From: Enterocloster lavalensis
GTDB lineage: Bacteria; Bacillota; Clostridia; Lachnospirales; Lachnospiraceae
Direction: 5' to 3'
Length of the DNA stretch: 64,000 nt
NCBI RefSeq assembly: GCF_902364025.1
Contig: NZ_CABJCG010000014.1
Coordinates: forward strand, 94,442-158,441
Shown piece by piece: positions 1-64,000 of this stretch (its first letter is position 1; every line of letters starts with the position of its first letter). The notes below the pieces were generated by a model. The model did no database searches. It saw only the letters and a list, made by a program, of their open reading frames with translations, and was not told the DNA's origin. A program made the translations under genes and the position numbers.

Positions 1-1271
1 GAATCATCGCCTATCAGACCACGGGCGTCCTGTTCCCGCTCCTGTTGTCTGCGGCGGGCATCCTGGCTTCCGTGGTTGGCGCTCTGATCATAAAGACCGG
101 CAAAAACGGCGATCCCCACAAGGCATTAAAAACCGGCGAGTACAGCGCCACCGTTTTGGTTGTGGTCTGCGCTCTGATCCTCAGCCGGATGTTCTTCGGC
201 AACTTCAACGCGGCCTTTGCCGTGATCGTGGGCCTGCTGGTGGGCGTGCTCATCGGATTTATCACCGAGGTTTACACCTCCGGGGACTACCGTTTCGTTA
301 AACGGGTGGCTGAACAGTCCGAGACCGGCTCCGCTACCACGGTAATCAGCGGAATCGCCCTGGGCATGCAGTCCACCGCCATCCCGATTCTGCTGGTCTG
401 CGTAGGCATTTTCCTGTCCTATAAACTGGTTGGCCTTTACGGCATCGCGCTGGCCGCCGTGGGCATGCTCTCCACCACCGGAATCACCGTAGCCATCGAC
501 GCCTACGGCCCCATCGCGGACAACGCCGGAGGCATCGCGGAGATGGCCGGCCTGGACAACTCGGTCCGCGAGATCACCGACAAACTGGACTCCGTGGGCA
601 ACACCACCGCGGCCATCGGCAAGGGCTTTGCCATCGGCTCCGCGGCCCTGACGGCCCTGGCCCTCTTCGTCTCCTACGCGGAGGCGGTCAAGCTGACCAC
701 CATCGACATTCTGGACGCCAACGTGATCATCGGCCTCTTCATCGGCGGAATGCTGACCTTCCTGTTCTCCGCCATGACCATGGAATCCGTGTCCAAGGCA
801 GCGCACCAGATGATCGAGGAGGTGCGCAGGCAGTTCCGCGAGAAGCCGGGCATCCTGGCCGGCACGGACAAACCGGACTACGCCTCCTGCGTGTCCATCT
901 CCACCACAGCCGCCCTGCGGGAAATGTTCCTGCCCGGCCTGATGGCGGTAGCCGCTCCCCTGATCGTCGGCCTGCTTTTGGGCCCGTCCGCGCTGGGCGG
1001 ACTTCTGACCGGCTCCCTGGTGACCGGCGTCCTGACCGCGATCTTCATGTCCAACTCCGGCGGCGCCTGGGACAATGCCAAAAAGTACATTGAGGAAGGC
1101 CACCATGGCGGCAAGGGCAGCCCCGCTCACAAAGCGGCCGTGGTAGGCGACACGGTGGGCGATCCCTTTAAGGATACCTCCGGCCCCTCCATTAATATTT
1201 TAATCAAACTCATGACCATCGTATCCCTGGTATTCGCACCGCTGTTCCTTCAGTACGGCGGCCTGCTCTGA
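1..1271 (+). CDS. hppA: Membrane-bound ion-translocating pyrophosphatase, C-terminal part
   Basis: The reading frame is open from the window edge, so the N-terminus lies outside; about 423 residues are visible. The protein hydrolyses pyrophosphate in the membrane and pumps H+ or Na+. Visible hallmarks are many hydrophobic helices, DNAGG after an AYGPIADN stretch, [15 protein letters not shown], and the C-terminal [15 protein letters not shown] block that holds metal-PPi ligands. The stretch [16 protein letters not shown] carries Ala where K+-independent enzymes have Lys and Gly three residues later where they have Thr, so a K+-dependent enzyme is expected. Whether it moves Na+, H+ or both cannot be read here because the gating Glu lies upstream. 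A terminator follows 18 bases after the stop. Confidence 0.96.
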
Positions 1272-1289
1272 TACCGGACGGTGAGAACG

Positions 1290-1336
1290 CGCTGCCGCGC
1301 CCGGGTGAAAACCCGAAGGTGCGGCAGCGTTTTTTT
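1290..1336 (+). terminator. Rho-independent terminator after hppA
   Basis: A nine-base perfect stem (CGCTGCCGC at 1290-1298 with GCGGCAGCG at 1321-1329) is followed directly by seven T. It sits just downstream of the hppA stop codon. Confidence 0.9.
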
Positions 1337-1356
1337 GTGCGGAGTTCTGATCCTGA

Positions 1357-1385
1357 TTGAAACTTTTCTCTGAATCTGCTATAAT
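1357..1385 (+). promoter_or_regulatory. Sigma-A promoter of the deacylase gene
   Basis: TTGAAA at 1357-1362 and TATAAT at 1380-1385 are separated by exactly 17 bases. It lies between the hppA terminator and the gene beginning at 1459, so that gene has its own strong vegetative promoter. Confidence 0.8.
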
Positions 1386-1458
1386 GGTAAAAGCCGAATG
1401 TGAACGCGATAACATTGGCGTAAGATTCAACAAAATTTAATCAATCCGAGGTGTAACT

Positions 1459-2055
1459 ATGATGAACGCAAACCAGACGCCTGAAGAAACGCTTTCCTAT
1501 CACATCGACCGCACTCTGTATCAGGGACGTCCCACAGACTCTGCGGGACGGCAGGACAAGGAGCTGCTGACTTACGACCTGCTGGACTCCCTGGGCGTAT
1601 CCTACAGCCGCGTGGACCACGACGCCCTTCCAACCATCGAGGCCTGCCGGGAGGTGGACCAGCTATTGGGCACGGAAATCTGCAAAAATCTCTTCCTGCG
1701 AAACGCCCAGAAAACAGACTTTTACCTGCTGCTCATGCCCGGTGATAAGAAATTCAAAACCGCTGCCCTCTCCAAACAGATTGGCAGCGCCCGCTTATCC
1801 TTCGCGGAGCCGGAGTTCCTGGAATCCCTGCTGGGCCTGACCCCCGGCTCCGTCACCGTGATGGGTCTGATGAACGACCGGGAAAACCGCGTCCGGCTGC
1901 TGATCGACAAGGACGTGCTGGCCCGGGAGGAGTTCGCCTGCCACCCCTGTATCAACACGTCCAGCCTCAGGTTCAAAACCCAGGATCTTCTGGACAAGGT
2001 TCTGCCCGCCCTGGGGCATCCGCACACGTTGGTGGATTTGCCAAGGCCGGAATGA
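1459..2055 (+). CDS. YbaK/ProX-type aminoacyl-tRNA deacylase (prolyl-tRNA editing domain)
   Basis: A 198-residue free-standing editing domain of the YbaK/ProRS-INS superfamily, which hydrolyses mischarged tRNAs (typically Ala- or Cys-tRNA-Pro). Family features seen are the N-terminal LLDSLGVSYSRVDHDALPTIEAC segment type, the central FLRNAQKTDFYLLLMPGDKK strand with conserved Lys, and the late GLMNDRENRVRLLIDKD and CHPCINTSSLRF blocks typical of the PrdX/ProX subgroup. GAGGTG at 1448-1453 gives the ribosome site; the second ATG at 1462 is an equally possible start. The gene is monocistronic, with its own promoter and a hairpin behind it. The exact tRNA substrate is inferred from the family. 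Confidence 0.9.
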   Translation: MMNANQTPEETLSYHIDRTLYQGRPTDSAGRQDKELLTYDLLDSLGVSYSRVDHDALPTIEACREVDQLLGTEICKNLFLRNAQKTDFYLLLMPGDKKFKTAALSKQIGSARLSFAEPEFLESLLGLTPGSVTVMGLMNDRENRVRLLIDKDVLAREEFACHPCINTSSLRFKTQDLLDKVLPALGHPHTLVDLPRPE

Positions 2056-2065
2056 GATAGGGGGA

Positions 2066-2104
2066 AAGGAACCGGTATACCATTAAGTGGCGTACCGGTT
2101 CCTT
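2066..2104. terminator. Hairpin between convergent genes, probable terminator
   Basis: A perfect 12-base inverted repeat (AAGGAACCGGTA at 2066-2077, complement at 2093-2104) lies just after the deacylase stop. Only a weak T-run follows, so termination efficiency is uncertain. It also sits downstream of the convergent TetR gene. Confidence 0.6.
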
Positions 2105-2198
2105 CTATATTAATATGTATACGAACATGAGGTGATATGCGCTTTCCGGGATTCCCCCCTCGGTATACCATTTCTTTTCCCAACACTTATCCGCCCGC

Positions 2199-2885
2199 TC
2201 ACAGGAATCGATTCAACACCGTCTTTGTATAAATCTGTGCGATCTCCACGCTCTCCGCAAGATACCGGTCCACCAGCTCCCGGATTTTGCCGCGCTCCAC
2301 TCCATTTTCCTGCACGAACTTAAAATATCCCAGGAACAGCGTACAGAGGACGTGGTTCAGTTTTTTGGCGTTCTCCTCTGTGAGCTCCCCCTCCGCCACA
2401 AGGCGTTTGCAGATAAAATAGTCGCGGTCGTAATAGCCCGGAATCTCCAGCATCTCCTTGATCAGCGGACTCACCCGCACAATGGCCTCCGGAAACATTT
2501 CATAGTATTCTTTTAACGCCTCGCCCAGATCCTGGTTGAGATTCCGGTAAAAGATGCACTCAAACGCCTCCGGCTTCTCAAATGCCTCGGTCGCGTAGGC
2601 CCGCCAAATCCCGAAATACAGGTCCCAGATCCCCGTCCAACGCTTCTCCTGTTCGGACAATTCCAGTATGTATCCGTTCAAAGCGTCCAACTGGGCGTAA
2701 AACAGCAGCTCATCCAGGTTTTTAAAGTACCGGTACATGCTGGCCGAGGAACATCCCAGCTCCGTGGCAAGCCGGCGGATGCTGACCGCGCCCACACCTT
2801 CCGTCCGGATGATGCGGCGGGCCATCACCACATAGTCTTTTCTGCTCAGATCTTTAAAGTAGGGCGTTTTGCTGGTGTCCTTCAT
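2199..2885 (-). CDS. TetR/AcrR-family transcriptional regulator
   Basis: A 228-residue DNA-binding repressor. The N-terminal helix-turn-helix spans about residues 15-65, with the typical sequence GVGAVSIRRLATELGCSSASMYRYFKNLDELL; the remainder is an all-helical ligand-binding domain without a recognisable effector signature. It lies downstream of, and on the same strand as, the ECF/nucleoside operon but has its own promoter inside the end of the last ecfA gene. A 14-base palindrome at 2907-2920 between that promoter and the start codon suggests autoregulation. Control of the ECF operon is possible but unproven. Confidence 0.9.
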   Translation of the reverse strand: MKDTSKTPYFKDLSRKDYVVMARRIIRTEGVGAVSIRRLATELGCSSASMYRYFKNLDELLFYAQLDALNGYILELSEQEKRWTGIWDLYFGIWRAYATEAFEKPEAFECIFYRNLNQDLGEALKEYYEMFPEAIVRVSPLIKEMLEIPGYYDRDYFICKRLVAEGELTEENAKKLNHVLCTLFLGYFKFVQENGVERGKIRELVDRYLAESVEIAQIYTKTVLNRFL

Positions 2886-2906
2886 CGATCCTTCCCCCTG
2901 TTAAAT

Positions 2907-2920
2907 GTTATTATGATAAC
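2907..2920. promoter_or_regulatory. Palindromic operator candidate for the TetR gene
   Basis: GTTATTATGATAAC has perfect 5-base arms (GTTAT/ATAAC) and lies between the -10 box and the start codon of the TetR gene, where an autoregulatory operator would be expected. Confidence 0.45.
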
Positions 2921-2930
2921 TTCTTAGCTT

Positions 2931-2959
2931 ATCTTACAACAAAACAGGGATTCCGTCAA
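2931..2959 (-). promoter_or_regulatory. Promoter of the TetR gene
   Basis: On the minus strand TTGACG (2959-2954) and TAAGAT (2936-2931) are 17 bases apart. The -35 box overlaps the stop codon of the upstream ecfA gene. Confidence 0.6.
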
Positions 2960-3789
2960 TTTTGAGCTGATGGCGCGGCGTTTCTCCGGTTCTCTTTGAT
3001 AAAACGCGCAACCGCCTCCAGGTCCAGCCCCAGCTTCCCGGCTCCAATCCGGTCGGAGACCTCCACAACACAGGGCTGTTTCAGCTTTGCCTCCTCCATA
3101 ATGTCTTTGTAGTAGAATACTTCATCGGTCCTCCCATCCGCCACAATCTTCTTATTGCACATGATGATCAAACGCTCGAAATTCTCCGCCACAAACTCCA
3201 TATCGTGTGTGATTGTGATCAGAGCCTTTCCACGGGCCGTCAGCTCACGGATCAGGCGTGACAACCGCTCCAATCCATCCAGATCCTGACCCGCGGTGGG
3301 TTCGTCAAAAATCAGCACCTCGCAGCCCGACGCAATCACGGACGCGATTGTCACGAATTTGCGCACGGACAGCGGGAAATCATAGGGATTCTGGTCCAGG
3401 AATTTGTCCATGCCCGTGAGGACGGCCGCGTCCATAATTCTGCGCTCCCGCTCCTCCTTTGGCAGTTTCATCCGCTTTAGCCCGTATTCGATTTCCTTGT
3501 AAACGGTGTTGTTGAAAATCTGATCGTCCGGGTTCTGGAACACATAGCCCACGGTTCTGGCAATCTGCGCCGTGGTATACTCCTTCGTATTCTTTCCGTC
3601 CACAATGATATCGCCGGAGGTGGGTTTGGTCAGGCCGTTTAACATCTTGACCGTAGTGGTCTTTCCGGCTCCGTTCTGGCCCACAATGGCAATGTTTTCC
3701 CCTTTTTCCAGTTTAAAGGATACCCCGTCCACAGCCACAAAGCCGTTCGGGTATGTAAATGACACATTTTTCACTTCAACTAAAGACAT
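2956..3789 (-). CDS. ecfA: Energy-coupling factor transporter ATPase (second EcfA), atypical signature motif
   Basis: A 277-residue ABC ATPase that pairs with the other EcfA to power ECF uptake. Walker A is GQNGAGKTT near residue 38, the Q-loop FQNPDDQIF is of the ECF type, and Walker B LIFDEPTAGQD and the switch His (ITHDME) are intact. The ABC signature, normally LSGGQ, reads LSVRK here, so one of the two ATP sites of the heterodimer would be formed with a degenerate signature. A gagagggg ribosome site precedes the ATG. It is the last gene of the rbsK-to-ecfA operon, 18 bases after the first ecfA. Confidence 0.92.
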   Translation of the reverse strand: MSLVEVKNVSFTYPNGFVAVDGVSFKLEKGENIAIVGQNGAGKTTTVKMLNGLTKPTSGDIIVDGKNTKEYTTAQIARTVGYVFQNPDDQIFNNTVYKEIEYGLKRMKLPKEERERRIMDAAVLTGMDKFLDQNPYDFPLSVRKFVTIASVIASGCEVLIFDEPTAGQDLDGLERLSRLIRELTARGKALITITHDMEFVAENFERLIIMCNKKIVADGRTDEVFYYKDIMEEAKLKQPCVVEVSDRIGAGKLGLDLEAVARFIKENRRNAAPSAQN

Positions 3790-3807
3790 AACAATCCCCT
3801 CTCCGGC

Positions 3808-4656
3808 TCATCGGCCCATATATGTGCAAATCTGTCCAACCGCCTCGTCGGTTGTAATGGGAAGCTCCCCTAAATCCACTCCCCGTTTCTTTAACCCGAG
3901 ACCGATATTGGTACACTGCGGAAGCCGGGTGTGGTATTTGGCGCAATCCGGGTTGGTAATCACCTCCCGGGGAGTTCCCTCCAGCACCACCCGCCCCTGA
4001 TCCAGCACAATGATGTGGTCGGAGTAGCGGGCAATCTGCTCCATCTTGTGCTCGACCAGCACAATGGTCCGGCCCATGTCCTTCATCAGCTTAATCACCT
4101 CAAACACGTCGTCCGTGCTCTGAGGGTCCAACTGCGACGTTGGCTCGTCAATTACCATGATATCCTGCTCCATGATCAGGATCGCTGCAAGGGCGATGCG
4201 CTGCTGCTGTCCGCCGGACAGCTGATAGGGATTGCGGTCCCGGAATGCCTCCGTCTTGGTGAGCCTCAACACGTCCTCCACCCTGCGGCGGATCACATCC
4301 GGCTCCACTCCCATATTTTCCAGACCGAACGCCAGCTCCTCGTACACGGTGTTTGCGATTCCGCTGATCTGCGTAAACGGATTCTGGAACACAAAACCAA
4401 CCTCGGTGGCCAGACTTCCCAGTTCCACCTGGGCAATGTCCCTGCCGTTGATCAACACCTGGCCCTCCAGATCTCCCTGGTAAAATTTCGGGATAAATCC
4501 GCGGATCACATTGCAGAGCGTGGTCTTTCCGCTCCCGTTGGCCCCGATAATGGAGCAGAATTCGCCTTCTTTGATGCGCAGGGAAACGTCGTTTAACGCA
4601 TTCTCCTCCGCAATCGGATAACGGTATGTGACATGATTGAGCACTACACGATCCAT
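3808..4656 (-). CDS. ecfA: Energy-coupling factor transporter ATPase (first EcfA)
   Basis: A 282-residue ECF ATPase with fully canonical motifs: Walker A GANGSGKTT near residue 40, Q-loop FQNPFTQI, signature LSGGQQQRIALA, Walker B IMVIDEPTSQLDP and switch His VEHKM. It forms a heterodimer with the neighbouring EcfA and binds EcfT. The start overlaps the end of ecfT by 13 bases, and ggaggattataac precedes the ATG, so the two genes are probably translationally coupled. Confidence 0.95.
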   Translation of the reverse strand: MDRVVLNHVTYRYPIAEENALNDVSLRIKEGEFCSIIGANGSGKTTLCNVIRGFIPKFYQGDLEGQVLINGRDIAQVELGSLATEVGFVFQNPFTQISGIANTVYEELAFGLENMGVEPDVIRRRVEDVLRLTKTEAFRDRNPYQLSGGQQQRIALAAILIMEQDIMVIDEPTSQLDPQSTDDVFEVIKLMKDMGRTIVLVEHKMEQIARYSDHIIVLDQGRVVLEGTPREVITNPDCAKYHTRLPQCTNIGLGLKKRGVDLGELPITTDEAVGQICTYMGR

Positions 4657-5396
4657 GTTATAATCCTCCCTCCTACGGCAGCCGCCAGCATAATCATAAA
4701 TACCACCCGCAGAGCCCGATCCGTCCCGGTATCCGCGACTGTGTGCAGGCGGGTCTTTTTCCCGCTCACGGAAAATGCTCTCGCTTCCAGCGTGATCGCA
4801 CGCTCCTCCGCGCTGACGATCGAGTTTAAAATCAGGGGGCCAATGGTGGGGAAAAATGCCTTGGCGCGCACAAACATGTTGCTTTCCGTCTCAACGCCCC
4901 TGGAACGCTGGGCGTCCATGATCACGGTCATTTTCTTGGACATCTGCGGAATGATGTTTACCGTGGACATGATCACATAGGTAGCGGACGGAGACACGCC
5001 CCGGTCCTCCAGAGCCACCACCAGCTTCCCCACATCCACCAGTTTGATTCCCAGCACCGCCGCTGTGCCCACTCCCATGATGCGGGTGCACAGAGTGACG
5101 GCGTTATCGATTCCCTCCTGTTTGATGGAAAAGATCCAGAACTTCCACAGCACCGTATCCCCGGGCAGAAACAGCGCCTGCATGACAAACACCACCACGG
5201 AAATCAACACGATGGATTTCAACCACATGCCTACAAATTCTCCGGCTTTTCCCGCCATAGCGGCGATCGCGATCATCACCACAATCAGAACCGCTGTGTA
5301 CCGGTAATCATAAAACAGGGAAGAGACCGCGATAAACAGGCACAGATACAGCTGTGTGATCGGATTCAGATCCCGGATAAAATTCTTTCCTTCCAT
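4644..5396 (-). CDS. ecfT: Energy-coupling factor transmembrane component EcfT
   Basis: A roughly 250-residue membrane protein that links the ATPases to the S component. It has N-terminal hydrophobic helices (TQLYLCLFIAVSSLF and following) and the long cytoplasmic coupling region with the EcfT-type segments MDAQRSRGVETE and SAEERAITLEARAF, equivalent to the two Ala-Arg-Gly coupling motifs. I start it at 5396 rather than at the upstream in-frame ATG at 5417 because that ATG overlaps the S-component stop as TAATG and has a ggggaggtgg ribosome site. Confidence 0.9.
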   Translation of the reverse strand: MEGKNFIRDLNPITQLYLCLFIAVSSLFYDYRYTAVLIVVMIAIAAMAGKAGEFVGMWLKSIVLISVVVFVMQALFLPGDTVLWKFWIFSIKQEGIDNAVTLCTRIMGVGTAAVLGIKLVDVGKLVVALEDRGVSPSATYVIMSTVNIIPQMSKKMTVIMDAQRSRGVETESNMFVRAKAFFPTIGPLILNSIVSAEERAITLEARAFSVSGKKTRLHTVADTGTDRALRVVFMIMLAAAVGGRIITWIV

Positions 5397-6028
5397 TATT
5401 TTGCCACCTCCCCGCATTTGGCCGCTTTGCGCCTTCTCGCGTCAATGAATACCCTTCCGTTCATAAACTTGTAGAGATACCTGCCAGACATGCCGCGGAT
5501 CACCAAAAACGGAACCAGCACGGAGATAAATTTGTCCGGCAATTCCCCCACCATCTGGGCTGCAAACTGTCCAACCCAGAACGGCTGGCCGCTGGCAATG
5601 ATCGTGGCCGCCAAGATCGACACGCCGCTGGTGCCGAAGCCGCCGAAAAATATGTATTTGATGACCACAGTGCCCACTACGGAGCAGAGCGCAACCACCA
5701 GGCCGGAAAATACCATTCCGGGGACAGAGGTAAACAGCCCCTTTTTGGCGAAAAACCCAACCACCATGCCCATAAGTCCCGCCAACAGCGCATAGGGGAA
5801 CAGCGTGGGATCGCTGACTGCGTTGATGGTGATGCTGAGGAAGCCCGTAACCAGCGCCACCCACGGACCGGCCAGCATCCCCACCAGATAGGTCCCGATG
5901 CTGTCCAGATACAGCGGCAGCTTTAAGGCCAGCGCCAGATTGCCGCAAATGAAATTAATTGCAATCGCTATGGGAATCAGCAGGATTGCCAACAGCGTAA
6001 AATCATCTTTAATCGTTTTCTTTGCCAT
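5396..6028 (-). CDS. ECF transporter substrate-binding S component
   Basis: A 210-residue protein with about six transmembrane helices, a basic N-terminus (MAKKTIKDDF) and the LPLYLDSIGTYLVGMLAGPWVALVTGF segment common among S components, in which an acidic residue near helix 2 lines the pocket. It confers substrate specificity on the EcfA-A-T module encoded next to it. Because nucleoside hydrolase and ribokinase genes lie directly upstream, the likely cargo is a nucleoside or a ribosylated cofactor precursor; queuosine is one alternative because hydrolase- and kinase-linked ECF salvage of queuosine is known in clostridia. The substrate cannot be read from sequence. Confidence 0.88.
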   Translation of the reverse strand: MAKKTIKDDFTLLAILLIPIAIAINFICGNLALALKLPLYLDSIGTYLVGMLAGPWVALVTGFLSITINAVSDPTLFPYALLAGLMGMVVGFFAKKGLFTSVPGMVFSGLVVALCSVVGTVVIKYIFFGGFGTSGVSILAATIIASGQPFWVGQFAAQMVGELPDKFISVLVPFLVIRGMSGRYLYKFMNGRVFIDARRRKAAKCGEVAK

Positions 6029-6055
6029 AACCTTTACCTTCTCCTATCATCATGA

Positions 6056-7033
6056 TTACCGGAATTCCCGGTCCAGCATCGCGTTTATCTCGGTCCTGTA
6101 TTCCGGGAACTGTGTCAAATAGAACACGTCGAAAAACCGTCTGGAATCCGTATCCACCGCAATTTTACAGTTCGCCTGCAGCTCCGGATAACGCTTGGTC
6201 CGGTACACAACGGACATTCCTTCACAGCGCCCCTGGGTCTCAATCTCCACATGGGCGGCCTCCAGCGTGAGGATCCCGGGGTCGATCAGATACCCGGCCA
6301 CCAGCGGATCGCAGAGCTGGCAGCCCATCACCCGGTTGATCTCCCAGCGGCGGTCCGTATACCGGCGCGTAATCTTATGGATGAAGCGGGAAATGGGAGT
6401 CCCGATCAGATAAAGCAGTTCGCGCATGGCCGGCGTCATATACACCTTTCCGGTGGCATCCAACCCCACCATCACAATCTCCTTAAAACCGGCCTGAAAC
6501 ACTTCGCTGGCCGCCTGGGGATCGTGGAAGAAGTTGAACTCCGCCACCGGGGACATATTCCCGCCGTGCTCCGCACCGCCCATGACCACCAGGCGGCGGA
6601 TATTTTGGGCAAAACCGGGGTCCTTTCTCACCGCCAGCGCGGCGTTGGTCATGGGCCCCAGGAGCACCAGGGTCAGCTCCCCGGGATGCTCCGCCGCCGC
6701 TCGGACCAGGTAGTCCACCGCCGGTTCCTCCATGGTTTTCAGCCGTTCCGGGCGTATATTTACGCCGCCCAGACCGTCGCTGCCGTGAAAGTCGTCGCTG
6801 TAAGCCACGTCCTTGCCCAAGGGGCGGTCCGCTCCGCGGTAGACCGGGATGTGATCCGCTCCGCACAGCTCCAGAACCGAAAGGGCGTTGTCCGTAACCT
6901 GCCTGATTCCCACATTTCCGTCCACTGTGGTCAGCGCCTCGATCTTCAGCCGGTCCGCTGCCTTCACAGCCAGCAAAATGGCCATGGCGTCGTCCACTCC
7001 CGGGTCCGTATCAATGATAATCCGTTCCATCAT
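6056..7033 (-). CDS. Inosine/uridine-preferring nucleoside hydrolase
   Basis: A 325-residue enzyme that cleaves the N-glycosidic bond of ribonucleosides to base and ribose. The Ca2+-binding hallmark DTDPGVDDA is at residues 8-16, followed by the family elements TVDGNVG, the LGPMTNAALAV block, NFFHDPQAAS and the late CQLCDPLVA that carries the final metal Asp. The start ATG overlaps the ribokinase stop (TGATG), so the two are translationally coupled. The ribose released would feed the ribokinase, consistent with nucleoside salvage after ECF uptake. Confidence 0.95.
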   Translation of the reverse strand: MMERIIIDTDPGVDDAMAILLAVKAADRLKIEALTTVDGNVGIRQVTDNALSVLELCGADHIPVYRGADRPLGKDVAYSDDFHGSDGLGGVNIRPERLKTMEEPAVDYLVRAAAEHPGELTLVLLGPMTNAALAVRKDPGFAQNIRRLVVMGGAEHGGNMSPVAEFNFFHDPQAASEVFQAGFKEIVMVGLDATGKVYMTPAMRELLYLIGTPISRFIHKITRRYTDRRWEINRVMGCQLCDPLVAGYLIDPGILTLEAAHVEIETQGRCEGMSVVYRTKRYPELQANCKIAVDTDSRRFFDVFYLTQFPEYRTEINAMLDREFR

Positions 7034-7983
7034 CTGCCTCCTCCTGCCGATTGCCGCGCCTTGGCGCCGCCTAAAATCTGTTCCAGTTCCTCCCGGGAAG
7101 GGATGGAACTCTGCGCTCCTTTTTTGGTCACCGCCATGGAGGACGCGGCGTTGGCGAACCGTATGGCCTCGTCCTCGCTCATCCCCTCCGCCAGCGCTAC
7201 AACGAAGGCCCCGTTAAAGCAGTCGCCCGCCGCGGTGGTGTCCACGGCCTCCGCCTTTCTGGCCGGATAGGTCCTGAATCCGTCCCCATCCGCCAGCAGC
7301 GCGCCTTCCTCTCCCAGGGTGACCACCACACAGCCGAGCCCCTGCTCCATAAGGGCTTTGGCGCCCTGCCGCACAGCCTCCATCCCGTCGCCGGTCACGC
7401 CGCTGAGCTTCATGAGCTCCGTCTCGTTGGGCGTCAGGTAGTCCACACAGGACAACAGCTCCGCCGGTATTAAGTCCGGGGCCGGGGCGGGATTGAGGAT
7501 CACCGTCTTGCCAAGCGCTCTTGCCCGTCCCGCCGCGTAGGCAATGGCAGACATGGGAATCTCCATCTGCATCAGCACGTAGTCGCACCACTGGAACAGG
7601 TGGTCGTTTTCCTTCAGATACTGTGTGTCGCAAGCCTGATTGGCTCCCGCCACCACCACGATGCTGTTGCTGCCCGCCGCGTCCACGTAGATCACCGCGG
7701 TTCCGGTGGGCAGCGCTTTGGATTCCCGCAGGCCGGACACGTCCACGCCACAGGCCGCCAGGCTCTCCCTCTGTCCGGCTCCGAACTGATCCCTGCCGAC
7801 GCAGCCCAGCATCTTCACCTGTCCGCCCAGCCGTCCGACGGCGTACGCCTGATTGGCTCCCTTGCCGCCCAGGTTGTATGTAAGCTCCTCTCCCATAACC
7901 GTTTCGCCCACCGCAGGCATTCGTTCCATGGTTATGGACAAATCCATATTCAGGCTGCCAATCACCAATATATGTTTTCCCAT
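7030..7983 (-). CDS. rbsK: Ribokinase
   Basis: A 317-residue PfkB-family kinase that phosphorylates D-ribose at O5. The N-terminal GSLNMDLSITMERMPAVGET and GGKGANQA sugar-binding motif (about residues 38-45) and the C-terminal DTTAAGDCFNGAF motif with catalytic Asp and anion hole are intact. It is first in the operon, with a leftward promoter and operator-like repeats just upstream. A queuosine- or other nucleoside-kinase role is possible but the sequence reads as a standard ribokinase. Confidence 0.93.
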   Translation of the reverse strand: MGKHILVIGSLNMDLSITMERMPAVGETVMGEELTYNLGGKGANQAYAVGRLGGQVKMLGCVGRDQFGAGQRESLAACGVDVSGLRESKALPTGTAVIYVDAAGSNSIVVVAGANQACDTQYLKENDHLFQWCDYVLMQMEIPMSAIAYAAGRARALGKTVILNPAPAPDLIPAELLSCVDYLTPNETELMKLSGVTGDGMEAVRQGAKALMEQGLGCVVVTLGEEGALLADGDGFRTYPARKAEAVDTTAAGDCFNGAFVVALAEGMSEDEAIRFANAASSMAVTKKGAQSSIPSREELEQILGGAKARQSAGGGR

Positions 7984-8012
7984 CTTATCCTCCTTGCTGG
8001 CATTTTGTTAAT

Positions 8013-8037
8013 GAAAATGTTTTCTTAAAGTGTTTTC
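8013..8037. promoter_or_regulatory. Operator-like repeats in the rbsK leader
   Basis: GAAAATGTTTTC at 8013-8024 has perfect GAAAA/TTTTC arms, and TGTTTTC recurs as a direct repeat at 8018-8024 and 8031-8037. They lie between the leftward -10 box and the rbsK start, where a repressor could block the operon. No regulator gene for it is identified here. Confidence 0.4.
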
Positions 8038-8045
8038 ATAGTTAT

Positions 8046-8073
8046 ATATTAGCACGTTTTTCAAATTCGTCAA
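8046..8073 (-). promoter_or_regulatory. Promoter of the rbsK-nucleoside hydrolase-ECF operon
   Basis: On the minus strand TTGACG (8073-8068) is followed after 16 bases by TAATAT (8051-8046), in an AT-rich region upstream of rbsK. Confidence 0.6.
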
Positions 8074-8172
8074 CCGATTTTGTAATTTTTTTAATAAAAA
8101 TATTTCAGGAAAAGATTTTTATTTGGGATTTTATTAACAATCGAAGAGTGGGAAAGAGGTGTGGAAAGAAAG

Positions 8173-8214
8173 GGCGCCGCGACAATCATGGGGTGAGGAT
8201 GATTGGACGGCGCC
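8173..8214. terminator. Long hairpin downstream of the unknown membrane-protein gene
   Basis: GGCGCCG (8173-8179) pairs with CGGCGCC (8208-8214), and inner AATCAT/ATGATT arms extend the stem. On the minus strand it is followed by a pyrimidine-rich CTTTCTTTCC, so it probably ends transcription of the gene at 8259-9563. Confidence 0.6.
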
Positions 8215-8258
8215 TTTTGGGGGTTTATGAGGTTGTGTTGGGGCCGTTTTTACTCCCT

Positions 8259-9563
8259 TCATCGCCACTTCGGCACCGGCGCATGGGGATACTGAACTGC
8301 TATCCGATTCTCAGGCTTTTCATCCACCAGATAAAGCACAGCCAGGAACAGCCATTCCAACGGCTTCATCATGTAATAAACCAGATCCGCCGCCTGGCTC
8401 GACCGGATCAAACGGGCCACCGGAAATCCGTACCGATCATAGAAACGGCGGATTGGGCCATGCAGCCATGCAGCCCGCTCTTCCAGTATCTGTTCAAACG
8501 CATTGGCAACGCATAGCTGGCGGTTGACCACCACACGATGACCGTTGCGAACCCCTGTGCGCAGGGGCTTTACTACTTCGGGATGCCCCTGAGCCGCTAC
8601 CGTGCAAAGATAGTGCTCATCGAACATCACATTTGGGGGAGGTATCTGCTGAGATAATCTCCAGTCTCCTGTTTCCGTCCAGGCCCGGATCACACTGTCC
8701 GGCTGCTGCCCGAACAGCGCCAGAATCCCAATCAAAATGCCCAGAAGGGGAAGCATCAGGATCAGAGCCGCCACCGGCCAGTGAGAAGCGTCTAAAAGAA
8801 CATCATTCAACCATTTCAAATAAGGTTTGTTCCACTCCCAAATCCGGCCCTCCTCCGGGCCCTGCCACTCCTCCACCGCACGCCGGACCGTCTTCACTCC
8901 GATCAGTACACAGTTAAACGGGAACAAGCAGAACAGCCATTCCTCCCCCATCACCTGTACGATCCACAGCACGCACATGCCAATTCCCAGATAGATGGCC
9001 GAGATGCCAAGCACCGTCAAAAGCGGCGGCAGCCGATTGATATCCCGTTTCGATAACATCAGATACCCCAGGACTCCAACGCAGGAAATAACTGCAATGG
9101 TCAACGCCGACTGGGTCCAGATTGGGGTATGCATCTGCCCATTATGTAAGATTTCCTGCCAGTCAGAGCGAAACTGAATACCGCTTGTGCTTCCGCTGAA
9201 TATCCAATCGTACAAACCTGTGTAAATGATTCCCAACGCTATGGTGACGGCCTCCGTTCTCCGCTCCACCCGCCGAACCTCTGCCGTGCCTTTTCGGAAC
9301 AAAAGGAACAGATTCTGCAATGTCAGTATGAGGGGATGAATCAAAAAAATTCCTGCGAGTCCCCCGCCGAGTATCCCTGTCCATAAGGCTTCCAAAACAG
9401 CCGCCGGCAGCGCCGGACCGGCTGACAGGCTTGTTCCGGACATGGGTGCTGTCACTCTGTCAAACAGATAAATTGCGGTAAGCGTACCAGCGCCGGCAAT
9501 TATGCTTCCTATAAACGCCCACAGATTCGGCCCTCTCTTGATCCTGTTCCAGATATTCTTCAC
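8259..9563 (-). CDS. Conserved multi-spanning membrane protein, resembles DUF6688
   Basis: A 434-residue protein of unknown function. About eight hydrophobic segments fill residues 15-290, followed by a roughly 130-residue soluble domain with the striking stretch HYLCTVAAQGHPEVVKPLR, then VVVNRQLCVANAFEQILEER, and a last hydrophobic helix near residue 400. This tail order is what I recall for DUF6688 proteins of Firmicutes, but no search was made. It is monocistronic, with a hairpin behind it. No enzymatic motif was recognised. Confidence 0.75.
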   Translation of the reverse strand: MKNIWNRIKRGPNLWAFIGSIIAGAGTLTAIYLFDRVTAPMSGTSLSAGPALPAAVLEALWTGILGGGLAGIFLIHPLILTLQNLFLLFRKGTAEVRRVERRTEAVTIALGIIYTGLYDWIFSGSTSGIQFRSDWQEILHNGQMHTPIWTQSALTIAVISCVGVLGYLMLSKRDINRLPPLLTVLGISAIYLGIGMCVLWIVQVMGEEWLFCLFPFNCVLIGVKTVRRAVEEWQGPEEGRIWEWNKPYLKWLNDVLLDASHWPVAALILMLPLLGILIGILALFGQQPDSVIRAWTETGDWRLSQQIPPPNVMFDEHYLCTVAAQGHPEVVKPLRTGVRNGHRVVVNRQLCVANAFEQILEERAAWLHGPIRRFYDRYGFPVARLIRSSQAADLVYYMMKPLEWLFLAVLYLVDEKPENRIAVQYPHAPVPKWR

Positions 9564-9745
9564 GGTTTAAAAACCTCCAGATATTGTGAATGCAGAAACT
9601 GTTTTACCGCTTGGATTTATGGTGAATTATCTGATTGTATTTTATCATATGATTATGGATATTCATACGATTTTACGGTGGCTATTATTCCTGGGCTTTG
9701 GGGGGCGGACTGATCAGCTTTCCATCGTGGATGATTGGAGAGTCC

Positions 9746-9780
9746 GCTCATGAGTGAGTCAATATAAAGACAGCATTTTT
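9746..9780. repeat. Dispersed 35-base intergenic element, copy 1
   Basis: This 35-base stretch, containing GAGTCAATATA and ending CATTTTT, matches 30 of 35 bases with 16802-16836, in the same orientation. Here it lies between the start of the 8259-9563 gene and the end of the 9845-10987 gene. It is preceded by GCGGACT/AGTCCGC arms that could fold. Confidence 0.6.
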
Positions 9781-9844
9781 GCAGAACAGCGCGAGTTCAC
9801 AGTTGAATTTCATGTAAGTCTCCTGCCAGGCTCCCAATCCCAAA

Positions 9845-10987
9845 TTAGACTTCAGGCTGGAAAAAGCAGTTCTCATTCAGGAACGCTTCCGCCTGATGAA
9901 CCAATTCCGTCGCATCCGTCCCATCTTCCAGGATTACTTCACCAGGTATGCACAAGTCGTCCTTATGAAGCCTGTGTCTTGCTTTTTCCGATCCAAAGTA
10001 GTTGTGCTCCGCACCAAAGGTTGGGACAGGCTGAAGCATGCAGCTATTGTAGCAATCGAGAATTGCCGCAGCAGAAACGCCCTTTGGCGCAATGGCCTCA
10101 TACGCTGTAAAATCAGCTGTCTTTACCGGTCCGCTTTCCCGGTAAATGCGGGCAGCCTGCTGCAAAATCTCCTTTTCTTGTTCATTCAAAGGCCGGAAGT
10201 CCCTCATACAGGATATATTATCCCGCATCTGTCCTAAATCAGACATCCCGGACAGCACAGTAAGCACACCCTCCAGCCCAGCCGCATAGCGAAGCGCCCA
10301 GGACGCAATGGATGCGTCGGGATTTTCCGCTTTCATCAGCATTTTCGCCTCTTGGGGCGCGTCAGCCAGCATACCGCCCTTGACCGGCTCCATGATAATG
10401 ACCTGTCTGCCATGCCTGCGGATCACCTCATAACAGGCCTTCGCCTGTACAAAATAGGCATTCCAGTCAATGTAATTGAGGGCGATCTGTACCGCTTCCA
10501 CCTCCGGGTGCTCTGCCAGAATCTTGTCCAGCACATCAGCGCAGTCATGGTAGGAAAGCGCAATATGCCTGATTTTTCCTTCTTTCTTCCACTTCTTCAA
10601 ATAATTAAACATATGGGTCTGTTTGATAACCTGATTGTATCGTATCTCATTGACATTGTGCAGCAGATAATAGTCAAAATATTCCACGCCGCAGCGGGTG
10701 AGCTGCTGTACAAAAATCTCCTCCACCTGTGATTCTTCGGTAATGGCAAAGGTCGGCAGTTTGGATGCAAGACGATAGCGCTCTCTCGGATACCGGTCTG
10801 TCAGGCATTTTTTGATTGCCGCTTCACTTTCTCCATTGTGGTAAGCCCAGCTGGTGTCAAAATAGTCAAAACCGGCTTCCAGAAATGTATCCACCATTTT
10901 GTTTAACTGTTCATAATCAATATCCGTCGGCTCGGCCGATAACTGTGGCAGCCGCATCAGGCCAAATCCTAAATTTACTTTACTCAT
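9845..10987 (-). CDS. Aldo/keto reductase with a decayed C-terminal ferredoxin-like domain
   Basis: A 380-residue NAD(P)H-dependent oxidoreductase-type TIM barrel. Catalytic residues appear in FDTSWAYHNGESE (Asp, Tyr), LASKLP (Lys) and YYLLHNVN (His). Relatives with this length carry a C-terminal domain with two Cys clusters for 4Fe-4S centres; here the matching region reads FTAYEAIAPKGV and HKDDLCIPGEV, so nearly all cluster cysteines are gone. It is the last gene of the beta-glucoside operon, 12 bases after the glycosidase. Its substrate, perhaps a sugar or aglycone carbonyl, is unknown. Confidence 0.88.
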   Translation of the reverse strand: MSKVNLGFGLMRLPQLSAEPTDIDYEQLNKMVDTFLEAGFDYFDTSWAYHNGESEAAIKKCLTDRYPRERYRLASKLPTFAITEESQVEEIFVQQLTRCGVEYFDYYLLHNVNEIRYNQVIKQTHMFNYLKKWKKEGKIRHIALSYHDCADVLDKILAEHPEVEAVQIALNYIDWNAYFVQAKACYEVIRRHGRQVIIMEPVKGGMLADAPQEAKMLMKAENPDASIASWALRYAAGLEGVLTVLSGMSDLGQMRDNISCMRDFRPLNEQEKEILQQAARIYRESGPVKTADFTAYEAIAPKGVSAAAILDCYNSCMLQPVPTFGAEHNYFGSEKARHRLHKDDLCIPGEVILEDGTDATELVHQAEAFLNENCFFQPEV

Positions 10988-10999
10988 AGTTTCATCCTC

Positions 11000-14237
<3,238 letters not shown>

Positions 14238-14250
14238 TTTATCCTCCCCT

Positions 14251-15096
14251 TTACATTTTTCCCGCACCAACAAACATTTCCGCCACTTCCGGAGCATAGT
14301 GGTCAATAAACTGACTACGCCCCAAATCCAATGCCTCCAGCTGGTTCATTTCCCCGTCTGTTAACTGAAAATCAAACAGGTTGAAATTCTCCTCCATACG
14401 ATCCTTGTGGGAGGATTTAGGAATTACCACAACTCCGGATTGAATCAGAAACCGCAGGGCTACCTGCGCCGCCGTCTTTTGGTATGCTTCTCCAATGGCC
14501 GTTAGCAATCCATTGGAAAACAACTCATTTTTTCCCTGGGCCAGAGGAGACCATGCCATTAACTGTGTATGGTGTTTTTTCAGAATCTCTTTTTCGATTT
14601 TCTGCTGCTGGAATACATGGACCTCCAACTGGTTGACCATCGGAGGAATTTCCACAAAACCGGCAATGTCGATAAAGCGGTCCGGCATAAAATTGCTGAC
14701 GCCAATGGCCCGTGCTTTCCCTGCCTTGTAGGCTTCCTCCATGGCGCGGTAGGAACCATAGTAATCGTTGAACGGCTGATGAATCAACAATAAATCCACA
14801 TAATCAGTTTTCAGTTTCCGTAAGGATTCATCAACGGAAGCCTTTGCTTTTTCGTATCCGCCATTTGAAATCCAGATTTTTGTGGTTAAAAACAGTTCCT
14901 CCCGGGGAACGCCACACTCGCTGACCGCTTCTCCAACGCCCTCCTCATTGTAGTAACCCTGGGCGGTGTCAATACTTCTGTATCCCACGGAAATAGCGTC
15001 TGATACGCACCGTTTCGTATCCTCCGCGGGGATCTGAAATACTCCATATCCCAGCATTGGCATCCTTACCCCATTATTTAATGTTGTGTACTCCAT
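14251..15096 (-). CDS. Aldo/keto reductase, 2,5-diketo-gluconate reductase-like
   Basis: A 281-residue NADPH-dependent reductase with the complete catalytic tetrad: Asp and Tyr in SIDTAQGYYNEE, Lys in LTTKIW and His in LLIHQPF. The cofactor-binding IPKSSHKDRMEEN near the C-terminus is the family phosphate-binding segment. It lies between the flavoprotein gene and bglF, within the same operon, so it may act on an aglycone or keto-sugar derived from imported glycosides. The exact substrate is not deducible. Confidence 0.93.
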   Translation of the reverse strand: MEYTTLNNGVRMPMLGYGVFQIPAEDTKRCVSDAISVGYRSIDTAQGYYNEEGVGEAVSECGVPREELFLTTKIWISNGGYEKAKASVDESLRKLKTDYVDLLLIHQPFNDYYGSYRAMEEAYKAGKARAIGVSNFMPDRFIDIAGFVEIPPMVNQLEVHVFQQQKIEKEILKKHHTQLMAWSPLAQGKNELFSNGLLTAIGEAYQKTAAQVALRFLIQSGVVVIPKSSHKDRMEENFNLFDFQLTDGEMNQLEALDLGRSQFIDHYAPEVAEMFVGAGKM

Positions 15097-15107
15097 TACC
15101 TGCCCCC

Positions 15108-15674
15108 CTACTCCGCCAGCCAGCCGGCAAGTTCATGAATCGTCTGCAAATAGTCCTCTCTGTTTCTTACATCGCCTGCCGCCGGAATCTGATCGAATAC
15201 ACAGGACTTAAAATGTTCCGCACCCATCTGCGAAAAACCACTGACCGTCCATGCCGCATATTTTTCTGTGACCTCCCTGGGGCTGCCCCAGCAAGCGCAG
15301 ACCAACGCCGCTTTCTTTCCAAACTTCGATGTATTGGACGCATTCTTTTTCTCTACATGAAAGAATGGATAAAACCGTTCTATAAACAGCTTTGCCTGTG
15401 AGGTAATCTGCTGGTTATAGATTGGCGACGCCACAAGGATTGCATCGCAGCTCTCGATAACCGGAAGAAGCTTCGTCATATCATCTTTCTGCACACACAT
15501 TTGTGTTTCTTTATTCTGGCAGGCAGCGCAGGCCATACAGGGATTGCATTTGTTCTCCCTCATTTTAAATACAGTTACGTCTTCATTGTTCAAATCAGAA
15601 GCCAGCATATCTACAATGATTTCTGAATTACCATTTTTCCTGGGACTTGCATCCACAAGCAATATTCTTTTCAT
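15108..15674 (-). CDS. NAD(P)H-dependent FMN reductase / iron-sulfur flavoprotein-like flavodoxin
   Basis: A 188-residue flavodoxin-fold protein. The FMN phosphate loop DASPRKNGNSE is at residues 8-18, and the SPIYNQQITSQAKLFIERFY segment of the family is at about 86-105. A Cys-rich stretch, CNPCMACAACQ with a further Cys at about residue 59, resembles the cluster-binding region of iron-sulfur flavoproteins, so it may hold a 4Fe-4S cluster. It is first in the operon opposite the LysR gene. A role in reducing quinone-like aglycones is a possibility only. Confidence 0.88.
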   Translation of the reverse strand: MKRILLVDASPRKNGNSEIIVDMLASDLNNEDVTVFKMRENKCNPCMACAACQNKETQMCVQKDDMTKLLPVIESCDAILVASPIYNQQITSQAKLFIERFYPFFHVEKKNASNTSKFGKKAALVCACWGSPREVTEKYAAWTVSGFSQMGAEHFKSCVFDQIPAAGDVRNREDYLQTIHELAGWLAE

Positions 15675-15732
15675 CTTACATTACTCCCTTCATCGTAAGC
15701 CTTTCGTACACCGGTGTTTCATTTACATTTCC

Positions 15733-15738
15733 ATTATA
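15733..15738 (-). promoter_or_regulatory. -10 box of the beta-glucoside operon
   Basis: TATAAT on the minus strand, without a good -35 box at the right distance, as expected for an activator-dependent promoter. Its upstream region overlaps the divergent LysR promoter. Confidence 0.5.
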
Positions 15739-15750
15739 TCGGTCCTTTTC

Positions 15751-15780
15751 TTGACAGGGAATTCTCACTTAGTCTATAAT
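15751..15780 (+). promoter_or_regulatory. Promoter of the LysR gene
   Basis: Consensus TTGACA (15751-15756) and TATAAT (15775-15780) are 18 bases apart. An inverted repeat TTAGT-N13-ACTAA (15769-15791) covers the -10 region and is a candidate LysR site for autorepression. Confidence 0.75.
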
Positions 15781-15820
15781 ATATATACTAAAAGTAAATG
15801 CAAGAGAGGGAGGGGACGTC

Positions 15821-16717
15821 ATGTATGATCGGAAATTGAAGACATTTATCTGTGTTGCAGACAGAGGCAGTCTGTCCAAAGCCGCGGAGGATTTGTATGT
15901 AACGCCTGCCTCTATTATGAAACAGATGAATTCATTGGAATATCAACTGGGTATGAAACTTTTGATTCGGACAAATCAGGGAGTTGAATTGACAGAAGCA
16001 GGGAAATACATTTATCATGCCGCAAAAAAAATCATGGCGGAATCGGAAGATATTATTTTTAAAGCAAAAGCGATTGCTCAGCAGAATATGAAAACAATAC
16101 GGGTCGGTTCGTCTTTTTTAAATCCAAGCAAAGTATTAACAGATCTTTGGGACCGCATCAGCCCGGATTCTATGGAATACCGTATCAAAATTGTACCCTA
16201 TCAGGACAATCATGAGCAGATCATGGCTGTCATCGCCTCTTTGGGAACATCTATCGATTTTTTAGTGGGTTCCTTTAATTCTGAACAGATGCTGCGCGCG
16301 GCCGACTACTATATCCTGGGATATTATCATTTGTGTGTTGCCGTTCCAAGGAATCACCGGCTGGCCACTAAGAAGAAGCTGACATACGGAGATTTGTACG
16401 GCGAGCATTTAATTATGGTTAAAAAGGGGGATACGATGCAGCTTGATGATTTCCGTGATAAATTGAAAATGACCCACCCGCAGATCATTCAGGAAGACGC
16501 CCACTATTTTTATGACCTGGAAACCTTCAATTCCTGTGAAGCGACCGGCTCTTTACTTCTGACGCTGGATGCATGGGTTGATATCCATCCGTCCTTGATC
16601 ACGCTTCCGGTAGACTGGGATTTTAAGATATCTTATGGGCTTTTATTTTCACGGAGTATTTCGAAAAATGCGGCAGATTTTCTTGAGATTATTCGGGAAT
16701 CAGTTAATATGATTTGA
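15821..16717 (+). CDS. LysR-family transcriptional regulator
   Basis: A 298-residue regulator. The winged helix-turn-helix is at residues 1-60 (FICVADRGSLSKAAEDLYVTP, then SLEYQLGMKLLIRTNQGVELTEAG), followed by the periplasmic-binding-like effector domain. It is transcribed divergently from the flavoprotein/reductase/bglF operon, the classic arrangement for a LysR activator of that operon. GGAGGGG lies just before the ATG. The effector is unknown, possibly a glycoside aglycone. Confidence 0.93.
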   Translation: MYDRKLKTFICVADRGSLSKAAEDLYVTPASIMKQMNSLEYQLGMKLLIRTNQGVELTEAGKYIYHAAKKIMAESEDIIFKAKAIAQQNMKTIRVGSSFLNPSKVLTDLWDRISPDSMEYRIKIVPYQDNHEQIMAVIASLGTSIDFLVGSFNSEQMLRAADYYILGYYHLCVAVPRNHRLATKKKLTYGDLYGEHLIMVKKGDTMQLDDFRDKLKMTHPQIIQEDAHYFYDLETFNSCEATGSLLLTLDAWVDIHPSLITLPVDWDFKISYGLLFSRSISKNAADFLEIIRESVNMI

Positions 16718-16752
16718 TGTGGGAGGGGGAGGCGCTTGCTTTGTGTTACGGT

Positions 16753-16780
16753 CGCCTCCCGCTACTCCGTCCGGGCTACA
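16753..16780. repeat. 28-base direct repeat, left copy
   Basis: The 28 bases running from CGCCTCCCGC to CCGGGCTACA are repeated exactly at 18611-18638. The two copies bracket the AlbA_2 gene and the truncated gene upstream of it. Both copies are followed by a taggcca motif, here immediately and in the right copy 50 bases later, as if the left copy had lost the inner part. Confidence 0.8.
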
Positions 16781-16801
16781 TAGGCCAATCGTAAAACGAC
16801 T

Positions 16802-16836
16802 GCTCACGATTGAGTCAATATAGGGACAACATTTTT
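16802..16836. repeat. Dispersed 35-base intergenic element, copy 2
   Basis: Matches 30 of 35 bases with 9746-9780 in the same orientation. It lies in the convergent gap between the LysR gene and the AlbA_2 gene. Confidence 0.6.
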
Positions 16837-16881
16837 AATATTTTCTTAATCACTTTCTTGTTCATTTCTTGTTCACCATGT

Positions 16882-18258
16882 TCAAGAAACTGATGAATAA
16901 TATCTTTGATTCCTATTTCTTGGCTGTTCAGGAATTGTCATCTTCAACAGCCCTTCCTCTATCATTTGGTTCATATAATGTCGTTTTAAGTAAGACCGAT
17001 TAGGAATACTAAACTTGTCCATTATTTCTTTTACTGTTTTCGGTTCTTTACAGAACAGTAAAATTTTATTTGTAATATCTTGCTCATTTTCTTGTCCATG
17101 TTCTTGTTCACTTTGTCCAAGAACTCCATTTAGCAGTTGCAAATAAGGATTACATGCTTTACATAAAACCATAATACCACTTTTTGATATCTCATACTCC
17201 GGCAATGGACCACCATAGGATTCACATGCCTCCCGTATCTTATCAAAGCCGCGCCCCCATGCCTCTATCAAGCCACTCTTAAAGAACACATTTGCCAATT
17301 TGGGGTTATATGGTTTTGATGAATGTTTCTGAAACAGCTTCTCAGTTGAATTAAATTCTTCTGGCATTTCACCATCATTCCAGATATACATTCGATCTTC
17401 ATAAATACTAATCTGTATTGGATTACAGCTACTATAGTCCTTATGAACAACAGCATTCAACAAAATCTCCCTTGTAGCGTTACGATGGAACATGAATTGC
17501 TCTATCCGCTGAATATCCCGATAGGTGATGAGAGCCTTCATATATTTGGTATAAATCAAGTCCAAAGCCTTATCCACCTGTTCAATCAGAGCGCCATGCA
17601 CTTCATCTTGATATTGCAGGTCAGAATCAGAATTTCCGAAAAAACCAATTTTAATATAGGAACCGGTCACCCATTTTTCAGGATCATCATAGAAAGCAAG
17701 CATAGCTGCCCTGGTGAGATAATCGTCATCGTCAAAAAGATGCAGATTTTCTAATAATACTTTGTCTGTGACTTTGGTTTCTTCATCCGTCAGCCTCCCC
17801 CTCTCAATAGCCTTTTTCTTAAAAAGCTTGATAGCCGATTGGCTTAAGTCATCGATTTTTAGCCTTGGTATCGGCATGCCATCCCATGTTCTTCCCTGAG
17901 ACTTTAAGATGGCCCTGTCCAATTCTTTCCCGGTTATCGTACGCATTGTACTCCCTGATCTATAAAAATACTTTCCATGATAACTAATGAGAGACGGGTA
18001 TTTATCTACAATAATCTCCAAATACTCTAAATCGCCCTCAAATCGAAGATTTACATCTACAACGATTCCCATTGTATCTGTCACTTGGCTCGGTATCTTC
18101 TCCAGTAACTTTTTAGAATCCTTAATGCCCTTTATATGTCCAAGATCATCCATACCAATGTATAAAATTCCACCATTAGCATTTGCATAGCCACAAATCC
18201 ATTCCAAATATTCGTTATGCCATGATTCTTTCCACTCGATTGTCTGATGCTCCGGCAT
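16882..18258 (-). CDS. AlbA_2 (Schlafen-type) domain protein with HATPase_c_4 region
   Basis: A 458-residue protein of the class often called RecG-like ATP-binding or putative transcriptional regulator. Residues 1-115 form an AlbA_2 domain (TIEWKESWHNEYLEWICGYANANGGILYIG, then YRSGSTMRT). Residues about 230-370 form the ATPase-like region with REILLNAVVHKDYS and the SGLIEAWGRGFDKI motif. The C-terminus has a winged-helix-like segment (EPKTVKEIMDKF). GGGAGG precedes the ATG. It is bracketed by a 28-bp direct repeat, which together with lower-GC codon choice suggests acquisition. Its target genes are unknown. Confidence 0.88.
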   Translation of the reverse strand: MPEHQTIEWKESWHNEYLEWICGYANANGGILYIGMDDLGHIKGIKDSKKLLEKIPSQVTDTMGIVVDVNLRFEGDLEYLEIIVDKYPSLISYHGKYFYRSGSTMRTITGKELDRAILKSQGRTWDGMPIPRLKIDDLSQSAIKLFKKKAIERGRLTDEETKVTDKVLLENLHLFDDDDYLTRAAMLAFYDDPEKWVTGSYIKIGFFGNSDSDLQYQDEVHGALIEQVDKALDLIYTKYMKALITYRDIQRIEQFMFHRNATREILLNAVVHKDYSSCNPIQISIYEDRMYIWNDGEMPEEFNSTEKLFQKHSSKPYNPKLANVFFKSGLIEAWGRGFDKIREACESYGGPLPEYEISKSGIMVLCKACNPYLQLLNGVLGQSEQEHGQENEQDITNKILLFCKEPKTVKEIMDKFSIPNRSYLKRHYMNQMIEEGLLKMTIPEQPRNRNQRYYSSVS

Positions 18259-18289
18259 TATATCCCTCCCTTATATTGTCTAACATCCC

Positions 18290-18466
18290 TCAATGATTTT
18301 CTGTATCGCATATGGTTTTGCATTGTCCACATAATTCGCATACAAATAATCCGCTATGTGCGGAGACCGTACCTTCAGGATATAATTTGGCAGCTTCTGA
18401 CGCTGTTATTTTTCTCCATTCATGTTCTGCCTCTGACCACATACTGACATGTGTCAATGAAGCCAT
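18290..18466 (-). pseudogene. Truncated zinc-ribbon protein, N-terminal fragment
   Basis: A 58-codon frame preceded by a strong GAGGAGGAGAC ribosome site. It reads MASLTHVSMWSEAEHEW at its start and holds LFVCELCGQC near its end, which looks like the N-terminal zinc-ribbon of larger proteins that normally continue for several hundred residues; here a stop follows eight residues after CGQC. It lies 31 bases upstream of the AlbA_2 gene and may share its transcript. It could instead be a genuine small zinc-binding protein. The call rests on recall of the family, not on a search. Confidence 0.5.
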
Positions 18467-18610
18467 CCTGTCTCCTCCTCAGAATATTTTCTTGAGTAAA
18501 ATAGATCAATACAAAGCAATTTTCAAAACATTAATCATATTATACCCTAAATTATCAACAAATTCCATATTATCTTAGACAAGTCATCTAAAAACAGAAG
18601 AGTGATTTTT

Positions 18611-18638
18611 CGCCTCCCGCTACTCCGTCCGGGCTACA
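18611..18638. repeat. 28-base direct repeat, right copy, start of a palindromic element
   Basis: Identical to 16753-16780. It continues into GC-rich foldable sequence up to about 18690, including a TGCGGC-TTTC-GCCGCA hairpin, so it resembles a REP- or MITE-like structured intergenic element rather than a simple duplication. Confidence 0.75.
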
Positions 18639-18689
18639 GCCGCTGGCACGCCTGCGGCGCACCATCGGCTGTGCGGCTTTCGCCGCATA

Positions 18690-18752
18690 GGCCATAGCAA
18701 AAAGGAAGGCTTATGTGAGCAAGCTCCCAACGCCTTCCTTTTCACTATGGCC
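18690..18752. terminator. Long hairpin between spoIVB and the repeat element
   Basis: Arms 18690-18710 and 18732-18752 pair over 21 positions with two mismatches. It ends 9 bases before the spoIVB stop region and includes an A/T-run inside the stem. It may stop spoIVB transcription, or may belong to the structured repeat. Confidence 0.6.
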
Positions 18753-18761
18753 TGCCCGGAC

Positions 18762-20084
18762 TCAATGCTCGAGCATGTTTTCAATCAATATCCCATACCC
18801 CCTGGTGCTATCCTGCAAAAACACATGGGTCACTGCTCCGGCCAGCTTTCCATCCTGTATAATCGGACTCCCGCTCATCCCCTGCACGATTCCCCCCGTC
18901 AGCGCGATCAGATCCGGGTCGGTTACTTTAATTACCATACTTTTATTCTTATGCCCTGAGTTATAATCTACCTTCTGTATTTCGATATCGTAATCCCTCA
19001 GCTCCCCCGACACGCTGCTCCTGATGGTTGCAGGCCCGGGCTTTACGTCCTGGCGGCAGGCGATCTCCATGGCGCCCTCCGGCAGGCCGGAGTCGTTTAC
19101 AGTTCCTTTGACCATGGCTTCCATTCCGGTCTGGCGCAGAAAGGCTTCGTTTACAGTTCCGAATATTCCCTCGTTTGTGTTCTGATTGATCTCCCCCATC
19201 AGCGAGCCCGGTCCGTAATAGATCACACCGGACAGCAGCCCCGGCTTTCCAATGGTCCCCTTCTCAATTCCCATAATCTGGGTGGTATACAGTTCCCCCT
19301 TGCTGGTCTCCACCAGGTCGCCGGTGTCGCTGTCGCTGATTCCATGCCCCAGCGCGCCGAAGTTTCCGTTTAAGTCCAGGTATGTGACGGTGCCGATTCC
19401 CTGGGTGTCGTCCCGCACCCAGGCGCCCAGCTTGTACTGTCCGTCCTCGGTTTTGACGGGGTTCACGCTGACGTCCACCTGCTCGCCGCCCCGGCGGACT
19501 GAGACCACCGCAGCCTCGCCGCCCGTCTTGTTCACCGCGTCCATAAGGTCTTCCTTGGTGTTCATGGGCTTTCCGTTGAACGCTTCAATGTAATCGCCTG
19601 ATTTCAAAATACCGTAGGCCGGTTCCACCTCCATGCCGTCCGCCGCCGTCAGCTTTCCGGTACCGATGACCATAATTCCGTCGGATTTCAGATAGATTCC
19701 GATGGGACATCCGCAGGGCACCGCATAGCGGGTGTCCACTACGTCCACCTGGATGTCCTTGAACTTGATCAGGCCGAAAAGCTTCAGCCCGACCTGATAG
19801 GATCCCTGGTTTTCGGCGTACATGGAAAATGGCTGCCTCCCGTTCACCGTGATCTGGTCGGCGGGTATGTTGCTCTTGTTTCCCAGCACCACTTCCTCAC
19901 TCTCACTGGATAAGGTTGTGTTGATGGGAAGCGGGAACGAAAACTGCTCCTTCTGGTCCTGGACAATGCTGATCCGGTCCGGGATGGCAGTGTCTAAGTA
20001 GTACCAGGAATATCCAACGGTGACGGTGAGCGCCGCCCAGAAAATACGGTTCAGCCACCGGTAAAACGTCTTATTTCCTCTCAT
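18762..20084 (-). CDS. spoIVB: SpoIVB serine peptidase, sporulation signalling
   Basis: A 440-residue S55-family protease made in the forespore and secreted into the intermembrane space, where it triggers pro-sigma-K processing by cleaving SpoIVFA. It has an N-terminal membrane anchor (about residues 12-30), a PDZ domain around residues 125-210 (GILKSGDYIEAFNGKPM), catalytic His about 247 in GALGHGISD and Ser about 404 in GGIVQGMSGSPI, and the end motif STRGYGILIENML. I start at 20084, where gaggaggtaag precedes the ATG; the longer frame to 20195 lacks such a site. Confidence 0.95.
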   Translation of the reverse strand: MRGNKTFYRWLNRIFWAALTVTVGYSWYYLDTAIPDRISIVQDQKEQFSFPLPINTTLSSESEEVVLGNKSNIPADQITVNGRQPFSMYAENQGSYQVGLKLFGLIKFKDIQVDVVDTRYAVPCGCPIGIYLKSDGIMVIGTGKLTAADGMEVEPAYGILKSGDYIEAFNGKPMNTKEDLMDAVNKTGGEAAVVSVRRGGEQVDVSVNPVKTEDGQYKLGAWVRDDTQGIGTVTYLDLNGNFGALGHGISDSDTGDLVETSKGELYTTQIMGIEKGTIGKPGLLSGVIYYGPGSLMGEINQNTNEGIFGTVNEAFLRQTGMEAMVKGTVNDSGLPEGAMEIACRQDVKPGPATIRSSVSGELRDYDIEIQKVDYNSGHKNKSMVIKVTDPDLIALTGGIVQGMSGSPIIQDGKLAGAVTHVFLQDSTRGYGILIENMLEH

Positions 20085-20192
20085 GTTCTTACCTCCTCGT
20101 CTTGTATTTTGTTGATTTTCACAGGGCGAGGCACCCATCGGCTCCTGGAATGCTGCAATCCTCCCCGGGCTGCGCCAGCGGTCCATTACAGT

Positions 20193-20231
20193 CAAAAAAA
20201 GAAAGAAGCCGGTGTTTTGTGCCTCTTTCTT
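20193..20231 (-). terminator. Terminator of the switch-controlled unknown gene
   Basis: On the minus strand an 11-base stem (left arm at 20231-20221, right arm at 20210-20200) with a 10-base loop is followed by a run of seven or eight T. It lies about 90 bases past the stop of the gene at 20323 and insulates spoIVB from it. Confidence 0.85.
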
Positions 20232-20322
20232 AGTATGATCTGATCTTCTGTTTTCAATCTGTTTTATTTTGTCCCGTCTGCCAAATCCTTCATTCGTACA
20301 ATATTTTTTCGCGCCTGCGGCT

Positions 20323-20934
20323 TTAATCCGAATTTTTAAAAATTTTCAAACGGTCCTCCCCTTCCCGGTCCCCTCCGTCCGGCTGACCGCCTCCCCCGCC
20401 GGTCAGCCGCTTCCTCGGCCCCTTCTCCCTCAGACCTGCATCCACCTCTGCCAGCATCCGCATGAGCTCCAGGGCGCTGCGGAAGGAGACGTAATATTGG
20501 CTGGAAAAGCTGGTGTGCAGACGCCCCTGCATGGAGGCGTGCTGCCTGTAAAGCACATGGATGATCAGAACTTCCTCGGCCTGCGCCGTATAAGCCAGCC
20601 GCTTCTGAATCGGCATGGCCATTTGATCCGGGCTGTTTTGCGTTCCCGCCTCCTGCCGCATCGACAGCTTCTGGTACCGCTCCGCCTCCGCGCGGCTCAA
20701 AAAGCGGGGTTCCATGGTGCGCATGGGCGCGCCGATCCGCTCGCAGACCTCATCCACCCCGAGCACCAGCTCATGAATCCCCGTAAAATGGATGGGGACC
20801 GGCAGGCAGTAGTTTACAATCACCCCGTACGGCCGGTTCTCCTGGTATCCGTTGATGCAGACCAGCATGATACTCGCGTCGTTTGTATTGATTCGTGTTT
20901 CCTTATCATCTCCAGGTATGTGATCCCTAAACAT
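20323..20934 (-). CDS. Unknown protein downstream of the invertible promoter
   Basis: A 203-residue protein that I do not recognise. Its N-terminal half is ordered-looking (DASIMLVCINGYQENRPYG, then HFTGIHELVLGVDEVCERIG), the middle is charged and helical (RFLSRAEAERYQ), and the last 35 residues are low-complexity Gly/Arg/Asp. No signal peptide or membrane helix is seen, so it is probably cytosolic. The start at 20934 is chosen because aagggag precedes it; the frame runs on to 21171 only through the inverted repeat. It lies next to a recombinase and a promoter-bearing invertible segment that currently faces away, so it is probably phase-variable and OFF here. Confidence 0.75.
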   Translation of the reverse strand: MFRDHIPGDDKETRINTNDASIMLVCINGYQENRPYGVIVNYCLPVPIHFTGIHELVLGVDEVCERIGAPMRTMEPRFLSRAEAERYQKLSMRQEAGTQNSPDQMAMPIQKRLAYTAQAEEVLIIHVLYRQHASMQGRLHTSFSSQYYVSFRSALELMRMLAEVDAGLREKGPRKRLTGGGGGQPDGGDREGEDRLKIFKNSD

Positions 20935-21012
20935 AATTCTCCCTTCCTGTATGGTAAAATGCCGCCTGCGCCCATGCTCCGCTCCACCCCGAATTCTCCC
21001 CCTCCCTTTATT

Positions 21013-21038
21013 TACAACGCAATATCTATTTTGTTGTA
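21013..21038 (+). repeat. Inverted repeat left, recombinase site candidate
   Basis: A 26-base sequence beginning TACAACGCAATATC and ending TTTTGTTGTA. Its exact reverse complement is at 21297-21322. The repeat itself has TACAAC/GTTGTA inverted ends around a 14-base centre, the layout of a tyrosine-recombinase core site. Confidence 0.93.
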
Positions 21039-21173
21039 ACCGAACGGCCAAAGGACCTTTCGAGAACGGCCTCGTTTCCGCCCGTCTCCGCCGTTTTCCC
21101 CTCCCTTTGGAAAAACTTCCGGAATTTTCCGGATAAAATCTGCCAAAAAAGCCCATTTTCAGGGACGCCAAAT

Positions 21174-21209
21174 AATCAGGCCTGAAGCCGGATGAAGCCA
21201 GGTCTGATT
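21174..21209. terminator. Hairpin inside the invertible segment
   Basis: AATCAGGCCTG (21174-21184) pairs with CAGGTCTGATT (21199-21209), with one G-T pair and a 14-base loop. No T-run follows directly. It may block read-through from the recombinase gene into the unknown gene, or serve as a recognition structure. Confidence 0.45.
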
Positions 21210-21235
21210 GGCATGTCCATAATGGCGGAAACCGG

Positions 21236-21264
21236 TGGAAATCTATGTAAAAATGTGATATAGT
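21236..21264 (+). promoter_or_regulatory. Promoter carried by the invertible segment
   Basis: TATAGT at 21259-21264 is preceded by TGA, giving an extended -10 (TGATATAGT), with TGGAAA 17 bases upstream at 21236-21241. In this orientation it reads right, antisense to the 3' end of the recombinase gene. Confidence 0.6.
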
Positions 21265-21274
21265 ATGAAATGAT

Positions 21275-22177
21275 TTACCGCGTCCATGATTCTGAATACA
21301 ACAAAATAGATATTGCGTTGTACGGCGTCACAATGAGTCTCATACTTTCCAGCTGTTTTCTGTGTCTGCTCCCGCTCTCAATGGTATAAATGCGGGTCGT
21401 ATTGATATCCTTATGGCCCAATATATCCGCCAGCTTTGACAGGTCCTTGGTCATTGCGTAGTAGGTCCTGGCAAATAAATGCCTCAGGTTGTGGGGAAAT
21501 ATTTTCTCACGGTCCACGTTGGCTTTCAGGCCCAGCGCCTTCATCTCCCGCCAGATATTACTCCGGTCCAGCGCCTTTCCGCTTCTTGTCACAAAGATCA
21601 TTCCGCTCTCAATCCCCTTCCTGGCAGCGTAATCCAGCAGGATTTTGCAGAGCCTTTTTGTCAGCAGCACCGTCCGGATCCTGCCCTTGCACTCCACCTC
21701 CGCCTGCCCCTTGCAGAGCGCCGCCACCGTGATAAACGGCAGCTCCGACACGCGGATTCCGCTGGAGCAGATGGTCTCAAGCAACAGGGAAAGCCGTTCG
21801 TTTCCCTGGTCCGCAGCCGTTCTCACCAGGCGGAGATATTCTTTTTTTGTGAGCTCCCGGCTTTCGGGATAAAAAGTATTTTTGCTGATTTTCAGGAATC
21901 TGGCCCTGCAATCCTGCCAATCGCAGTATTTGAAAAAGCCGTTCAGCGCGGCCAGGGCTCCGTTAACGGTCACAGGCGCCAGATTTTCGCGCAAAACGCT
22001 TTTCCAGAGAATCACCATCTCCTTGTCCACCGGCCTGCAGTCCATGAACTCTTTGAAACGGGTCAGGTAATATTCATATTTTTGAATCGTCTCCCTGCTC
22101 CGCTCGCAGCGGTCCAGCCATAAACAATAGTCGTCGATTTTCTGTGTTGTGATGATTCTCTTCTGATTGTCTTTCAT
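21275..22177 (-). CDS. Tyrosine recombinase (XerC/D-like), probable invertase of the adjacent segment
   Basis: A 300-residue site-specific recombinase. The N-terminal SAM-like core-binding domain spans residues about 10-90. The catalytic domain carries R142 (SSGIRVSEL), a beta-hairpin Lys near 164, H229 and R232 (HNLRH), H255 (LGHKDINTTRIYT) and nucleophile Y264, so it is complete. caggaggccgct precedes the ATG. Residues 286-294 are encoded by the right inverted repeat and the last six by the invertible segment; in the flipped state the frame would stop right after residue 293. Terminators isolate it from recN. Confidence 0.93.
   Translation of the reverse strand: MKDNQKRIITTQKIDDYCLWLDRCERSRETIQKYEYYLTRFKEFMDCRPVDKEMVILWKSVLRENLAPVTVNGALAALNGFFKYCDWQDCRARFLKISKNTFYPESRELTKKEYLRLVRTAADQGNERLSLLLETICSSGIRVSELPFITVAALCKGQAEVECKGRIRTVLLTKRLCKILLDYAARKGIESGMIFVTRSGKALDRSNIWREMKALGLKANVDREKIFPHNLRHLFARTYYAMTKDLSKLADILGHKDINTTRIYTIESGSRHRKQLESMRLIVTPYNAISILLYSESWTR
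21297..21322 (-). repeat. Inverted repeat right, recombinase site candidate
   Basis: Exact reverse complement of 21013-21038 over all 26 bases. It lies within the last codons of the recombinase gene, so site and enzyme are physically linked. Confidence 0.93.
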
Positions 22178-22282
22178 AGCGGCCTCCTGATGTGTTGATG
22201 TCCTGTATTCTGTCCCGATAAGCCAAAAGCATTCTTCATCTCTCTAACGCGCTTTCAAATAGAAGTTCTCCCAACAACGCAA

Positions 22283-22319
22283 AAAAGATGCCCAATTTTA
22301 TCAAAAATGAGCATCTTTT
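22283..22319 (-). terminator. Terminator of the nusB-recN operon
   Basis: AAAAGATGC/GCATCTTTT arms (22283-22291 and 22311-22319) form a stem that on the minus strand is followed by six T. It lies just downstream of the recN stop. Confidence 0.85.
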
Positions 22320-22351
22320 AACGATTCTTGTCTTTTTTATGATAGCTTTTC

Positions 22352-24010
22352 TTATTTTGTGCTGTCCGCCAGATCCTTCATCTCCCGGGCATTTTTCAGC
22401 ACCGCGTCGGTGATCTTCGCGCCGCCCAAAAGCCTGGCCAGCTCCTGCACGGATTCCTCTGGCCCCAGGGCGCGGATGGTGGTGGCGGTGCGCCCCTCGG
22501 CCGCGGATTTGGCGATCTCGAAATGGCAGTCCGCCATGGCTGCGATCTGGGGCAGGTGGGTGATACAGATCACCTGGTGGGTCCTTCCGATATAGGAGAG
22601 CTTCTCCGACACCTTCTGGGCCGTGCGCCCGCTGATGCCGGTGTCGATCTCGTCGAATATCAGGGTGGGAATGTCGTCGGTGTCCGCCAGCACGGTCTTA
22701 ATGGCCAGCATGATCCGCGAGAGCTCGCCGCCCGACGCCACGTCGCCCAGGGGCTTTTCCGGCTCTCCGGGGTTGGTGGAGATCAGAAACTGGGCCTCGT
22801 CGTACCCCTGGGCCGTGTAGTGGTCCAGCCTGGAAAATTCCATGGAAAAGGTCACGTCCAGAAAGTTCAAATCCAGCAGGCCCTTGCGGATGCTCTCCGT
22901 CAGCTTCCGGGAGGCGGACTTTCTCACCTGGGACAGCTGGCCGCAGAGAGCTTCCAATTCCTGCTCCGTCTTTTTAAGCTCCCGCTCCGCCCCGGCTTTG
23001 CGTTCCTCGAAATTCTCCAGCTCGTCCAGCCGCTGCTTCTTCTCTTCCAGTTTCCGGAAAATGGCTTCCACCGTATTGCCGTATTTTGCCTGGAGGCCGT
23101 GAATCAGGTCCAGGCGCTCCTCCACCTCCCGGAAACGCTCCTCGTCCAGCTCCATGTGTTCCAGATAGGCGGCCGTCTCCCGGCCCGCGTCGCTCAATAT
23201 GGATTCCGCGTCGTAGAGCTGGTCCCGGATTCCGTTTAAGGATTCGTCGTAAGCGCAGGCCTGGTCCACCTCCTGAAGCGCCCGGGACAGCCAGTCCCCC
23301 TCCAGGGCCTGCTGCACGGCGGATAGGTTCTCTGCAATGCGGCGGCTGTGGCTGATCCGGCGGTACAGGGCCGTCAGCTCCTCCTCCTCGCCCTCCCGGA
23401 TTCCCGCGGCCTCGATCTCGTCGATCTCAAAGCGCAGGAAATCCTTCTCGCGGATACGGCTCTCCTCGTCAACTCCAAATTTTTCCAGTTTCTCCCGGAG
23501 GGCCCGGTAAGCCTCGTAGGTTTTCGCCGTCTTTTCTTTTAAAGGCTGGGTTTTTCCCCTGACATAGGCGTCCAGAATCGCGAGATGTTTGGATTTGTAC
23601 AGAAGGGACTGGTGCTCGTGCTGGCCGTGGATATCGATCAGCAGGCCGGTGATCTGCTTCAGCCTGGCCGTGGTCACGGTCTCGTCGTTGATCCGGCTGA
23701 CGCTGCGGTTGGGCATGATTTTCCGGGAGATGATGAACAGGCCGTTCTCGTCCGGCACCGCCTCCAGGGCGGCCAGGGCCTTCAACTTCTCCGGAGAATC
23801 CACGGAGAATACAAGCTCCACGTAGGCGTAGGGCGCGCCCTGGCGGATGCTGTCCCGGGACGCCTTGCCGCCGAGGGCCATACCCACGGAGCCGATGATG
23901 ATGGATTTACCGGCGCCCGTCTCGCCGGTGAGAATGTTTAAGCCCTGACGGAACTCCACATCCGCTTTCTCGATCAGGGCCAGGTTCTTCACATGCAATT
24001 CCAGTAACAT
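22352..24010 (-). CDS. recN: DNA repair protein RecN
   Basis: A 552-residue SMC-like ATPase acting early in double-strand break repair. Walker A is LTGETGAGKSIIIGS near residue 30, the central region is coiled coil, and the C-terminal block holds DVASGGELSRIMLAIK (signature), LIFDEIDTGISG (Walker B) and CITHLPQIAAMAD. It is the last gene of the operon, after argR, the usual order in Firmicutes. No SOS box was seen directly upstream. Confidence 0.96.
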   Translation of the reverse strand: MLLELHVKNLALIEKADVEFRQGLNILTGETGAGKSIIIGSVGMALGGKASRDSIRQGAPYAYVELVFSVDSPEKLKALAALEAVPDENGLFIISRKIMPNRSVSRINDETVTTARLKQITGLLIDIHGQHEHQSLLYKSKHLAILDAYVRGKTQPLKEKTAKTYEAYRALREKLEKFGVDEESRIREKDFLRFEIDEIEAAGIREGEEEELTALYRRISHSRRIAENLSAVQQALEGDWLSRALQEVDQACAYDESLNGIRDQLYDAESILSDAGRETAAYLEHMELDEERFREVEERLDLIHGLQAKYGNTVEAIFRKLEEKKQRLDELENFEERKAGAERELKKTEQELEALCGQLSQVRKSASRKLTESIRKGLLDLNFLDVTFSMEFSRLDHYTAQGYDEAQFLISTNPGEPEKPLGDVASGGELSRIMLAIKTVLADTDDIPTLIFDEIDTGISGRTAQKVSEKLSYIGRTHQVICITHLPQIAAMADCHFEIAKSAAEGRTATTIRALGPEESVQELARLLGGAKITDAVLKNAREMKDLADSTK

Positions 24011-24065
24011 TGAAATCCCCCTTTTCTCGCAGCCGCCGCAATGAGCGCGCGGCCCCGGCGGCAGA

Positions 24066-24518
24066 CTATGCCTCCACCATCTTCTTGATCTTCTCCATCA
24101 CGATAATGGTGTCGTCCACGCTGCGGATGGCGCACATGATGGTGTCGTCCCCCGCGATACAGCCCACGATCTCATGGAAGTGAATCGCATCCAGGGCGGC
24201 CGCCACGGCCATCGCCATGCCGGACACGGTCTTGATCACCAGAATGTTCTGGGCCATGTCCATGGACATAAAGCCGTCCTGCAAAACCCGGATAAATTTG
24301 GCGGCGGAAGTCCCCTTCGGCCCCTCCAGCACCACATAGCGCTGACGGCCTCCGTCCGCCTGGATCTTCGTCAGCTTCAGCTCCCGGATGTCCCTGGACA
24401 CGGTGGCCTGAGTCACGTTAAAACCCGCCTCGTTCAGCTTTTCCGCCAGCTCCTCCTGGGTCTCAATCTCATACTTGCCGATCAGCTCCACGATTTTGCT
24501 GTGCCGTTCTACTTTCAT
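24066..24518 (-). CDS. argR: Arginine repressor ArgR
   Basis: A 150-residue regulator of arginine metabolism. The N-terminal winged helix (RHSKIVELIGKYEIETQEELAEKL, then VTQATVSRDIRELKL) binds ARG boxes; the C-terminal domain with VGCIAGDDTIMCAI binds arginine and hexamerises. It sits between nadK and recN, as in many Firmicutes. The overlap with housekeeping genes implies constitutive low-level expression. Confidence 0.96.
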   Translation of the reverse strand: MKVERHSKIVELIGKYEIETQEELAEKLNEAGFNVTQATVSRDIRELKLTKIQADGGRQRYVVLEGPKGTSAAKFIRVLQDGFMSMDMAQNILVIKTVSGMAMAVAAALDAIHFHEIVGCIAGDDTIMCAIRSVDDTIIVMEKIKKMVEA

Positions 24519-24533
24519 AATGTCTGTCTCCTC

Positions 24534-25379
24534 CTATATTCTTCCGGCCAGATGGTTGCTCAGATTCTGCATAAAGGAGATCTGCTTGAGTTTCACCATG
24601 ATCGTGTGCATCTCCGACCGTTTAATACGGATGCTGTCCCCTTTTTCCAGTTCAATGAATGTGTCCCCGTCAAATGCAGCCACCTGGCCGCCGTTCACAA
24701 AGTCGATTCGGACCGTGTCCTCGGGCGCCAGGACGATACTCCTGGCGTTTAGCGCGTGGGAGCAGATGGGCGTCAGCACCATCATCTTGGCCCCCGGCGC
24801 GATCACCGGCCCGCCGGCCGATAAATTGTACGCGGTGGAGCCGGTGGGCGTGGCCACCAGAATTCCGTCCGCGGAGTATTCGTTCAGGAAATCGTCGTTC
24901 ACATAGACTTTGAAGCGCAGCGCTTTCAAGGCGTCCTTGCGGGTTACGGCGATCTCGTTGAGCGCAATGTCGCACATCACGGTCTGCCCGTCCCGCACGG
25001 CCTCCCCCTGGATCATCATGCGGGATTCCAGCTGATAGCGGTCCTCCAGCAGCGCATCCATCACCGGCGCGATATCCTCCTGGCGGCTGATCTGGTTCAA
25101 GAAGCCCAGATGGCCCCGGTTCACGCCCACCATCGGGATATCCCGCCCGGCCAGGTCCCTGGCCGCCTGGATCAGGGTTCCGTCCCCGCCGATGGTGATC
25201 ACGCACTGGACCTCCTGCGGCACCATGGCGCTCTCGGTGTGCCGGTTGGAGCAGTCCTGGGGAAATGCGGGCTGCACCGTGCACTGCGCGCCCTTCCCTT
25301 CCAGATAGGAGCGGATAAACATCTCCGCCTCGCGCACATATTCTTTATCATAATTGGCAATTATATAAAAGCGTCTCAT
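24534..25379 (-). CDS. nadK: NAD kinase
   Basis: A 281-residue enzyme that makes NADP from NAD and ATP. The GGDGTLIQAARDL motif with catalytic Asp is at about residue 63, NRGHLGFL follows, and the C-terminal TPTGSTAYNLSAGGP block is the nucleotide-binding signature. It is preceded by tlyA with a 15-base gap and followed by argR after 15 bases, consistent with one transcript. Confidence 0.96.
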   Translation of the reverse strand: MRRFYIIANYDKEYVREAEMFIRSYLEGKGAQCTVQPAFPQDCSNRHTESAMVPQEVQCVITIGGDGTLIQAARDLAGRDIPMVGVNRGHLGFLNQISRQEDIAPVMDALLEDRYQLESRMMIQGEAVRDGQTVMCDIALNEIAVTRKDALKALRFKVYVNDDFLNEYSADGILVATPTGSTAYNLSAGGPVIAPGAKMMVLTPICSHALNARSIVLAPEDTVRIDFVNGGQVAAFDGDTFIELEKGDSIRIKRSEMHTIMVKLKQISFMQNLSNHLAGRI

Positions 25380-25394
25380 ACCGTCCCCCGTCCT

Positions 25395-26210
25395 CTAGTC
25401 CAGCTGTGAGTGGGCCGCTTCCACCACGGCCGCGGGATCCACGGGAAGGTCCTCCGGCCTCTGGGGCGTCTCCCCGCCGGAAAGCTTTTGCAGATGGAGC
25501 AGATACTCGATATTTCCCTCCGGCCCCTTGATGGGCGAGTATTCCAGATTCAACACCTTAAAACCGTTTTCCACCGCATAGCTTATCACCATGCGGATCA
25601 CCTCCAGGTGCACCGACCGCTCCCGCACCACGCCTTTTTTGCCAACCTTCTCGCGCCCGGCCTCAAACTGCGGTTTGATCAGGCAGACCACCTGTCCGTC
25701 TCCGGTCAGCAGCTCCCGCACCGGTCCCAATACCTTGGTCAGGGAAATGAAGGAGACGTCGATGCTGGCAAGGGCGATGGGGTCCGCGATGTCCGAGGGC
25801 GTCACGTAGCGGATATTGGTCTTTTCCATGCAGACCACCCGCTCGTCGTTTCGCAGCTTCCAGTCCAGCTGCCCGTGGCCCACGTCCACGGAATAGACCT
25901 TCACCGCGCCGTTTTGCAGCATACAGTCCGTGAAGCCGCCGGTGGAGGCGCCCACGTCCATGCAGACCTTTCCCGCCGGCTCCACGCCGAAATGCGTCAT
26001 GGCCTTCTCCAGCTTCAGGCCGCCGCGGCTCACATATTTGAGGGTGCTTCCACGCACCTCGATGGCGGCCGCCTCATCGAACTGCGTGCCCGCCTTATCC
26101 TCCTTCTGCCCGTCCACATAGACGATGCCCGACATAATCAGCGCCTTCGCCTTCTCCCTGGAGGGCGCCAGATTTCTCTGTACCAGGAGTACGTCCAACC
26201 GTTCTTTCAT
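25395..26210 (-). CDS. tlyA: TlyA-family rRNA 2'-O-methyltransferase / hemolysin-like
   Basis: A 271-residue protein with an N-terminal S4 RNA-binding domain (MKERLDVLLVQRNLAPSREKA) and an FtsJ-type methyltransferase domain whose SAM motif is CMDVGASTGGFTDCML. TlyA proteins 2'-O-methylate cytidines in 16S and 23S rRNA. Its position between dxs and nadK is conserved in clostridia. A true cytolysin role is unlikely. Confidence 0.94.
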   Translation of the reverse strand: MKERLDVLLVQRNLAPSREKAKALIMSGIVYVDGQKEDKAGTQFDEAAAIEVRGSTLKYVSRGGLKLEKAMTHFGVEPAGKVCMDVGASTGGFTDCMLQNGAVKVYSVDVGHGQLDWKLRNDERVVCMEKTNIRYVTPSDIADPIALASIDVSFISLTKVLGPVRELLTGDGQVVCLIKPQFEAGREKVGKKGVVRERSVHLEVIRMVISYAVENGFKVLNLEYSPIKGPEGNIEYLLHLQKLSGGETPQRPEDLPVDPAAVVEAAHSQLD

Positions 26211-26248
26211 TCCGCTAAAGTTCCTCTCTTTTCTTCTTCAGTCTCTTC

Positions 26249-28114
26249 CTAATCCAAATATCCCCTGCTCTTCATGGTCTTTATAATGGAATCGCTGTCG
26301 ATGCCCAGGCCCTCCCGCAGCACGGACACGTTTCCGTGCTCCACATAGGCGTCGGGTATGCCGATATTCAACACCCGGCGGTGGGGATAATGCTCATGGA
26401 TATAGGCGGTGACCGGCAGGCCGTAGCCGCCCTGCAGCACGTTCTCCTCCAGGGTGACGATCACCTTGTGCCGCTCTGCCAGGCGGTCCACCAGCTCCCG
26501 GTCAAAGGGCTTCACAAAGCGCCCGTTTGCCAGGGTGCAGGAGCGTCCCTCCGCCTTCAGCTTCTGCCGGATGTGCTCTGCGGTGCTGACCATGCTTCCC
26601 ACGGCCAGAAGGGCGATCCCTTCCTCCTCGTAGAGCATTTCCCCCTTGCCGTAGACAATGGGTTCCCGGAAATCCCGCAGGCCCCGGTACGCCTCGCCCC
26701 GGGGATAGCGGATGGCCAGGGGACGGTTGTAGTCCATGGAAAATTCCAGCATGGCGCGCAGCTCCCACAGGTTCTTGGGCGCCATGACGCTCATGTTGGG
26801 GATGGAGGTCAAAAAGGAGTAGTCGAAAATTCCCTGATGGGTCTCCCCGTCGCTGCCTACCAGCCCTGCCCGGTCCACGGCGAACACCACCGGCAGGTCC
26901 TGGATACAGACATCGTGTAATACCTGGTCGTAGGCCCGCTGGAGAAACGACGAATAGACCGCTACCACCGGCTTCAAACCGGCTGCGGCCATGCCTGCCG
27001 CCGAAGTAACCGCGTGGGCTTCGGCAATCCCCACATCAAAGAACCGTCCCGGATAATGCCGGGCAAAGTCGGAGAGACCCGTGCCGTCCGGCATGGCCGC
27101 GGTCAGCGCCACCAGGTTGGGGCGCTCCTTCGCCAGCTGGCAGAGCTTGCGGGAAAATACCTCGGTGTAGCTTGGATACTGTTTCTCCTTCAGGGATTTC
27201 CCCGTGGTCACGTCAAAAGGATCCACCCCGTGGAAGCGGGACGGATTTTTCTCCGCAGGCTTGTAGCCCTTGCCCTTTTTGGTCAAAACATGCACCAGCA
27301 CCGCGTGATCCAGCTTTTTCGCCTCCCGGAACACCTTGCAGAGCTGGGAAATGTTGTGCCCATCCACCGGCCCCAGGTAGGTGATGCCCATATTCTCAAA
27401 GAGCATCCCCGGGATAAACAGCTGCTTGATGCTGTTCTTGGTGCGCTTGATCTTGTCGATCATGGGCGCGCCCACCACGGGAATCCGGTCCAGGGCGTTG
27501 GCCACGTTCTTTTTCAGATCGTTGTAGCCGCTGCCCGTTCTCAGGCCGTTCAGATAGCGCGACATTCCGCCCACGTTCTCGGAAATGGACATTTTATTGT
27601 CGTTGAGCACGATGATGAAATTCTTCTTCATGCGCGCCGCGTTGTTCAATGCCTCGTAGGCCATCCCGCCGGTTAAGGCTCCGTCCCCGATCACGGAGAC
27701 CACCTCGTAGTCCTGTCCCAGGATATCCCGCCCCTGGGCGATGCCCAGACCCGCGGAGATGGAGGTGGAGCTGTGACCGGTGTCAAAGCAATCGTAGGGG
27801 CTCTCCTTGCGCTTGGGAAAGCCGGAGAGCCCTCCGTACTGGCGCAGCTCGTCGAATTCCGCCATGCGCCCGCTTAAAATTTTGTGGGTGTAGGACTGAT
27901 GCCCCACGTCCCATATGACCTTGTCTTCCGGCAGGTCAAAGGTCCGGTACATCGCAATGGTAAGCTCGACCACGCCAAGGTTTGAGGCCAGATGGCCCCC
28001 CGTGTGGCTGATCTTCTCAATTAAAAACGCTCTTATCTCCTGTGCGAGCTGTCCCAGCTCTTCCAGGGACATCTGCTTGATGTCCTGCGGACCTTTTATC
28101 TGTTCCAATATCAT
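26249..28114 (-). CDS. dxs: 1-deoxy-D-xylulose-5-phosphate synthase
   Basis: A 621-residue thiamine-diphosphate enzyme that joins pyruvate and glyceraldehyde 3-phosphate in the first step of the MEP isoprenoid route. Seen are HTGGHLASNLGVVELT near the N-terminus, the ThDP motif GDGALTGGMAYEALNN, and the transketolase-like DRAGLVGSDGETHQGIFD. It lies directly downstream of the prenyl synthase gene, so precursor and polyprenyl synthesis are co-expressed. Confidence 0.97.
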   Translation of the reverse strand: MILEQIKGPQDIKQMSLEELGQLAQEIRAFLIEKISHTGGHLASNLGVVELTIAMYRTFDLPEDKVIWDVGHQSYTHKILSGRMAEFDELRQYGGLSGFPKRKESPYDCFDTGHSSTSISAGLGIAQGRDILGQDYEVVSVIGDGALTGGMAYEALNNAARMKKNFIIVLNDNKMSISENVGGMSRYLNGLRTGSGYNDLKKNVANALDRIPVVGAPMIDKIKRTKNSIKQLFIPGMLFENMGITYLGPVDGHNISQLCKVFREAKKLDHAVLVHVLTKKGKGYKPAEKNPSRFHGVDPFDVTTGKSLKEKQYPSYTEVFSRKLCQLAKERPNLVALTAAMPDGTGLSDFARHYPGRFFDVGIAEAHAVTSAAGMAAAGLKPVVAVYSSFLQRAYDQVLHDVCIQDLPVVFAVDRAGLVGSDGETHQGIFDYSFLTSIPNMSVMAPKNLWELRAMLEFSMDYNRPLAIRYPRGEAYRGLRDFREPIVYGKGEMLYEEEGIALLAVGSMVSTAEHIRQKLKAEGRSCTLANGRFVKPFDRELVDRLAERHKVIVTLEENVLQGGYGLPVTAYIHEHYPHRRVLNIGIPDAYVEHGNVSVLREGLGIDSDSIIKTMKSRGYLD

Positions 28115-28139
28115 GTTCTGAAATCCTTCTTACTCCGGC

Positions 28140-29060
28140 TTATTTTTTGCGATCCATCAGCATGCGGATCAGATTCTCCAAAAATTCATTGTTGCCCGGA
28201 AGCTGTTCCAAATCCTCAATGGCCTGTGCGGACAGCTGTTCCACGTCCTTCTTCGCCTTCTCCAGACCTTCCAGGGTCACATAAGTGGTCTTGCCGTTGC
28301 GCGCATCGCTTCCCGCGGGCTTGCCAAGCTCCTCCTCGCTGCCGGTCACGTCCAGGATGTCGTCCTGAATCTGGAAGGCCATGCCGATGTGGGACGCCAG
28401 GCGCTCCACGATCTTGCAGTCCTCCTCCGCAGCTCCGCCCAGCACCGCGCCGATGAGCATGGAAGCCTCCAGCAGCGCGCCGGTCTTTAAGCGGTAGATG
28501 AAATCCAGCTTGTCCCTGGGGATATCGCTGCCCGCCAGCTCCACATCCACGGTCTGGCCGCCGATCATGCCGAACGCGCCGGTCTTGTGGGCTAAAATGC
28601 CGATGGCGCGCCCGATGGCGGAAATCTCATCGGGATCGATGCTGGTCTCAAATGCCCTGGCCGCCGTCTCAAAGGCGTACATCATCAGCGCATCGCCGGT
28701 CAGCACGCCGATGTCCTCGCCGTACTCCGCCCAGGTGCTGGGCTTTCCCCGGCGCAGACGGTCGTCGTCCATGCACGGTAAATCGTCGTGAACCAGCGAG
28801 GACGTGTGAATCATCTCCACCGCCGCCATAAAGGGGATCACGCAGTCCAGCACATCCCCGGTGAACAGTCGGCAGACTTCCTGCATGAGCATGGGGCGCA
28901 GGCGCTTGCCGCCGGCCTTCATGCTGTAATTCATGGCCTCAAGCACCGTCTTCTGATGCCCGGTCTCCTCCGGCAGGTACGGCTCGATTATCTGCTCGAT
29001 CTCCTTTGTCCTGCGCTCCATTTCCGCTTTAAACTGTTCCATATCACTCATGTTCATCAC
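28140..29060 (-). CDS. ispA: Polyprenyl synthase (farnesyl diphosphate synthase type)
   Basis: A roughly 303-306-residue trans-prenyltransferase making FPP/GPP from IPP and DMAPP. The two Asp-rich Mg2+ motifs are DDLPCMDDDRLRRGKP (first) and FQIQDDILDVTG (second). Both an initial GTG at 29060 and ATG codons at 29057 and 29051 are possible starts; each overlaps the xseB end, so translation is coupled. Product chain length is inferred from family and context. Confidence 0.95.
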   Translation of the reverse strand: MMNMSDMEQFKAEMERRTKEIEQIIEPYLPEETGHQKTVLEAMNYSMKAGGKRLRPMLMQEVCRLFTGDVLDCVIPFMAAVEMIHTSSLVHDDLPCMDDDRLRRGKPSTWAEYGEDIGVLTGDALMMYAFETAARAFETSIDPDEISAIGRAIGILAHKTGAFGMIGGQTVDVELAGSDIPRDKLDFIYRLKTGALLEASMLIGAVLGGAAEEDCKIVERLASHIGMAFQIQDDILDVTGSEEELGKPAGSDARNGKTTYVTLEGLEKAKKDVEQLSAQAIEDLEQLPGNNEFLENLIRMLMDRKK

Positions 29061-29283
29061 CCTCGCTCAATATCAGAATTTGTTTTTCCACTTTGTCAAT
29101 CTGTGCGTTCAGCGTTTTCACCAGCTTCATCCCCTGCTCATAACAGGCAAAGGATTCTTCCAGCGTGTTCTCGCCGTCCTCCAGTTTTTTAACCATCTCT
29201 TCCAGCGCCTCGAAGGTCTCCTCGATGCCCGGCTCTCTGCCGGCCGTCTCCTGACCTTTGGCGCTCTTTGCGCTTTTTGTCAT
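29044..29283 (-). CDS. xseB: Exodeoxyribonuclease VII small subunit
   Basis: A 79-residue protein. The core FEALEEMVKKLEDGENTLEESFACYEQGMKLVK is the diagnostic helical hairpin that binds XseA. It overlaps the xseA stop by 4 bases and the ispA start, so it is in the middle of the coupled operon. Confidence 0.95.
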   Translation of the reverse strand: MTKSAKSAKGQETAGREPGIEETFEALEEMVKKLEDGENTLEESFACYEQGMKLVKTLNAQIDKVEKQILILSEGDEHE

Positions 29284-30506
29284 GTCAGCTCTCCGCCTTT
29301 CCTGTCATCTAAGGATTCCGTCTCCTCCACGCGGGCGACGGCTCTTCCGTCCCGCACCCGGACGGTGATCCGGTCCCCGGGCTTTACCTGGGAAACGGAC
29401 TCCAGGCGTTTTCCCCCGCCGTCGGTGATGAATCCGTAGCCGCGGCTGATCTGCTCCAGAGGCGACAGCGACTGGAGACGCCCCGCCAGCAGCGCCAGCC
29501 GGTGGCGTCCGGCCGTGACCCGCCGCTCCATGATCCGCCCCATGCGGTCCTCCAGGTCGGCCAGGCGCTGGCGTTTCTCGTTGAGCTGCCGCTCGGGGTG
29601 GTGCATTTTCAGGCGCAGCACGTCCTGGTTCAGGCGGTAGCGCACCCGCTCCAGCCTGCGCTCCATGCCCCGGTTTAAGGTTCTCCGGTAGAGGTCCGTC
29701 TGGGCCTCAAACTGGCTGTAGTCGAACACCGCCAGCTCCGCCGCCGCCGAGGGCGTGGGGGCCCGCATATCCGCCACATAGTCCGCTATGGTCACATCCG
29801 TCTCGTGGCCCACCGCTGAGATCACCGGCGTGCCGCACTCAAAAATAGCCCGCGCCACCATCTCCTCGTTAAAGGCCCACAAATCCTCGATAGAGCCGCC
29901 GCCTCTGCCGACGATGATCACGTCCAGATTCATGCGGTCCAGGGTCTGTATGCCCTTCACGATGCTGTATTTGGCCTCGGTCCCCTGGACCAGAGCCGGA
30001 TACAGAATCAGCTGGACGTAAGGGTTGCGCCGGGCGGAAATGTTCATGATGTCCCGGATGGCCGCCCCTGTGCTGGCCGTCACCACGCCAACGCGCTTTG
30101 CGTATCTGGGAATGGGCTGCTTGTAACAGCCGTCGAACATCCCCATCTCCTCCAGCTCGTTTCTCAGCTGTTCGAATCTGCGGAAGAGATCGCCGGTGCC
30201 GTCCAGGGTAATGGACCTGGCGTAGAGCTGGTATTTGCCGTCCCGCTCGTACACGTCCACGGTTCCCTGAGCCACCACCTGCTGGCCTTCCTCCATTTTA
30301 AATCCCAGATTTTTCCTCTGGGAGGCAAACATCACGGCTCCGATCTGGGAGCCGCCGTCCTTCAATGTGAAATATATATGGCCCGATGGGTGGTATTTGC
30401 AGTTGGAAACCTCTCCCTTGACGGATATTTTGTTCAGGGCAAAATCCTGGGTAAACATGTTTTTAATGTAGGAATTCACCTGCGATACAGTATAAATACT
30501 CCCCAT
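29280..30506 (-). CDS. xseA: Exodeoxyribonuclease VII large subunit
   Basis: A 408-residue nuclease subunit that degrades single-stranded DNA. The N-terminal OB fold (SVKGEVSNCKYHPSGHIYFTLKD), the central catalytic block with VGVVTASTGAAIRDI, VGRGGGSIEDLWAFNEE and GHETDVTIADYVADMRAPTPSAAAE, and the C-terminal coiled coil are all present. Confidence 0.96.
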   Translation of the reverse strand: MGSIYTVSQVNSYIKNMFTQDFALNKISVKGEVSNCKYHPSGHIYFTLKDGGSQIGAVMFASQRKNLGFKMEEGQQVVAQGTVDVYERDGKYQLYARSITLDGTGDLFRRFEQLRNELEEMGMFDGCYKQPIPRYAKRVGVVTASTGAAIRDIMNISARRNPYVQLILYPALVQGTEAKYSIVKGIQTLDRMNLDVIIVGRGGGSIEDLWAFNEEMVARAIFECGTPVISAVGHETDVTIADYVADMRAPTPSAAAELAVFDYSQFEAQTDLYRRTLNRGMERRLERVRYRLNQDVLRLKMHHPERQLNEKRQRLADLEDRMGRIMERRVTAGRHRLALLAGRLQSLSPLEQISRGYGFITDGGGKRLESVSQVKPGDRITVRVRDGRAVARVEETESLDDRKGGELT

Positions 30507-30518
30507 GTTTCCGCCGCC

Positions 30519-31022
30519 TTATGCTTTTTCCGTTCCGGTCTTTTCAGGTTCCGCGGGGGATGGCAAGAGGTCCTTGCCGGCGAATTTCGCCAGGATGCCG
30601 TTGACAAAGGACGGGGACTCGTCGCCGCCGAACTTCTTGGCAAGCTCCACCGCCTCGTTGATGGCCACCTTCTCCGGGATGGAATCGTCGTACTTCATCT
30701 CAAACAGCGCCAGACGCAGGATCGTCAGCTCCACCTTCCCCATACGCTTAGTGCGCCAGCCGGCCGCCACTTCATTGATCTGTTCGTCGATCTCCGGAAT
30801 CTTGTCCATAATTCCGGCCACGCGTTTCTCCAGGTAACGGCTGTCCTCCTCCTTTATCTCTACATTATGCAGGATCGTCACCTCCCCCTTGGGGTCCACA
30901 TCATCCTCCTCGGGTGCGTTGAAATACTGCTTAAGCTGCTCCTTCACTTCCTCCGCCGAAGGGTAGAAGTCGGCGGAAAACAACATCTTAAAGCAGTGTT
31001 CCCGCAATTCTCTTCTGGTCAT
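30519..31022 (-). CDS. nusB: Transcription antitermination factor NusB
   Basis: A 167-residue all-helical RNA-binding protein of the NusA/B/E/G antitermination complex needed for rRNA transcription. The N-terminal RRELREHCFKMLF, then LRLALFEMKYDDSIPEKVAINEAVELAKKFGGDESPSFVNGILAKF are typical. It is the first gene of the operon and is preceded by a long leader with its own promoter. Confidence 0.96.
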   Translation of the reverse strand: MTRRELREHCFKMLFSADFYPSAEEVKEQLKQYFNAPEEDDVDPKGEVTILHNVEIKEEDSRYLEKRVAGIMDKIPEIDEQINEVAAGWRTKRMGKVELTILRLALFEMKYDDSIPEKVAINEAVELAKKFGGDESPSFVNGILAKFAGKDLLPSPAEPEKTGTEKA

Positions 31023-31095
31023 TTCGTTGGTTTCCTTTCTTCAGTCCATAATGGATACCCGGCAAAGGCGTTCCCGCCCGGGCCGGGTGCCTGGG

Positions 31096-31164
31096 GTTTC
31101 CTTGATTATACCTTGTCGTCAGCCGACAGGCTGATGATAAGTGATACGTTTCCTTGATTATACC
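31096..31164 (-). repeat. Duplicated -10-like 17-base sequence in the nusB leader
   Basis: The 17 bases reading GGTATAATCAAGGAAAC on the minus strand occur at 31164-31148 and again at 31112-31096. The upstream copy is the -10 of a good promoter; the downstream copy lacks a -35 box. A TCAGCC-TGTC-GGCTGA hairpin lies between them. Confidence 0.7.
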
Positions 31165-31185
31165 AAATTCAATGCATAAAAACAA
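31157..31185 (-). promoter_or_regulatory. Promoter of the nusB-recN operon
   Basis: On the minus strand TTGTTT (31185-31180) and TATAAT (31162-31157) are 17 bases apart, and TGG precedes the -10 box (extended -10). Confidence 0.75.
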
Positions 31186-31195
31186 TTAAAAATGT

Positions 31196-31227
31196 ATAAA
31201 ACTCCCCGGCGCCCATGTCCGGGGAGT
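31196..31227 (-). terminator. Terminator after the Asp23 gene
   Basis: A perfect 9-base stem ACTCCCCGG/CCGGGGAGT (31201-31209, 31219-31227) is followed on the minus strand by TTTTAT. It separates the asp23 transcript from the nusB promoter. Confidence 0.85.
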
Positions 31228-31255
31228 CTGGTATCGGGCCGTGCAGGCCATGTGA

Positions 31256-31642
31256 TTACCGGTTTTCGTCCATGCTGACGCCGGCAATCTTGATGTTCAC
31301 ATCCAGCACGGTGAGCCCGGTCATATTCTCGATGGCCGTGCGCACCTTGTCCTGTACCTTCTCGCTGACCTCGGGGATGTTGTATCCGAACCGGATATAC
31401 AGGGAGAGATCCACGGATACGTGCTCCTCCGTCACCTCCACCTTGACGCCCTTGCTCAGATTCTTCATACCCAGCTTGCCTACCAGCTCGTTGGTGATAT
31501 TGCCCGCCATGGACGCGACGCCTTCCACCTCCGTGGCCGCCAGCCCGGCGATGATCGCCACCACCTCGTCGGCAATCTGGACTTCTCCGATCTTGTCTTT
31601 CTCATATACTTTATGGGTACTGCGATTCTCCGCTTCCGCCAC
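31256..31642 (-). CDS. Asp23/Gls24 family envelope stress protein
   Basis: A 128-residue DUF322 protein. The core GEVQIADEVVAIIAGLAATEVEGVASM and the C-terminal GYNIPEVSEKVQDKVRTAIENMTGLTV are diagnostic; relatives attach to the membrane and respond to cell-wall or alkaline stress. It starts with GTG after aggaggtatttgtt. An extended -10 promoter (TGG-TATAAT, 31741-31736) and a terminator make it monocistronic. Confidence 0.94.
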   Translation of the reverse strand: MAEAENRSTHKVYEKDKIGEVQIADEVVAIIAGLAATEVEGVASMAGNITNELVGKLGMKNLSKGVKVEVTEEHVSVDLSLYIRFGYNIPEVSEKVQDKVRTAIENMTGLTVLDVNIKIAGVSMDENR

Positions 31643-31858
31643 AACAAATACCTCCTGTCTGATATGATTCGCCGCGCCGCGCTAAATGCGGCGCCTCCGG
31701 CGCAAAATAGCCGGAATATGGCCCTAATTGGTTTTATTATACCAAATATCCATGATTTTGCATAGGCTTAATTCTTTTTTATCGCGTGGAGATTGCGCTT
31801 GGATGACGTATATCCCCGCCGTCCCACCCGGCTCCCGACACATTTTACACGCTCAAAA

Positions 31859-31906
31859 AAGGCATCTGCCGTCTGGAGCAAACCAGCTCCCGGGCGGCAG
31901 ATGCCT
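31859..31906 (-). terminator. Terminator of the sulfonate-type ABC operon
   Basis: A perfect 13-base stem (31859-31871 with 31894-31906) is followed on the minus strand by six T, 29 bases past the lipoprotein stop. It may also act weakly in the other direction. Confidence 0.9.
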
Positions 31907-31934
31907 TCTTTCTTCTGTACTGTGTTTAATTCGG

Positions 31935-33104
31935 CTACTGGAAAAACAGCGTGTTTACATCGAACGGTTCCTCGATCATGCCGGACTCCAGCATGAAGTC
32001 CGCCGTTTTCTGGAAGCCCGCGCGGTCCTCGTCGCTTACGTCCAGGGAGAAATCATAGCAGGCGTACATGTCCTTCACGGCCTGCTCGTCCAGGTCCAGC
32101 TCCTGCGCCACAATCTTTAAAGTCTCCTCCTGGTTGTCCCTCATGAAAGCGGCGATCTTCTCCTGGTCCGCCATCAGGCGGTCGATCACGTCCCGGTTTT
32201 CATTGTAAAAATCCTCCCGGACGGCCACCGCGATGATCGCCTTGATCAGGCCCTCGCCGTCCGCCACCATGTGGTATCCCTGCTGCTGCGCCTGGTAAGC
32301 CGTAGCGCCCGCGATCAGGGCCACGTCCACGCTGCCGCCGTCCAGCCCCGCTTTGGCGTCCGGGATGGACATATTCACATAGTTGACGTCCTGAATGGTC
32401 ATACCGCCGGTGGCCAGGTAAGCCGCCAGCAGCTCGTGAAGGTTGGTTCCCGCCGGGCCCGCTATCGTCTTTCCCTTCAGGCTCTCAGGGCTTGTCAGGC
32501 TGTCGTCCTTTGCGTACATGGAAAACGCCTTGGGGGAGCGGCTGTACATGTTGAGCACCTTGATATCCGCACCGTTGGCCGCGGACAGGATCACCGAGGT
32601 GGCTCCCACCGCGTAAAGCACCTGCACGTCGCCGGAAGCCAGGGCCTGAGTCTGGTCCGCCCCGGAATTGATCTCCGCGTACTCCACGGAAATTCCCATT
32701 TTCCCGAAGTCGTCCGCGAAAATGTTCTGGTTCCGCTCAATGATGGTGGGTACGTTTAAGGGCGAGGTCACGTAGGTGAACACCAGCTTATCCAGGCCGG
32801 AAGCTGCCTTCTGCGCCCCGGCCTGGTCTGCTCCGGCCTGGTCTGCCCCGGTCTGGCCCGCTACGGTCTGGCCTGTCCCATCCTGGCCCGCTCCGGTCTG
32901 GTCTGCCCCATCCTGGCCCGCTCCGCTTTGGTCTGCCCCGGTCTGGCCCGCTCCGCTTTGGTCTGACCCGGCCTGGCCCGCTCCGGCCTGCTCCGCCACC
33001 GTCTGTTCTCCCCCGGCGGCAGCGTTTTTACTTCCGCCCGCGCAGCCGGAAAGGGACATGACCCCCATGCAGACCGCCAGTCCCATTGCAACAATTTTTT
33101 TCAT
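31935..33104 (-). CDS. SsuA/TauA-type ABC substrate-binding lipoprotein with pentapeptide linker
   Basis: A 389-residue lipoprotein. Signal peptide and lipobox LSGC end at C21. Residues about 35-96 are a Gly/Ala/Gln/Asp linker built from GADQ-, GAGQ- and similar five-residue units. From residue about 100 the NMT1/SsuA-type binding fold starts (LVFTYVTSPLNVPTIIERNQNIF, later GKTIAGPAGTNLHELLAAYL). It would deliver a sulfonate, nitrate or similar organic anion to the permease encoded upstream. The ligand is not deducible. The linker is unusually long for the family. Confidence 0.92.
   Translation of the reverse strand: MKKIVAMGLAVCMGVMSLSGCAGGSKNAAAGGEQTVAEQAGAGQAGSDQSGAGQTGADQSGAGQDGADQTGAGQDGTGQTVAGQTGADQAGADQAGAQKAASGLDKLVFTYVTSPLNVPTIIERNQNIFADDFGKMGISVEYAEINSGADQTQALASGDVQVLYAVGATSVILSAANGADIKVLNMYSRSPKAFSMYAKDDSLTSPESLKGKTIAGPAGTNLHELLAAYLATGGMTIQDVNYVNMSIPDAKAGLDGGSVDVALIAGATAYQAQQQGYHMVADGEGLIKAIIAVAVREDFYNENRDVIDRLMADQEKIAAFMRDNQEETLKIVAQELDLDEQAVKDMYACYDFSLDVSDEDRAGFQKTADFMLESGMIEEPFDVNTLFFQ
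32817..33002 (-). repeat. 15-base coding tandem repeat in the lipoprotein linker
   Basis: About twelve imperfect 15-base units rich in GCTCCGGTCTGGCC-type sequence (plus strand) encode the pentapeptide array. Such an array can expand or shrink by slippage without breaking the frame. Confidence 0.85.
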
Positions 33105-33160
33105 AATCTGATCCTCCTTAAATTTTTATGTGAATCCTGCGGCCGCGAACGCCCACAGGA

Positions 33161-33871
33161 TTACAGGCTTTTTATAATATCCCGTTTCAGGGAAATAAAC
33201 GTGTCGTCCAGCAGGTTCCGGTCTCCGGCGGATTCCGGCACCTGGTATTCGGCCTTTACCAGCCCGTTCTCAATCACCACGATCCGGTGGCCCAGAATCA
33301 GCGCCTCGTCGATGCTGTGGGTCACAAACAGGATGCTGCTGCCCTGCTTTTGCTGTACCCGCAAAAGCTCCCGCTGCATCTGCTCCCTGGTAAAATAGTC
33401 CAGGGCCGCAAACGGCTCGTCCATCATGATAAAGGACGGCTGATAGGCCAGGGCGCGGGCGATGGCAGTCCGCTGCTGCATTCCGCCGGAGAGCTGGGAG
33501 GGGTAAGCCTTCTCAAATCCGGTCAGCCCCACGGTGGCGATAATGTCCTCCACCTTTTTCCGGCTGATCTCCCGCTTCTCCAGGCCGAAGGTCACATTTC
33601 CCCACACGGTCAGCCACGGCATCAGCCGGGGCTCCTGGAACACGAAAGCGGTGCGGTGGGGGCCTTCGTAGCGGATCTCCCCCGCGTCCGCCTCCTCCAG
33701 GCCGCCGGTCAGGCGCAGCAGCGTGGTTTTCCCGCAGCCGCTGCGGCCCAGAATCACGGTGATCTGCCGCTCCGGAATCTGAAGGCCGATGCCGCGCAGC
33801 ACCGGGACCGTGCGGTCCTCCACCCGGTATTGTTTGTGTACGTTTATGAGCTCAATTCCAGCCATTGTCAC
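33161..33871 (-). CDS. ABC transporter ATPase, SsuB/TauB type
   Basis: A 236-residue ATPase with Walker A GRSGCGKTT near residue 42, Q-loop VFQEPRLMPW, signature LSGGMQQRTAIARA, Walker B FIMMDEPFAALD and switch His FVTHSIDEA. The PFAALD-YFTR and MPWLTV sequences are typical of nitrate/sulfonate/taurine importers. It overlaps the permease gene by 20 bases. Confidence 0.94.
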   Translation of the reverse strand: MTMAGIELINVHKQYRVEDRTVPVLRGIGLQIPERQITVILGRSGCGKTTLLRLTGGLEEADAGEIRYEGPHRTAFVFQEPRLMPWLTVWGNVTFGLEKREISRKKVEDIIATVGLTGFEKAYPSQLSGGMQQRTAIARALAYQPSFIMMDEPFAALDYFTREQMQRELLRVQQKQGSSILFVTHSIDEALILGHRIVVIENGLVKAEYQVPESAGDRNLLDDTFISLKRDIIKSL

Positions 33872-34622
33872 AGCGTCCTTTCAGTAATTTGCCGATGGCC
33901 AGCCCGAACACGCGGTCCGTCCCATAGCCCACCGCGCCGATCACCAGGATGCCCACGATCACCTTGTCGGTCCTGGACATCTGCTGGGCGAACAGGATCA
34001 TGTGCCCCAGCCCGGTGGACGCGGCCACCATCTCGGCGCCGATGATCGCCCGCCAGCTGTAGCCCAGACCAATCCGCATGCCCACCAGAATGTCGGCCGT
34101 CGCGTAGGGGAGCACGATCCGCATGAATTTGCGGGTCCGGGAGTAACCGAACATGTCCCCAACCTCCAACAGCTTCCGGTCGCAGCCGGTAAATCCCTTG
34201 ACAATATTCAGGTACATGGGGAAAAATGAAGCCAGCACGATGATCACCGTCTTGGTGGTCTCCCCGATTCCGCACCAGAGAATCAGCAGGGGAATCATAC
34301 TTAACGGCGGCACGTTGCGGAAAAACTGGACCACGTACTCGTAATATCCCCCCGCGGACGGCAGAAGGGCCCGGACCATGCCCAGCAGGAACGCCAGCAC
34401 AAAGGCGATGGAAAATCCCTTCATTACCCGGAGAAAGCTGATCCACACGTCCCGCCACAGCTCGCCGGTTTGCAGCATCTTGAAAAAGCTGTTCAGGACC
34501 TTGGCTGGCGGGGGCAGCACGTAGGCGCTGAAAATTCCCGCCCGGCAAACGCCGTACCAGAGAACCAGCAAAGCGGCGATTCCCAGGACCGGAGCCGCTA
34601 GTTTCTTCCATCTGTCACACAT
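33852..34622 (-). CDS. ABC transporter permease, SsuC/TauC type
   Basis: A 256-residue permease with about six helices. The coupling-helix motif is seen in GLGYSWRAIIGAEMVAASTGLGHMI, the family EAA-like sequence of sulfonate importers, and FFRNVPPLSMIPLLILWCGIGE is also typical. It overlaps the upstream gene by 8 bases and the downstream ATPase by 20 bases. Confidence 0.93.
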   Translation of the reverse strand: MCDRWKKLAAPVLGIAALLVLWYGVCRAGIFSAYVLPPPAKVLNSFFKMLQTGELWRDVWISFLRVMKGFSIAFVLAFLLGMVRALLPSAGGYYEYVVQFFRNVPPLSMIPLLILWCGIGETTKTVIIVLASFFPMYLNIVKGFTGCDRKLLEVGDMFGYSRTRKFMRIVLPYATADILVGMRIGLGYSWRAIIGAEMVAASTGLGHMILFAQQMSRTDKVIVGILVIGAVGYGTDRVFGLAIGKLLKGRCDNGWN

Positions 34623-35256
34623 CTCTTACCACCCCGTCTCCATTGTGGCAGCCGTTTTCGCAGTACAAGAGTTCCACCAGCCGGGCCTCGTCCCGGCCCC
34701 CTGCGCTAAGGTACGCCTCGATGGGGCCGCGGCCCGTGAGGCTGTCCATCTCCAGCCCAAGGCTGTCAAAAAATCCCGGCGGGATAGGGCTGTCCTCCGG
34801 CGGGTCCCCAAAGAGGATCTCCCCCACGGACTCCATAAGCCCGTTCCAGGTCAAAAAGCGCGTGTCCGCAAGCCCCAGCGCGTTCCCAGCCTCCGCAAGC
34901 GCCTGGCAGGGAGTGGTGATGAGCTTTGGGCTTCCCTTTAAGTCCTCCCGGGCGCTGATCTCTCTGGCGCAGTGGATGAGGATGGGTTCGATGTCCGGGA
35001 TGTGGAAATTCCCCGACCCTCCTCCCGGCGCAAAATTTTGCGTCAGCTCTCCGGCCAGCTTACAGGCCATGGGGCAGCGGGCATCCACCACCGTCCCCCT
35101 GGTCTCCTTCGCCCGGTTTTGGTACTTCTCCCGCACGACCGCTCCCCAGTCCCTGCGGCAGCGCACCCGCGTCAGGCCGTGCCTCTCTAAAAACGATTCC
35201 AGCGCGGAGGCCTGGTACATGTGCTCCGTCACCGGGTTGATCCATATGTATGTCAA
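34615..35256 (-). CDS. Cysteine-containing unknown protein, weak resemblance to Fe-hydrogenase C-terminal domain
   Basis: A 213-residue soluble protein, first in the ABC operon. Cysteines lie in ARCPMACKLAGE, LIHCAREIS, ITTPCQALAEA and, near the end, LLYCENGCHNGDGVV. The last motif and the preceding spacing resemble the MACPGGCINGGG region of iron-only hydrogenase large subunits, so an Fe-S or metal-binding role is possible, but the resemblance is weak and the catalytic cluster is not complete. The context suggests a role in processing or sensing the imported compound. Confidence 0.6.
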   Translation of the reverse strand: MTYIWINPVTEHMYQASALESFLERHGLTRVRCRRDWGAVVREKYQNRAKETRGTVVDARCPMACKLAGELTQNFAPGGGSGNFHIPDIEPILIHCAREISAREDLKGSPKLITTPCQALAEAGNALGLADTRFLTWNGLMESVGEILFGDPPEDSPIPPGFFDSLGLEMDSLTGRGPIEAYLSAGGRDEARLVELLYCENGCHNGDGVVRDV

Positions 35257-35292
35257 TCTTTGTTCTCCTTGCTCTGTGGGGTTGATTTTGTG

Positions 35293-35310
35293 GGTTAGTT
35301 TTTTCTAACC
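35293..35310. promoter_or_regulatory. Palindromic operator candidate of the sulfonate-type operon
   Basis: GGTTAG at 35293-35298 and CTAACC at 35305-35310 form perfect arms around six T/A bases, immediately downstream of the operon promoter. Confidence 0.5.
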
Positions 35311-35319
35311 AACAATGAC

Positions 35320-35348
35320 AGCATAGCAGAAAGCGGATCAATAGTCAA
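35320..35348 (-). promoter_or_regulatory. Promoter of the sulfonate-type ABC operon
   Basis: On the minus strand TTGACT (35348-35343) and TATGCT (35325-35320) are 17 bases apart, upstream of the gene starting at 35256. Confidence 0.7.
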
Positions 35349-35431
35349 TCCTGTTTATTGCCTGTATAGGGTCCGGACGCAGGCGGCCGGGCGGCAGGAA
35401 CACGGAAAAATCCCGTAGGGCCGGAACACAA

Positions 35432-35487
35432 AAAAATCCCGCAGGGTACGGCCGTCGTCGGATCAGCCTCCACCTTGCGGGATTTTT
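35432..35487. terminator. Bidirectional terminator
   Basis: AAAAATCCCGCA (35432-35443) and TGCGGGATTTTT (35476-35487) pair perfectly over 12 bases, giving T-runs in both directions. It ends the gene at 35569-35943 and shields the ABC operon promoter. The AAAAATCCCG start also recurs at 35406. Confidence 0.85.
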
Positions 35488-35568
35488 GCTTTATCACTGT
35501 AATTTTTAGGGTACTGCGGCCCGGTATGGCGCGCCGCCAAATGGCTCTGAGGCAGGAGCGCCGAGCCG

Positions 35569-35943
35569 CTACCCCCAGCTCTCCGCCGCCTTCTCCACCG
35601 CTTCCGCCCCCGGAATATCATCCGGGCCGGAGGCCGCGGACTCCAGGAGCACCAGGGCGATGAGGCGTTTTTTATCCTCCGGGAACAGGTATGTGGCTTC
35701 ATACCACTCCCCCAGAGCTTCCTCCCGCTCCCCGGGCCTGGACGCGGTGTAAATGTCCTTCACGCAGGTGTAGAGATAGATCAGCTCCGCCTCCGTCTTT
35801 TCCTCCCGGATCAGGGATTTCAGCCTTTGCAGCGCCGCCTCCCGGTGCCCCGGTCCCAGGTGGAAAATCCGCTCCTGATATTCCGCTTCCTCCCTCTGCC
35901 GCCTCTGCCTGCTCTTGAACAGAAACACATCCTTCAAATCCAT
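35569..35943 (-). CDS. Small charged helical protein, unknown
   Basis: A 124-residue protein rich in Arg/Glu and predicted helical (VFLFKSRQRRQREEAEYQERIFHLG, then GHREAALQRLKSLIREEKTEAELIYLYTCV). I do not recognise the family. Start at 35943 follows gcgggtggg; a GTG four codons upstream at 35955 is an alternative. It is followed by a strong terminator and preceded by a small gap from the dehydrogenase gene, with which it may be co-transcribed. Confidence 0.6.
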   Translation of the reverse strand: MDLKDVFLFKSRQRRQREEAEYQERIFHLGPGHREAALQRLKSLIREEKTEAELIYLYTCVKDIYTASRPGEREEALGEWYEATYLFPEDKKRLIALVLLESAASGPDDIPGAEAVEKAAESWG

Positions 35944-36031
35944 ATCAAGTCCCACCCGCTTTCACAGACCGACGCTGCCGCCGGGCCTTCAAACGTTCCT
36001 CCGCAGCAGCGCGAAACGAATTGCCCCGGAC

Positions 36032-37063
36032 TCATCCGGCAAACCGGATCACCACCTTCAGCATTTTTCCGGCATTTTCCGAAAATTCCCGGAACGCCCG
36101 CTCCGCCTCCTCGAAGGGATACTCGTCGGTCACCACCTTTTCCAGATCCACGCCTCCGCCCCGGACCAGCTCGATGAGCTGTTCAAAGTCTTCCTTGCGC
36201 GCGTTTCTGGAGCCAAAAATGTTGAGTTCCTTTTTCTGGATCATGGTGAAGTTGAAATCCAGATTCTCCTTGCCCACCCCGATGAGCACGATCTTGCCGC
36301 CAAATGCCGCCGCCTCGATGCAGTTCTCAAATGTGGAGGGCAGCCCCACGGCCTCGATCACAACGTCGAATCCGTTGGCCCCTGTGGCCTCGCGCACCTG
36401 GTCCGCGAAGGTTCCGTCGCCGTGATTCAGGATGAACCGATCCAGGCCGAAGCCCCGGGCCAGGTCCAGCTTCCCCTGGGCCACGTCGCAGATGGTCACC
36501 TCTCCGCCCTGCTCCTTGGCCGCCATGGCCGCCAGTATGCCGATGGTTCCGGCGCCGATCACCAGCACCTTGTCCCCGGCTTTTAAATCCGCCCGCTTGA
36601 CCCCGTGGTAGCTGATGCAAAACGGTTCGATTAACGCCAGCGTCCTGGCGGGAAGGCCTTTTCCGTCGTAGATGCGCTCCAGCGGCATCACCACGTAATC
36701 GCTGAACGCCCCGTCCCGCTGGCAGCCCAGGGTTTCGTTGTGCTCGCAGCAGTTTACCAGACCTCTCTGGCAGGAATAGCATTTTCCACAGTTGTAATAC
36801 GGGTTGCAGGTCACGATCATGCCCTTTTTCAGGCCGTAGGCATTTTCCTCGTCGATCTCAACGATCTCCGCCGAAAACTCGTGGCCCGGTATCCTGGGGT
36901 AATCAAAATACGCGAAGGTCCCCCGGTAGCTGCCCAAATCCGAGCCGCAGATTCCTCCGTACAGCACCTTTAACAGCGCCTCGTCCTTTCCCGGAGCCGG
37001 AATCTCCGTCCGGATGATCTCCACTTCCCCGGGAGCGTTTATTCTAATGCTTCTGCATTCCAT
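36032..37063 (-). CDS. Zinc-dependent alcohol dehydrogenase (sorbitol/threonine dehydrogenase-like)
   Basis: A 343-residue MDR enzyme. Catalytic zinc ligands are in GGICGSD and PGHEFSAE, the structural-zinc loop is CGKCYSCQRGLVNC, and the NAD(P)-binding GAGTIGILAAMAAKEQG starts at about residue 168. It is last in the operon with the sugar ABC importer and the acetamidase, so a polyol or sugar-derived alcohol is a likely substrate. The substrate cannot be read from sequence. Confidence 0.93.
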   Translation of the reverse strand: MECRSIRINAPGEVEIIRTEIPAPGKDEALLKVLYGGICGSDLGSYRGTFAYFDYPRIPGHEFSAEIVEIDEENAYGLKKGMIVTCNPYYNCGKCYSCQRGLVNCCEHNETLGCQRDGAFSDYVVMPLERIYDGKGLPARTLALIEPFCISYHGVKRADLKAGDKVLVIGAGTIGILAAMAAKEQGGEVTICDVAQGKLDLARGFGLDRFILNHGDGTFADQVREATGANGFDVVIEAVGLPSTFENCIEAAAFGGKIVLIGVGKENLDFNFTMIQKKELNIFGSRNARKEDFEQLIELVRGGGVDLEKVVTDEYPFEEAERAFREFSENAGKMLKVVIRFAG

Positions 37064-37096
37064 GCTCCATCCCTCTATCTTTCTAATGTTCTGTTC

Positions 37097-38011
37097 CTAA
37101 AATGCGCTGAATCCGTAGACCTTGAGGGCGTACCAGGGCATGGTAAAACGCATCGTCTTACTGTCCTCGCCGCAGGCCACGCACACCTCGTTGTTTCCGA
37201 TGGCTGTCATCAGCATGGAAATCTCCTCCGGGTCCAGTTTGGTGTGCTCTTTTATGTACCGGAACATCTCGCGGGTGCTGTCCCGTATGGCCTCGTCCGC
37301 CGTGGGACGGGTTGCGATGGTCACAAAATGGTTCTGGGTGCAGAGCACCGGCTCGTTGATCCGGATGTCCTTACGTACATTGAACTTCAGCGTCACAAAG
37401 GCGGGGGCCTCCACCGCGGAACAGTTCATTTCCCCGTCTCCCATCACCGCGTGCACGTCGCCGGTCCCGGCAAGGGCCCCTTCCACCTCGATGGGCAGGT
37501 ACAGAGTGACGCCCTGGCGCATCATGGTGTTGTCCATATTTCCGCCCCAGACGCCGTTTAAGTTGGAGTTGATGTGCTGACCCTTGGCCGTAACTCCCAG
37601 CACGCCCACCATGGGATCACAGGGAATCTGCAAATGCCGGTCGAACACCACCATATTGTCGCGGATTGGCGTGATCTTGTAGGTGGTCTCGGTGAAGAAA
37701 TCCCCCACATGCCCGTAGGTTTCCTGGCAGGTCACAATCGCCCGGTCCTTTAACCGAATCTCCTCGATGGTCACCTCCAGCACATCCCCGGGCATAGCCC
37801 CCTCGATGTACACCGGGCCCGTCACCGGGTTGACGTTGACCTTGTCGAACACGGCCACGTCGTAGCGCTCGCTCTTCTGCTCCGTGAGCACATTACACAG
37901 GCAGTCCTTTGTCTCAAACTCCACGCTGTCCCCCGGTTGGATGCGCAGAACCGGTTCATTTTTCTCATCCCAATAGTGAAAGCCATGGTCATGGCTGATT
38001 TTGTACAACAT
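37097..38011 (-). CDS. Acetamidase/formamidase family hydrolase
   Basis: A 304-residue FmdA/AmdA-type amidase that releases ammonia from short amides. Diagnostic segments include IEGAMPGDVLEVTIEEI, HLQIPCDPMVGVLGV and the VWGGNMDNTMMRQGVTLYLPI block, with GTGDVHAVMGDGE downstream. The start at 38011 is supported by cggaggtaagatc; the longer frame lacks a site. It is placed between the sugar permease and the dehydrogenase, a combination suggesting catabolism of an imported amide-bearing compound. Confidence 0.93.
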   Translation of the reverse strand: MLYKISHDHGFHYWDEKNEPVLRIQPGDSVEFETKDCLCNVLTEQKSERYDVAVFDKVNVNPVTGPVYIEGAMPGDVLEVTIEEIRLKDRAIVTCQETYGHVGDFFTETTYKITPIRDNMVVFDRHLQIPCDPMVGVLGVTAKGQHINSNLNGVWGGNMDNTMMRQGVTLYLPIEVEGALAGTGDVHAVMGDGEMNCSAVEAPAFVTLKFNVRKDIRINEPVLCTQNHFVTIATRPTADEAIRDSTREMFRYIKEHTKLDPEEISMLMTAIGNNEVCVACGEDSKTMRFTMPWYALKVYGFSAF

Positions 38012-38027
38012 GATCTTACCTCCGATT

Positions 38028-39191
38028 TTATCTTCCTTTTCGCTGCATCTGGTCAAATACCACCGCGATCATCAGGACCAGACCCTTGACGCACATCTGC
38101 ACGTCGGACTGGACGCCCATGATGGACATTCCGTTGTTCAGCACGCCGATGACCAGCGCGCCGATCAGCGCGCCCAAAATGGTTCCGCTTCCGGTGGCGG
38201 GTGAAGCTCCGCCGATGAAGCAGGCCGCGATGGCGTCGCCCTCAAAGCCGTTTCCGATCATGGTGGAACAGGAATTCATTCTGGCCGTAAACACGATTCC
38301 GGCGATTGCGGCCAGAACCGACATGTTCAGATATACGATAAAGAGCACGCGGTCGTCGTTGATGCCAGACAGCCTGGCGGCCTTACGGTTTCCGCACACC
38401 GCGTACAGGTTTCTTCCGGCCACCGTCTTTTCCAGAATAAAATTGTAAATCAACACGATGAGGGCCACGCTGATCAGGACCACCGGCATGCCCTTGTAGG
38501 CTGCAAGGGAGTAGGTGAACCACAAAATAACGCCGCAGATCAGCGCCTGCTTGCCCACGAAGAACGGGACGCCGGACACCTCCAGCTTATATTTGCGCTT
38601 TCTCGCCCGCTTCTTCACGTCCAGCAGCACGCAGATCACGCAGGCTGCGATGCCCAGCAGCATGGTGGTGATGTGAAGCGTCTTGCCGCCGAAGAAATCC
38701 GGTATAAACCCGGTGGTCAGCATGAGGAACTCCGGAGGGTAGGTGGTGTAGGAAACGCCCTTTAACACGATATAGGTGCCGCCCCGGAAGATCAGCTGGG
38801 AGGCCAGGGTCGCAATGTAGGGCGGCACGGCGAACCGCGCGATGGAGCCGCCGTTCCAGACTCCAATTAAGATCGCGACTCCGAACACGATCATCAGAAC
38901 CAGCCATGTGTTGAGGCCCTTTCCGATCATCAACAGACCGCAGAGCGCGCCGCTGAACGCGCAGAGAGAACCCACCGACAGGTCCACGTTTCCCCCGGTC
39001 AGGATACAGCACATCATACCGGTGGCCAGGATAATCACGTAGGCGTTCTGCATCACCAGATTGGCGATGTTCATGGGTCTTAAGATGACCCCCTTGGTTA
39101 TGACCTGAAAAAACAGCACGATCACCAGGACGACGACCAGCATTCCGTTCTGCCTGGCGCGCTTTTTCAGCATTGCTTTTAAATCCTGCAT
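38028..39191 (-). CDS. Sugar ABC transporter permease (XylH/MglC type)
   Basis: A 387-residue permease with about ten helices. NVDLSVGSLCAFSGALCGLL and GIVFTARMNSCSTMIGNGFEGDAIAACFIGGASPATGSGT are the family signatures of ribose/galactose/xylose permeases. Its start overlaps the stop of the ATPase gene by 1 base. Confidence 0.95.
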   Translation of the reverse strand: MQDLKAMLKKRARQNGMLVVVLVIVLFFQVITKGVILRPMNIANLVMQNAYVIILATGMMCCILTGGNVDLSVGSLCAFSGALCGLLMIGKGLNTWLVLMIVFGVAILIGVWNGGSIARFAVPPYIATLASQLIFRGGTYIVLKGVSYTTYPPEFLMLTTGFIPDFFGGKTLHITTMLLGIAACVICVLLDVKKRARKRKYKLEVSGVPFFVGKQALICGVILWFTYSLAAYKGMPVVLISVALIVLIYNFILEKTVAGRNLYAVCGNRKAARLSGINDDRVLFIVYLNMSVLAAIAGIVFTARMNSCSTMIGNGFEGDAIAACFIGGASPATGSGTILGALIGALVIGVLNNGMSIMGVQSDVQMCVKGLVLMIAVVFDQMQRKGR

Positions 39192-40741
39192 TATATCCCT
39201 TCCTCCTTATTATGTTCCACAATACACTGCATCACGGATTCCTGGGTGGCCGTCTTTCCGTCCATCTCCGCGCAGATGGTCCCCTCGTTCATCACGTAGA
39301 TCCGGTCCGACATGCCCAGAATCTCCGACAGGTCGGAGGAAATGAACAGTACGCTCTTGCCCTCCTGGGCCAGCTGGTTCATAATGCAGTAAATCTCGTA
39401 TTTGGCTCCCACGTCGATGCCGCGGGTGGGCTCGTCCAGAATCAGCACGTCCGGGTGGGTGAAGATCCATTTCGCCAGAACTACCTTCTGCTGGTTGCCG
39501 CCCGAAAGGCTCTCCACCCTTTGGTCGATGCCCGTTGAGCGGATATTCAGCCGCTTGGAGTAGTCCTCCGCCACCACCACGTCCTGGTTCTCGTCCACCA
39601 CGCCCATGTGGTCCGCGATGGAGGAGATGCCCGCAAGCGACACGTTGAACTGGATGTCCTTCGGCAGCACCAGGCCGTAATTTTTCCGGTCCTCGCTGAT
39701 ATAGGCGATTTTTTTCTGAATGGCCGCGGCTACGGACCGCAGTTTGATCTCCTTGCCGTCCTTGAATATCCGGCCGCTTGTTTTCTGGCCGTAGGAGCGG
39801 CCGAACACGCTCATGGCCATCTCCGTTCTCCCGGCTCCCATCAGGCCGTACAGTCCCACGATCTCCCCCTTGTGGACCTTGAGGCTGGCATTTTTCACGA
39901 TCTGCTGTTCCGCGTAGGTGGGGTGGAAGGTGTTCCACTCCCGAATCTCAAAGCCCACTTCCGGCTTTACAAAATGATCCGGCCGTTCCGGGTAGCGGTG
40001 GAGCATCTCGCGCCCCACCATGCCCTTCACAATGATATCTTCCAAAAACGGTTTTTCCTCCTCCGACAGCCCGCCCACCGTGCAGCCGTCGCGGATGATC
40101 GTCACGCGGTCCCCCACGTAGCAGACCTCGTTGAGCTTGTGGGTGATAATGATGCTGGTGAGCCCCTGCTTTTGCAGCTCCTTCAGCAGATTGAGCAGAT
40201 GCCTGGCCTCCGTCTCCGGAAGCGCAGCCGTGGGCTCGTCCAGGATTAAAAGCTTAACGTTTTTTGCCAGGGCTTTGGCGATCTCAATCAGCTGCTGCGC
40301 GCCGATTCCCACATCCTTTACCAGCCTGGTGGCCTCCTCTTTAAAGGCCACCATATCCAGCCACTTTTTGGCTTCCTCGTTGGTCCTGTCCCAGTCGATG
40401 ACCCCGTGGCTCTGGCGTTCATTTCCCAAAAACAGGTTTTCCGCCACCGACAGGCCGGGGATCAGCGCCAGCTCCTGATGGATAATGACAATCCCCTTTC
40501 CCTCGCTGTCCTTGATGTTGCGGAACTGGCATATCTCATTGTCGTAGACAATATCCCCGCTGTAGGAGCCGTAGGGGTAAGTCCCGCTGAGGATGTTCAT
40601 GAGCGTGGATTTCCCGGCTCCGTTCTCCCCAACGATGCAGTGGATTTCTCCGCGCTTCACCTTCAGCTCCACATTGTCCAGCGCTTTCACACCGAAGAAT
40701 TCTTTGGTGATATTCCTCATTTCAAGTATAAAATCCGACAC
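39191..40741 (-). CDS. Sugar ABC transporter ATP-binding protein (XylG/MglA type)
   Basis: A 516-residue duplicated ATPase. First half: Walker A GENGAGKST and Walker B LLILDEPTAALP. Second half: signature LSGGNQQKVVLAKW, Walker B VLILDEPTRGIDVGAK; its Walker A is a weaker LMGAGRTEMA, as usual in this family. It energises the importer with the downstream permease. Confidence 0.95.
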   Translation of the reverse strand: MSDFILEMRNITKEFFGVKALDNVELKVKRGEIHCIVGENGAGKSTLMNILSGTYPYGSYSGDIVYDNEICQFRNIKDSEGKGIVIIHQELALIPGLSVAENLFLGNERQSHGVIDWDRTNEEAKKWLDMVAFKEEATRLVKDVGIGAQQLIEIAKALAKNVKLLILDEPTAALPETEARHLLNLLKELQKQGLTSIIITHKLNEVCYVGDRVTIIRDGCTVGGLSEEEKPFLEDIIVKGMVGREMLHRYPERPDHFVKPEVGFEIREWNTFHPTYAEQQIVKNASLKVHKGEIVGLYGLMGAGRTEMAMSVFGRSYGQKTSGRIFKDGKEIKLRSVAAAIQKKIAYISEDRKNYGLVLPKDIQFNVSLAGISSIADHMGVVDENQDVVVAEDYSKRLNIRSTGIDQRVESLSGGNQQKVVLAKWIFTHPDVLILDEPTRGIDVGAKYEIYCIMNQLAQEGKSVLFISSDLSEILGMSDRIYVMNEGTICAEMDGKTATQESVMQCIVEHNKEEGI

Positions 40742-40774
40742 TCCGCTCTCCCTTTCGCCTGAACCGGCAGAAAT

Positions 40775-41953
40775 TTATTTTGTGCCAAAAATCTGTTCCT
40801 CGGTAAAGATACCGGAGTCCACCACAACTTCTTTTAAGTTCTCCTTGGTAATACTCTCCATGGGCACGAAAATGGTGGGAATCTCATATACGTCCGGCGT
40901 ATAAACGTCGGTCACCTCCGGCTCTCTCCCCTCTGCGAGGGCGTTTATAATGTCCAGACAGGCTCCGCTCAGAAGGCGGGTATCCTTGAACACGCTCATG
41001 TACACCTCGTCCGTGGCGATCATCTTGCAGACGGACTCCGTGGCGTCGTTTCCGGTGATCACCGGCATGGGCATGTCCGCGCTGCCGTAACCGAAGGATT
41101 CCAGTCTGGTGGCAATGGGGCCGGAAAGGTAATCGGAGGGGCTTAACACCGCGTCCAAAAGGGTTCCGTCGGAATAATACGTGGTCAAAAGGTTGTCCAG
41201 CCTTGCGGTCAGAAGCTCCAGCTTCCAGTCCACCACCGTACACTGTTCAATGGAGGTCTGTCCGCTCTTTACCACCAGCTTACCTGCGTCCATGTAGGGC
41301 TTGAAGGCTTCCATGGCTCCCTCAAAATACATGTAGCAGTTGGCCTCTGCCAGGCTGCCCGCCACCAGCTCGATGTAGAAGGGGCCTTCCTCGCCTTTGT
41401 CCAGGCCCAGCTTCTCAATGATGGCGTTGGCCTGCATGGTTCCCACCTTCGAGTTGTCAAATCCCACGAAATAGTCGATATCGCTGCTGCCCACGATTCC
41501 CAGGTCGTAGTTGATGACCAGGATTCCGTTTTCCTTGGCCGTGGCCAGCACGGAGGAAAGGGCGCTGTTGTCAACCGGGGCCACGATCAGAACCTTGCAG
41601 CCCTTTAAGATCATATTTTCAATCTGCTGAACCTGCATCTCAGGCTTGCTGTCCGCGTATTGCAAATCCACCTGGTAGCCGGCTGCAGTCAAGTCCTCAT
41701 TCAGGGTATTACCGTCGCGCAGCCAGCGTTCCGCCGACCGGCTGGTGAGGGACACTCCGATCATATCGCCCTTGCTGACCGCATTCAGCGGGGCGGTTTC
41801 TTTTTCCTGTTCTGTTGTATCCTTCACTTCTGTTTCCGCTGTTTTCTGCTCCCCCTGGGCCTGCGTGTCACCGGCGGTGCTTCCCCCGCCGCATCCGGCC
41901 AAAAGCCCTACTGCCATCAACATTGACAAAAAAATCACGACTCTTTTCTTCAT
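40775..41953 (-). CDS. Sugar-binding lipoprotein (XylF/ChvE-like)
   Basis: A 392-residue periplasmic-binding type 1 protein. The lipobox LLAGC places the mature Cys at 21, followed by a short Thr/Gln/Glu-rich spacer. GVSLTSRSAERWLRDGNTLNEDL and CKVLIVAPVDNSALSSVL match the xylose/multiple-sugar binding family. First gene of the operon; the operator-like repeats and the GntR gene lie directly upstream. Confidence 0.94.
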   Translation of the reverse strand: MKKRVVIFLSMLMAVGLLAGCGGGSTAGDTQAQGEQKTAETEVKDTTEQEKETAPLNAVSKGDMIGVSLTSRSAERWLRDGNTLNEDLTAAGYQVDLQYADSKPEMQVQQIENMILKGCKVLIVAPVDNSALSSVLATAKENGILVINYDLGIVGSSDIDYFVGFDNSKVGTMQANAIIEKLGLDKGEEGPFYIELVAGSLAEANCYMYFEGAMEAFKPYMDAGKLVVKSGQTSIEQCTVVDWKLELLTARLDNLLTTYYSDGTLLDAVLSPSDYLSGPIATRLESFGYGSADMPMPVITGNDATESVCKMIATDEVYMSVFKDTRLLSGACLDIINALAEGREPEVTDVYTPDVYEIPTIFVPMESITKENLKEVVVDSGIFTEEQIFGTK

Positions 41954-41995
41954 ACGTTCCTTCTCCTTTGTGTTTTATACTTTGCCGTTCTGGCG

Positions 41996-42021
41996 TGTTG
42001 TATATTTCAAAGTATACAACA
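41996..42021. promoter_or_regulatory. GntR operator candidate between the divergent genes
   Basis: TGTTGTATA (41996-42004) and TATACAACA (42013-42021) are perfect 9-base inverted arms 8 bases apart. GTATAC also recurs at 42161 and 42234, next to the gntR promoter. Repeated GTATAC-containing palindromes are typical targets of FadR-type GntR proteins. Confidence 0.55.
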
Positions 42022-42213
42022 TGGTGTTTTTATTTGCAAGATATCTTGTGATTATTTTTATTTTTTAGATAAATCATAGATTCTATTTGTGCATTTTAAC
42101 TATATTATAGGTTTCATTTTAAAGTTTCGGCTTGTTTTCCCGATTTTGGTTTAATTTTATGTATACATTAGTTTGTTTTTGTCCGATGAAGTGGATTTTC
42201 AGGGGCTCTGTTC

Positions 42214-42242
42214 TTGATTTTGCCAACGCCGTCGTATACAAT
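42214..42242 (+). promoter_or_regulatory. Promoter of the GntR gene
   Basis: TTGATT (42214-42219) and TACAAT (42237-42242) are 17 bases apart. The -10 box overlaps a GTATAC motif, so the regulator may repress itself. Confidence 0.6.
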
Positions 42243-42287
42243 AAAGCCAGCAATCTCCAGGGATTTATCAGCGGAAAGGGGCCGTCC

Positions 42288-42947
42288 ATGGCAGCACGCA
42301 ATTTAAAACAGCAGGCATACAACGTTATCAAAGAGAAGATCATCAACTGTGAGTTCGCTCCCGGAGCAGTCTACAACGAGGAATACCTGTGCGAGGAGGT
42401 GAACACCAGCCGCACCCCCGTGCGCGACGCGCTGGGGCGCCTGGAACAGGAGGGGCTTATCAAAATCATGCCCAAGCGCGGCATTGTGGTTTCCCCGCTG
42501 ACGCTGAAGGACGTGCGCATGGTTTATGAGATGAGACTGCTGCTGGAGCCCTACTCCCTGAGGCAGTACGGCGATGCCCTCAGGGAGCAGGAGATTCTCA
42601 GGTATTGCCAGCTCTTTTCCCTCCCCGACATAAGCGGCAGGCAGTTCTTCCAGGCGGACGACGACTTTCATATGTGGATCATGGAAGCCGCCGGCAATCT
42701 TTACCTGAAACAGAATTATGAACTGCTGTACAATCAGAACCGGCGGTTCCGCATTCTGACCGGCACCCTGTCGGCCCGGCGCGTGAGGGAGACCTGCGGG
42801 GAGCACGTCCGCATCCTGACGGCCTGCCTGAAAAAGGATTGGGAAAATGCCGCGCTGGCCATGGAGGACCATTTGCACAGGTCCAGGGAAGGCACCTTGG
42901 AGCTGCTTCTGGCCCGGCAGCGGGAGGAGGCCGGATTCCCCAGATAG
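42288..42947 (+). CDS. GntR/FadR-family transcriptional regulator
   Basis: A 219-residue regulator with an N-terminal winged helix (LKQQAYNVIKEKIINCEFAPGAVYNEEYLCEEVNTSRTPVRDALGRLEQEGL) and a C-terminal FCD-type helical effector domain (RLLLEPYSLRQYG, DDDFHMWIMEAAGN). I start at 42288 because the GGAAAGGGG site precedes it; the longer frame to 42132 includes promoter sequence. It is divergent from the sugar ABC/acetamidase operon, which it most likely represses until an effector binds. Confidence 0.93.
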   Translation: MAARNLKQQAYNVIKEKIINCEFAPGAVYNEEYLCEEVNTSRTPVRDALGRLEQEGLIKIMPKRGIVVSPLTLKDVRMVYEMRLLLEPYSLRQYGDALREQEILRYCQLFSLPDISGRQFFQADDDFHMWIMEAAGNLYLKQNYELLYNQNRRFRILTGTLSARRVRETCGEHVRILTACLKKDWENAALAMEDHLHRSREGTLELLLARQREEAGFPR

Positions 42948-42973
42948 GGGGACGATGGGTATTTTGCACATGT

Positions 42974-43024
42974 AAAAAACTCCGGTTTACGCCTGCGGGC
43001 AGGTTCTGTAAACCAGAGTTTTTT
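42974..43024. terminator. Bidirectional terminator between GntR gene and spoIIIAH
   Basis: 17-base arms (42974-42990 and 43008-43024) with one mismatch, ending in A6/T6 on both sides. It serves the convergent GntR gene and the spoIIIA operon. Confidence 0.92.
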
Positions 43025-43058
43025 GGTGATTGTTCGATTTTTTCAGTCTGATTCCGTT

Positions 43059-43937
43059 TTATTCGGCCAGGTTCAGCAGGGTGATAATGATCTGGTCCGC
43101 GGCTACCTCTGCTTTGCGCTTGACGATGTCCTCGATCTGGGCGCGCTGGGGATCCGTGATGCTGGCCGCGTTGATCACCACGTCCACCTTGTCTTTGGTG
43201 ATGCTGACCACCGGATCGGAGAAGCCCTTGGCCATGAGCAGGGTTTCGGCCGCATTTTCCTTTTCCGACACCTCGGTCAGGTCGATCATGTCCTGAATAG
43301 CCTGCTGTTTTGCGGCGTCGTCGATGGTGGTGCTGTCGATCAGGCCCATCAGTGTCTCCTTATTCTTGGCCCGAATCTGCTCCCGGTTCAGCTGCACGTT
43401 GGCTATGTAGTCGGACACGCTCATTCCGCTGGTAAGCACAGCCTCCCCCGGATTCTCCAGACCGGTCTGCGCGTCGGCGTCTGCCGCCTGCTGGCCGCCG
43501 TTGCCGTCCGGCGCGGTGGTCTGTCCGTCCGCTCCGCCCTGGGCCAGCTGCTCGCCGTCCGCCCCGGCCTGGGCTAACTGCTCGCCGTCCGCTCCGTTCT
43601 GGGCCGCCAACTGTCCGTCCGCTCCGTTCTGGGCTACCTGGCCGCTGCCGTCGTCCGGGTCATCCAGGCTGGGAATCTCCAGCAGCTGGCCTCCGTTCTG
43701 ACTGTTGAGCACCGCCTGATTCTCCGCCAGAATATCCTCGTCCGAGATATCCATGGCTCCCGCCTCATAGACCTGGTTGCTGTCCGCCAGTTCCTTTTTT
43801 CCAGCGTAATTCAGATAACCGGCCGCCGCGATCATCACGGCCAGCGTGGTGATAATGATCTGATTCCGCCGGAACAGGCGTTTCATGTTGATGTCTTTCA
43901 TATGCTCTTTGACTTGCTTCATCTTCTTCATATTCAA
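43059..43937 (-). CDS. spoIIIAH: Stage III sporulation protein AH with Gln/Gly/Asp repeat linker
   Basis: A 292-residue mother-cell protein of the A-Q channel. An N-terminal transmembrane helix (about residues 28-45) is followed by a linker containing repeated NGADGEQLAQ-type units at about residues 100-150, and a C-terminal ring-forming YscJ/FliF-like domain (MSVSDYIANVQLNREQIRAKNKETLM to the end). It docks with forespore SpoIIQ. The B. subtilis protein is about 218 residues, so the linker accounts for the extra length. Confidence 0.93.
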   Translation of the reverse strand: MNMKKMKQVKEHMKDINMKRLFRRNQIIITTLAVMIAAAGYLNYAGKKELADSNQVYEAGAMDISDEDILAENQAVLNSQNGGQLLEIPSLDDPDDGSGQVAQNGADGQLAAQNGADGEQLAQAGADGEQLAQGGADGQTTAPDGNGGQQAADADAQTGLENPGEAVLTSGMSVSDYIANVQLNREQIRAKNKETLMGLIDSTTIDDAAKQQAIQDMIDLTEVSEKENAAETLLMAKGFSDPVVSITKDKVDVVINAASITDPQRAQIEDIVKRKAEVAADQIIITLLNLAE

Positions 43938-43945
43938 CGCTCCTT

Positions 43946-44806
43946 TTATTCCACCCGCTTTAATACTTTTATTTTATGTGGGGGAAGCCCAAATAATGCT
44001 TCCATCGCCGCAGAAATTTCGGCTTTTACCGTGGGACTTCCCCCTCCCGCGGCGCTGATGACGATCCCGGATATCTCCGGGCGCAGCTCTTTCTCCACAA
44101 AGGGGACGCTTCCCTGCCCCGATCCGCCGCCGGAAAGTACCGTGCTCTCCTGGGTCTGGCTGCTCTGGGAGCTTCTGGTGCCGCCCTGGGAGTCCTGCTC
44201 CTTTGTGTCGCTCACGCTGCTGTTGCGGTCCACCCGCAATACCTTCTCCTCCGAGGATTTGAGCACGATCATCACATCCACCTGGCCCACGCCGTCCACA
44301 TGCCGCAGAATCTCCTTGACCCGGGCCTCCATCTGGGCCTCGTAGGCGGATTCCCCCGCCCCCTTTGCGGAAGCGGGGACGTTCTCCTCGGAGCTGTCTG
44401 CCGAACCGGAGGCCGCGGCGCTGCCGCCTGCTCCGCCTCCTACGCCGCCGTTACCGGAATTTTGTCCGCCGCTCCCCGCAGCCCCGGCTCCTGCTCCGCC
44501 GCCCGGGCCGCCGCTGCCTCCTCCCGATCCGCCGCTTCCCCCGCCGGTGCCGCCTGCGCTGTTCTGCCCCGCCAGGGAGGCGGAGGGAATCTGCCCGGAG
44601 AGAGCCGAGCCGTCCTGTGCCCCTTTGAGCTCCGACACCTGCGCCCCGCTGTCCTTCTGCTTAGAAAAGACGGCCGTGCCACTGCCCCCGCCCTTTCCCA
44701 CCGGAAAAGCCAGAATCATGAGCACCACCCCGATAAACAGCAGAAACAGCCATTTCTCCTTAGTCATCTTCCCATTCCACCTGGACATGTGCTGTCTCAA
44801 GTCCAT
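43946..44806 (-). CDS. spoIIIAG: Stage III sporulation protein AG with Gly-rich linker
   Basis: A 286-residue protein. One transmembrane helix (WLFLLFIGVVLMILAF) is followed by a Gly/Ser-rich linker, with GGTGGGSGGSGGGSGGP in its middle, and then a ring-building domain (YEAQMEARVKEILRHVDGVGQVDVMIVLKSS). I start at 44806, where aggtgg precedes ATG; ATG codons at 44788 and 44766 are alternatives. The gene overlaps the end of spoIIIAF. Mature B. subtilis SpoIIIAG forms a large oligomeric ring in the A-Q complex. Confidence 0.9.
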   Translation of the reverse strand: MDLRQHMSRWNGKMTKEKWLFLLFIGVVLMILAFPVGKGGGSGTAVFSKQKDSGAQVSELKGAQDGSALSGQIPSASLAGQNSAGGTGGGSGGSGGGSGGPGGGAGAGAAGSGGQNSGNGGVGGGAGGSAAASGSADSSEENVPASAKGAGESAYEAQMEARVKEILRHVDGVGQVDVMIVLKSSEEKVLRVDRNSSVSDTKEQDSQGGTRSSQSSQTQESTVLSGGGSGQGSVPFVEKELRPEISGIVISAAGGGSPTVKAEISAAMEALFGLPPHKIKVLKRVE

Positions 44807-45755
44807 AATATCCCGCCACCTTTCGAATAAATGCATTGATCTTTGTCCGCTCCTCCAGATTCGCCGGAAACGTCCGCGCCAGTATCTGGCTCTGTTCCAC
44901 CGCAGCCGCAACTGCCTCCTCTTCGGTGAGAGGCCGGGAGGCCTCGGGGGGGATGACGGCCGGGGCGCCGGCCGAGGCGCCTGGGGGAGCGGCTGCAGAG
45001 TCGCCGGGGGCGGCTGCAGGGTCGCCGGGGACGGCTGCAAGGTCGCCGGCGGCGATGACGGCCGGGGCCCCAGGGGCCGGGACTGCAAGGTCGCCGGGGG
45101 CGGCTGCCGGATCGCCTGAGCCGCCCTCCGCCGGTCCTCCGGCCGCCCCGCTCCCAATTTGAACCGGTTCCACCTGGATTTTCTGCGGTTCGATCTGAAT
45201 ATCCGCGGATTCGCTGCCTGCCGCGGATAATCCGCTATTTCCGCTGGACGGGATACCGTTCCCGGCTGCGCTCCCGCCGCTTCCCCCCGCCGTGTTCCAT
45301 CCCACACCTACGGCATTTTCCTCCTTCTGCCGCCCCAGCTTCATATACAGGTCCGTCACGTGGCCGTAGAGCGGGCTGTCGCGGTCCGTCTCAATGGTTA
45401 CCTTCACGCTGCGGACCGAAAATCCCGCGGTGTCGGCCATACCTCTGATATCCATTGCCACCGCCTCCTCGTAGGTGCTCATGACCCGTTCCAGGCGCTC
45501 GTCCTCCATCCCCCACAGTTTTTCCTTGAAATCGTCGGCCTCCTTCTGAAAGGAGATGGATTCAAACAGGTACGCGATCCGCTCGTCCAGCCGCAGGCTT
45601 CCGGTCAGGGGCTTTAACACCAGCAAAATCAGGATAATTCCGGCAAAAAAACGCAGGTATTTTTCATACTTCGAATCGGCCAGAAGATTTCCCACAACGG
45701 TGATAAAAATCATGTAATAGGTGATATTGCGCACCCACTCGTAGACCGCTGTCAT
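44760..45755 (-). CDS. spoIIIAF: Stage III sporulation protein AF with Ala/Pro/Gly insertion
   Basis: A 331-residue protein, much longer than the roughly 200 residues usual for the family. Residues 1-60 hold two transmembrane helices (NITYYMIFITVVGNLLA, FFAGIILILLVLKPL). The ordered soluble domain includes VAMDIRGMADTAGFSVRSVKVTIETD. From about residue 150 to 270 a low-complexity region with repeated PGD-x-AAAP-type units separates it from the C-terminal domain (INAFIRKVAGYYGLETAHVQVEWEDD). The insertion corresponds to a GC-rich near-tandem DNA repeat. Confidence 0.9.
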   Translation of the reverse strand: MTAVYEWVRNITYYMIFITVVGNLLADSKYEKYLRFFAGIILILLVLKPLTGSLRLDERIAYLFESISFQKEADDFKEKLWGMEDERLERVMSTYEEAVAMDIRGMADTAGFSVRSVKVTIETDRDSPLYGHVTDLYMKLGRQKEENAVGVGWNTAGGSGGSAAGNGIPSSGNSGLSAAGSESADIQIEPQKIQVEPVQIGSGAAGGPAEGGSGDPAAAPGDLAVPAPGAPAVIAAGDLAAVPGDPAAAPGDSAAAPPGASAGAPAVIPPEASRPLTEEEAVAAAVEQSQILARTFPANLEERTKINAFIRKVAGYYGLETAHVQVEWEDD

Positions 45756-45776
45756 GCGCGCCCTCCTTTCCCGGAC

Positions 45777-47027
45777 TCAGACCGTGTAATAGTTGACGTT
45801 GGTGGCCGCGCAGGTGATTGCGATGGCGATCACGAACAGCAGCAGGGAGGAGACCACGATTTTCAGCAGTAATTTGTGGCCGCAGGAAACGCCGCTGACG
45901 CAGGAAACCACCCGCTTGTCGCACACCGGCTGCATCACCGCCGCAGCCAGCTGGTAGAACAGCATCAGCACCGCCAGCTTGGCGATGGGCACCAGCGTCA
46001 TAATTAACAGGACCACCACCGCGGCCGCGCCCAGGCTGTTTTTGATCAGCACGCCGGAGCCCAGCACCATCTGCGCCACCGCGCCGGCTCCCTGGCCCAG
46101 GCCCGGGATAATTTCAATGACCTTGCGCACCCCGGCCTGACCGGCGCTGTCTGCGTAGGGCACGACCATCCCCTGGAGCACCTGAAGCCCCAGCACCAGG
46201 CCCATGAGGGTTTTTAAGGCCCAGCCCACCCACTGCTCCAACAGCTCCGTCAATTTGCTGAGCATCTCCTCCTTGGCCACGTGGCCTGCCAGAACCAGCA
46301 GCACGTAGATGCGCACCACCGGGAGCAGCAGATTGCAGCACAGCCACTGGACCAGGGTCACGGCCGCTGTCATGGCCTCGTACAGTGCCACCGCGGAGAC
46401 GCTGCCCCCGGAGAAGGCCACGGTCAGAAAATAGGCGGGCATCAGCAGCTTCACAAAGTCCAGCACCTGCCCCAGCACATCCGAGGCGATCTCGATGCTG
46501 GCGAAAAAACTGGCGGCCAGGCAGGTGAACAACAGCAGGTAGGTGACGAAAAAACCGGTGTCGGATATATGCCCTCCTTTAAATACGGAGGAAAAATTGG
46601 TGAACACCGCCCCCACCATTCCGATGACCACCACCTGGGCCAACAGCGAGCCGGCGGAGTGCACCTCGCTCACCAGACTATTCTTCAGACCCATGCCCGC
46701 CTGTCCCAACACGGATTTCAAATCTCCGGTGAGCAGGGATTTCATCATGGAGGTGAAGGAGAATCCGCTCCCCGGCGTCAGCCTGGTGTCCAGAAACTCC
46801 TGAATCTTGTCCAGGTCCTCCCCGATGTCCAGCTGGCCCAGGGCGCTGTCCACCCCGGCGTCCAGCTCATCCCGACGCTCATCTTCCCGCTCCTGGGCCG
46901 TTGGCGTCTGCTCCGCTCCGTAAGTGCACGCCGGGAATCCCCCCGCGCCGCAAAAGAGCAGAATCAGGGCCGCCGCCAGGGTTGCCCTGGCCCATGTCCT
47001 GCGGTATTTTGCGCTCCGCCCGGTCAT
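45777..47027 (-). CDS. spoIIIAE: Stage III sporulation protein AE
   Basis: A 416-residue polytopic membrane protein with an N-terminal signal-like helix and about seven further helices (e.g. VVVIGMVGAVFTNFSSVFKGGHISDTGFFVTYLLLFTC). It is a predicted channel or export-gate component of the A-Q apparatus. The start overlaps the spoIIIAD stop by 4 bases, so translation is coupled. Confidence 0.95.
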   Translation of the reverse strand: MTGRSAKYRRTWARATLAAALILLFCGAGGFPACTYGAEQTPTAQEREDERRDELDAGVDSALGQLDIGEDLDKIQEFLDTRLTPGSGFSFTSMMKSLLTGDLKSVLGQAGMGLKNSLVSEVHSAGSLLAQVVVIGMVGAVFTNFSSVFKGGHISDTGFFVTYLLLFTCLAASFFASIEIASDVLGQVLDFVKLLMPAYFLTVAFSGGSVSAVALYEAMTAAVTLVQWLCCNLLLPVVRIYVLLVLAGHVAKEEMLSKLTELLEQWVGWALKTLMGLVLGLQVLQGMVVPYADSAGQAGVRKVIEIIPGLGQGAGAVAQMVLGSGVLIKNSLGAAAVVVLLIMTLVPIAKLAVLMLFYQLAAAVMQPVCDKRVVSCVSGVSCGHKLLLKIVVSSLLLFVIAIAITCAATNVNYYTV

Positions 47028-47410
47028 GTGAGAAATACCTCCAGGGTTTCCAACAGGGCCAGGAGAATCGGCGTGCTGATGGCCAGGATGGACAGCTTGC
47101 CGAAAATCTCAATCTGCGTGCCAAGGGAGCCGAAGCCCGCATCCTTGCAGATTCCGGAGGCAAACTCCGCCACATAGGTGATGCCGATCATTTTGACCAG
47201 GGTCGCCAGATAGACTTTGTTCACCCTGATGTAGCCCTGAATCCGCTCCACCGTGTCCATGATGGATTCCAGCTTGGAAATTCCGTAGAAAAAGATAAAA
47301 AATCCCGCTGCTATAATCAGATAGGTGGCGTATTCCCCTTTCATACCCTTGAGCTGCACCGCCATCAGCACCGCGGCGATGCCGGCCGCCCCAATGGCTA
47401 TTACCGTCAT
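47024..47410 (-). CDS. spoIIIAD: Stage III sporulation protein AD
   Basis: A 128-residue membrane protein with four helices. ATLVKMIGITYVAEFASGICKDAGFGSLGTQIEIFGKLSIL is the family signature, related to AC and to export-apparatus proteins of the flagellar type. Confidence 0.95.
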   Translation of the reverse strand: MTVIAIGAAGIAAVLMAVQLKGMKGEYATYLIIAAGFFIFFYGISKLESIMDTVERIQGYIRVNKVYLATLVKMIGITYVAEFASGICKDAGFGSLGTQIEIFGKLSILAISTPILLALLETLEVFLT

Positions 47411-47473
47411 ATTCCTCAGCTCCTTCCAGTCTCCGCCGCCCCGCGCCGGAACGTGCCTCTATGGTTTGCCTGT

Positions 47474-47668
47474 TTAAAGCGCAAACAGGTTTTTTATGGT
47501 TTCAAACAGTTCATATATGTACGGTACCATCCAGAAAAGCACCAGCACCAGGCCCGCCAGGCTGGTTAAAAACGCCTGTTCCTCCCTTCCGCTGTGCTTT
47601 AACACCTGGCAGATGACGGAAACCAGAATCCCCACTGCCGCAATTTTAAATATCAGGTTTACCCCCAT
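47474..47668 (-). CDS. spoIIIAC: Stage III sporulation protein AC
   Basis: A 64-residue protein of two transmembrane helices (LIFKIAAVGILVSVICQVL, AFLTSLAGLVLVLFWMV), as in all spore formers. The start at 47668 follows ggaggcagtc; a start four codons earlier lacks support. The 63-base gap to spoIIIAD is the longest inside the operon. Confidence 0.95.
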   Translation of the reverse strand: MGVNLIFKIAAVGILVSVICQVLKHSGREEQAFLTSLAGLVLVLFWMVPYIYELFETIKNLFAL

Positions 47669-47696
47669 GACTGCCTCCAATTCCTTCTAACTTCCG

Positions 47697-48227
47697 TCAG
47701 CACATGACGATGACGAGAAAAATCCCGCCCATGACGCCAAGGCTGGTATACAGACGGCATTTTTCCTGCCGGTGCGCCTGCAGATATTCGATGGACAGGT
47801 CCAACTGTTCCAGATACAGAAGCAGCGTGCGCTCCTGCATGTCCACGTCCAGATAACCCAGGTGCTCCCCCAGGGCGGTGAACTGCTCCAGATCGGCCCT
47901 GGTCAGGGGCAGATTCTTCGCGCCCGCGGCCATTGTCCGGATTTCCCCGCTCCAGATTTCCTGAAGGCTCTCGCCCTCCTGGGTGCAGATGCGCTCCGAT
48001 GCCCGGACGAACATGTCCCCCAAAGGCCCTCCGCTCCGCCTGCCCACCCGCTCCAGGGCTTCGGCCAGGGGCGCGTGGCTGTAGGTGATCTCACCTTTTA
48101 GGAAATAGATCATCTGCCGCAATTTTTCCAGCAAACGCAGCCGCTCCTTCCACTGCCCGGCCAGATACATGCCCAGGCCCGGGGCGGAAATGAGAATCAG
48201 GGCCGCGCCGAGATATTTTAGCAACAT
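47697..48227 (-). CDS. spoIIIAB: Stage III sporulation protein AB
   Basis: A 176-residue protein with an N-terminal transmembrane helix and C-terminal helix, between which lies a soluble helical domain (LRLLEKLRQMIYFLKGEITYSHAPLAEALERVGRRSGGP). It resembles SpoIIIAB from other clostridia. It overlaps the end of spoIIIAA by 10 bases. Confidence 0.93.
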   Translation of the reverse strand: MLLKYLGAALILISAPGLGMYLAGQWKERLRLLEKLRQMIYFLKGEITYSHAPLAEALERVGRRSGGPLGDMFVRASERICTQEGESLQEIWSGEIRTMAAGAKNLPLTRADLEQFTALGEHLGYLDVDMQERTLLLYLEQLDLSIEYLQAHRQEKCRLYTSLGVMGGIFLVIVMC

Positions 48228-49357
48228 ATGCGTTCACCTGGCCTTTCCTTGGAATGAGGAACCGTTTGGGGGTGCGGCGGCCCGGGCGGGACTGCCGCTT
48301 TCTCGTAGCCCGGGACGCACTGTCCTGGGCTTCCCACCGCTCCGCACCGTTCCCCATCCAGCTCCCGCCCGTCCCGCCCCAGTATCCGCAGTCGCCGTCC
48401 ATTTTCCGGGGACGGTTCCAGCAGGATGTAGCGCTCGAACACGCCCTCCTCCACCAGCCGTCCAAGGGCCGGTTTGCTGTAAATATCTTCCAGCGACGCG
48501 CCGTGAACCGTGGCGGCCAGGGCGCAGCCGCAGCTCTGTATGTAGCCCACGGCCTCCACGTCCCCGGCGCTGCCGATCTCGTCCACAGCCACCACCTGGG
48601 GGGCCATGCTGCGCACCAGCATCATCATACCCTGGTCCTTGGGACAGCAGTCCAGCACGTCGGTGCGGGGGCCTAAGTCATTTTGCGGGACGCCCTGATA
48701 GCAGGCTCCCAGCTCCGACCGCTCGTCCACCACCCCCACGGTCATCCCCGGCGCAAAGGCATTTCCGGCGGAAACCTGCCGGATCACATCCCGCAGCAGC
48801 GTTGTCTTTCCGCACCGCGGCGGCGAGATGATCAGAGTGTTGCAGAAATGCGGGCCCGGCTGTCCGGGCTGCCGTGCGTACAGATATCCCATGATTCCGT
48901 CCGCACAGCCCTTCACCTGGTGGGCCACCCGCACATTGACAAAGGAGATGAATTTCATCAGGCGGACGCCCTGCCGGTCCGCCACCGTCCTGCCCGCCAC
49001 CCCGATCCGGTGGCCGCCCTGGACGGTGATAAAGCCCTGGCGCAGCTCCTCCTCCGCGGCGTAGAGGGAATAGCTGCTCATGTAGTCCACCGCGGCCCGC
49101 AGCTCCTCCCGGCTGGCCCGGTAAGGGCGGGCGGAGGAAGAGGGGGCGGACCGGAAGGAATCTGCTCCTTCCTCTGCGTTCCCCAGCAGTTCGCCGCCCT
49201 GCCCCACCATGTACTCCCGGTTTTTGCAGACCAGAATCACCGGCTGCCCCGCCCGCAGGCGGATCTCCTGTATATCCTCAAACTCCGCCGGAACCTGTCC
49301 CAGCAGAGCGCGCAATTCCTTTGGAAACAATTTCAGAATCTCATCCTTCCGGTTCAT
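48218..49357 (-). CDS. spoIIIAA: Stage III sporulation protein AA, ATPase with a longer C-terminal tail
   Basis: A 379-residue cytoplasmic ATPase of the type II/IV secretion family that would energise the A-Q channel. Walker A is SPPRCGKTTLLRDVI near residue 185 and Walker B-like VVAVDEIGSAGDVEAV near 245. The family is usually about 310-330 residues; here some 45 Pro/Gly/Cys-rich residues follow the core. It is first in the operon, with a sigma-E-type promoter 23 bases upstream and the aaaaggagtgagg ribosome site. Confidence 0.94.
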   Translation of the reverse strand: MNRKDEILKLFPKELRALLGQVPAEFEDIQEIRLRAGQPVILVCKNREYMVGQGGELLGNAEEGADSFRSAPSSSARPYRASREELRAAVDYMSSYSLYAAEEELRQGFITVQGGHRIGVAGRTVADRQGVRLMKFISFVNVRVAHQVKGCADGIMGYLYARQPGQPGPHFCNTLIISPPRCGKTTLLRDVIRQVSAGNAFAPGMTVGVVDERSELGACYQGVPQNDLGPRTDVLDCCPKDQGMMMLVRSMAPQVVAVDEIGSAGDVEAVGYIQSCGCALAATVHGASLEDIYSKPALGRLVEEGVFERYILLEPSPENGRRLRILGRDGRELDGERCGAVGSPGQCVPGYEKAAVPPGPPHPQTVPHSKERPGERICC

Positions 49358-49379
49358 CCCGCCTCACTCCTTTTACCTC

Positions 49380-49408
49380 AGTATATGAGACAGGCCCTGG
49401 TTTATGAC
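49380..49408 (-). promoter_or_regulatory. Probable sigma-E promoter of the spoIIIA operon
   Basis: On the minus strand GTCATAAA (49408-49401), a 13-base spacer and CATATACT (49387-49380) match the sigma-E -35 (GKMATATT-like) and -10 (CATACANT-like) elements. The start codon is 23 bases downstream of the -10 box. This fits known mother-cell expression of spoIIIA. Confidence 0.65.
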
Positions 49409-49424
49409 CAGGATCTTTTCGACA

Positions 49425-49507
49425 GGATGTCCATCCGATGGGGGAATTGGCACAAAAATTCGCTTACAAGCGAGCTTGACGCGGCTTTCTGCGCCAATTT
49501 CCCCGCC
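49425..49507. repeat. Structured 83-base repeat, copy 1
   Basis: Copy 1 of an 83-base unit, 73 of 83 bases identical to 49564-49646. It folds into a hairpin of about 19 base pairs (49440-49458 with 49486-49504), with an inner CGCT/AGCG stem in the loop. Confidence 0.85.
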
Positions 49508-49516
49508 ACATACCGG

Positions 49517-49653
49517 TTGAGACGGCTCCTCTTCTTGACCGGAAAAGACGGTCAAGAAGCATCGGATGTCCATCCGATGGGGAAATTGGCACCAAGATCG
49601 GCTTACAAGCGAGCTTGACGCCGCTCTTGGCACCAATTTCCCCGCCGTCTCAA
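49517..49653. ncRNA. Candidate multibranched structured element, RNA or mobile-element remnant
   Basis: TTGAGACGG (49517-49525) and CCGTCTCAA (49645-49653) can close a stem around two hairpins: a perfect 11-base stem (49531-49541 with 49549-49559, loop 7) and the copy-2 hairpin (49579-49597 with 49625-49643). An extra CATCGGATG/CATCCGATG inverted repeat (49560-49579) offers an alternative fold. There is no open frame of note across it. Whether it is transcribed is not known. Confidence 0.4.
49564..49646. repeat. Structured 83-base repeat, copy 2
   Basis: Second copy of the unit at 49425-49507. Two stem positions that are A-T in copy 1 are C-G and G-C in copy 2, so pairing is kept although the bases differ. 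Confidence 0.85.
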
Positions 49654-49699
49654 CTGTTTCGTATAAATATTAATAAGTATAAATAATATATAAATCGTA

Positions 49700-49729
49700 T
49701 TGTCCTCCAATACTAATATATGGTATGAT
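49700..49729 (+). promoter_or_regulatory. Promoter of the PurF-like gene
   Basis: TTGTCC (49700-49705) and TATGAT (49724-49729), spaced 18, with TGG in front of the -10 box (extended -10). It lies between the structured element and the coding region. Confidence 0.55.
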
Positions 49730-49783
49730 GAATATGACATGTTTTTATGAAGCCGCAAAACGAAGAAGCGAGGAAAATCATAA

Positions 49784-51199
49784 ATGGGTGGAATATTCGG
49801 AGTTGTATCGAAGCAGAGCTGTACGCTGGATCTGTTTTTTGGCGTGGACTATCACTCCCATCTTGGAACCAAGAGGGGCGGCATGGCCGTATACGGGGAA
49901 CAGGGCTTTACCCGCTCGATCCACAATATCGAGAACACGCCCTTCCGCACGAAATTTGACGGGGATTTGGAGGAGCTGGAGGGAAATCTCGGCATCGGCT
50001 GCATTTCCGACAACGAACCTCAGCCCCTGTTGATCCAGTCCCATCTGGGAAGCTACGCCATCACCACGGTGGGGAAAATCAACAATATGGACGAGCTGGT
50101 GGCCGAGGCTTATGAGAACGGCCATATCCATTTTATGGAAATGAGTCACGGCCGCATCAACGCCACGGAGCTGGTGGCCGCCATCATCAACCAGAAGCCC
50201 ACGCTGGTAGAGGGGATTTTGTACGCCCAGGAGAAGATCGAGGGCTCCATGAGCATTCTCATCCTGACCCCCGAGGGAATCTACGCCTCCCGGGACCGCT
50301 ACGGGAGAATGCCGATTGTAATCGGAAAAAAGGACAACGCCCACTGCGTGTCCTTCGAGAGCTTCGCCTATATCAATCTGGGTTACTCGGATTTAAAGGA
50401 ACTGGGGCCGGGGGAGATCGATTTCATCACGCCGGAGCGCGTGGAAATACTCAGCCCTCCCAGGGAGGAGATGAAAATCTGCGCTTTCCTCTGGGTGTAC
50501 TACGGCTACCCCACCTCCTCCTACGAGGGGATCAACGTGGAGCAGATGCGTTACCAGTGCGGACGCCTCCTGGCCCGCCGGGATCAGGAAAATGACGTCC
50601 GCCCCGACATTGTAGCCGGCGTCCCGGACTCCGGCATCGCCCACGCGGTGGGTTACGCCAACGAGTCGAAAATCCCCTTTGCCCGCCCCTTCATCAAATA
50701 CACCCCCACCTGGCCCCGGTCCTTCATGCCCACCAGCCAGGGCCAGCGCAACCTGATCGCCCGGATGAAGCTGATCCCCGTGGACGCGCTGATCCGCGAT
50801 AAGAGCCTGCTGCTCATCGACGACTCCATTGTGCGGGGCACCCAGCTGGGCGAAACCACGGAATTTCTGTACCAGAGCGGCGCAAAGGAGGTGCACATCC
50901 GCCCGGCCTGCCCGCCCATCATGTTCGGCTGCCGCTACTTAAACTTCTCCCGCTCCTCCTCGGAGCTGGACCTGATCACCCGGCGGATCATCCAGGAACG
51001 GGAGGGGGATAACGTGTCCGACGAGGTGCTGCTGGATTACGCCAACCCGGACAGCCAGAATTACCGGGAGATGGTGGAGGAAATCCGCTGCCGGCTGAAT
51101 TTCACCACCCTGCGCTTCCACCGCCTGGACGACCTGGTGGAGTCCATCGGACTGCCGGACTGCAAGCTTTGCACTTACTGCTGGAGCGGAAAAAAATAA
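49784..51199 (+). CDS. Amidophosphoribosyltransferase paralogue (PurF-like) lacking the glutaminase Cys
   Basis: A 471-residue protein with the two-domain layout of PurF. The N-terminal Ntn domain begins MGGIFGVVS, where PurF needs MCGIFG, so the nucleophile Cys is Gly; the RYST and HNGN-type glutamine-binding segments are also replaced (ISDNEPQPL, VGKINN). The phosphoribosyltransferase PRPP loop LLLIDDSIVRGTQ (about 343-356) is intact, and Cys at KICAF, RPACPP/FGC and CKLCTYC match positions of the 4Fe-4S ligands. It therefore probably does not use glutamine. It may use ammonia or do something else. It is not next to other purine genes. Confidence 0.85.
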   Translation: MGGIFGVVSKQSCTLDLFFGVDYHSHLGTKRGGMAVYGEQGFTRSIHNIENTPFRTKFDGDLEELEGNLGIGCISDNEPQPLLIQSHLGSYAITTVGKINNMDELVAEAYENGHIHFMEMSHGRINATELVAAIINQKPTLVEGILYAQEKIEGSMSILILTPEGIYASRDRYGRMPIVIGKKDNAHCVSFESFAYINLGYSDLKELGPGEIDFITPERVEILSPPREEMKICAFLWVYYGYPTSSYEGINVEQMRYQCGRLLARRDQENDVRPDIVAGVPDSGIAHAVGYANESKIPFARPFIKYTPTWPRSFMPTSQGQRNLIARMKLIPVDALIRDKSLLLIDDSIVRGTQLGETTEFLYQSGAKEVHIRPACPPIMFGCRYLNFSRSSSELDLITRRIIQEREGDNVSDEVLLDYANPDSQNYREMVEEIRCRLNFTTLRFHRLDDLVESIGLPDCKLCTYCWSGKK

Positions 51200-51236
51200 A
51201 CGGGAAGCGAACGGTTCCCATCTCACCGCATATACA

Positions 51237-51299
51237 TGGAAAACGGCCCCGCCGGGCAGCTGATACTGCGCTCCCGGCGGGGCCGTTTTCCATATTTTT
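51237..51299 (+). terminator. Terminator after the PurF-like gene
   Basis: A perfect 20-base stem (51237-51256 with 51273-51292) is followed by TATTTTTA. It also lies at the end of the convergent gene at 51307. Confidence 0.9.
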
Positions 51300-51306
51300 A
51301 TTCCCA

Positions 51307-52056
51307 TCACAACTGCCGTACTCTCGTCTTCCAGCTGCATAACGACAGACGGTGTTTCAATTCCTCCCGCAGCCGGTCGTCCTCAATCACGAGATCGGCC
51401 GCCTGGGGTAGATACACGTTTTCCAGATATTTCCTAAACTGTTCCGCCCAATCCTGGCCCGGATCAATTTCCACGATTTCAACATCAACCACCGCCGTAA
51501 TCATTGTGGGAAACCCATACTGTTCCACCCAGACGGGCAGCTCCATCTCCGCACCATATTCATCGATCCGGCACCGGATCGTATTCGGATTCTTATCCGG
51601 ATCGTAGTCCAAAGGCGTCCCCTTCAGCAGCCCTTCCTTTGTCAGATTTTCCGGCGGAACCCGGATCAGGGAGACCTCCTCGCCGTAATAGCCGTTGCTG
51701 GTGCCCAGCCATCTGAGGGTGACGTATCCTTTCCGGGTGGCAAATTTATAGAAGGTCCAGGTGTAGTGCGTCATCGACGCCTCGTCCATTCCGCTCTCCC
51801 CGGCCACCTCCTCGGCCATCAGAATCGGACTGTCCAGCAGATATTCCAGCTCGCCGCAGATATCCTCGATCCGCACCGATTCGCAGCAGCCCTGCTCATG
51901 GTACATTAAATATACAGTGTGATCGGAGCAGAAAAAACGCAGCTCCTCCATGTCTCCCCACACCTCCAGGCTGGTCACTGTCTTTCCCAAAAGCTCCGAA
52001 ACAGGAACCTCCTCCGCTCCCTCCAGGTAATAATAATACGACTCACCGTGTCTCAT
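51307..52056 (-). CDS. DUF7448-like domain protein, unknown function
   Basis: A 249-residue soluble protein. Residues about 20-125 read LLGKTVTSLEVWGDMEELRFFCSDHTVYLMYHEQGCCESVRIEDICG and YTWTFYKFATRKGYVTLRWLGTSNGYYGEEV, which I recognise as DUF7448-type. The C-terminal half has no motif known to me. The following gene on the same strand ends upstream after a 34-base gap, so they may be co-transcribed. No function is known. Confidence 0.75.
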   Translation of the reverse strand: MRHGESYYYYLEGAEEVPVSELLGKTVTSLEVWGDMEELRFFCSDHTVYLMYHEQGCCESVRIEDICGELEYLLDSPILMAEEVAGESGMDEASMTHYTWTFYKFATRKGYVTLRWLGTSNGYYGEEVSLIRVPPENLTKEGLLKGTPLDYDPDKNPNTIRCRIDEYGAEMELPVWVEQYGFPTMITAVVDVEIVEIDPGQDWAEQFRKYLENVYLPQAADLVIEDDRLREELKHRLSLCSWKTRVRQL

Positions 52057-52090
52057 TCCAACCTCCTTTTTCCACCTCGCGCCCTGTCCG

Positions 52091-53011
52091 TCAGCTGCAA
52101 AAGTCCACGTTCAGTTCCCGCAGCTCCCCGGGCTTTAAAGGTTCCCCGGAAACCGCCCCGGTCAGCAGAAGCGGCGTCTCCCCCACGTTGCACAGGTAGA
52201 CATGTTCCCAGAGCCTGAAACGGAAGTGGGTATGTTCCATTTCAGGCTCATCCACACTGTGCACCCACTGCAATTCGACCCACGGAAGCATCTTTGCCCC
52301 CAGTATCTCCAGACAATTCACCCCGCGGATGCGGTATTGCAGCTGGAATACCGTGCCTTTGGGCGAATCATCGTCCTTCCATTTCAGGCAGATCGTCACC
52401 AAAGGTTCCTTACCGGCCTCCAGCCGCCGCGAAGGATATTCCCAGTGCTCGTACCTGGCCTTTGATTTTCCTTCATGAAAACAGTGGTAATAGTTCCGGC
52501 AGAACGCGCTCAGATCGATGCGCAGCGCATTTTCCTCATTCCACGGTTCCAAAGCAGAAGGCTGCGGCTCCCGCTCTCTGTCAGCGGCCATCCTCATGGC
52601 CCGAATGCGCTTCCACGCGCCGGGGTCCAGCCCGTTCCTCTCAGCCCATTCCATACATTGATCTCGATGGTATTCCTCCTCAGAGTACAAATATAAATCC
52701 TCCATCCAGAAACAGGCGAAGCATTTCAGGTCAAAGGAATCCAGCTTACGAACCAGGTGGTACCACTCCTTTTTTTCTTTCCCGAACACCCTGGGCCAGG
52801 CGTTCTCGTTCAGAAGCACCAGGAAAATGGACCCGTCCTCCACCTCCACCTCGAAACCGCCGGGTACAGTCGACACCGCCCGGATGGGAGCGGCGGCCAC
52901 GTCGAACCCCTCGCCTCTCCCCCATATCCACAGGCCTACTGCGCCTGTCTTCTCGTCCTCTGCGGGGCTTACCCTCCAGTTTACCAGTTCGTTCCGATTG
53001 TTCTCACCCAT
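52091..53011 (-). CDS. Unknown 306-residue protein with DUF2442-like start and repeatless soluble body
   Basis: No family was recognised with confidence. Residues 10-75 (WRVSPAEDEKTGAVGLWIWGRGEGFDVAAAPIRAV, then VEDGSIFLVLLNENAWPRVFG) form a beta-rich domain. Later a Trp-rich helical part (LKCFACFWMEDLYLYSEEEYHRDQCMEWAERNGLDP) and a beta-rich C-terminal domain end in LNVDFCS. The start at 53011 follows gagaggagaacggcg. The ending resembles LNADFYF of the protein at 54822-55124, so the C-terminal domains may be related. Confidence 0.65.
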   Translation of the reverse strand: MGENNRNELVNWRVSPAEDEKTGAVGLWIWGRGEGFDVAAAPIRAVSTVPGGFEVEVEDGSIFLVLLNENAWPRVFGKEKKEWYHLVRKLDSFDLKCFACFWMEDLYLYSEEEYHRDQCMEWAERNGLDPGAWKRIRAMRMAADREREPQPSALEPWNEENALRIDLSAFCRNYYHCFHEGKSKARYEHWEYPSRRLEAGKEPLVTICLKWKDDDSPKGTVFQLQYRIRGVNCLEILGAKMLPWVELQWVHSVDEPEMEHTHFRFRLWEHVYLCNVGETPLLLTGAVSGEPLKPGELRELNVDFCS

Positions 53012-53334
53012 CGCCGTTCTCCTCTCTTCTGCATCTTTTGCCGCGGCATGGTCAGGCCTCCTATGTGCAGTATAGCAAAACAGATACGCCTGCGCAGGTG
53101 CGCAGGAACGGTAAAGTGGCGTGGCGGGATGGAAATGGCGGGTGGGCGGGATGGAACTTTCCATATCGAGGGGGATTTTGTCGGGTTTCGGCGGCAATGC
53201 CTGAAGTATCTAAAACCGGACATTTTCAGCACAGTCTCATATTCATCCTTAACCGGTGTGCACTTGCAGACATTTCATATTTCATATTGTTCCGATTCGT
53301 GATACCATAGACACAGAGAGCCCGGGAACAGGGC
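53012..53334. other. Intergenic region with minus-strand promoter
   Basis: Contains an extended -10 (TGC-TATACT on the minus strand, TATACT at 53074-53069) for the gene at 52091-53011, preceded by GC-rich sequence with a GCCTGCGCAGG palindrome. The right half is AT-richer, with no clear promoter for the small frame starting at 53335. No RNA gene was recognised. Confidence 0.4.
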
Positions 53335-53508
53335 GTGGACGAGCTGATCCGTTGCCTGCAACGAAACCAGAAGAACCACATCCTTTACCATTATGAAGGC
53401 CAACTGACGGGAGACTACGACCAGACGGAGAGCGAGGAGGAAATCCTGGCCATGATCCGGTGGGGCCGGAGTCAAAGCCCTGACGACGGCCGCGGAGACC
53501 AGACATGA
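53335..53508 (+). CDS. Possible small protein coupled to the AlkX-like gene
   Basis: A 57-codon frame from a GTG at 53335 that ends in ATGA overlapping the start of the next gene. It reads DELIRCLQRNQKNHILYHYE and later TESEEEILAMIRWGR, a charged and helical sequence with codon use like its neighbours. No ATG and no good ribosome site precede it, and a stop lies just upstream, so it may be the tail of a degraded gene. Function unknown. Confidence 0.4.
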   Translation: MDELIRCLQRNQKNHILYHYEGQLTGDYDQTESEEEILAMIRWGRSQSPDDGRGDQT

Positions 53509-54719
53509 TCACAATGACGATACAAGAAGCGAGAAATTTTATCCTGCTGAAGCAAGGCCTGCTTGGGGAATACCGGTTCACCGGCAAGCAGGGCGCCCTG
53601 GACTACGTGCGCCAGGCGGGGTGTATCCAGTTCGACCCGGTGGATGCCTGCGGCAAGAATGCGGAGCTGACGCTCCAGTCCCGGGTCAAGGGCTTTACCA
53701 AGCAGACGCTCTATGAACTCTTGTACGAGGACCGGAAGCTGGTGGATTATCCCGACAAGAACATTTCCATCATCCCGGCGGAGGACTGGCCCTATTTTGA
53801 GCGCTACCGCAGGGCGGCCCGGGAAAATGGACGGCGCTTTCCCGGAATGGCCGCGCTGGAGGACCAGGCCAAAGCTTATATCCGTGAAAATGGACCCGTC
53901 AGCTCCGACGAGCTGCCCATACCGGGTACGATTCACTGGCATTCCTGCATCCACTGGAGCGGGAGCTGGGACGGGGAGACGAACGCCGCCCGGGCGGCGC
54001 TGGAGCAGCTCTATTCCACCGGCGAGCTGATCATCCACCACAAGAAGGGGGCCAGGAAATACTATGATCTGGCTGAACGCCATCTGCCCACGACGCTTTT
54101 GAGCGCACCGGACCCTATGCCCGGGGATGAGGCTCATTTGAGGTGGCGCATAAGACGGCGCATCGGCGCGGTGGGCCTTCTCTGGAACCGCCCCAGCGAC
54201 GCATGGCTCAACAGCTGGGGACTCAAAGCGCCCCAGCGCAGCCGGGCCTTTGAGGAGCTGCTGGAGGGCGGAGAGATTCTGGAGGTGTCGGTGGACGGAA
54301 TCAAGCACCTTTTATACTGCCGCGCCGGGGACCTGCCTCTCCTGGACCGGGTCCGCCAGAGCGAAGCCTTCAAACCGCGATGCGAGCTGATCGCGCCTTT
54401 GGACTGCATGATGTGGGACCGCAACCTGATCCGCGCCCTGTTCGGCTTCGACTACACCTGGGAGATTTACACCCCGGCCGCCAAACGCAAATACGGCCAT
54501 TACGTGCTGCCCATGATCTGGGGCGGCCGCTTCGCCGGACGGGTGGAGGCGGTGGCCGAGGCCAAAACCGGAAGGCTGGTTGTCAAAAACATCTGGTATG
54601 AAGATGGCGTGAGGCGGACGAAAAAGCTGGAGAACGCGGTGAACGGGTGTCTGAGGCGTTTGGGGAAATTGAACCAGTGCCGGGAAGTGGTGGTTTTGGA
54701 TGGGGATGTGCAGGGGTGA
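53505..54719 (+). CDS. Winged-helix DNA glycosylase-like protein (AlkX/YcaQ, HTH_42 family)
   Basis: A 404-residue protein of the HTH_42 family whose characterised members (AlkZ, AlkX/YcaQ) unhook DNA interstrand crosslinks. The catalytic Q-hydrophobic-D motif is seen in GCIQFDPVDACGKNAELTLQSRV near residue 37. The repeated winged helices follow, including LIAPLDCMMWDRNLIRALFGFDYTWEIYTPAAKRKYGHYVLPMIWGG, the family's hallmark. It starts ATG overlapped by the preceding frame. The precise lesion repaired is not known for this member. Confidence 0.9.
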   Translation: MITMTIQEARNFILLKQGLLGEYRFTGKQGALDYVRQAGCIQFDPVDACGKNAELTLQSRVKGFTKQTLYELLYEDRKLVDYPDKNISIIPAEDWPYFERYRRAARENGRRFPGMAALEDQAKAYIRENGPVSSDELPIPGTIHWHSCIHWSGSWDGETNAARAALEQLYSTGELIIHHKKGARKYYDLAERHLPTTLLSAPDPMPGDEAHLRWRIRRRIGAVGLLWNRPSDAWLNSWGLKAPQRSRAFEELLEGGEILEVSVDGIKHLLYCRAGDLPLLDRVRQSEAFKPRCELIAPLDCMMWDRNLIRALFGFDYTWEIYTPAAKRKYGHYVLPMIWGGRFAGRVEAVAEAKTGRLVVKNIWYEDGVRRTKKLENAVNGCLRRLGKLNQCREVVVLDGDVQG

Positions 54720-54771
54720 GGCGGTTCGACCGGTGCGGATCGACCTGGGCCTGCGCGCCGGGCCGGAAAAA

Positions 54772-54804
54772 GCGGGCCCCGCGTCCCTGACGCGATCAGC
54801 CCGC
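54772..54804 (-). terminator. Terminator of the 54822-55124 gene
   Basis: GCGGGC (54772-54777) pairs with GCCCGC (54799-54804) around an inner GCGTC/GACGC stem, and on the minus strand TTTTT follows. The stop codon at 54822 is close. Confidence 0.65.
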
Positions 54805-54821
54805 CCACCTTTTCCGCTGTC

Positions 54822-55124
54822 CTAGAAATAAAAATCTGCGTTCAGCAGACGCTCCTCCCCCTCCCGGGGCAGTTCCCAGTCCCGGGCCAGCGACTGGGTC
54901 AGACGCAGCCACATCCGCATCTCATCCGGGCGCTCTCCCGCCGGGATTTCCTGCACCATCTCATAGACCGGGATTCCCTTTGCGCTCAGCCGCAGGACCA
55001 CCCGGCGTTCCTTGTCCGTCTCCGCCTGCGCCTCGCCGGCAATCTCCAGGCATAGCTTCTGTTCTCCGCCCGTCTCCCAGCCATGACACAGCCATTCTCT
55101 CAATTCCCTCTGCGCGTTATCCAC
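54822..55124 (-). CDS. Small unknown protein
   Basis: A 100-residue protein starting at GTG 55124, for which aggaggtgaaac is a strong ribosome site; the longer ATG frame to 55253 has none. It reads DNAQRELREWLCHGWETG at the start and ends LLNADFYF, with a beta-strand rich centre (RRVVLRLSAKGIPVYEMVQEI). Its C-terminal motif resembles LNVDFCS at the end of the 52091-53011 protein. Family unknown. Confidence 0.6.
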   Translation of the reverse strand: MDNAQRELREWLCHGWETGGEQKLCLEIAGEAQAETDKERRVVLRLSAKGIPVYEMVQEIPAGERPDEMRMWLRLTQSLARDWELPREGEERLLNADFYF

Positions 55125-55370
55125 ACGTTTCACCTCCTGCCCCCAATATAGCAGACCGGGCGCGCTGGGCGCAAATGCGGCCGGGGTTGAAAATGGCGGC
55201 TTTTGAGGCGCGGGAGGGGAGGCATTTCCGTCATGCGACGTATACATGAACAAATGTCAATCCGGGCTCCGGCACACAGACGGGTAAATCTCCGTCCGCT
55301 CTCCCAACATATTGGCTGGGGCGCCTCAGTCCGCCTCCTGTATATAGACGGGGACCTCTAAATCCGCCCC

Positions 55371-56411
55371 TTAGACCTTGTCGTTCAGGCCGTACCGCCC
55401 GAATATCTCCTCCTCCTCCCCCTCCGGCGTGTTCATCTCGCTGAGAATCTTCGCGGTCTTTTTCACCGCCTTGTCCATACTCCCCTCCTCCTGCAGAATC
55501 TTGTACAGAAGCTGGGTGTATTTTTCCTCCCGCTTTTTTGTCTTATAAGGCAGCAGGGGATCGTATTCCTCGCAGACATACTCCCGGATTGTCCCGTAGG
55601 AGAACATATCGTCCATCAGCTCTTCAAACAAAAACACTAACTTGGGATTGCGGATTTCACACGCCTCAAACTCCCACATATAATCCACGATCTGGTTCAA
55701 AAGCGCGGACTCAAAATCCATATCCTCGTCCCCGTGATACTCGATGGGGATGGCAAAGTCCAGGCTTTTCTGCTTGATCGTACCGCTGCCATCAGGGTTT
55801 GGCACGTCAAATTCCTGGAGGGGGTTTTCAAGCCCAAACGTATCGTAGACCCAATCCTCAAAGAGGACAAAGGCCTGGTATTCCCCAAGGGACTCGTCCA
55901 CCGCATAGTAACCCACGTCAATTTTAGGCCTGTACCCTTTAAAATAGTAGGCGTGCGGATAGAGCTTCGCCACCAGATGCCCTGCCAGAACCTTTCCCAG
56001 GGAATTGGCCGCTGTCAATAGATAGGTCATGACGTTGTGCACGTCCTCGTCGTTGTCATCCAGATAGGCGATCACATTGTCCATCTTTCGCCTGATATCC
56101 TTGGGCTTGCAGCGGGCGATTTTATCCGAAAAGCGCTTCAGCTCCGCCGGGATGTTGACCACCTTGTCCTGCACCTCTAAGGGATCCAGGTCCTGATCCA
56201 GATCATCCGGGTCCACGCACAGCGCATTTGCCAGCATCCGCAGGCGCTTTTCCCCCAGCTTCAGATCGCCTTTGCAGGCGGAGCCTACGGTCTGGCGGGA
56301 CACCCCTGAGGCGTCGGCCAGCTCCGTAATGTTCATCCCCCGGTACTCCCGGTACAAATCCAGCGCAGTCCGGTAATTCTCCTCGTTCATATTCTCATCC
56401 GCTTTTCCCAT
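55371..56411 (-). CDS. XRE-family HTH protein with unknown C-terminal region
   Basis: A 346-residue protein. A Cro/CI-type helix-turn-helix at about residues 15-70 (LYREYRGMNITELADASGVSRQTVGSACKGDLKLGEKRLRMLANALCVDP) is followed by an acidic, largely helical region without recognised motifs (KPKDIRRKMDNVIAYLDDNDED, then EDWVYDTFGLENPLQEFDVP). Probably cytosolic. The C-terminal part may be a ligand or effector domain. No regulated target is evident. Confidence 0.8.
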   Translation of the reverse strand: MGKADENMNEENYRTALDLYREYRGMNITELADASGVSRQTVGSACKGDLKLGEKRLRMLANALCVDPDDLDQDLDPLEVQDKVVNIPAELKRFSDKIARCKPKDIRRKMDNVIAYLDDNDEDVHNVMTYLLTAANSLGKVLAGHLVAKLYPHAYYFKGYRPKIDVGYYAVDESLGEYQAFVLFEDWVYDTFGLENPLQEFDVPNPDGSGTIKQKSLDFAIPIEYHGDEDMDFESALLNQIVDYMWEFEACEIRNPKLVFLFEELMDDMFSYGTIREYVCEEYDPLLPYKTKKREEKYTQLLYKILQEEGSMDKAVKKTAKILSEMNTPEGEEEEIFGRYGLNDKV

Positions 56412-56524
56412 GATGGTTCCTCCTTGTTAAAAACGGCGGGCTCCGAATTTGGGAACCTGCCTGAATTGATTTCCCTAAGTCCCCCGCCCAATCTCCCACT
56501 TCCCGGCCGCCGCCAGTTTCCGCC

Positions 56525-57268
56525 CTACAGCACCCGCTCAATCCCGTGATACAGCACCATATGCCGGTCGTCCACCAGCTCGTCCTCATGGTAATGCCCG
56601 AAGAACCATTTCCGGTATTCGCAGCGGTTTTTGATCTCCTCCAGATAAACGGTCAGCGGGTCCGTGTCGAACCTGCCGCAGGAGAGCTGCGCCTGGACGC
56701 TGGAAGGGGCGCAGTGGGACAGGATGTAGTCGCATTTCCACCCGTTCTGCTCCAGGCAGCTGCGCCCCTCCTCATACTCCTGCTCCGAGGGCATTTCCTC
56801 CTTCCACCAGGTCAGGTGGTTGATCCGGTACAGCGCGCCCGCTCCCTCCAGCCGCTTCACCTTGACCCGCAGCTCCGGGTCGTCCGGCTCCAGAATTCCG
56901 TCCACAATATCATGGCTCCTGGCGCCGCCGAAGGTGAAGAACCTGCGGCCCTGGAGATTGAACATCTGGCCCCGCATGAGATGGATCACATTTTCCCGGA
57001 TCATCTGCACCTTACCCCCGTGCCACATCTGCACCGGAAACTCGGCCAGCAGGTCGTAATTTTCATGGTTGCCGTCCACAAACAGCAGCGTAAAATCCTT
57101 CTGAGCCAGCCAGTCCATCCAATACTCCTCCTGCCTGGACCGGTCCCAGTAACCGAAATCGCCGCACACGATCACAAAATCCTGCCGGTCCATTTCCTTC
57201 TGCTCCCGAAACGCGGCGCTGCTCAATTTCCGGTAATCCCCGTGGCAATCCCCTGTGACAAATATCAT
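56525..57268 (-). CDS. Calcineurin-like metallophosphoesterase
   Basis: A 247-residue enzyme with all metal-binding motifs: GDCHGDYRKL, CGDFGYWD, DGNHENYD, SHCAPSS and FFGHYHED. Start at 57268 is preceded by gggaggaacgag; the upstream in-frame ATG would leave this site unused. It lies upstream of the XRE gene on the same strand after a 113-base gap. Likely substrates of this subgroup are unknown phosphate esters or RNA ends. Confidence 0.9.
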   Translation of the reverse strand: MIFVTGDCHGDYRKLSSAAFREQKEMDRQDFVIVCGDFGYWDRSRQEEYWMDWLAQKDFTLLFVDGNHENYDLLAEFPVQMWHGGKVQMIRENVIHLMRGQMFNLQGRRFFTFGGARSHDIVDGILEPDDPELRVKVKRLEGAGALYRINHLTWWKEEMPSEQEYEEGRSCLEQNGWKCDYILSHCAPSSVQAQLSCGRFDTDPLTVYLEEIKNRCEYRKWFFGHYHEDELVDDRHMVLYHGIERVL

Positions 57269-57587
57269 CTCGTTCCTCCCGCACAATCATTGAAACGCCA
57301 AAACGCTCTTTTTACACTATAACACACCGAAGGCCAATTTTCCGGTTCGTAACCCCGCTTTTTTGTCAAAGCAGGCAGTATCCGCTGTCTAACGTTCACC
57401 CAGCTTTACATTTTTTCATAAAAACGTCAAATTAAGCCGACAGAGCCGCCAACTCATCCGACGCCAGTTTTCTCCCGCTCCCTAAAATTTCTGTTTATCA
57501 ATACTTTATAAAAATATCAGGCTTTTTTTAACCTCTGTTTTCATCTGTCTGTTATACTGACTGTATTTTGATGCAAAGGATGATATT
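57269..57587. other. Intergenic region between divergent genes
   Basis: Contains TATAGT reading left near 57320 without a matching -35 box, and an extended -10 TG-T-TATACT (57553-57558) reading right toward the gene at 57588. AT-rich runs separate them. No convincing hairpin, riboswitch or small RNA was seen. Confidence 0.4.
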
Positions 57588-58187
57588 ATGACGATAAAAG
57601 TTCTGGCTTACCTGATTATTCCGGTCTACACCATCGCCTTCACCGGGGGCTACAACTGGTTTACCACCAACTTTTCCGTAATCGGCAATCTCATGGACAA
57701 AAAACTGGCATTTCTGATCTGGGGAATCGTCGTGGGTCTGTACTTTTACCTGATCTACCGGCGGCTGCGGCCCCTGGTGCGCCTTCGCCCCCTGTTCTCC
57801 CGGCTGATCCCCGCCGCCCTGACCCTGCTGTTCTGCGCCATCACAACGCCCTACCTGCCGGATGAGATGCCCCTCAAATCCTTCCTGCACATCGTGTTCG
57901 CCTTTGTGTCCACCGTGCTGCTGCTGATTTATCTGGCCGCGGTGGTCTGGGTCCGTTACCGGTTAAATTCTGGCCCCTACCGCCCTTACCTGGCCGGCCT
58001 GGCCTTAATCCTGGTGATATCCCTGGTCCTGCTGGCAATGGCCGGGATCATCAGCAGCGCGCTGGAAATTTTTGTCACCCTCACCACGGTGGCCATGTCC
58101 GAGCGCCTGTCCAGCCGGATCCGGCGGGAAGGCCCTTGGAAAAAGGCCGCCGCGCTCTGGTCCCTCACCGGCAGCCGCGCGGCCTGA
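57588..58187 (+). CDS. Membrane protein, resembles DUF998
   Basis: A 199-residue protein with about six hydrophobic helices. The early FTGGYNWFTTNFSVIGN sequence resembles the start of DUF998 membrane proteins, which are of unknown function. caaaggatgatatt precedes ATG. It converges on the gene at 58203 with a 15-base gap. Assignment to DUF998 is by recall. Confidence 0.6.
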   Translation: MTIKVLAYLIIPVYTIAFTGGYNWFTTNFSVIGNLMDKKLAFLIWGIVVGLYFYLIYRRLRPLVRLRPLFSRLIPAALTLLFCAITTPYLPDEMPLKSFLHIVFAFVSTVLLLIYLAAVVWVRYRLNSGPYRPYLAGLALILVISLVLLAMAGIISSALEIFVTLTTVAMSERLSSRIRREGPWKKAAALWSLTGSRAA

Positions 58188-58202
58188 CCCTGAACCATAG
58201 AC

Positions 58203-58697
58203 TCACGCCACTGGAAAATATTTCTGCTTTTCCGGCTTCCGGTCGATATTCTCCAGCATATTGTAGAGCAGCAGCACGGTATTGTCGTTGGTTCCATCCA
58301 CGTTCCGGTTGTTTCCGGAGAGAATCCGCAGCAAATAGGGCATCGGCGCGTTGCTGAAATAATCCCCGGGCGAGACGACACAGAAGGAAGCGTTCCCGGC
58401 GTTTTCCCCCAGCGCCTTCCATTTCCACTGCTGCCCCACGCAAAGCGCGTGTCCGAACAGCACGCCCAGGCACACGGCCGCATCTTCCAGGTCCGCGAAT
58501 CCCTCCGGCAGCACGCCGTTCTCCAGAATGCGGTCCGCCATTTCATTGATCGCAGCCGCCGTCTCTCTCCCGCCGGTCCCATCGGAAAGCCCCAGTATAC
58601 CCTGGGTGCGCGCAACCGTCCTGCGAATCTCCTCCATCACATCGCTTCCGATCTCCCCCACATAGGGAAAAAAGCTCTTTTTTCCAAATAATCCCAT
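58203..58697 (-). CDS. Unknown 164-residue protein
   Basis: A soluble helical protein starting MGLFGKKSFFPYV at 58697 after a ggaggaaactgtt site. Segments such as DVMEEIRRTVARTQGILGLSDGTGG and DAAVCLGVLFGHALCVGQQWKWKALGEN recur in proteins of unknown function near other clostridial hypotheticals, but I recognise no named family. Monocistronic and convergent with the membrane-protein gene. Confidence 0.65.
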   Translation of the reverse strand: MGLFGKKSFFPYVGEIGSDVMEEIRRTVARTQGILGLSDGTGGRETAAAINEMADRILENGVLPEGFADLEDAAVCLGVLFGHALCVGQQWKWKALGENAGNASFCVVSPGDYFSNAPMPYLLRILSGNNRNVDGTNDNTVLLLYNMLENIDRKPEKQKYFPVA

Positions 58698-58875
58698 AAC
58701 AGTTTCCTCCTGCATTCCGAACATCATATCCCCATTATACTGTGCGCCCGTACAATGGGCAATCTGTATTTTCCCCGGCCCGAAACGGGATTCCACGCGC
58801 CGCACGCAGACGCTCTCCTGTCTGTACTCAGGCTGCAATTTACCAAATTTTTAGAATCTTTTAAGAAAATTAGAC

Positions 58876-58904
58876 TTTATTTTCCGCGTCCCCAATGGTA
58901 TTCT
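58876..58904 (+). promoter_or_regulatory. Promoter of the MarR-ABC exporter operon
   Basis: TTTATT (58876-58881) and TATTCT (58899-58904), 17 apart, with TGG before the -10 box (extended -10). Confidence 0.45.
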
Positions 58905-58909
58905 ATAAC

Positions 58910-58925
58910 AGTTTACACATAAACT
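58910..58925. promoter_or_regulatory. MarR operator candidate
   Basis: AGTTTA-CACA-TAAACT is a perfect 6-4-6 palindrome lying over the predicted transcription start of the MarR gene, the usual place of a self-repressing MarR site. Confidence 0.6.
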
Positions 58926-58972
58926 ATTTATCAGGGCATCCGTCTAACCGGAAAATCAAGGGGGGTTTTCAG

Positions 58973-59401
58973 ATGGCATACATCAATTTTAAAGACCAAT
59001 GGTTTCAGGAGCTGCGCAAGGTGAACTGGCTGGTTCGGGAGCGTGTGGAGGAAAAATGCCGTCCCTTCGGCATCACTCCGGAACAGGGAAGAGTCCTCAA
59101 CTACCTTTTCACGGCCGGAAAAACGGTCAATTTGACTCAGCTCAGCCAAAGTCTGCACGTGACCAAGGGGAACTGCTCCATGTTCTGTAGGAGGCTGGAA
59201 AAAGCCGGGCACATTGCCATGTCCAAAAATGACCGGGACGCCCGTTTCATCGACGTGGCGCTCACGGAGAGCGGACGCGCCCTGATCGAGCGCATGGCCC
59301 GGCAAATGGAAAGCCACCCGGAGCAGGACGTCATGAGCCCGGAGGACCTGGATCAGATTTTAAATGGGTTAAAATGTCTGGAACGGTATCTGCAAAGCTG
59401 A
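58973..59401 (+). CDS. MarR-family transcriptional regulator
   Basis: A 142-residue winged-helix dimer. The recognition region LNYLFTAGKTVNLTQLSQSLHVTKGNCSMFCRRLEKAGHIAMSKNDRDARFIDVALTESG holds the HTH and the DxR wing. Start at 58973 follows a g-rich aaggggggtt site; the frame runs on to 58895 without support. It precedes the two exporter genes by 89 bases and most likely represses them until a toxic ligand binds. Confidence 0.93.
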   Translation: MAYINFKDQWFQELRKVNWLVRERVEEKCRPFGITPEQGRVLNYLFTAGKTVNLTQLSQSLHVTKGNCSMFCRRLEKAGHIAMSKNDRDARFIDVALTESGRALIERMARQMESHPEQDVMSPEDLDQILNGLKCLERYLQS

Positions 59402-59490
59402 ACTGCTGTTCCGGAAGATTTTTAATAAATGCAACGGGCCGGCAGCGTTACCTGACGGCGCTTGTATTCGTAAAACCAAGGAGGTAAAAC

Positions 59491-61221
59491 ATGAAGAAAA
59501 TATTTGCGGAGCTGAAAATGTTCCGCCTGCAGCTGCTGTGCGTGTTTGTCAGCGTGGCGGCGGGCGTGGGGGCCACGCTGGGGCTTCCCACCTATCTGTC
59601 GGACATCATCAACAAGGGGATCGCAGGAAAGGATATGAACTATATCCTTCGCACCGGAGTGATCATGCTGGGAATCGCAATTCTCGGAATGGTGTGCAAC
59701 ATCACCACCGGCTTTTTCGCTTCCAGGATCGCCCTTGGATTAGGAAAAAATGTAAGAAGTAAGGTATTCAAAAAGGTGGAGTATTTTTCTCAGGCGGAGA
59801 TCGACACATTTTCCACCGCCTCGCTGATCACGCGCACCAACAACGACATCACCCAGGTACAGAACTTTATGGTCATGTTCCTGCGAATCATTCTGACCGC
59901 TCCGATCATGTGCGTGGTGGGTATTCTGCTGGCCTACAGCAAGAATCCCAAAATGTCCAGTATCCTGGTGGTGTCCATGCCGGTAATGATCTTTATCATC
60001 AGCCTGATCGGCCGCCGTGCCATGCCCCTCTCCCGGAAAATGCAGTCCAAGATCGACCGGATCAATCTGATCATGCGGGAAAAACTTTCCGGAATCCGCG
60101 TGATCCGCGCCTTCGGCACCGAGGACTACGAGGAAAAACGCTTTGACACAGCCAACAAGGACCTGATGAACAACGCCGTGAAAATGATGCACGCAATGTC
60201 GCTTTTAGGGCCGTCCCTGATCCTGGTATTGAACCTGACCGTGGTGGGACTGCTCTGGAGGGCCGGGCAGGGAATCCGCACCGAGCCGGTGATGCCCGGC
60301 GATATCCTGGCCATTATCCAGTATGTCATGCAGATCATGATGTCGGTGACCATGCTCTCCATGATCTTCGTCATGTATCCCAGATGCGCCGCCTCCGCGG
60401 ACCGGATCTGCCAGGTGCTGGACACGGACAATTCCATTCAAAATCCGGAGCAGCCCAGGCAGTCCGCCGGACAGAAGGGCTTCCTGACCTTCCGTGACGT
60501 CAGCTTTTATTTCCCCGGAGCCAAGGAACCCGCGGTCAGCCATGTAAGCTTTGAGGCAAAGCCTGGGGAAACCACGGCTGTCATCGGCAGCACGGGCAGC
60601 GGAAAAACAGCCCTGGTGGGGCTGATCCCGCGTTTTTACGACGTGCAGGAGGGCGAGGTCCTGGTGGACGGGGTGAATGTCAAGGATTACGATCTGAAGG
60701 ACCTGAGGAGAAAAATCGGCTACGTGCCCCAGAAGGCCCTGCTGTTCAAGGGAACGATTGCGGAAAATATCCGTTTCGGGGACGACTCGGCAAACGACGA
60801 ACGGGTGCGGGAGGCGGCCGCCATCGCCCAGTCCACGGATTTTATCGAGGATAAGCCCGATGGGTTTGACTCGCCCATCGCCCAGGGCGGCAGCAACGTC
60901 TCCGGCGGACAGCGGCAGCGCCTGGCCATCGCCAGGGCCATTGTCCGAAAGCCCGAAATCTATGTGTTCGACGACAGCTTTTCCGCCCTGGATTTCAAGA
61001 CGGACTCTGCGCTGCGCCAGGCTCTGGCAAAGGAAACCGGGGCCGCCACGGTGGTGATCGTGGCCCAGCGCGTCAGCACCATCATGAACGCGGACCGGAT
61101 TATTGTGATGGATGAGGGTAAGGTCATGGGGATGGGCACCCACAGGGAGCTGCTTAAGACCTGCGAGACCTACCAGGAAATTGTCCGCAGCCAGTTGTCA
61201 GAGGAGGAGATGAGCGCATGA
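59491..61221 (+). CDS. Heterodimeric ABC exporter, subunit with degenerate Walker B
   Basis: A 576-residue fused membrane-plus-ATPase half-transporter of the BmrC/LmrC/TM287 kind. Six helices fill residues 15-300; Walker A is GSTGSGKTALVG, signature VSGGQRQRLAIARA, and Walker B YVFDDSFSALDFKTD, in which the catalytic Glu is replaced by Asp. It forms a pump with the following subunit, exporting drugs or lipids. Confidence 0.94.
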   Translation: MKKIFAELKMFRLQLLCVFVSVAAGVGATLGLPTYLSDIINKGIAGKDMNYILRTGVIMLGIAILGMVCNITTGFFASRIALGLGKNVRSKVFKKVEYFSQAEIDTFSTASLITRTNNDITQVQNFMVMFLRIILTAPIMCVVGILLAYSKNPKMSSILVVSMPVMIFIISLIGRRAMPLSRKMQSKIDRINLIMREKLSGIRVIRAFGTEDYEEKRFDTANKDLMNNAVKMMHAMSLLGPSLILVLNLTVVGLLWRAGQGIRTEPVMPGDILAIIQYVMQIMMSVTMLSMIFVMYPRCAASADRICQVLDTDNSIQNPEQPRQSAGQKGFLTFRDVSFYFPGAKEPAVSHVSFEAKPGETTAVIGSTGSGKTALVGLIPRFYDVQEGEVLVDGVNVKDYDLKDLRRKIGYVPQKALLFKGTIAENIRFGDDSANDERVREAAAIAQSTDFIEDKPDGFDSPIAQGGSNVSGGQRQRLAIARAIVRKPEIYVFDDSFSALDFKTDSALRQALAKETGAATVVIVAQRVSTIMNADRIIVMDEGKVMGMGTHRELLKTCETYQEIVRSQLSEEEMSA

Positions 61222-63020
61222 AATACATGAATGTCGGAAAAACGGCGAAGCCGATCAACACCAAAGGCACCATGCGCCGTCTGTTTTCCTTTATGAAACC
61301 CTACCGTGTGCGGATCGTCCTCATGGTAGTCTGCCTGGTTCTGGGAGCCGTGTTTACGACCCAGGGCCCCTATACCCTCGGCCGGGCCATGGACGCCCTG
61401 GTGGCGGTGGTAGTGGACAAAACCGGGGCGCTCCAGGGCTTTGAGGTCTTTCTCACCGTGCTGCTGCAGCTGGGCTGCGTCTATTTGCTGGCCTTTCTGT
61501 TCAACTACTCCGGACAGTTTATCGTTGCTGGTGTGGCGGAGCGCACCATGCACGACCTGCGTATGGCGGTGGACAAAAAGATCCGCCGTCTGCCCCTGGC
61601 TTACTTTGACGGAAATACCTTCGGCGATGTGTTAAGCCGCGTCACCAACGACGTGGACACCATCGACACCTCCCTCCAGCAGAGCATCAGCCAGGTGATC
61701 ACGGCCGTATGCACCATGATCTTCATTTTCGTGATGATGCTGGTAGTCAGCCCCATCCTGACCCTGATCGGCGTCTGCGTGATCCCGCTCTGCGGATTTG
61801 TGAGCATGAAAGTTGTAAAACATTCCCAGAAATATTTCCAGGGACAGCAGTCCGCCCTGGGCGAACTCACCGGGTATGTGGAGGAAATGTACAACGGCCA
61901 GAACGTGATCGCCGCCTTCGGCAAGGAGGAGGATATCATCACAAATTTTGAGGAGATCAACGAGCGGCTCTACACCAACGGCTGGCGGGCGCAGTTTTCA
62001 TCCAGCATTATCATGCCGCTGACCCAGGCGCTGACCAACATCGGCTATGTGGGCGTGGCGGTGGTCAGCGGGTGGCTCTGCATAAACGGCAGGCTCTCCA
62101 TCGGCATGATCCAGTCCTTTATCCAGTATCTGCGCCAGTTTTCCCAGCCCATCAACCAGATTTCCAACATCGCCAACATCATGCAGGCGACCATGGCGGC
62201 GGCCCAGAGAGTCTTTGAATTCCTGGATGCCAAGGAGGAGGTGCCCGAGGTCCAGGCACAGAAATTCCCCAAAAAGCCTGAGGGAAATGTGGACTTCAAC
62301 CATGTACAGTTCGGATACTCCGACGACCGCCTGCTGATCCATGACCTGGATCTCCATGTGGGTTCCGGAGACAAGATCGCCATTGTGGGGCCCACCGGAG
62401 CCGGTAAAACCACGCTGGTCAATCTGATTCTGCGTTTTTACGACGTGAAGGGCGGAAGCATCACCATAGACGGTATCGACGTGCGGGACATGAACCGCGA
62501 ATCCCTCCGCTCCATGATCGGAATGGTATTGCAGGACACCTGGCTGTTCTCCGGCGCCATCCGGGACAATATCCGCTACGGTAAGCTTGACGCCAGCGAC
62601 GAGGAGGTGGTGCAGGCCGCCAAGGCCGCCCACGCCCACGGATTTATCATGGCTATGCCCGGCGGCTACGACATGCAGCTCCACGAGGGCGCTTCCAACA
62701 TCGCCCAGGGGCAGCGGCAGCTTCTGACCATCGCCCGGGCCTTCCTGTCGGATCCGGAAATCCTGATTCTCGACGAGGCGACCTCCTCCGTGGACACCAG
62801 AACCGAGGTGGCGATCCAGAAGGCCATGAACAAGCTCATGGAAGGCAGGACCAGCTTTGTCATCGCCCACCGCTTATCCACCATCAAGGACGCGCAGCTG
62901 ATCGTCTACATGGAGCACGGGGACATCAAGGAAGTTGGAAACCACAAGGAACTGCTGGCTAAGGGCGGCTACTACGCCGCACTGTACAACAGCCAGTTCG
63001 CGGCGGAGAACGCCGGATAA
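61218..63020 (+). CDS. Heterodimeric ABC exporter, partner subunit with catalytic Glu
   Basis: A 600-residue partner of the preceding gene, which it overlaps as ATGA. Walker A GPTGAGKTTLVN, Walker B LILDEATSSVDTRTE with catalytic Glu, switch His IAHRLST, but the signature is IAQGQRQ instead of LSGGQ. Thus the degenerate ATP site pairs the first subunit's Asp-type Walker B with this odd signature, and the other site is complete, as in TM287/288-type exporters. Confidence 0.94.
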   Translation: MKYMNVGKTAKPINTKGTMRRLFSFMKPYRVRIVLMVVCLVLGAVFTTQGPYTLGRAMDALVAVVVDKTGALQGFEVFLTVLLQLGCVYLLAFLFNYSGQFIVAGVAERTMHDLRMAVDKKIRRLPLAYFDGNTFGDVLSRVTNDVDTIDTSLQQSISQVITAVCTMIFIFVMMLVVSPILTLIGVCVIPLCGFVSMKVVKHSQKYFQGQQSALGELTGYVEEMYNGQNVIAAFGKEEDIITNFEEINERLYTNGWRAQFSSSIIMPLTQALTNIGYVGVAVVSGWLCINGRLSIGMIQSFIQYLRQFSQPINQISNIANIMQATMAAAQRVFEFLDAKEEVPEVQAQKFPKKPEGNVDFNHVQFGYSDDRLLIHDLDLHVGSGDKIAIVGPTGAGKTTLVNLILRFYDVKGGSITIDGIDVRDMNRESLRSMIGMVLQDTWLFSGAIRDNIRYGKLDASDEEVVQAAKAAHAHGFIMAMPGGYDMQLHEGASNIAQGQRQLLTIARAFLSDPEILILDEATSSVDTRTEVAIQKAMNKLMEGRTSFVIAHRLSTIKDAQLIVYMEHGDIKEVGNHKELLAKGGYYAALYNSQFAAENAG

Positions 63021-63029
63021 AATCGTGAA

Positions 63030-63066
63030 GGGAGAGCGCCATTTCCGGTGCTCTCCCATCTTTTTT
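63030..63066 (+). terminator. Terminator of the MarR-ABC exporter operon
   Basis: GGGAGAGCGCC (63030-63040) pairs with GGTGCTCTCCC (63047-63057) with one mismatch, followed by ATC and six T. Confidence 0.88.
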
Positions 63067-63087
63067 CAGTTTGAATTTTGTTACGGC

Positions 63088-63816
63088 CTAATAGTAAAAC
63101 TCCTTCTCATCCTCCAGCCGCAGGACGCCCAGGCAGGCCTGGTCCCCGCTTATGGCACAGCCGCAGTCCAGACCGGTGAAATACGGATCCCGGAAGATTC
63201 TGGCCCGTCCATCTTTGCCGCAGCTGGCGCTGCAAAAATAGGTGGTGATGGTGTGGCCGATCAGGACGTTCCGCCCCATCTCCCGGATTTTTTTCAGGAT
63301 TTCATCTTCCTTCCACTGTTCATCCGAGACCCGCCGCCAGACCATGTTATACAGCAGCTCCAAATCATCCCCACCCATGTCCCTCACCCGCACCGGCCGG
63401 TCCGTGTAGCGCAGGTCCGGGTAAGCGTGCACCAGGTAGTAATGCTTCCCCTCCACGTTGAGGTCGGGAATGGCAACGTAGGAATCGGCGATTAAGCGCA
63501 AAATTGCGTCCTGCTCCCCGTCATCCAGCTCCAAAAAGCGCTGCGCCGTGGGCCTTCCGCCGTTTCTCATCCAGCTCTCCGTCCATTCCTCATCGTCGCA
63601 CTGTATGCAGTAGTACAGAAACAGTTCATGATTCCCGATAAAAAGGAAAATATTCCCACGTTTCATGATATCCTGTAAAATGCGGATTCCGTCCTCTCCC
63701 CGGTCGATCACATCCCCAAGGATATAAAGTTTATCATCCTCCCCCAGGTTCAAATCCTCCAGCATAGCCTGGTATTTGTCCCATCTTCCGTGAATATCCG
63801 CACAGACATAGTTCAT
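63088..63816 (-). CDS. Serine/threonine-phosphatase-like metallophosphoesterase
   Basis: A 242-residue PPP-type phosphoesterase. Metal motifs are ADIHGRWDKY, GDVIDRGEDG, GNHELF and GHTITTYF; the family includes bacterial PrpA/PrpE-like phosphatases and diadenosine-tetraphosphate hydrolases. I start at 63816, where aggaggggattctctt precedes ATG; the longer frame to 63900 contains the promoter. It is monocistronic and convergent with the exporter. Confidence 0.9.
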   Translation of the reverse strand: MNYVCADIHGRWDKYQAMLEDLNLGEDDKLYILGDVIDRGEDGIRILQDIMKRGNIFLFIGNHELFLYYCIQCDDEEWTESWMRNGGRPTAQRFLELDDGEQDAILRLIADSYVAIPDLNVEGKHYYLVHAYPDLRYTDRPVRVRDMGGDDLELLYNMVWRRVSDEQWKEDEILKKIREMGRNVLIGHTITTYFCSASCGKDGRARIFRDPYFTGLDCGCAISGDQACLGVLRLEDEKEFYY

Positions 63817-63870
63817 AAGAGAATCCCCTCCTTCTCCTGCCGTCCTGCGACAGCGTGCTGATTTTAGTTT

Positions 63871-63900
63871 ACCATAGTTTAGATGAATTCGCGGCTTCAA
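63871..63900 (-). promoter_or_regulatory. Promoter of the second metallophosphoesterase gene
   Basis: On the minus strand TTGAAG (63900-63895) and TATGGT (63876-63871) are 18 bases apart, about 55 bases upstream of the start codon. To the right the sequence turns into a GC-rich simple-sequence stretch with no gene seen before the window ends. Confidence 0.4.
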
Positions 63901-64000
63901 TTCAGGTTTGATTTGTCGGTTGCAGGGCGGCGCGGCGAGGCGGTACGGCGCGGCGGCCCGGCGCGCCTGACGGGGGCGGGCGGATTTGTCGGGTTGGGCG

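Follow-up and report, generated by a model that had tools for sequence, protein, structure and literature searches.

Between recN (22352-24010) and spoIVB (18762-20195) in a 64,000-nucleotide stretch of Enterocloster lavalensis DNA (hereafter the window, meaning that stretch at its full length) lie two minus-strand genes, and the question that they raise is whether the recombinase encoded by one of them inverts a promoter that controls the other. Our answer, to which we assign a probability of roughly 0.88, is that the locus is a self-contained phase-variation module in which the recombinase flips a promoter segment controlling the gene at 20323-20934. The parts of the module, in window positions, are:

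20323-20934, minus strand: target gene, here called P2, 203 aa, unnamed family, no Pfam, NCBIfam or PHROGs match at E 0.001
21013-21038, plus strand: left recombination site, the first inverted repeat copy, upstream of the target gene; it matches 21297-21322 in inverted form at 26/26 positions
21039-21296, no strand: putative invertible segment, 258 bp, bounded by both sites
21118-21133, minus strand: terminator-like hairpin facing the target gene in the assembled orientation; weak evidence, not above shuffle expectation
21236-21264, plus strand: predicted promoter (TGGAAA-17-TATAGT, TG before), pointing right to the recombinase 3' end (target OFF)
21275-22177, minus strand: tyrosine recombinase gene, 300 aa (PF00589, 6.2e-24)
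21297-21322, minus strand: right recombination site, inverted repeat copy 2, also the C-terminal codons of the recombinase (YNAISILL)

The inverted repeats and the recombinase gene

A sequence-only reading of this DNA had described a pair of exact inverted 26-base copies enclosing 258 bases, and the description held: the copies are complementary at 26/26 positions and lie 258 nt apart. With up to 3 mismatches allowed, the 26-mer occurred twice in the window vs a mean of 0 in 100 shuffles, and the nearest genome (G001; 6.35 Mb) contains exactly two exact copies of the site. The recombinase matched the Phage_integrase domain, and the residues from which the same reading had called it complete (R142, H229, R232, H255 and Y264) were confirmed and are invariant in the window protein and six close relatives, as is K164. 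Two constituents of a tyrosine-recombinase promoter switch, an intact recombinase with its catalytic residues and two inverted copies of one recombination site, are present. Comparison with G001 gave dN/dS values of 0.14 for the recombinase, 0.28 for P2 and 0.046 for spoIVB; judged by these ratios, the recombinase and P2 are both under purifying selection.

The right repeat lies inside the last codons of 21275-22177, as the claimed overlap between gene and repeat had it. In the assembled orientation the C-terminus reads YNAISILL and then YSESWTR, and translation of the left copy together with its next base yields YNAISILL-stop, which is the recombinase end after inversion. A flip would alter only the last residues of the recombinase (YNAISILLYSESWTR in the assembled state, YNAISILL in the other), so that the enzyme core would be untouched in both states. 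In eight relatives (L004, L005, L014, L015, L027, L028, L030 and L031) the gene end, and the repeat itself, is YNRIPLLL-stop or YNGIPLLL-stop. Of the 76 loci with a repeat (see below), 36 have it beginning before the stop codon ends, and in the remainder its start lies at most 80 bases beyond that of the stop codon. Within the parts of the literature searched, we found no description of any recombinase gene whose end is also its target site. One relative carries extra partial site copies within the recombinase 3' end (L024:987-1346), with which more than one segment could flip there.

The predicted promoter and the proposed switch

The rightward extended -10 promoter proposed earlier was recovered as a plus-strand match at 21236-21264 (TGGAAA, 17 nt, TATAGT, with TG); it is a modest match (9/12), and the scanned region has 5 promoter-like matches vs 2.1 expected. 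The predicted promoter of G001 points in the same direction. At the scan threshold there were 0 minus-strand matches from the recombinase start to the target gene, in line with the claim that no promoter competes. The further claim that hairpins insulate the target found no support in this copy, since terminator-like hairpins in the scanned region were no more numerous than in shuffles (3 found vs 3.1 expected), with z of -0.94 for 21095-21150 around the hairpin at 21118-21133, and since the hairpin near 21163-21218, though large, lacks a T run and scores only modestly (z -2.49, -1.95). Segments of three relatives (L004, L005 and L014) hold a long symmetric hairpin with z from -6.05 to -7.67, compared to which the window hairpins are weaker.

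We propose that the recombinase encoded at 21275-22177 would recombine the two 26-bp sites and thereby invert the 258-bp segment. In the assembled orientation the promoter would read right across the recombinase 3' end with 20323-20934 OFF; after inversion it would adjoin the left site and read into 20323-20934, turning it ON. We infer that the window copy does flip and that promoter direction sets expression of 20323-20934, OFF now and ON after inversion; the promoter in its OFF direction would also make antisense RNA to the recombinase.

Recurrence of the layout in relatives

A scan in which each species was represented by a single genome gave at least 568 recombinase relatives, and the best 80 of these, the window and nine loci from a search with P2 made up the 90 loci examined. 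An inverted repeat started near the recombinase stop in 76/90; among the 14 without it, 10 end fewer than 600 bases past the stop and four have full flank (L074, L082, L101 and L105). When counting was confined to assessable loci, i.e., those with at least 600 bases beyond the recombinase stop, the repeat was found in 75/79 (window included) vs 6/790 random windows of the same loci, with a median repeat spacing of 233 bp; a few, among them L062, L064 and L066, are near-identical to one another. In a second set of 30 loci, some of which repeat earlier ones, 20 had the repeat, and those without it were a truncated one (L172), two with recombinases at 41-45% identity (L180 and L181) and the seven whose recombinases are the most distant (26-30% identity).

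A tree was built of 108 recombinases, of which 95 have the repeat and 13 do not, with 11 truncated ones left out; it is midpoint-drawn and has long branches. One supported branch (96/97) parts 101 rows from the seven distant ones. All 95 repeat-bearing recombinases fall within the 101-row group, and the seven rows outside it have no repeat. Six rows inside the group have no detected repeat, so the repeat label needs six changes on the tree.

Past the segment, the next gene shares the strand of the recombinase in 65/72 loci and lies on the other strand in 7/72 (four more loci had too little flank). We scanned the first gene behind 55 other switches, chosen from the 80 loci for an open frame after the segment, and these downstream genes varied: List_Bact_rpt and GGDEF were the commonest (5 each), followed by LRR_5 and divergent InlB B-repeat (4 each), then SLH, SpaA, Band_7 and Peptidase_A24 (3 each). 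Matches from a PADLOC scan of these 55 were scattered and mostly in single members. At one locus (L052:4851-5400) a 508-bp switch contains a second, 48-bp inverted repeat.

Orientation of the segments

We turned all loci so that the recombinase reads left to right and then aligned the segments. Homologous segments lay in opposite orientations in L004/L005 (82% over 130 nt), L021/L025 (89% over 120 nt) and L047/L068 (81% over 160 nt), and weaker segment pairs are also opposite between species. Both orientations thus occur among the relatives, and the window copy and G001 show one; the G001 module has the same orientation as the window and a segment of 205 bp, which is 53 bp shorter.

A simple sigma-A scan of 76 segments gave a mean best score of 11.31 vs 9.79 (sd 0.74) in mononucleotide shuffles, which kept base composition only. 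The better promoter points toward the recombinase (OFF) in 57 segments and toward the target (ON) in 14, with 5 unclear; the window and G001 were both called OFF. Promoter direction agreed with relative segment orientation in 46/46 clear pairs (29 same, 17 inverted) out of 48 segment pairs that align at E 1e-4, two being left out for an unclear promoter call; these are not independent pairs, and wherever the promoter falls within the aligned stretch the two would be expected to agree. The central claim of the sequence-only reading, an invertible promoter next to its own recombinase, is supported by the recurrent layout (75/79), the inversion of segments between species and the promoter direction (46/46).

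The recombination site

A clear dyad with the consensus TACAACATAATTTCTATTATGTTGTA was present in 64/76 loci, with six positions (C, AA, TT and G) invariant, and the left site of the window fits this class consensus at all six. Both copies share their central six bases in 63/64 loci, an equality partly guaranteed by the selection of inverted repeats; these bases are of 43 kinds, are common to 33/2016 locus pairs and are never palindromic. An equal, non-palindromic centre is what strand exchange by a tyrosine recombinase needs. We also scanned the genus genomes with a degenerate pattern for the commoner form of the site, which does not match the window's own variant, and obtained 18 rows in 6/17 genomes and 0 for the reversed control. 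Twelve of the 18 make up six inverted pairs with a spacing of about 240 bp, and all 18 are within about 300 bp of a recombinase.

The target gene

A AGGAAGGGAG stretch, a likely ribosome-binding site, precedes the ATG of P2. That the controlled gene is of an unrecognised type, as had been stated, was borne out by the Pfam, NCBIfam and PHROGs searches. P2-like proteins occur in 11/98 relatives' genomes; the first protein search returned 32 and an alignment search 93, which are without any listed Pfam domain and, where named, are called 'hypothetical'. Comparison of P2 with plasmid sequences gave no match. Structure prediction gave two halves, each of three strands and a helix, and among the solved structures compared with it there was no convincing match.

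A recombinase of the same kind lies near P2 in 10/25 P2 loci (within a flank of about 1.5 kb; two of the genes are counted twice or in pieces). In the window P2 stands alone, as a strong terminator-like hairpin and spoIVB come next. We surveyed the neighbours of ten chosen proteins. Where P2 occurs with a switch, L148 has a BTAD regulator and a 1705-aa Cna_B protein nearby, L154 has CpsB/CapC, Wzz and a P-loop ATPase, and L144 has a protein of at least 1755 aa with no match above the cut-off; where it occurs without one, L143 has a 1478-aa protein with InlB-type repeats and an O-antigen-ligase-type protein, L150 a sugar transferase and L149 a GGDEF-EAL protein. Because relatives adjoin adhesin, BTAD-regulator and polysaccharide genes, P2 may, by association, serve a surface-related accessory or regulatory role. 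P2 as the gene behind all such switches was considered and rejected, since a profile found it in 1/80 genome-contig loci.

Two further P2 observations concern local arrangement. At L154:4005-8076 a distant relative of the switch stands ahead of the P2-like gene and the genes for CpsB/CapC, Wzz and the P-loop ATPase, an arrangement like that of polysaccharide operons, and a similar CpsB-like gene was seen by eye behind the switch of L183. In another genome (G032:C35; L018/L022) a P2-like gene sits within a perfect inverted duplication of 1138 bp whose arms are 232 bp apart; this could be real or an assembly artefact.

These data bear on what the switch controls. An unlikely alternative is that the sites are real and the output is the recombinase itself, with antisense RNA tuning the switching rate and 20323-20934 a passenger. 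Such tuning would agree with the repeat near the recombinase stop in 75/79 loci and with promoters that mostly point back over the recombinase (57/76), but in 65/72 assessable loci the next gene shares the strand of the recombinase, surface and signalling families are the commonest among the 55 scanned next genes, and P2 shares 10/25 loci with such a recombinase and is, by its dN/dS, under purifying selection.

The shared orientation of window and G001 (both OFF), together with a G001 segment that is 53 bp shorter, could also mean that the module flipped once and is now a relic fixed OFF in this lineage. We regard this as quite improbable: the two genomes differ by about 5% in the surrounding DNA, yet their sites match at 26/26 positions within and between them, and the recombinase has a dN/dS of 0.14 and intact catalytic residues.

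Insertion of the module between recN and spoIVB

Among 17 same-genus genomes, recN and spoIVB are adjacent with an empty gap in 15; the remaining two are G001, which has the module, and one whose contig ends too early. Three features of the window lie beside the two genes of the module:

20197-20233, minus strand: hairpin with a T run after the target gene, probable terminator (-15.4 kcal/mol, z -5.65)
20264-20296, minus strand: insertion scar, formed by a displaced copy of the recN 3' end; 26/33 bases equal to 22352-22384
22283-22319, minus strand: hairpin after recN, probable terminator parting recN from the module (-17.7 kcal/mol, z -5.40)

The recN end and its displaced copy are the only two window places with 24 or more of 33 bases matching. 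The displaced end, on the P2 side of the module, runs on into ancestral intergenic sequence, and the hairpin at 20197-20233 is the element that relatives carry in the gap between recN and spoIVB. Since the recN end is duplicated beyond the module, the module was inserted at the recN 3' end. That the recombinase is simply the integrase that put the 2.1-kb module there, with the repeats as arm sites and no switch, would account for the duplicated recN end on the far side and for the empty gap in 15/17 genomes, but we hold it to be very unlikely because the relatives' segments are inverted between species, their recombinases have differing neighbours and the recN end is, by eye, unlike the site.

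Other repeats were seen in this region. Four other genomes of the genus (L155-L158, from G016, G013, G009 and G011) carry a second copy of the final ~37 spoIVB codons at a distance of about 1.5 to 12.5 kb downstream of the gene; the DNA between the spoIVB repeats in G009 and G013 resembles, by eye, what we take to be type I-C cas genes. The recN-spoIVB region resembles a hotspot for insertion in which gene 3' ends are duplicated. In the window, a perfect 29-base direct repeat (16752-16780 and 18610-18638) lies around an AlbA_2/HATPase_c_4/Fic-like_C gene (16882-18258) next to spoIVB, so this gene appears as if it were inserted too.

A viral or plasmid origin of the module was considered and is not supported: the IMG/VR scan gave 9 recombinase relatives at 22-40% identity, and the matches of the recombinase to plasmid records (329) and phage records (51) all stayed below 60% identity. 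One unannotated 10-kb record of human-faecal origin (MT836497.1, 'Bacteriophage sp.') has a 44.6% match to the recombinase. An Rfam search at E 1 over 20000-22500 gave no match.

Relation to known invertible promoters

A survey of a defined gut community reported an inverton group, 139, of 33 invertons, 32 of them from Clostridia, with a tyrosine recombinase of 'invertase group 35' nearby, and orientation shifts in cultures of Clostridium sp. D5 and Intestinimonas (PMC11892184). In two group 139 examples, going by figure legend coordinates, arms of 26 and 14 bp enclose 205 and 227 bp, the Clostridium sp. D5 example being the one with 26-bp arms and 205 bp between (PMC11892184). Our locus L080 is from Intestinimonas butyriciproducens. 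The module likewise lies in Clostridia, has a tyrosine recombinase within 5 kb and fits in size; it differs from what the consulted parts of that text describe, where we found no site sequence, no site in a recombinase 3' end and no P2 family. The module thus probably belongs to the group 139/invertase group 35 kind, an identity drawn from size and taxon as given in those parts. With a Clostridia inverton group and its tyrosine recombinase group already published, the module's kind is probably a known one.

The fim switch of Escherichia coli has the gene order fimE - fimS - fimA. Promoter reversal and the roles of FimB and FimE have been described (PMC2845655). As far as the consulted parts of that account go, the module resembles fim in that a recombinase gene adjoins an invertible promoter segment driving the gene beyond, with the OFF promoter pointing the opposite way. 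It differs in that fim has two recombinases of different direction bias, whereas one recombinase gene lies between recN and spoIVB here, and in that the site is inside the recombinase coding end. Antisense control of fimE has reportedly been observed, and antisense feedback on the present recombinase, if made, would resemble it.

A likeness to the RecV type of Clostridioides difficile had also been suggested. One RecV serves several unlinked switches, including flg and cwpV (PMC5386303). The flg and cwpV repeats are without recognisable identity and those switches act after transcription initiation, and the cmr and pdcB switches also hold a promoter (PMC5386303, PMC9286219). Going by these descriptions, as partly consulted, the mechanism fits, in that a clostridial tyrosine recombinase acts on short invertible regulatory segments; the resemblance may not extend beyond mechanism: RecV serves several unlinked switches, whereas the module has a neighbouring recombinase with a conserved site consensus and G001 has only two such sites, a count made at up to 3 mismatches, by which unlike sites would be missed, RecV sites differing strongly among themselves.

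Implications

We tentatively suggest that, in a clostridial clade in which the recombinase 3' end is or abuts the site, antisense RNA from the OFF promoter damps switching, and that the switched gene here is a travelling accessory or regulator of surface structures. If this is true, antisense damping would make the OFF state self-stabilising. The module itself would be a phase switch of defined extent, 2 kb long and with one recombinase; its site consensus is recognisable and its geometry fixed, so that such switches in gut Clostridia may be found from sequence and their state read from assemblies. Since the unnamed P2 family recurs by adhesin and polysaccharide genes, its role is directly testable, and the layout in which it is found here recurs in many other gut Clostridia.
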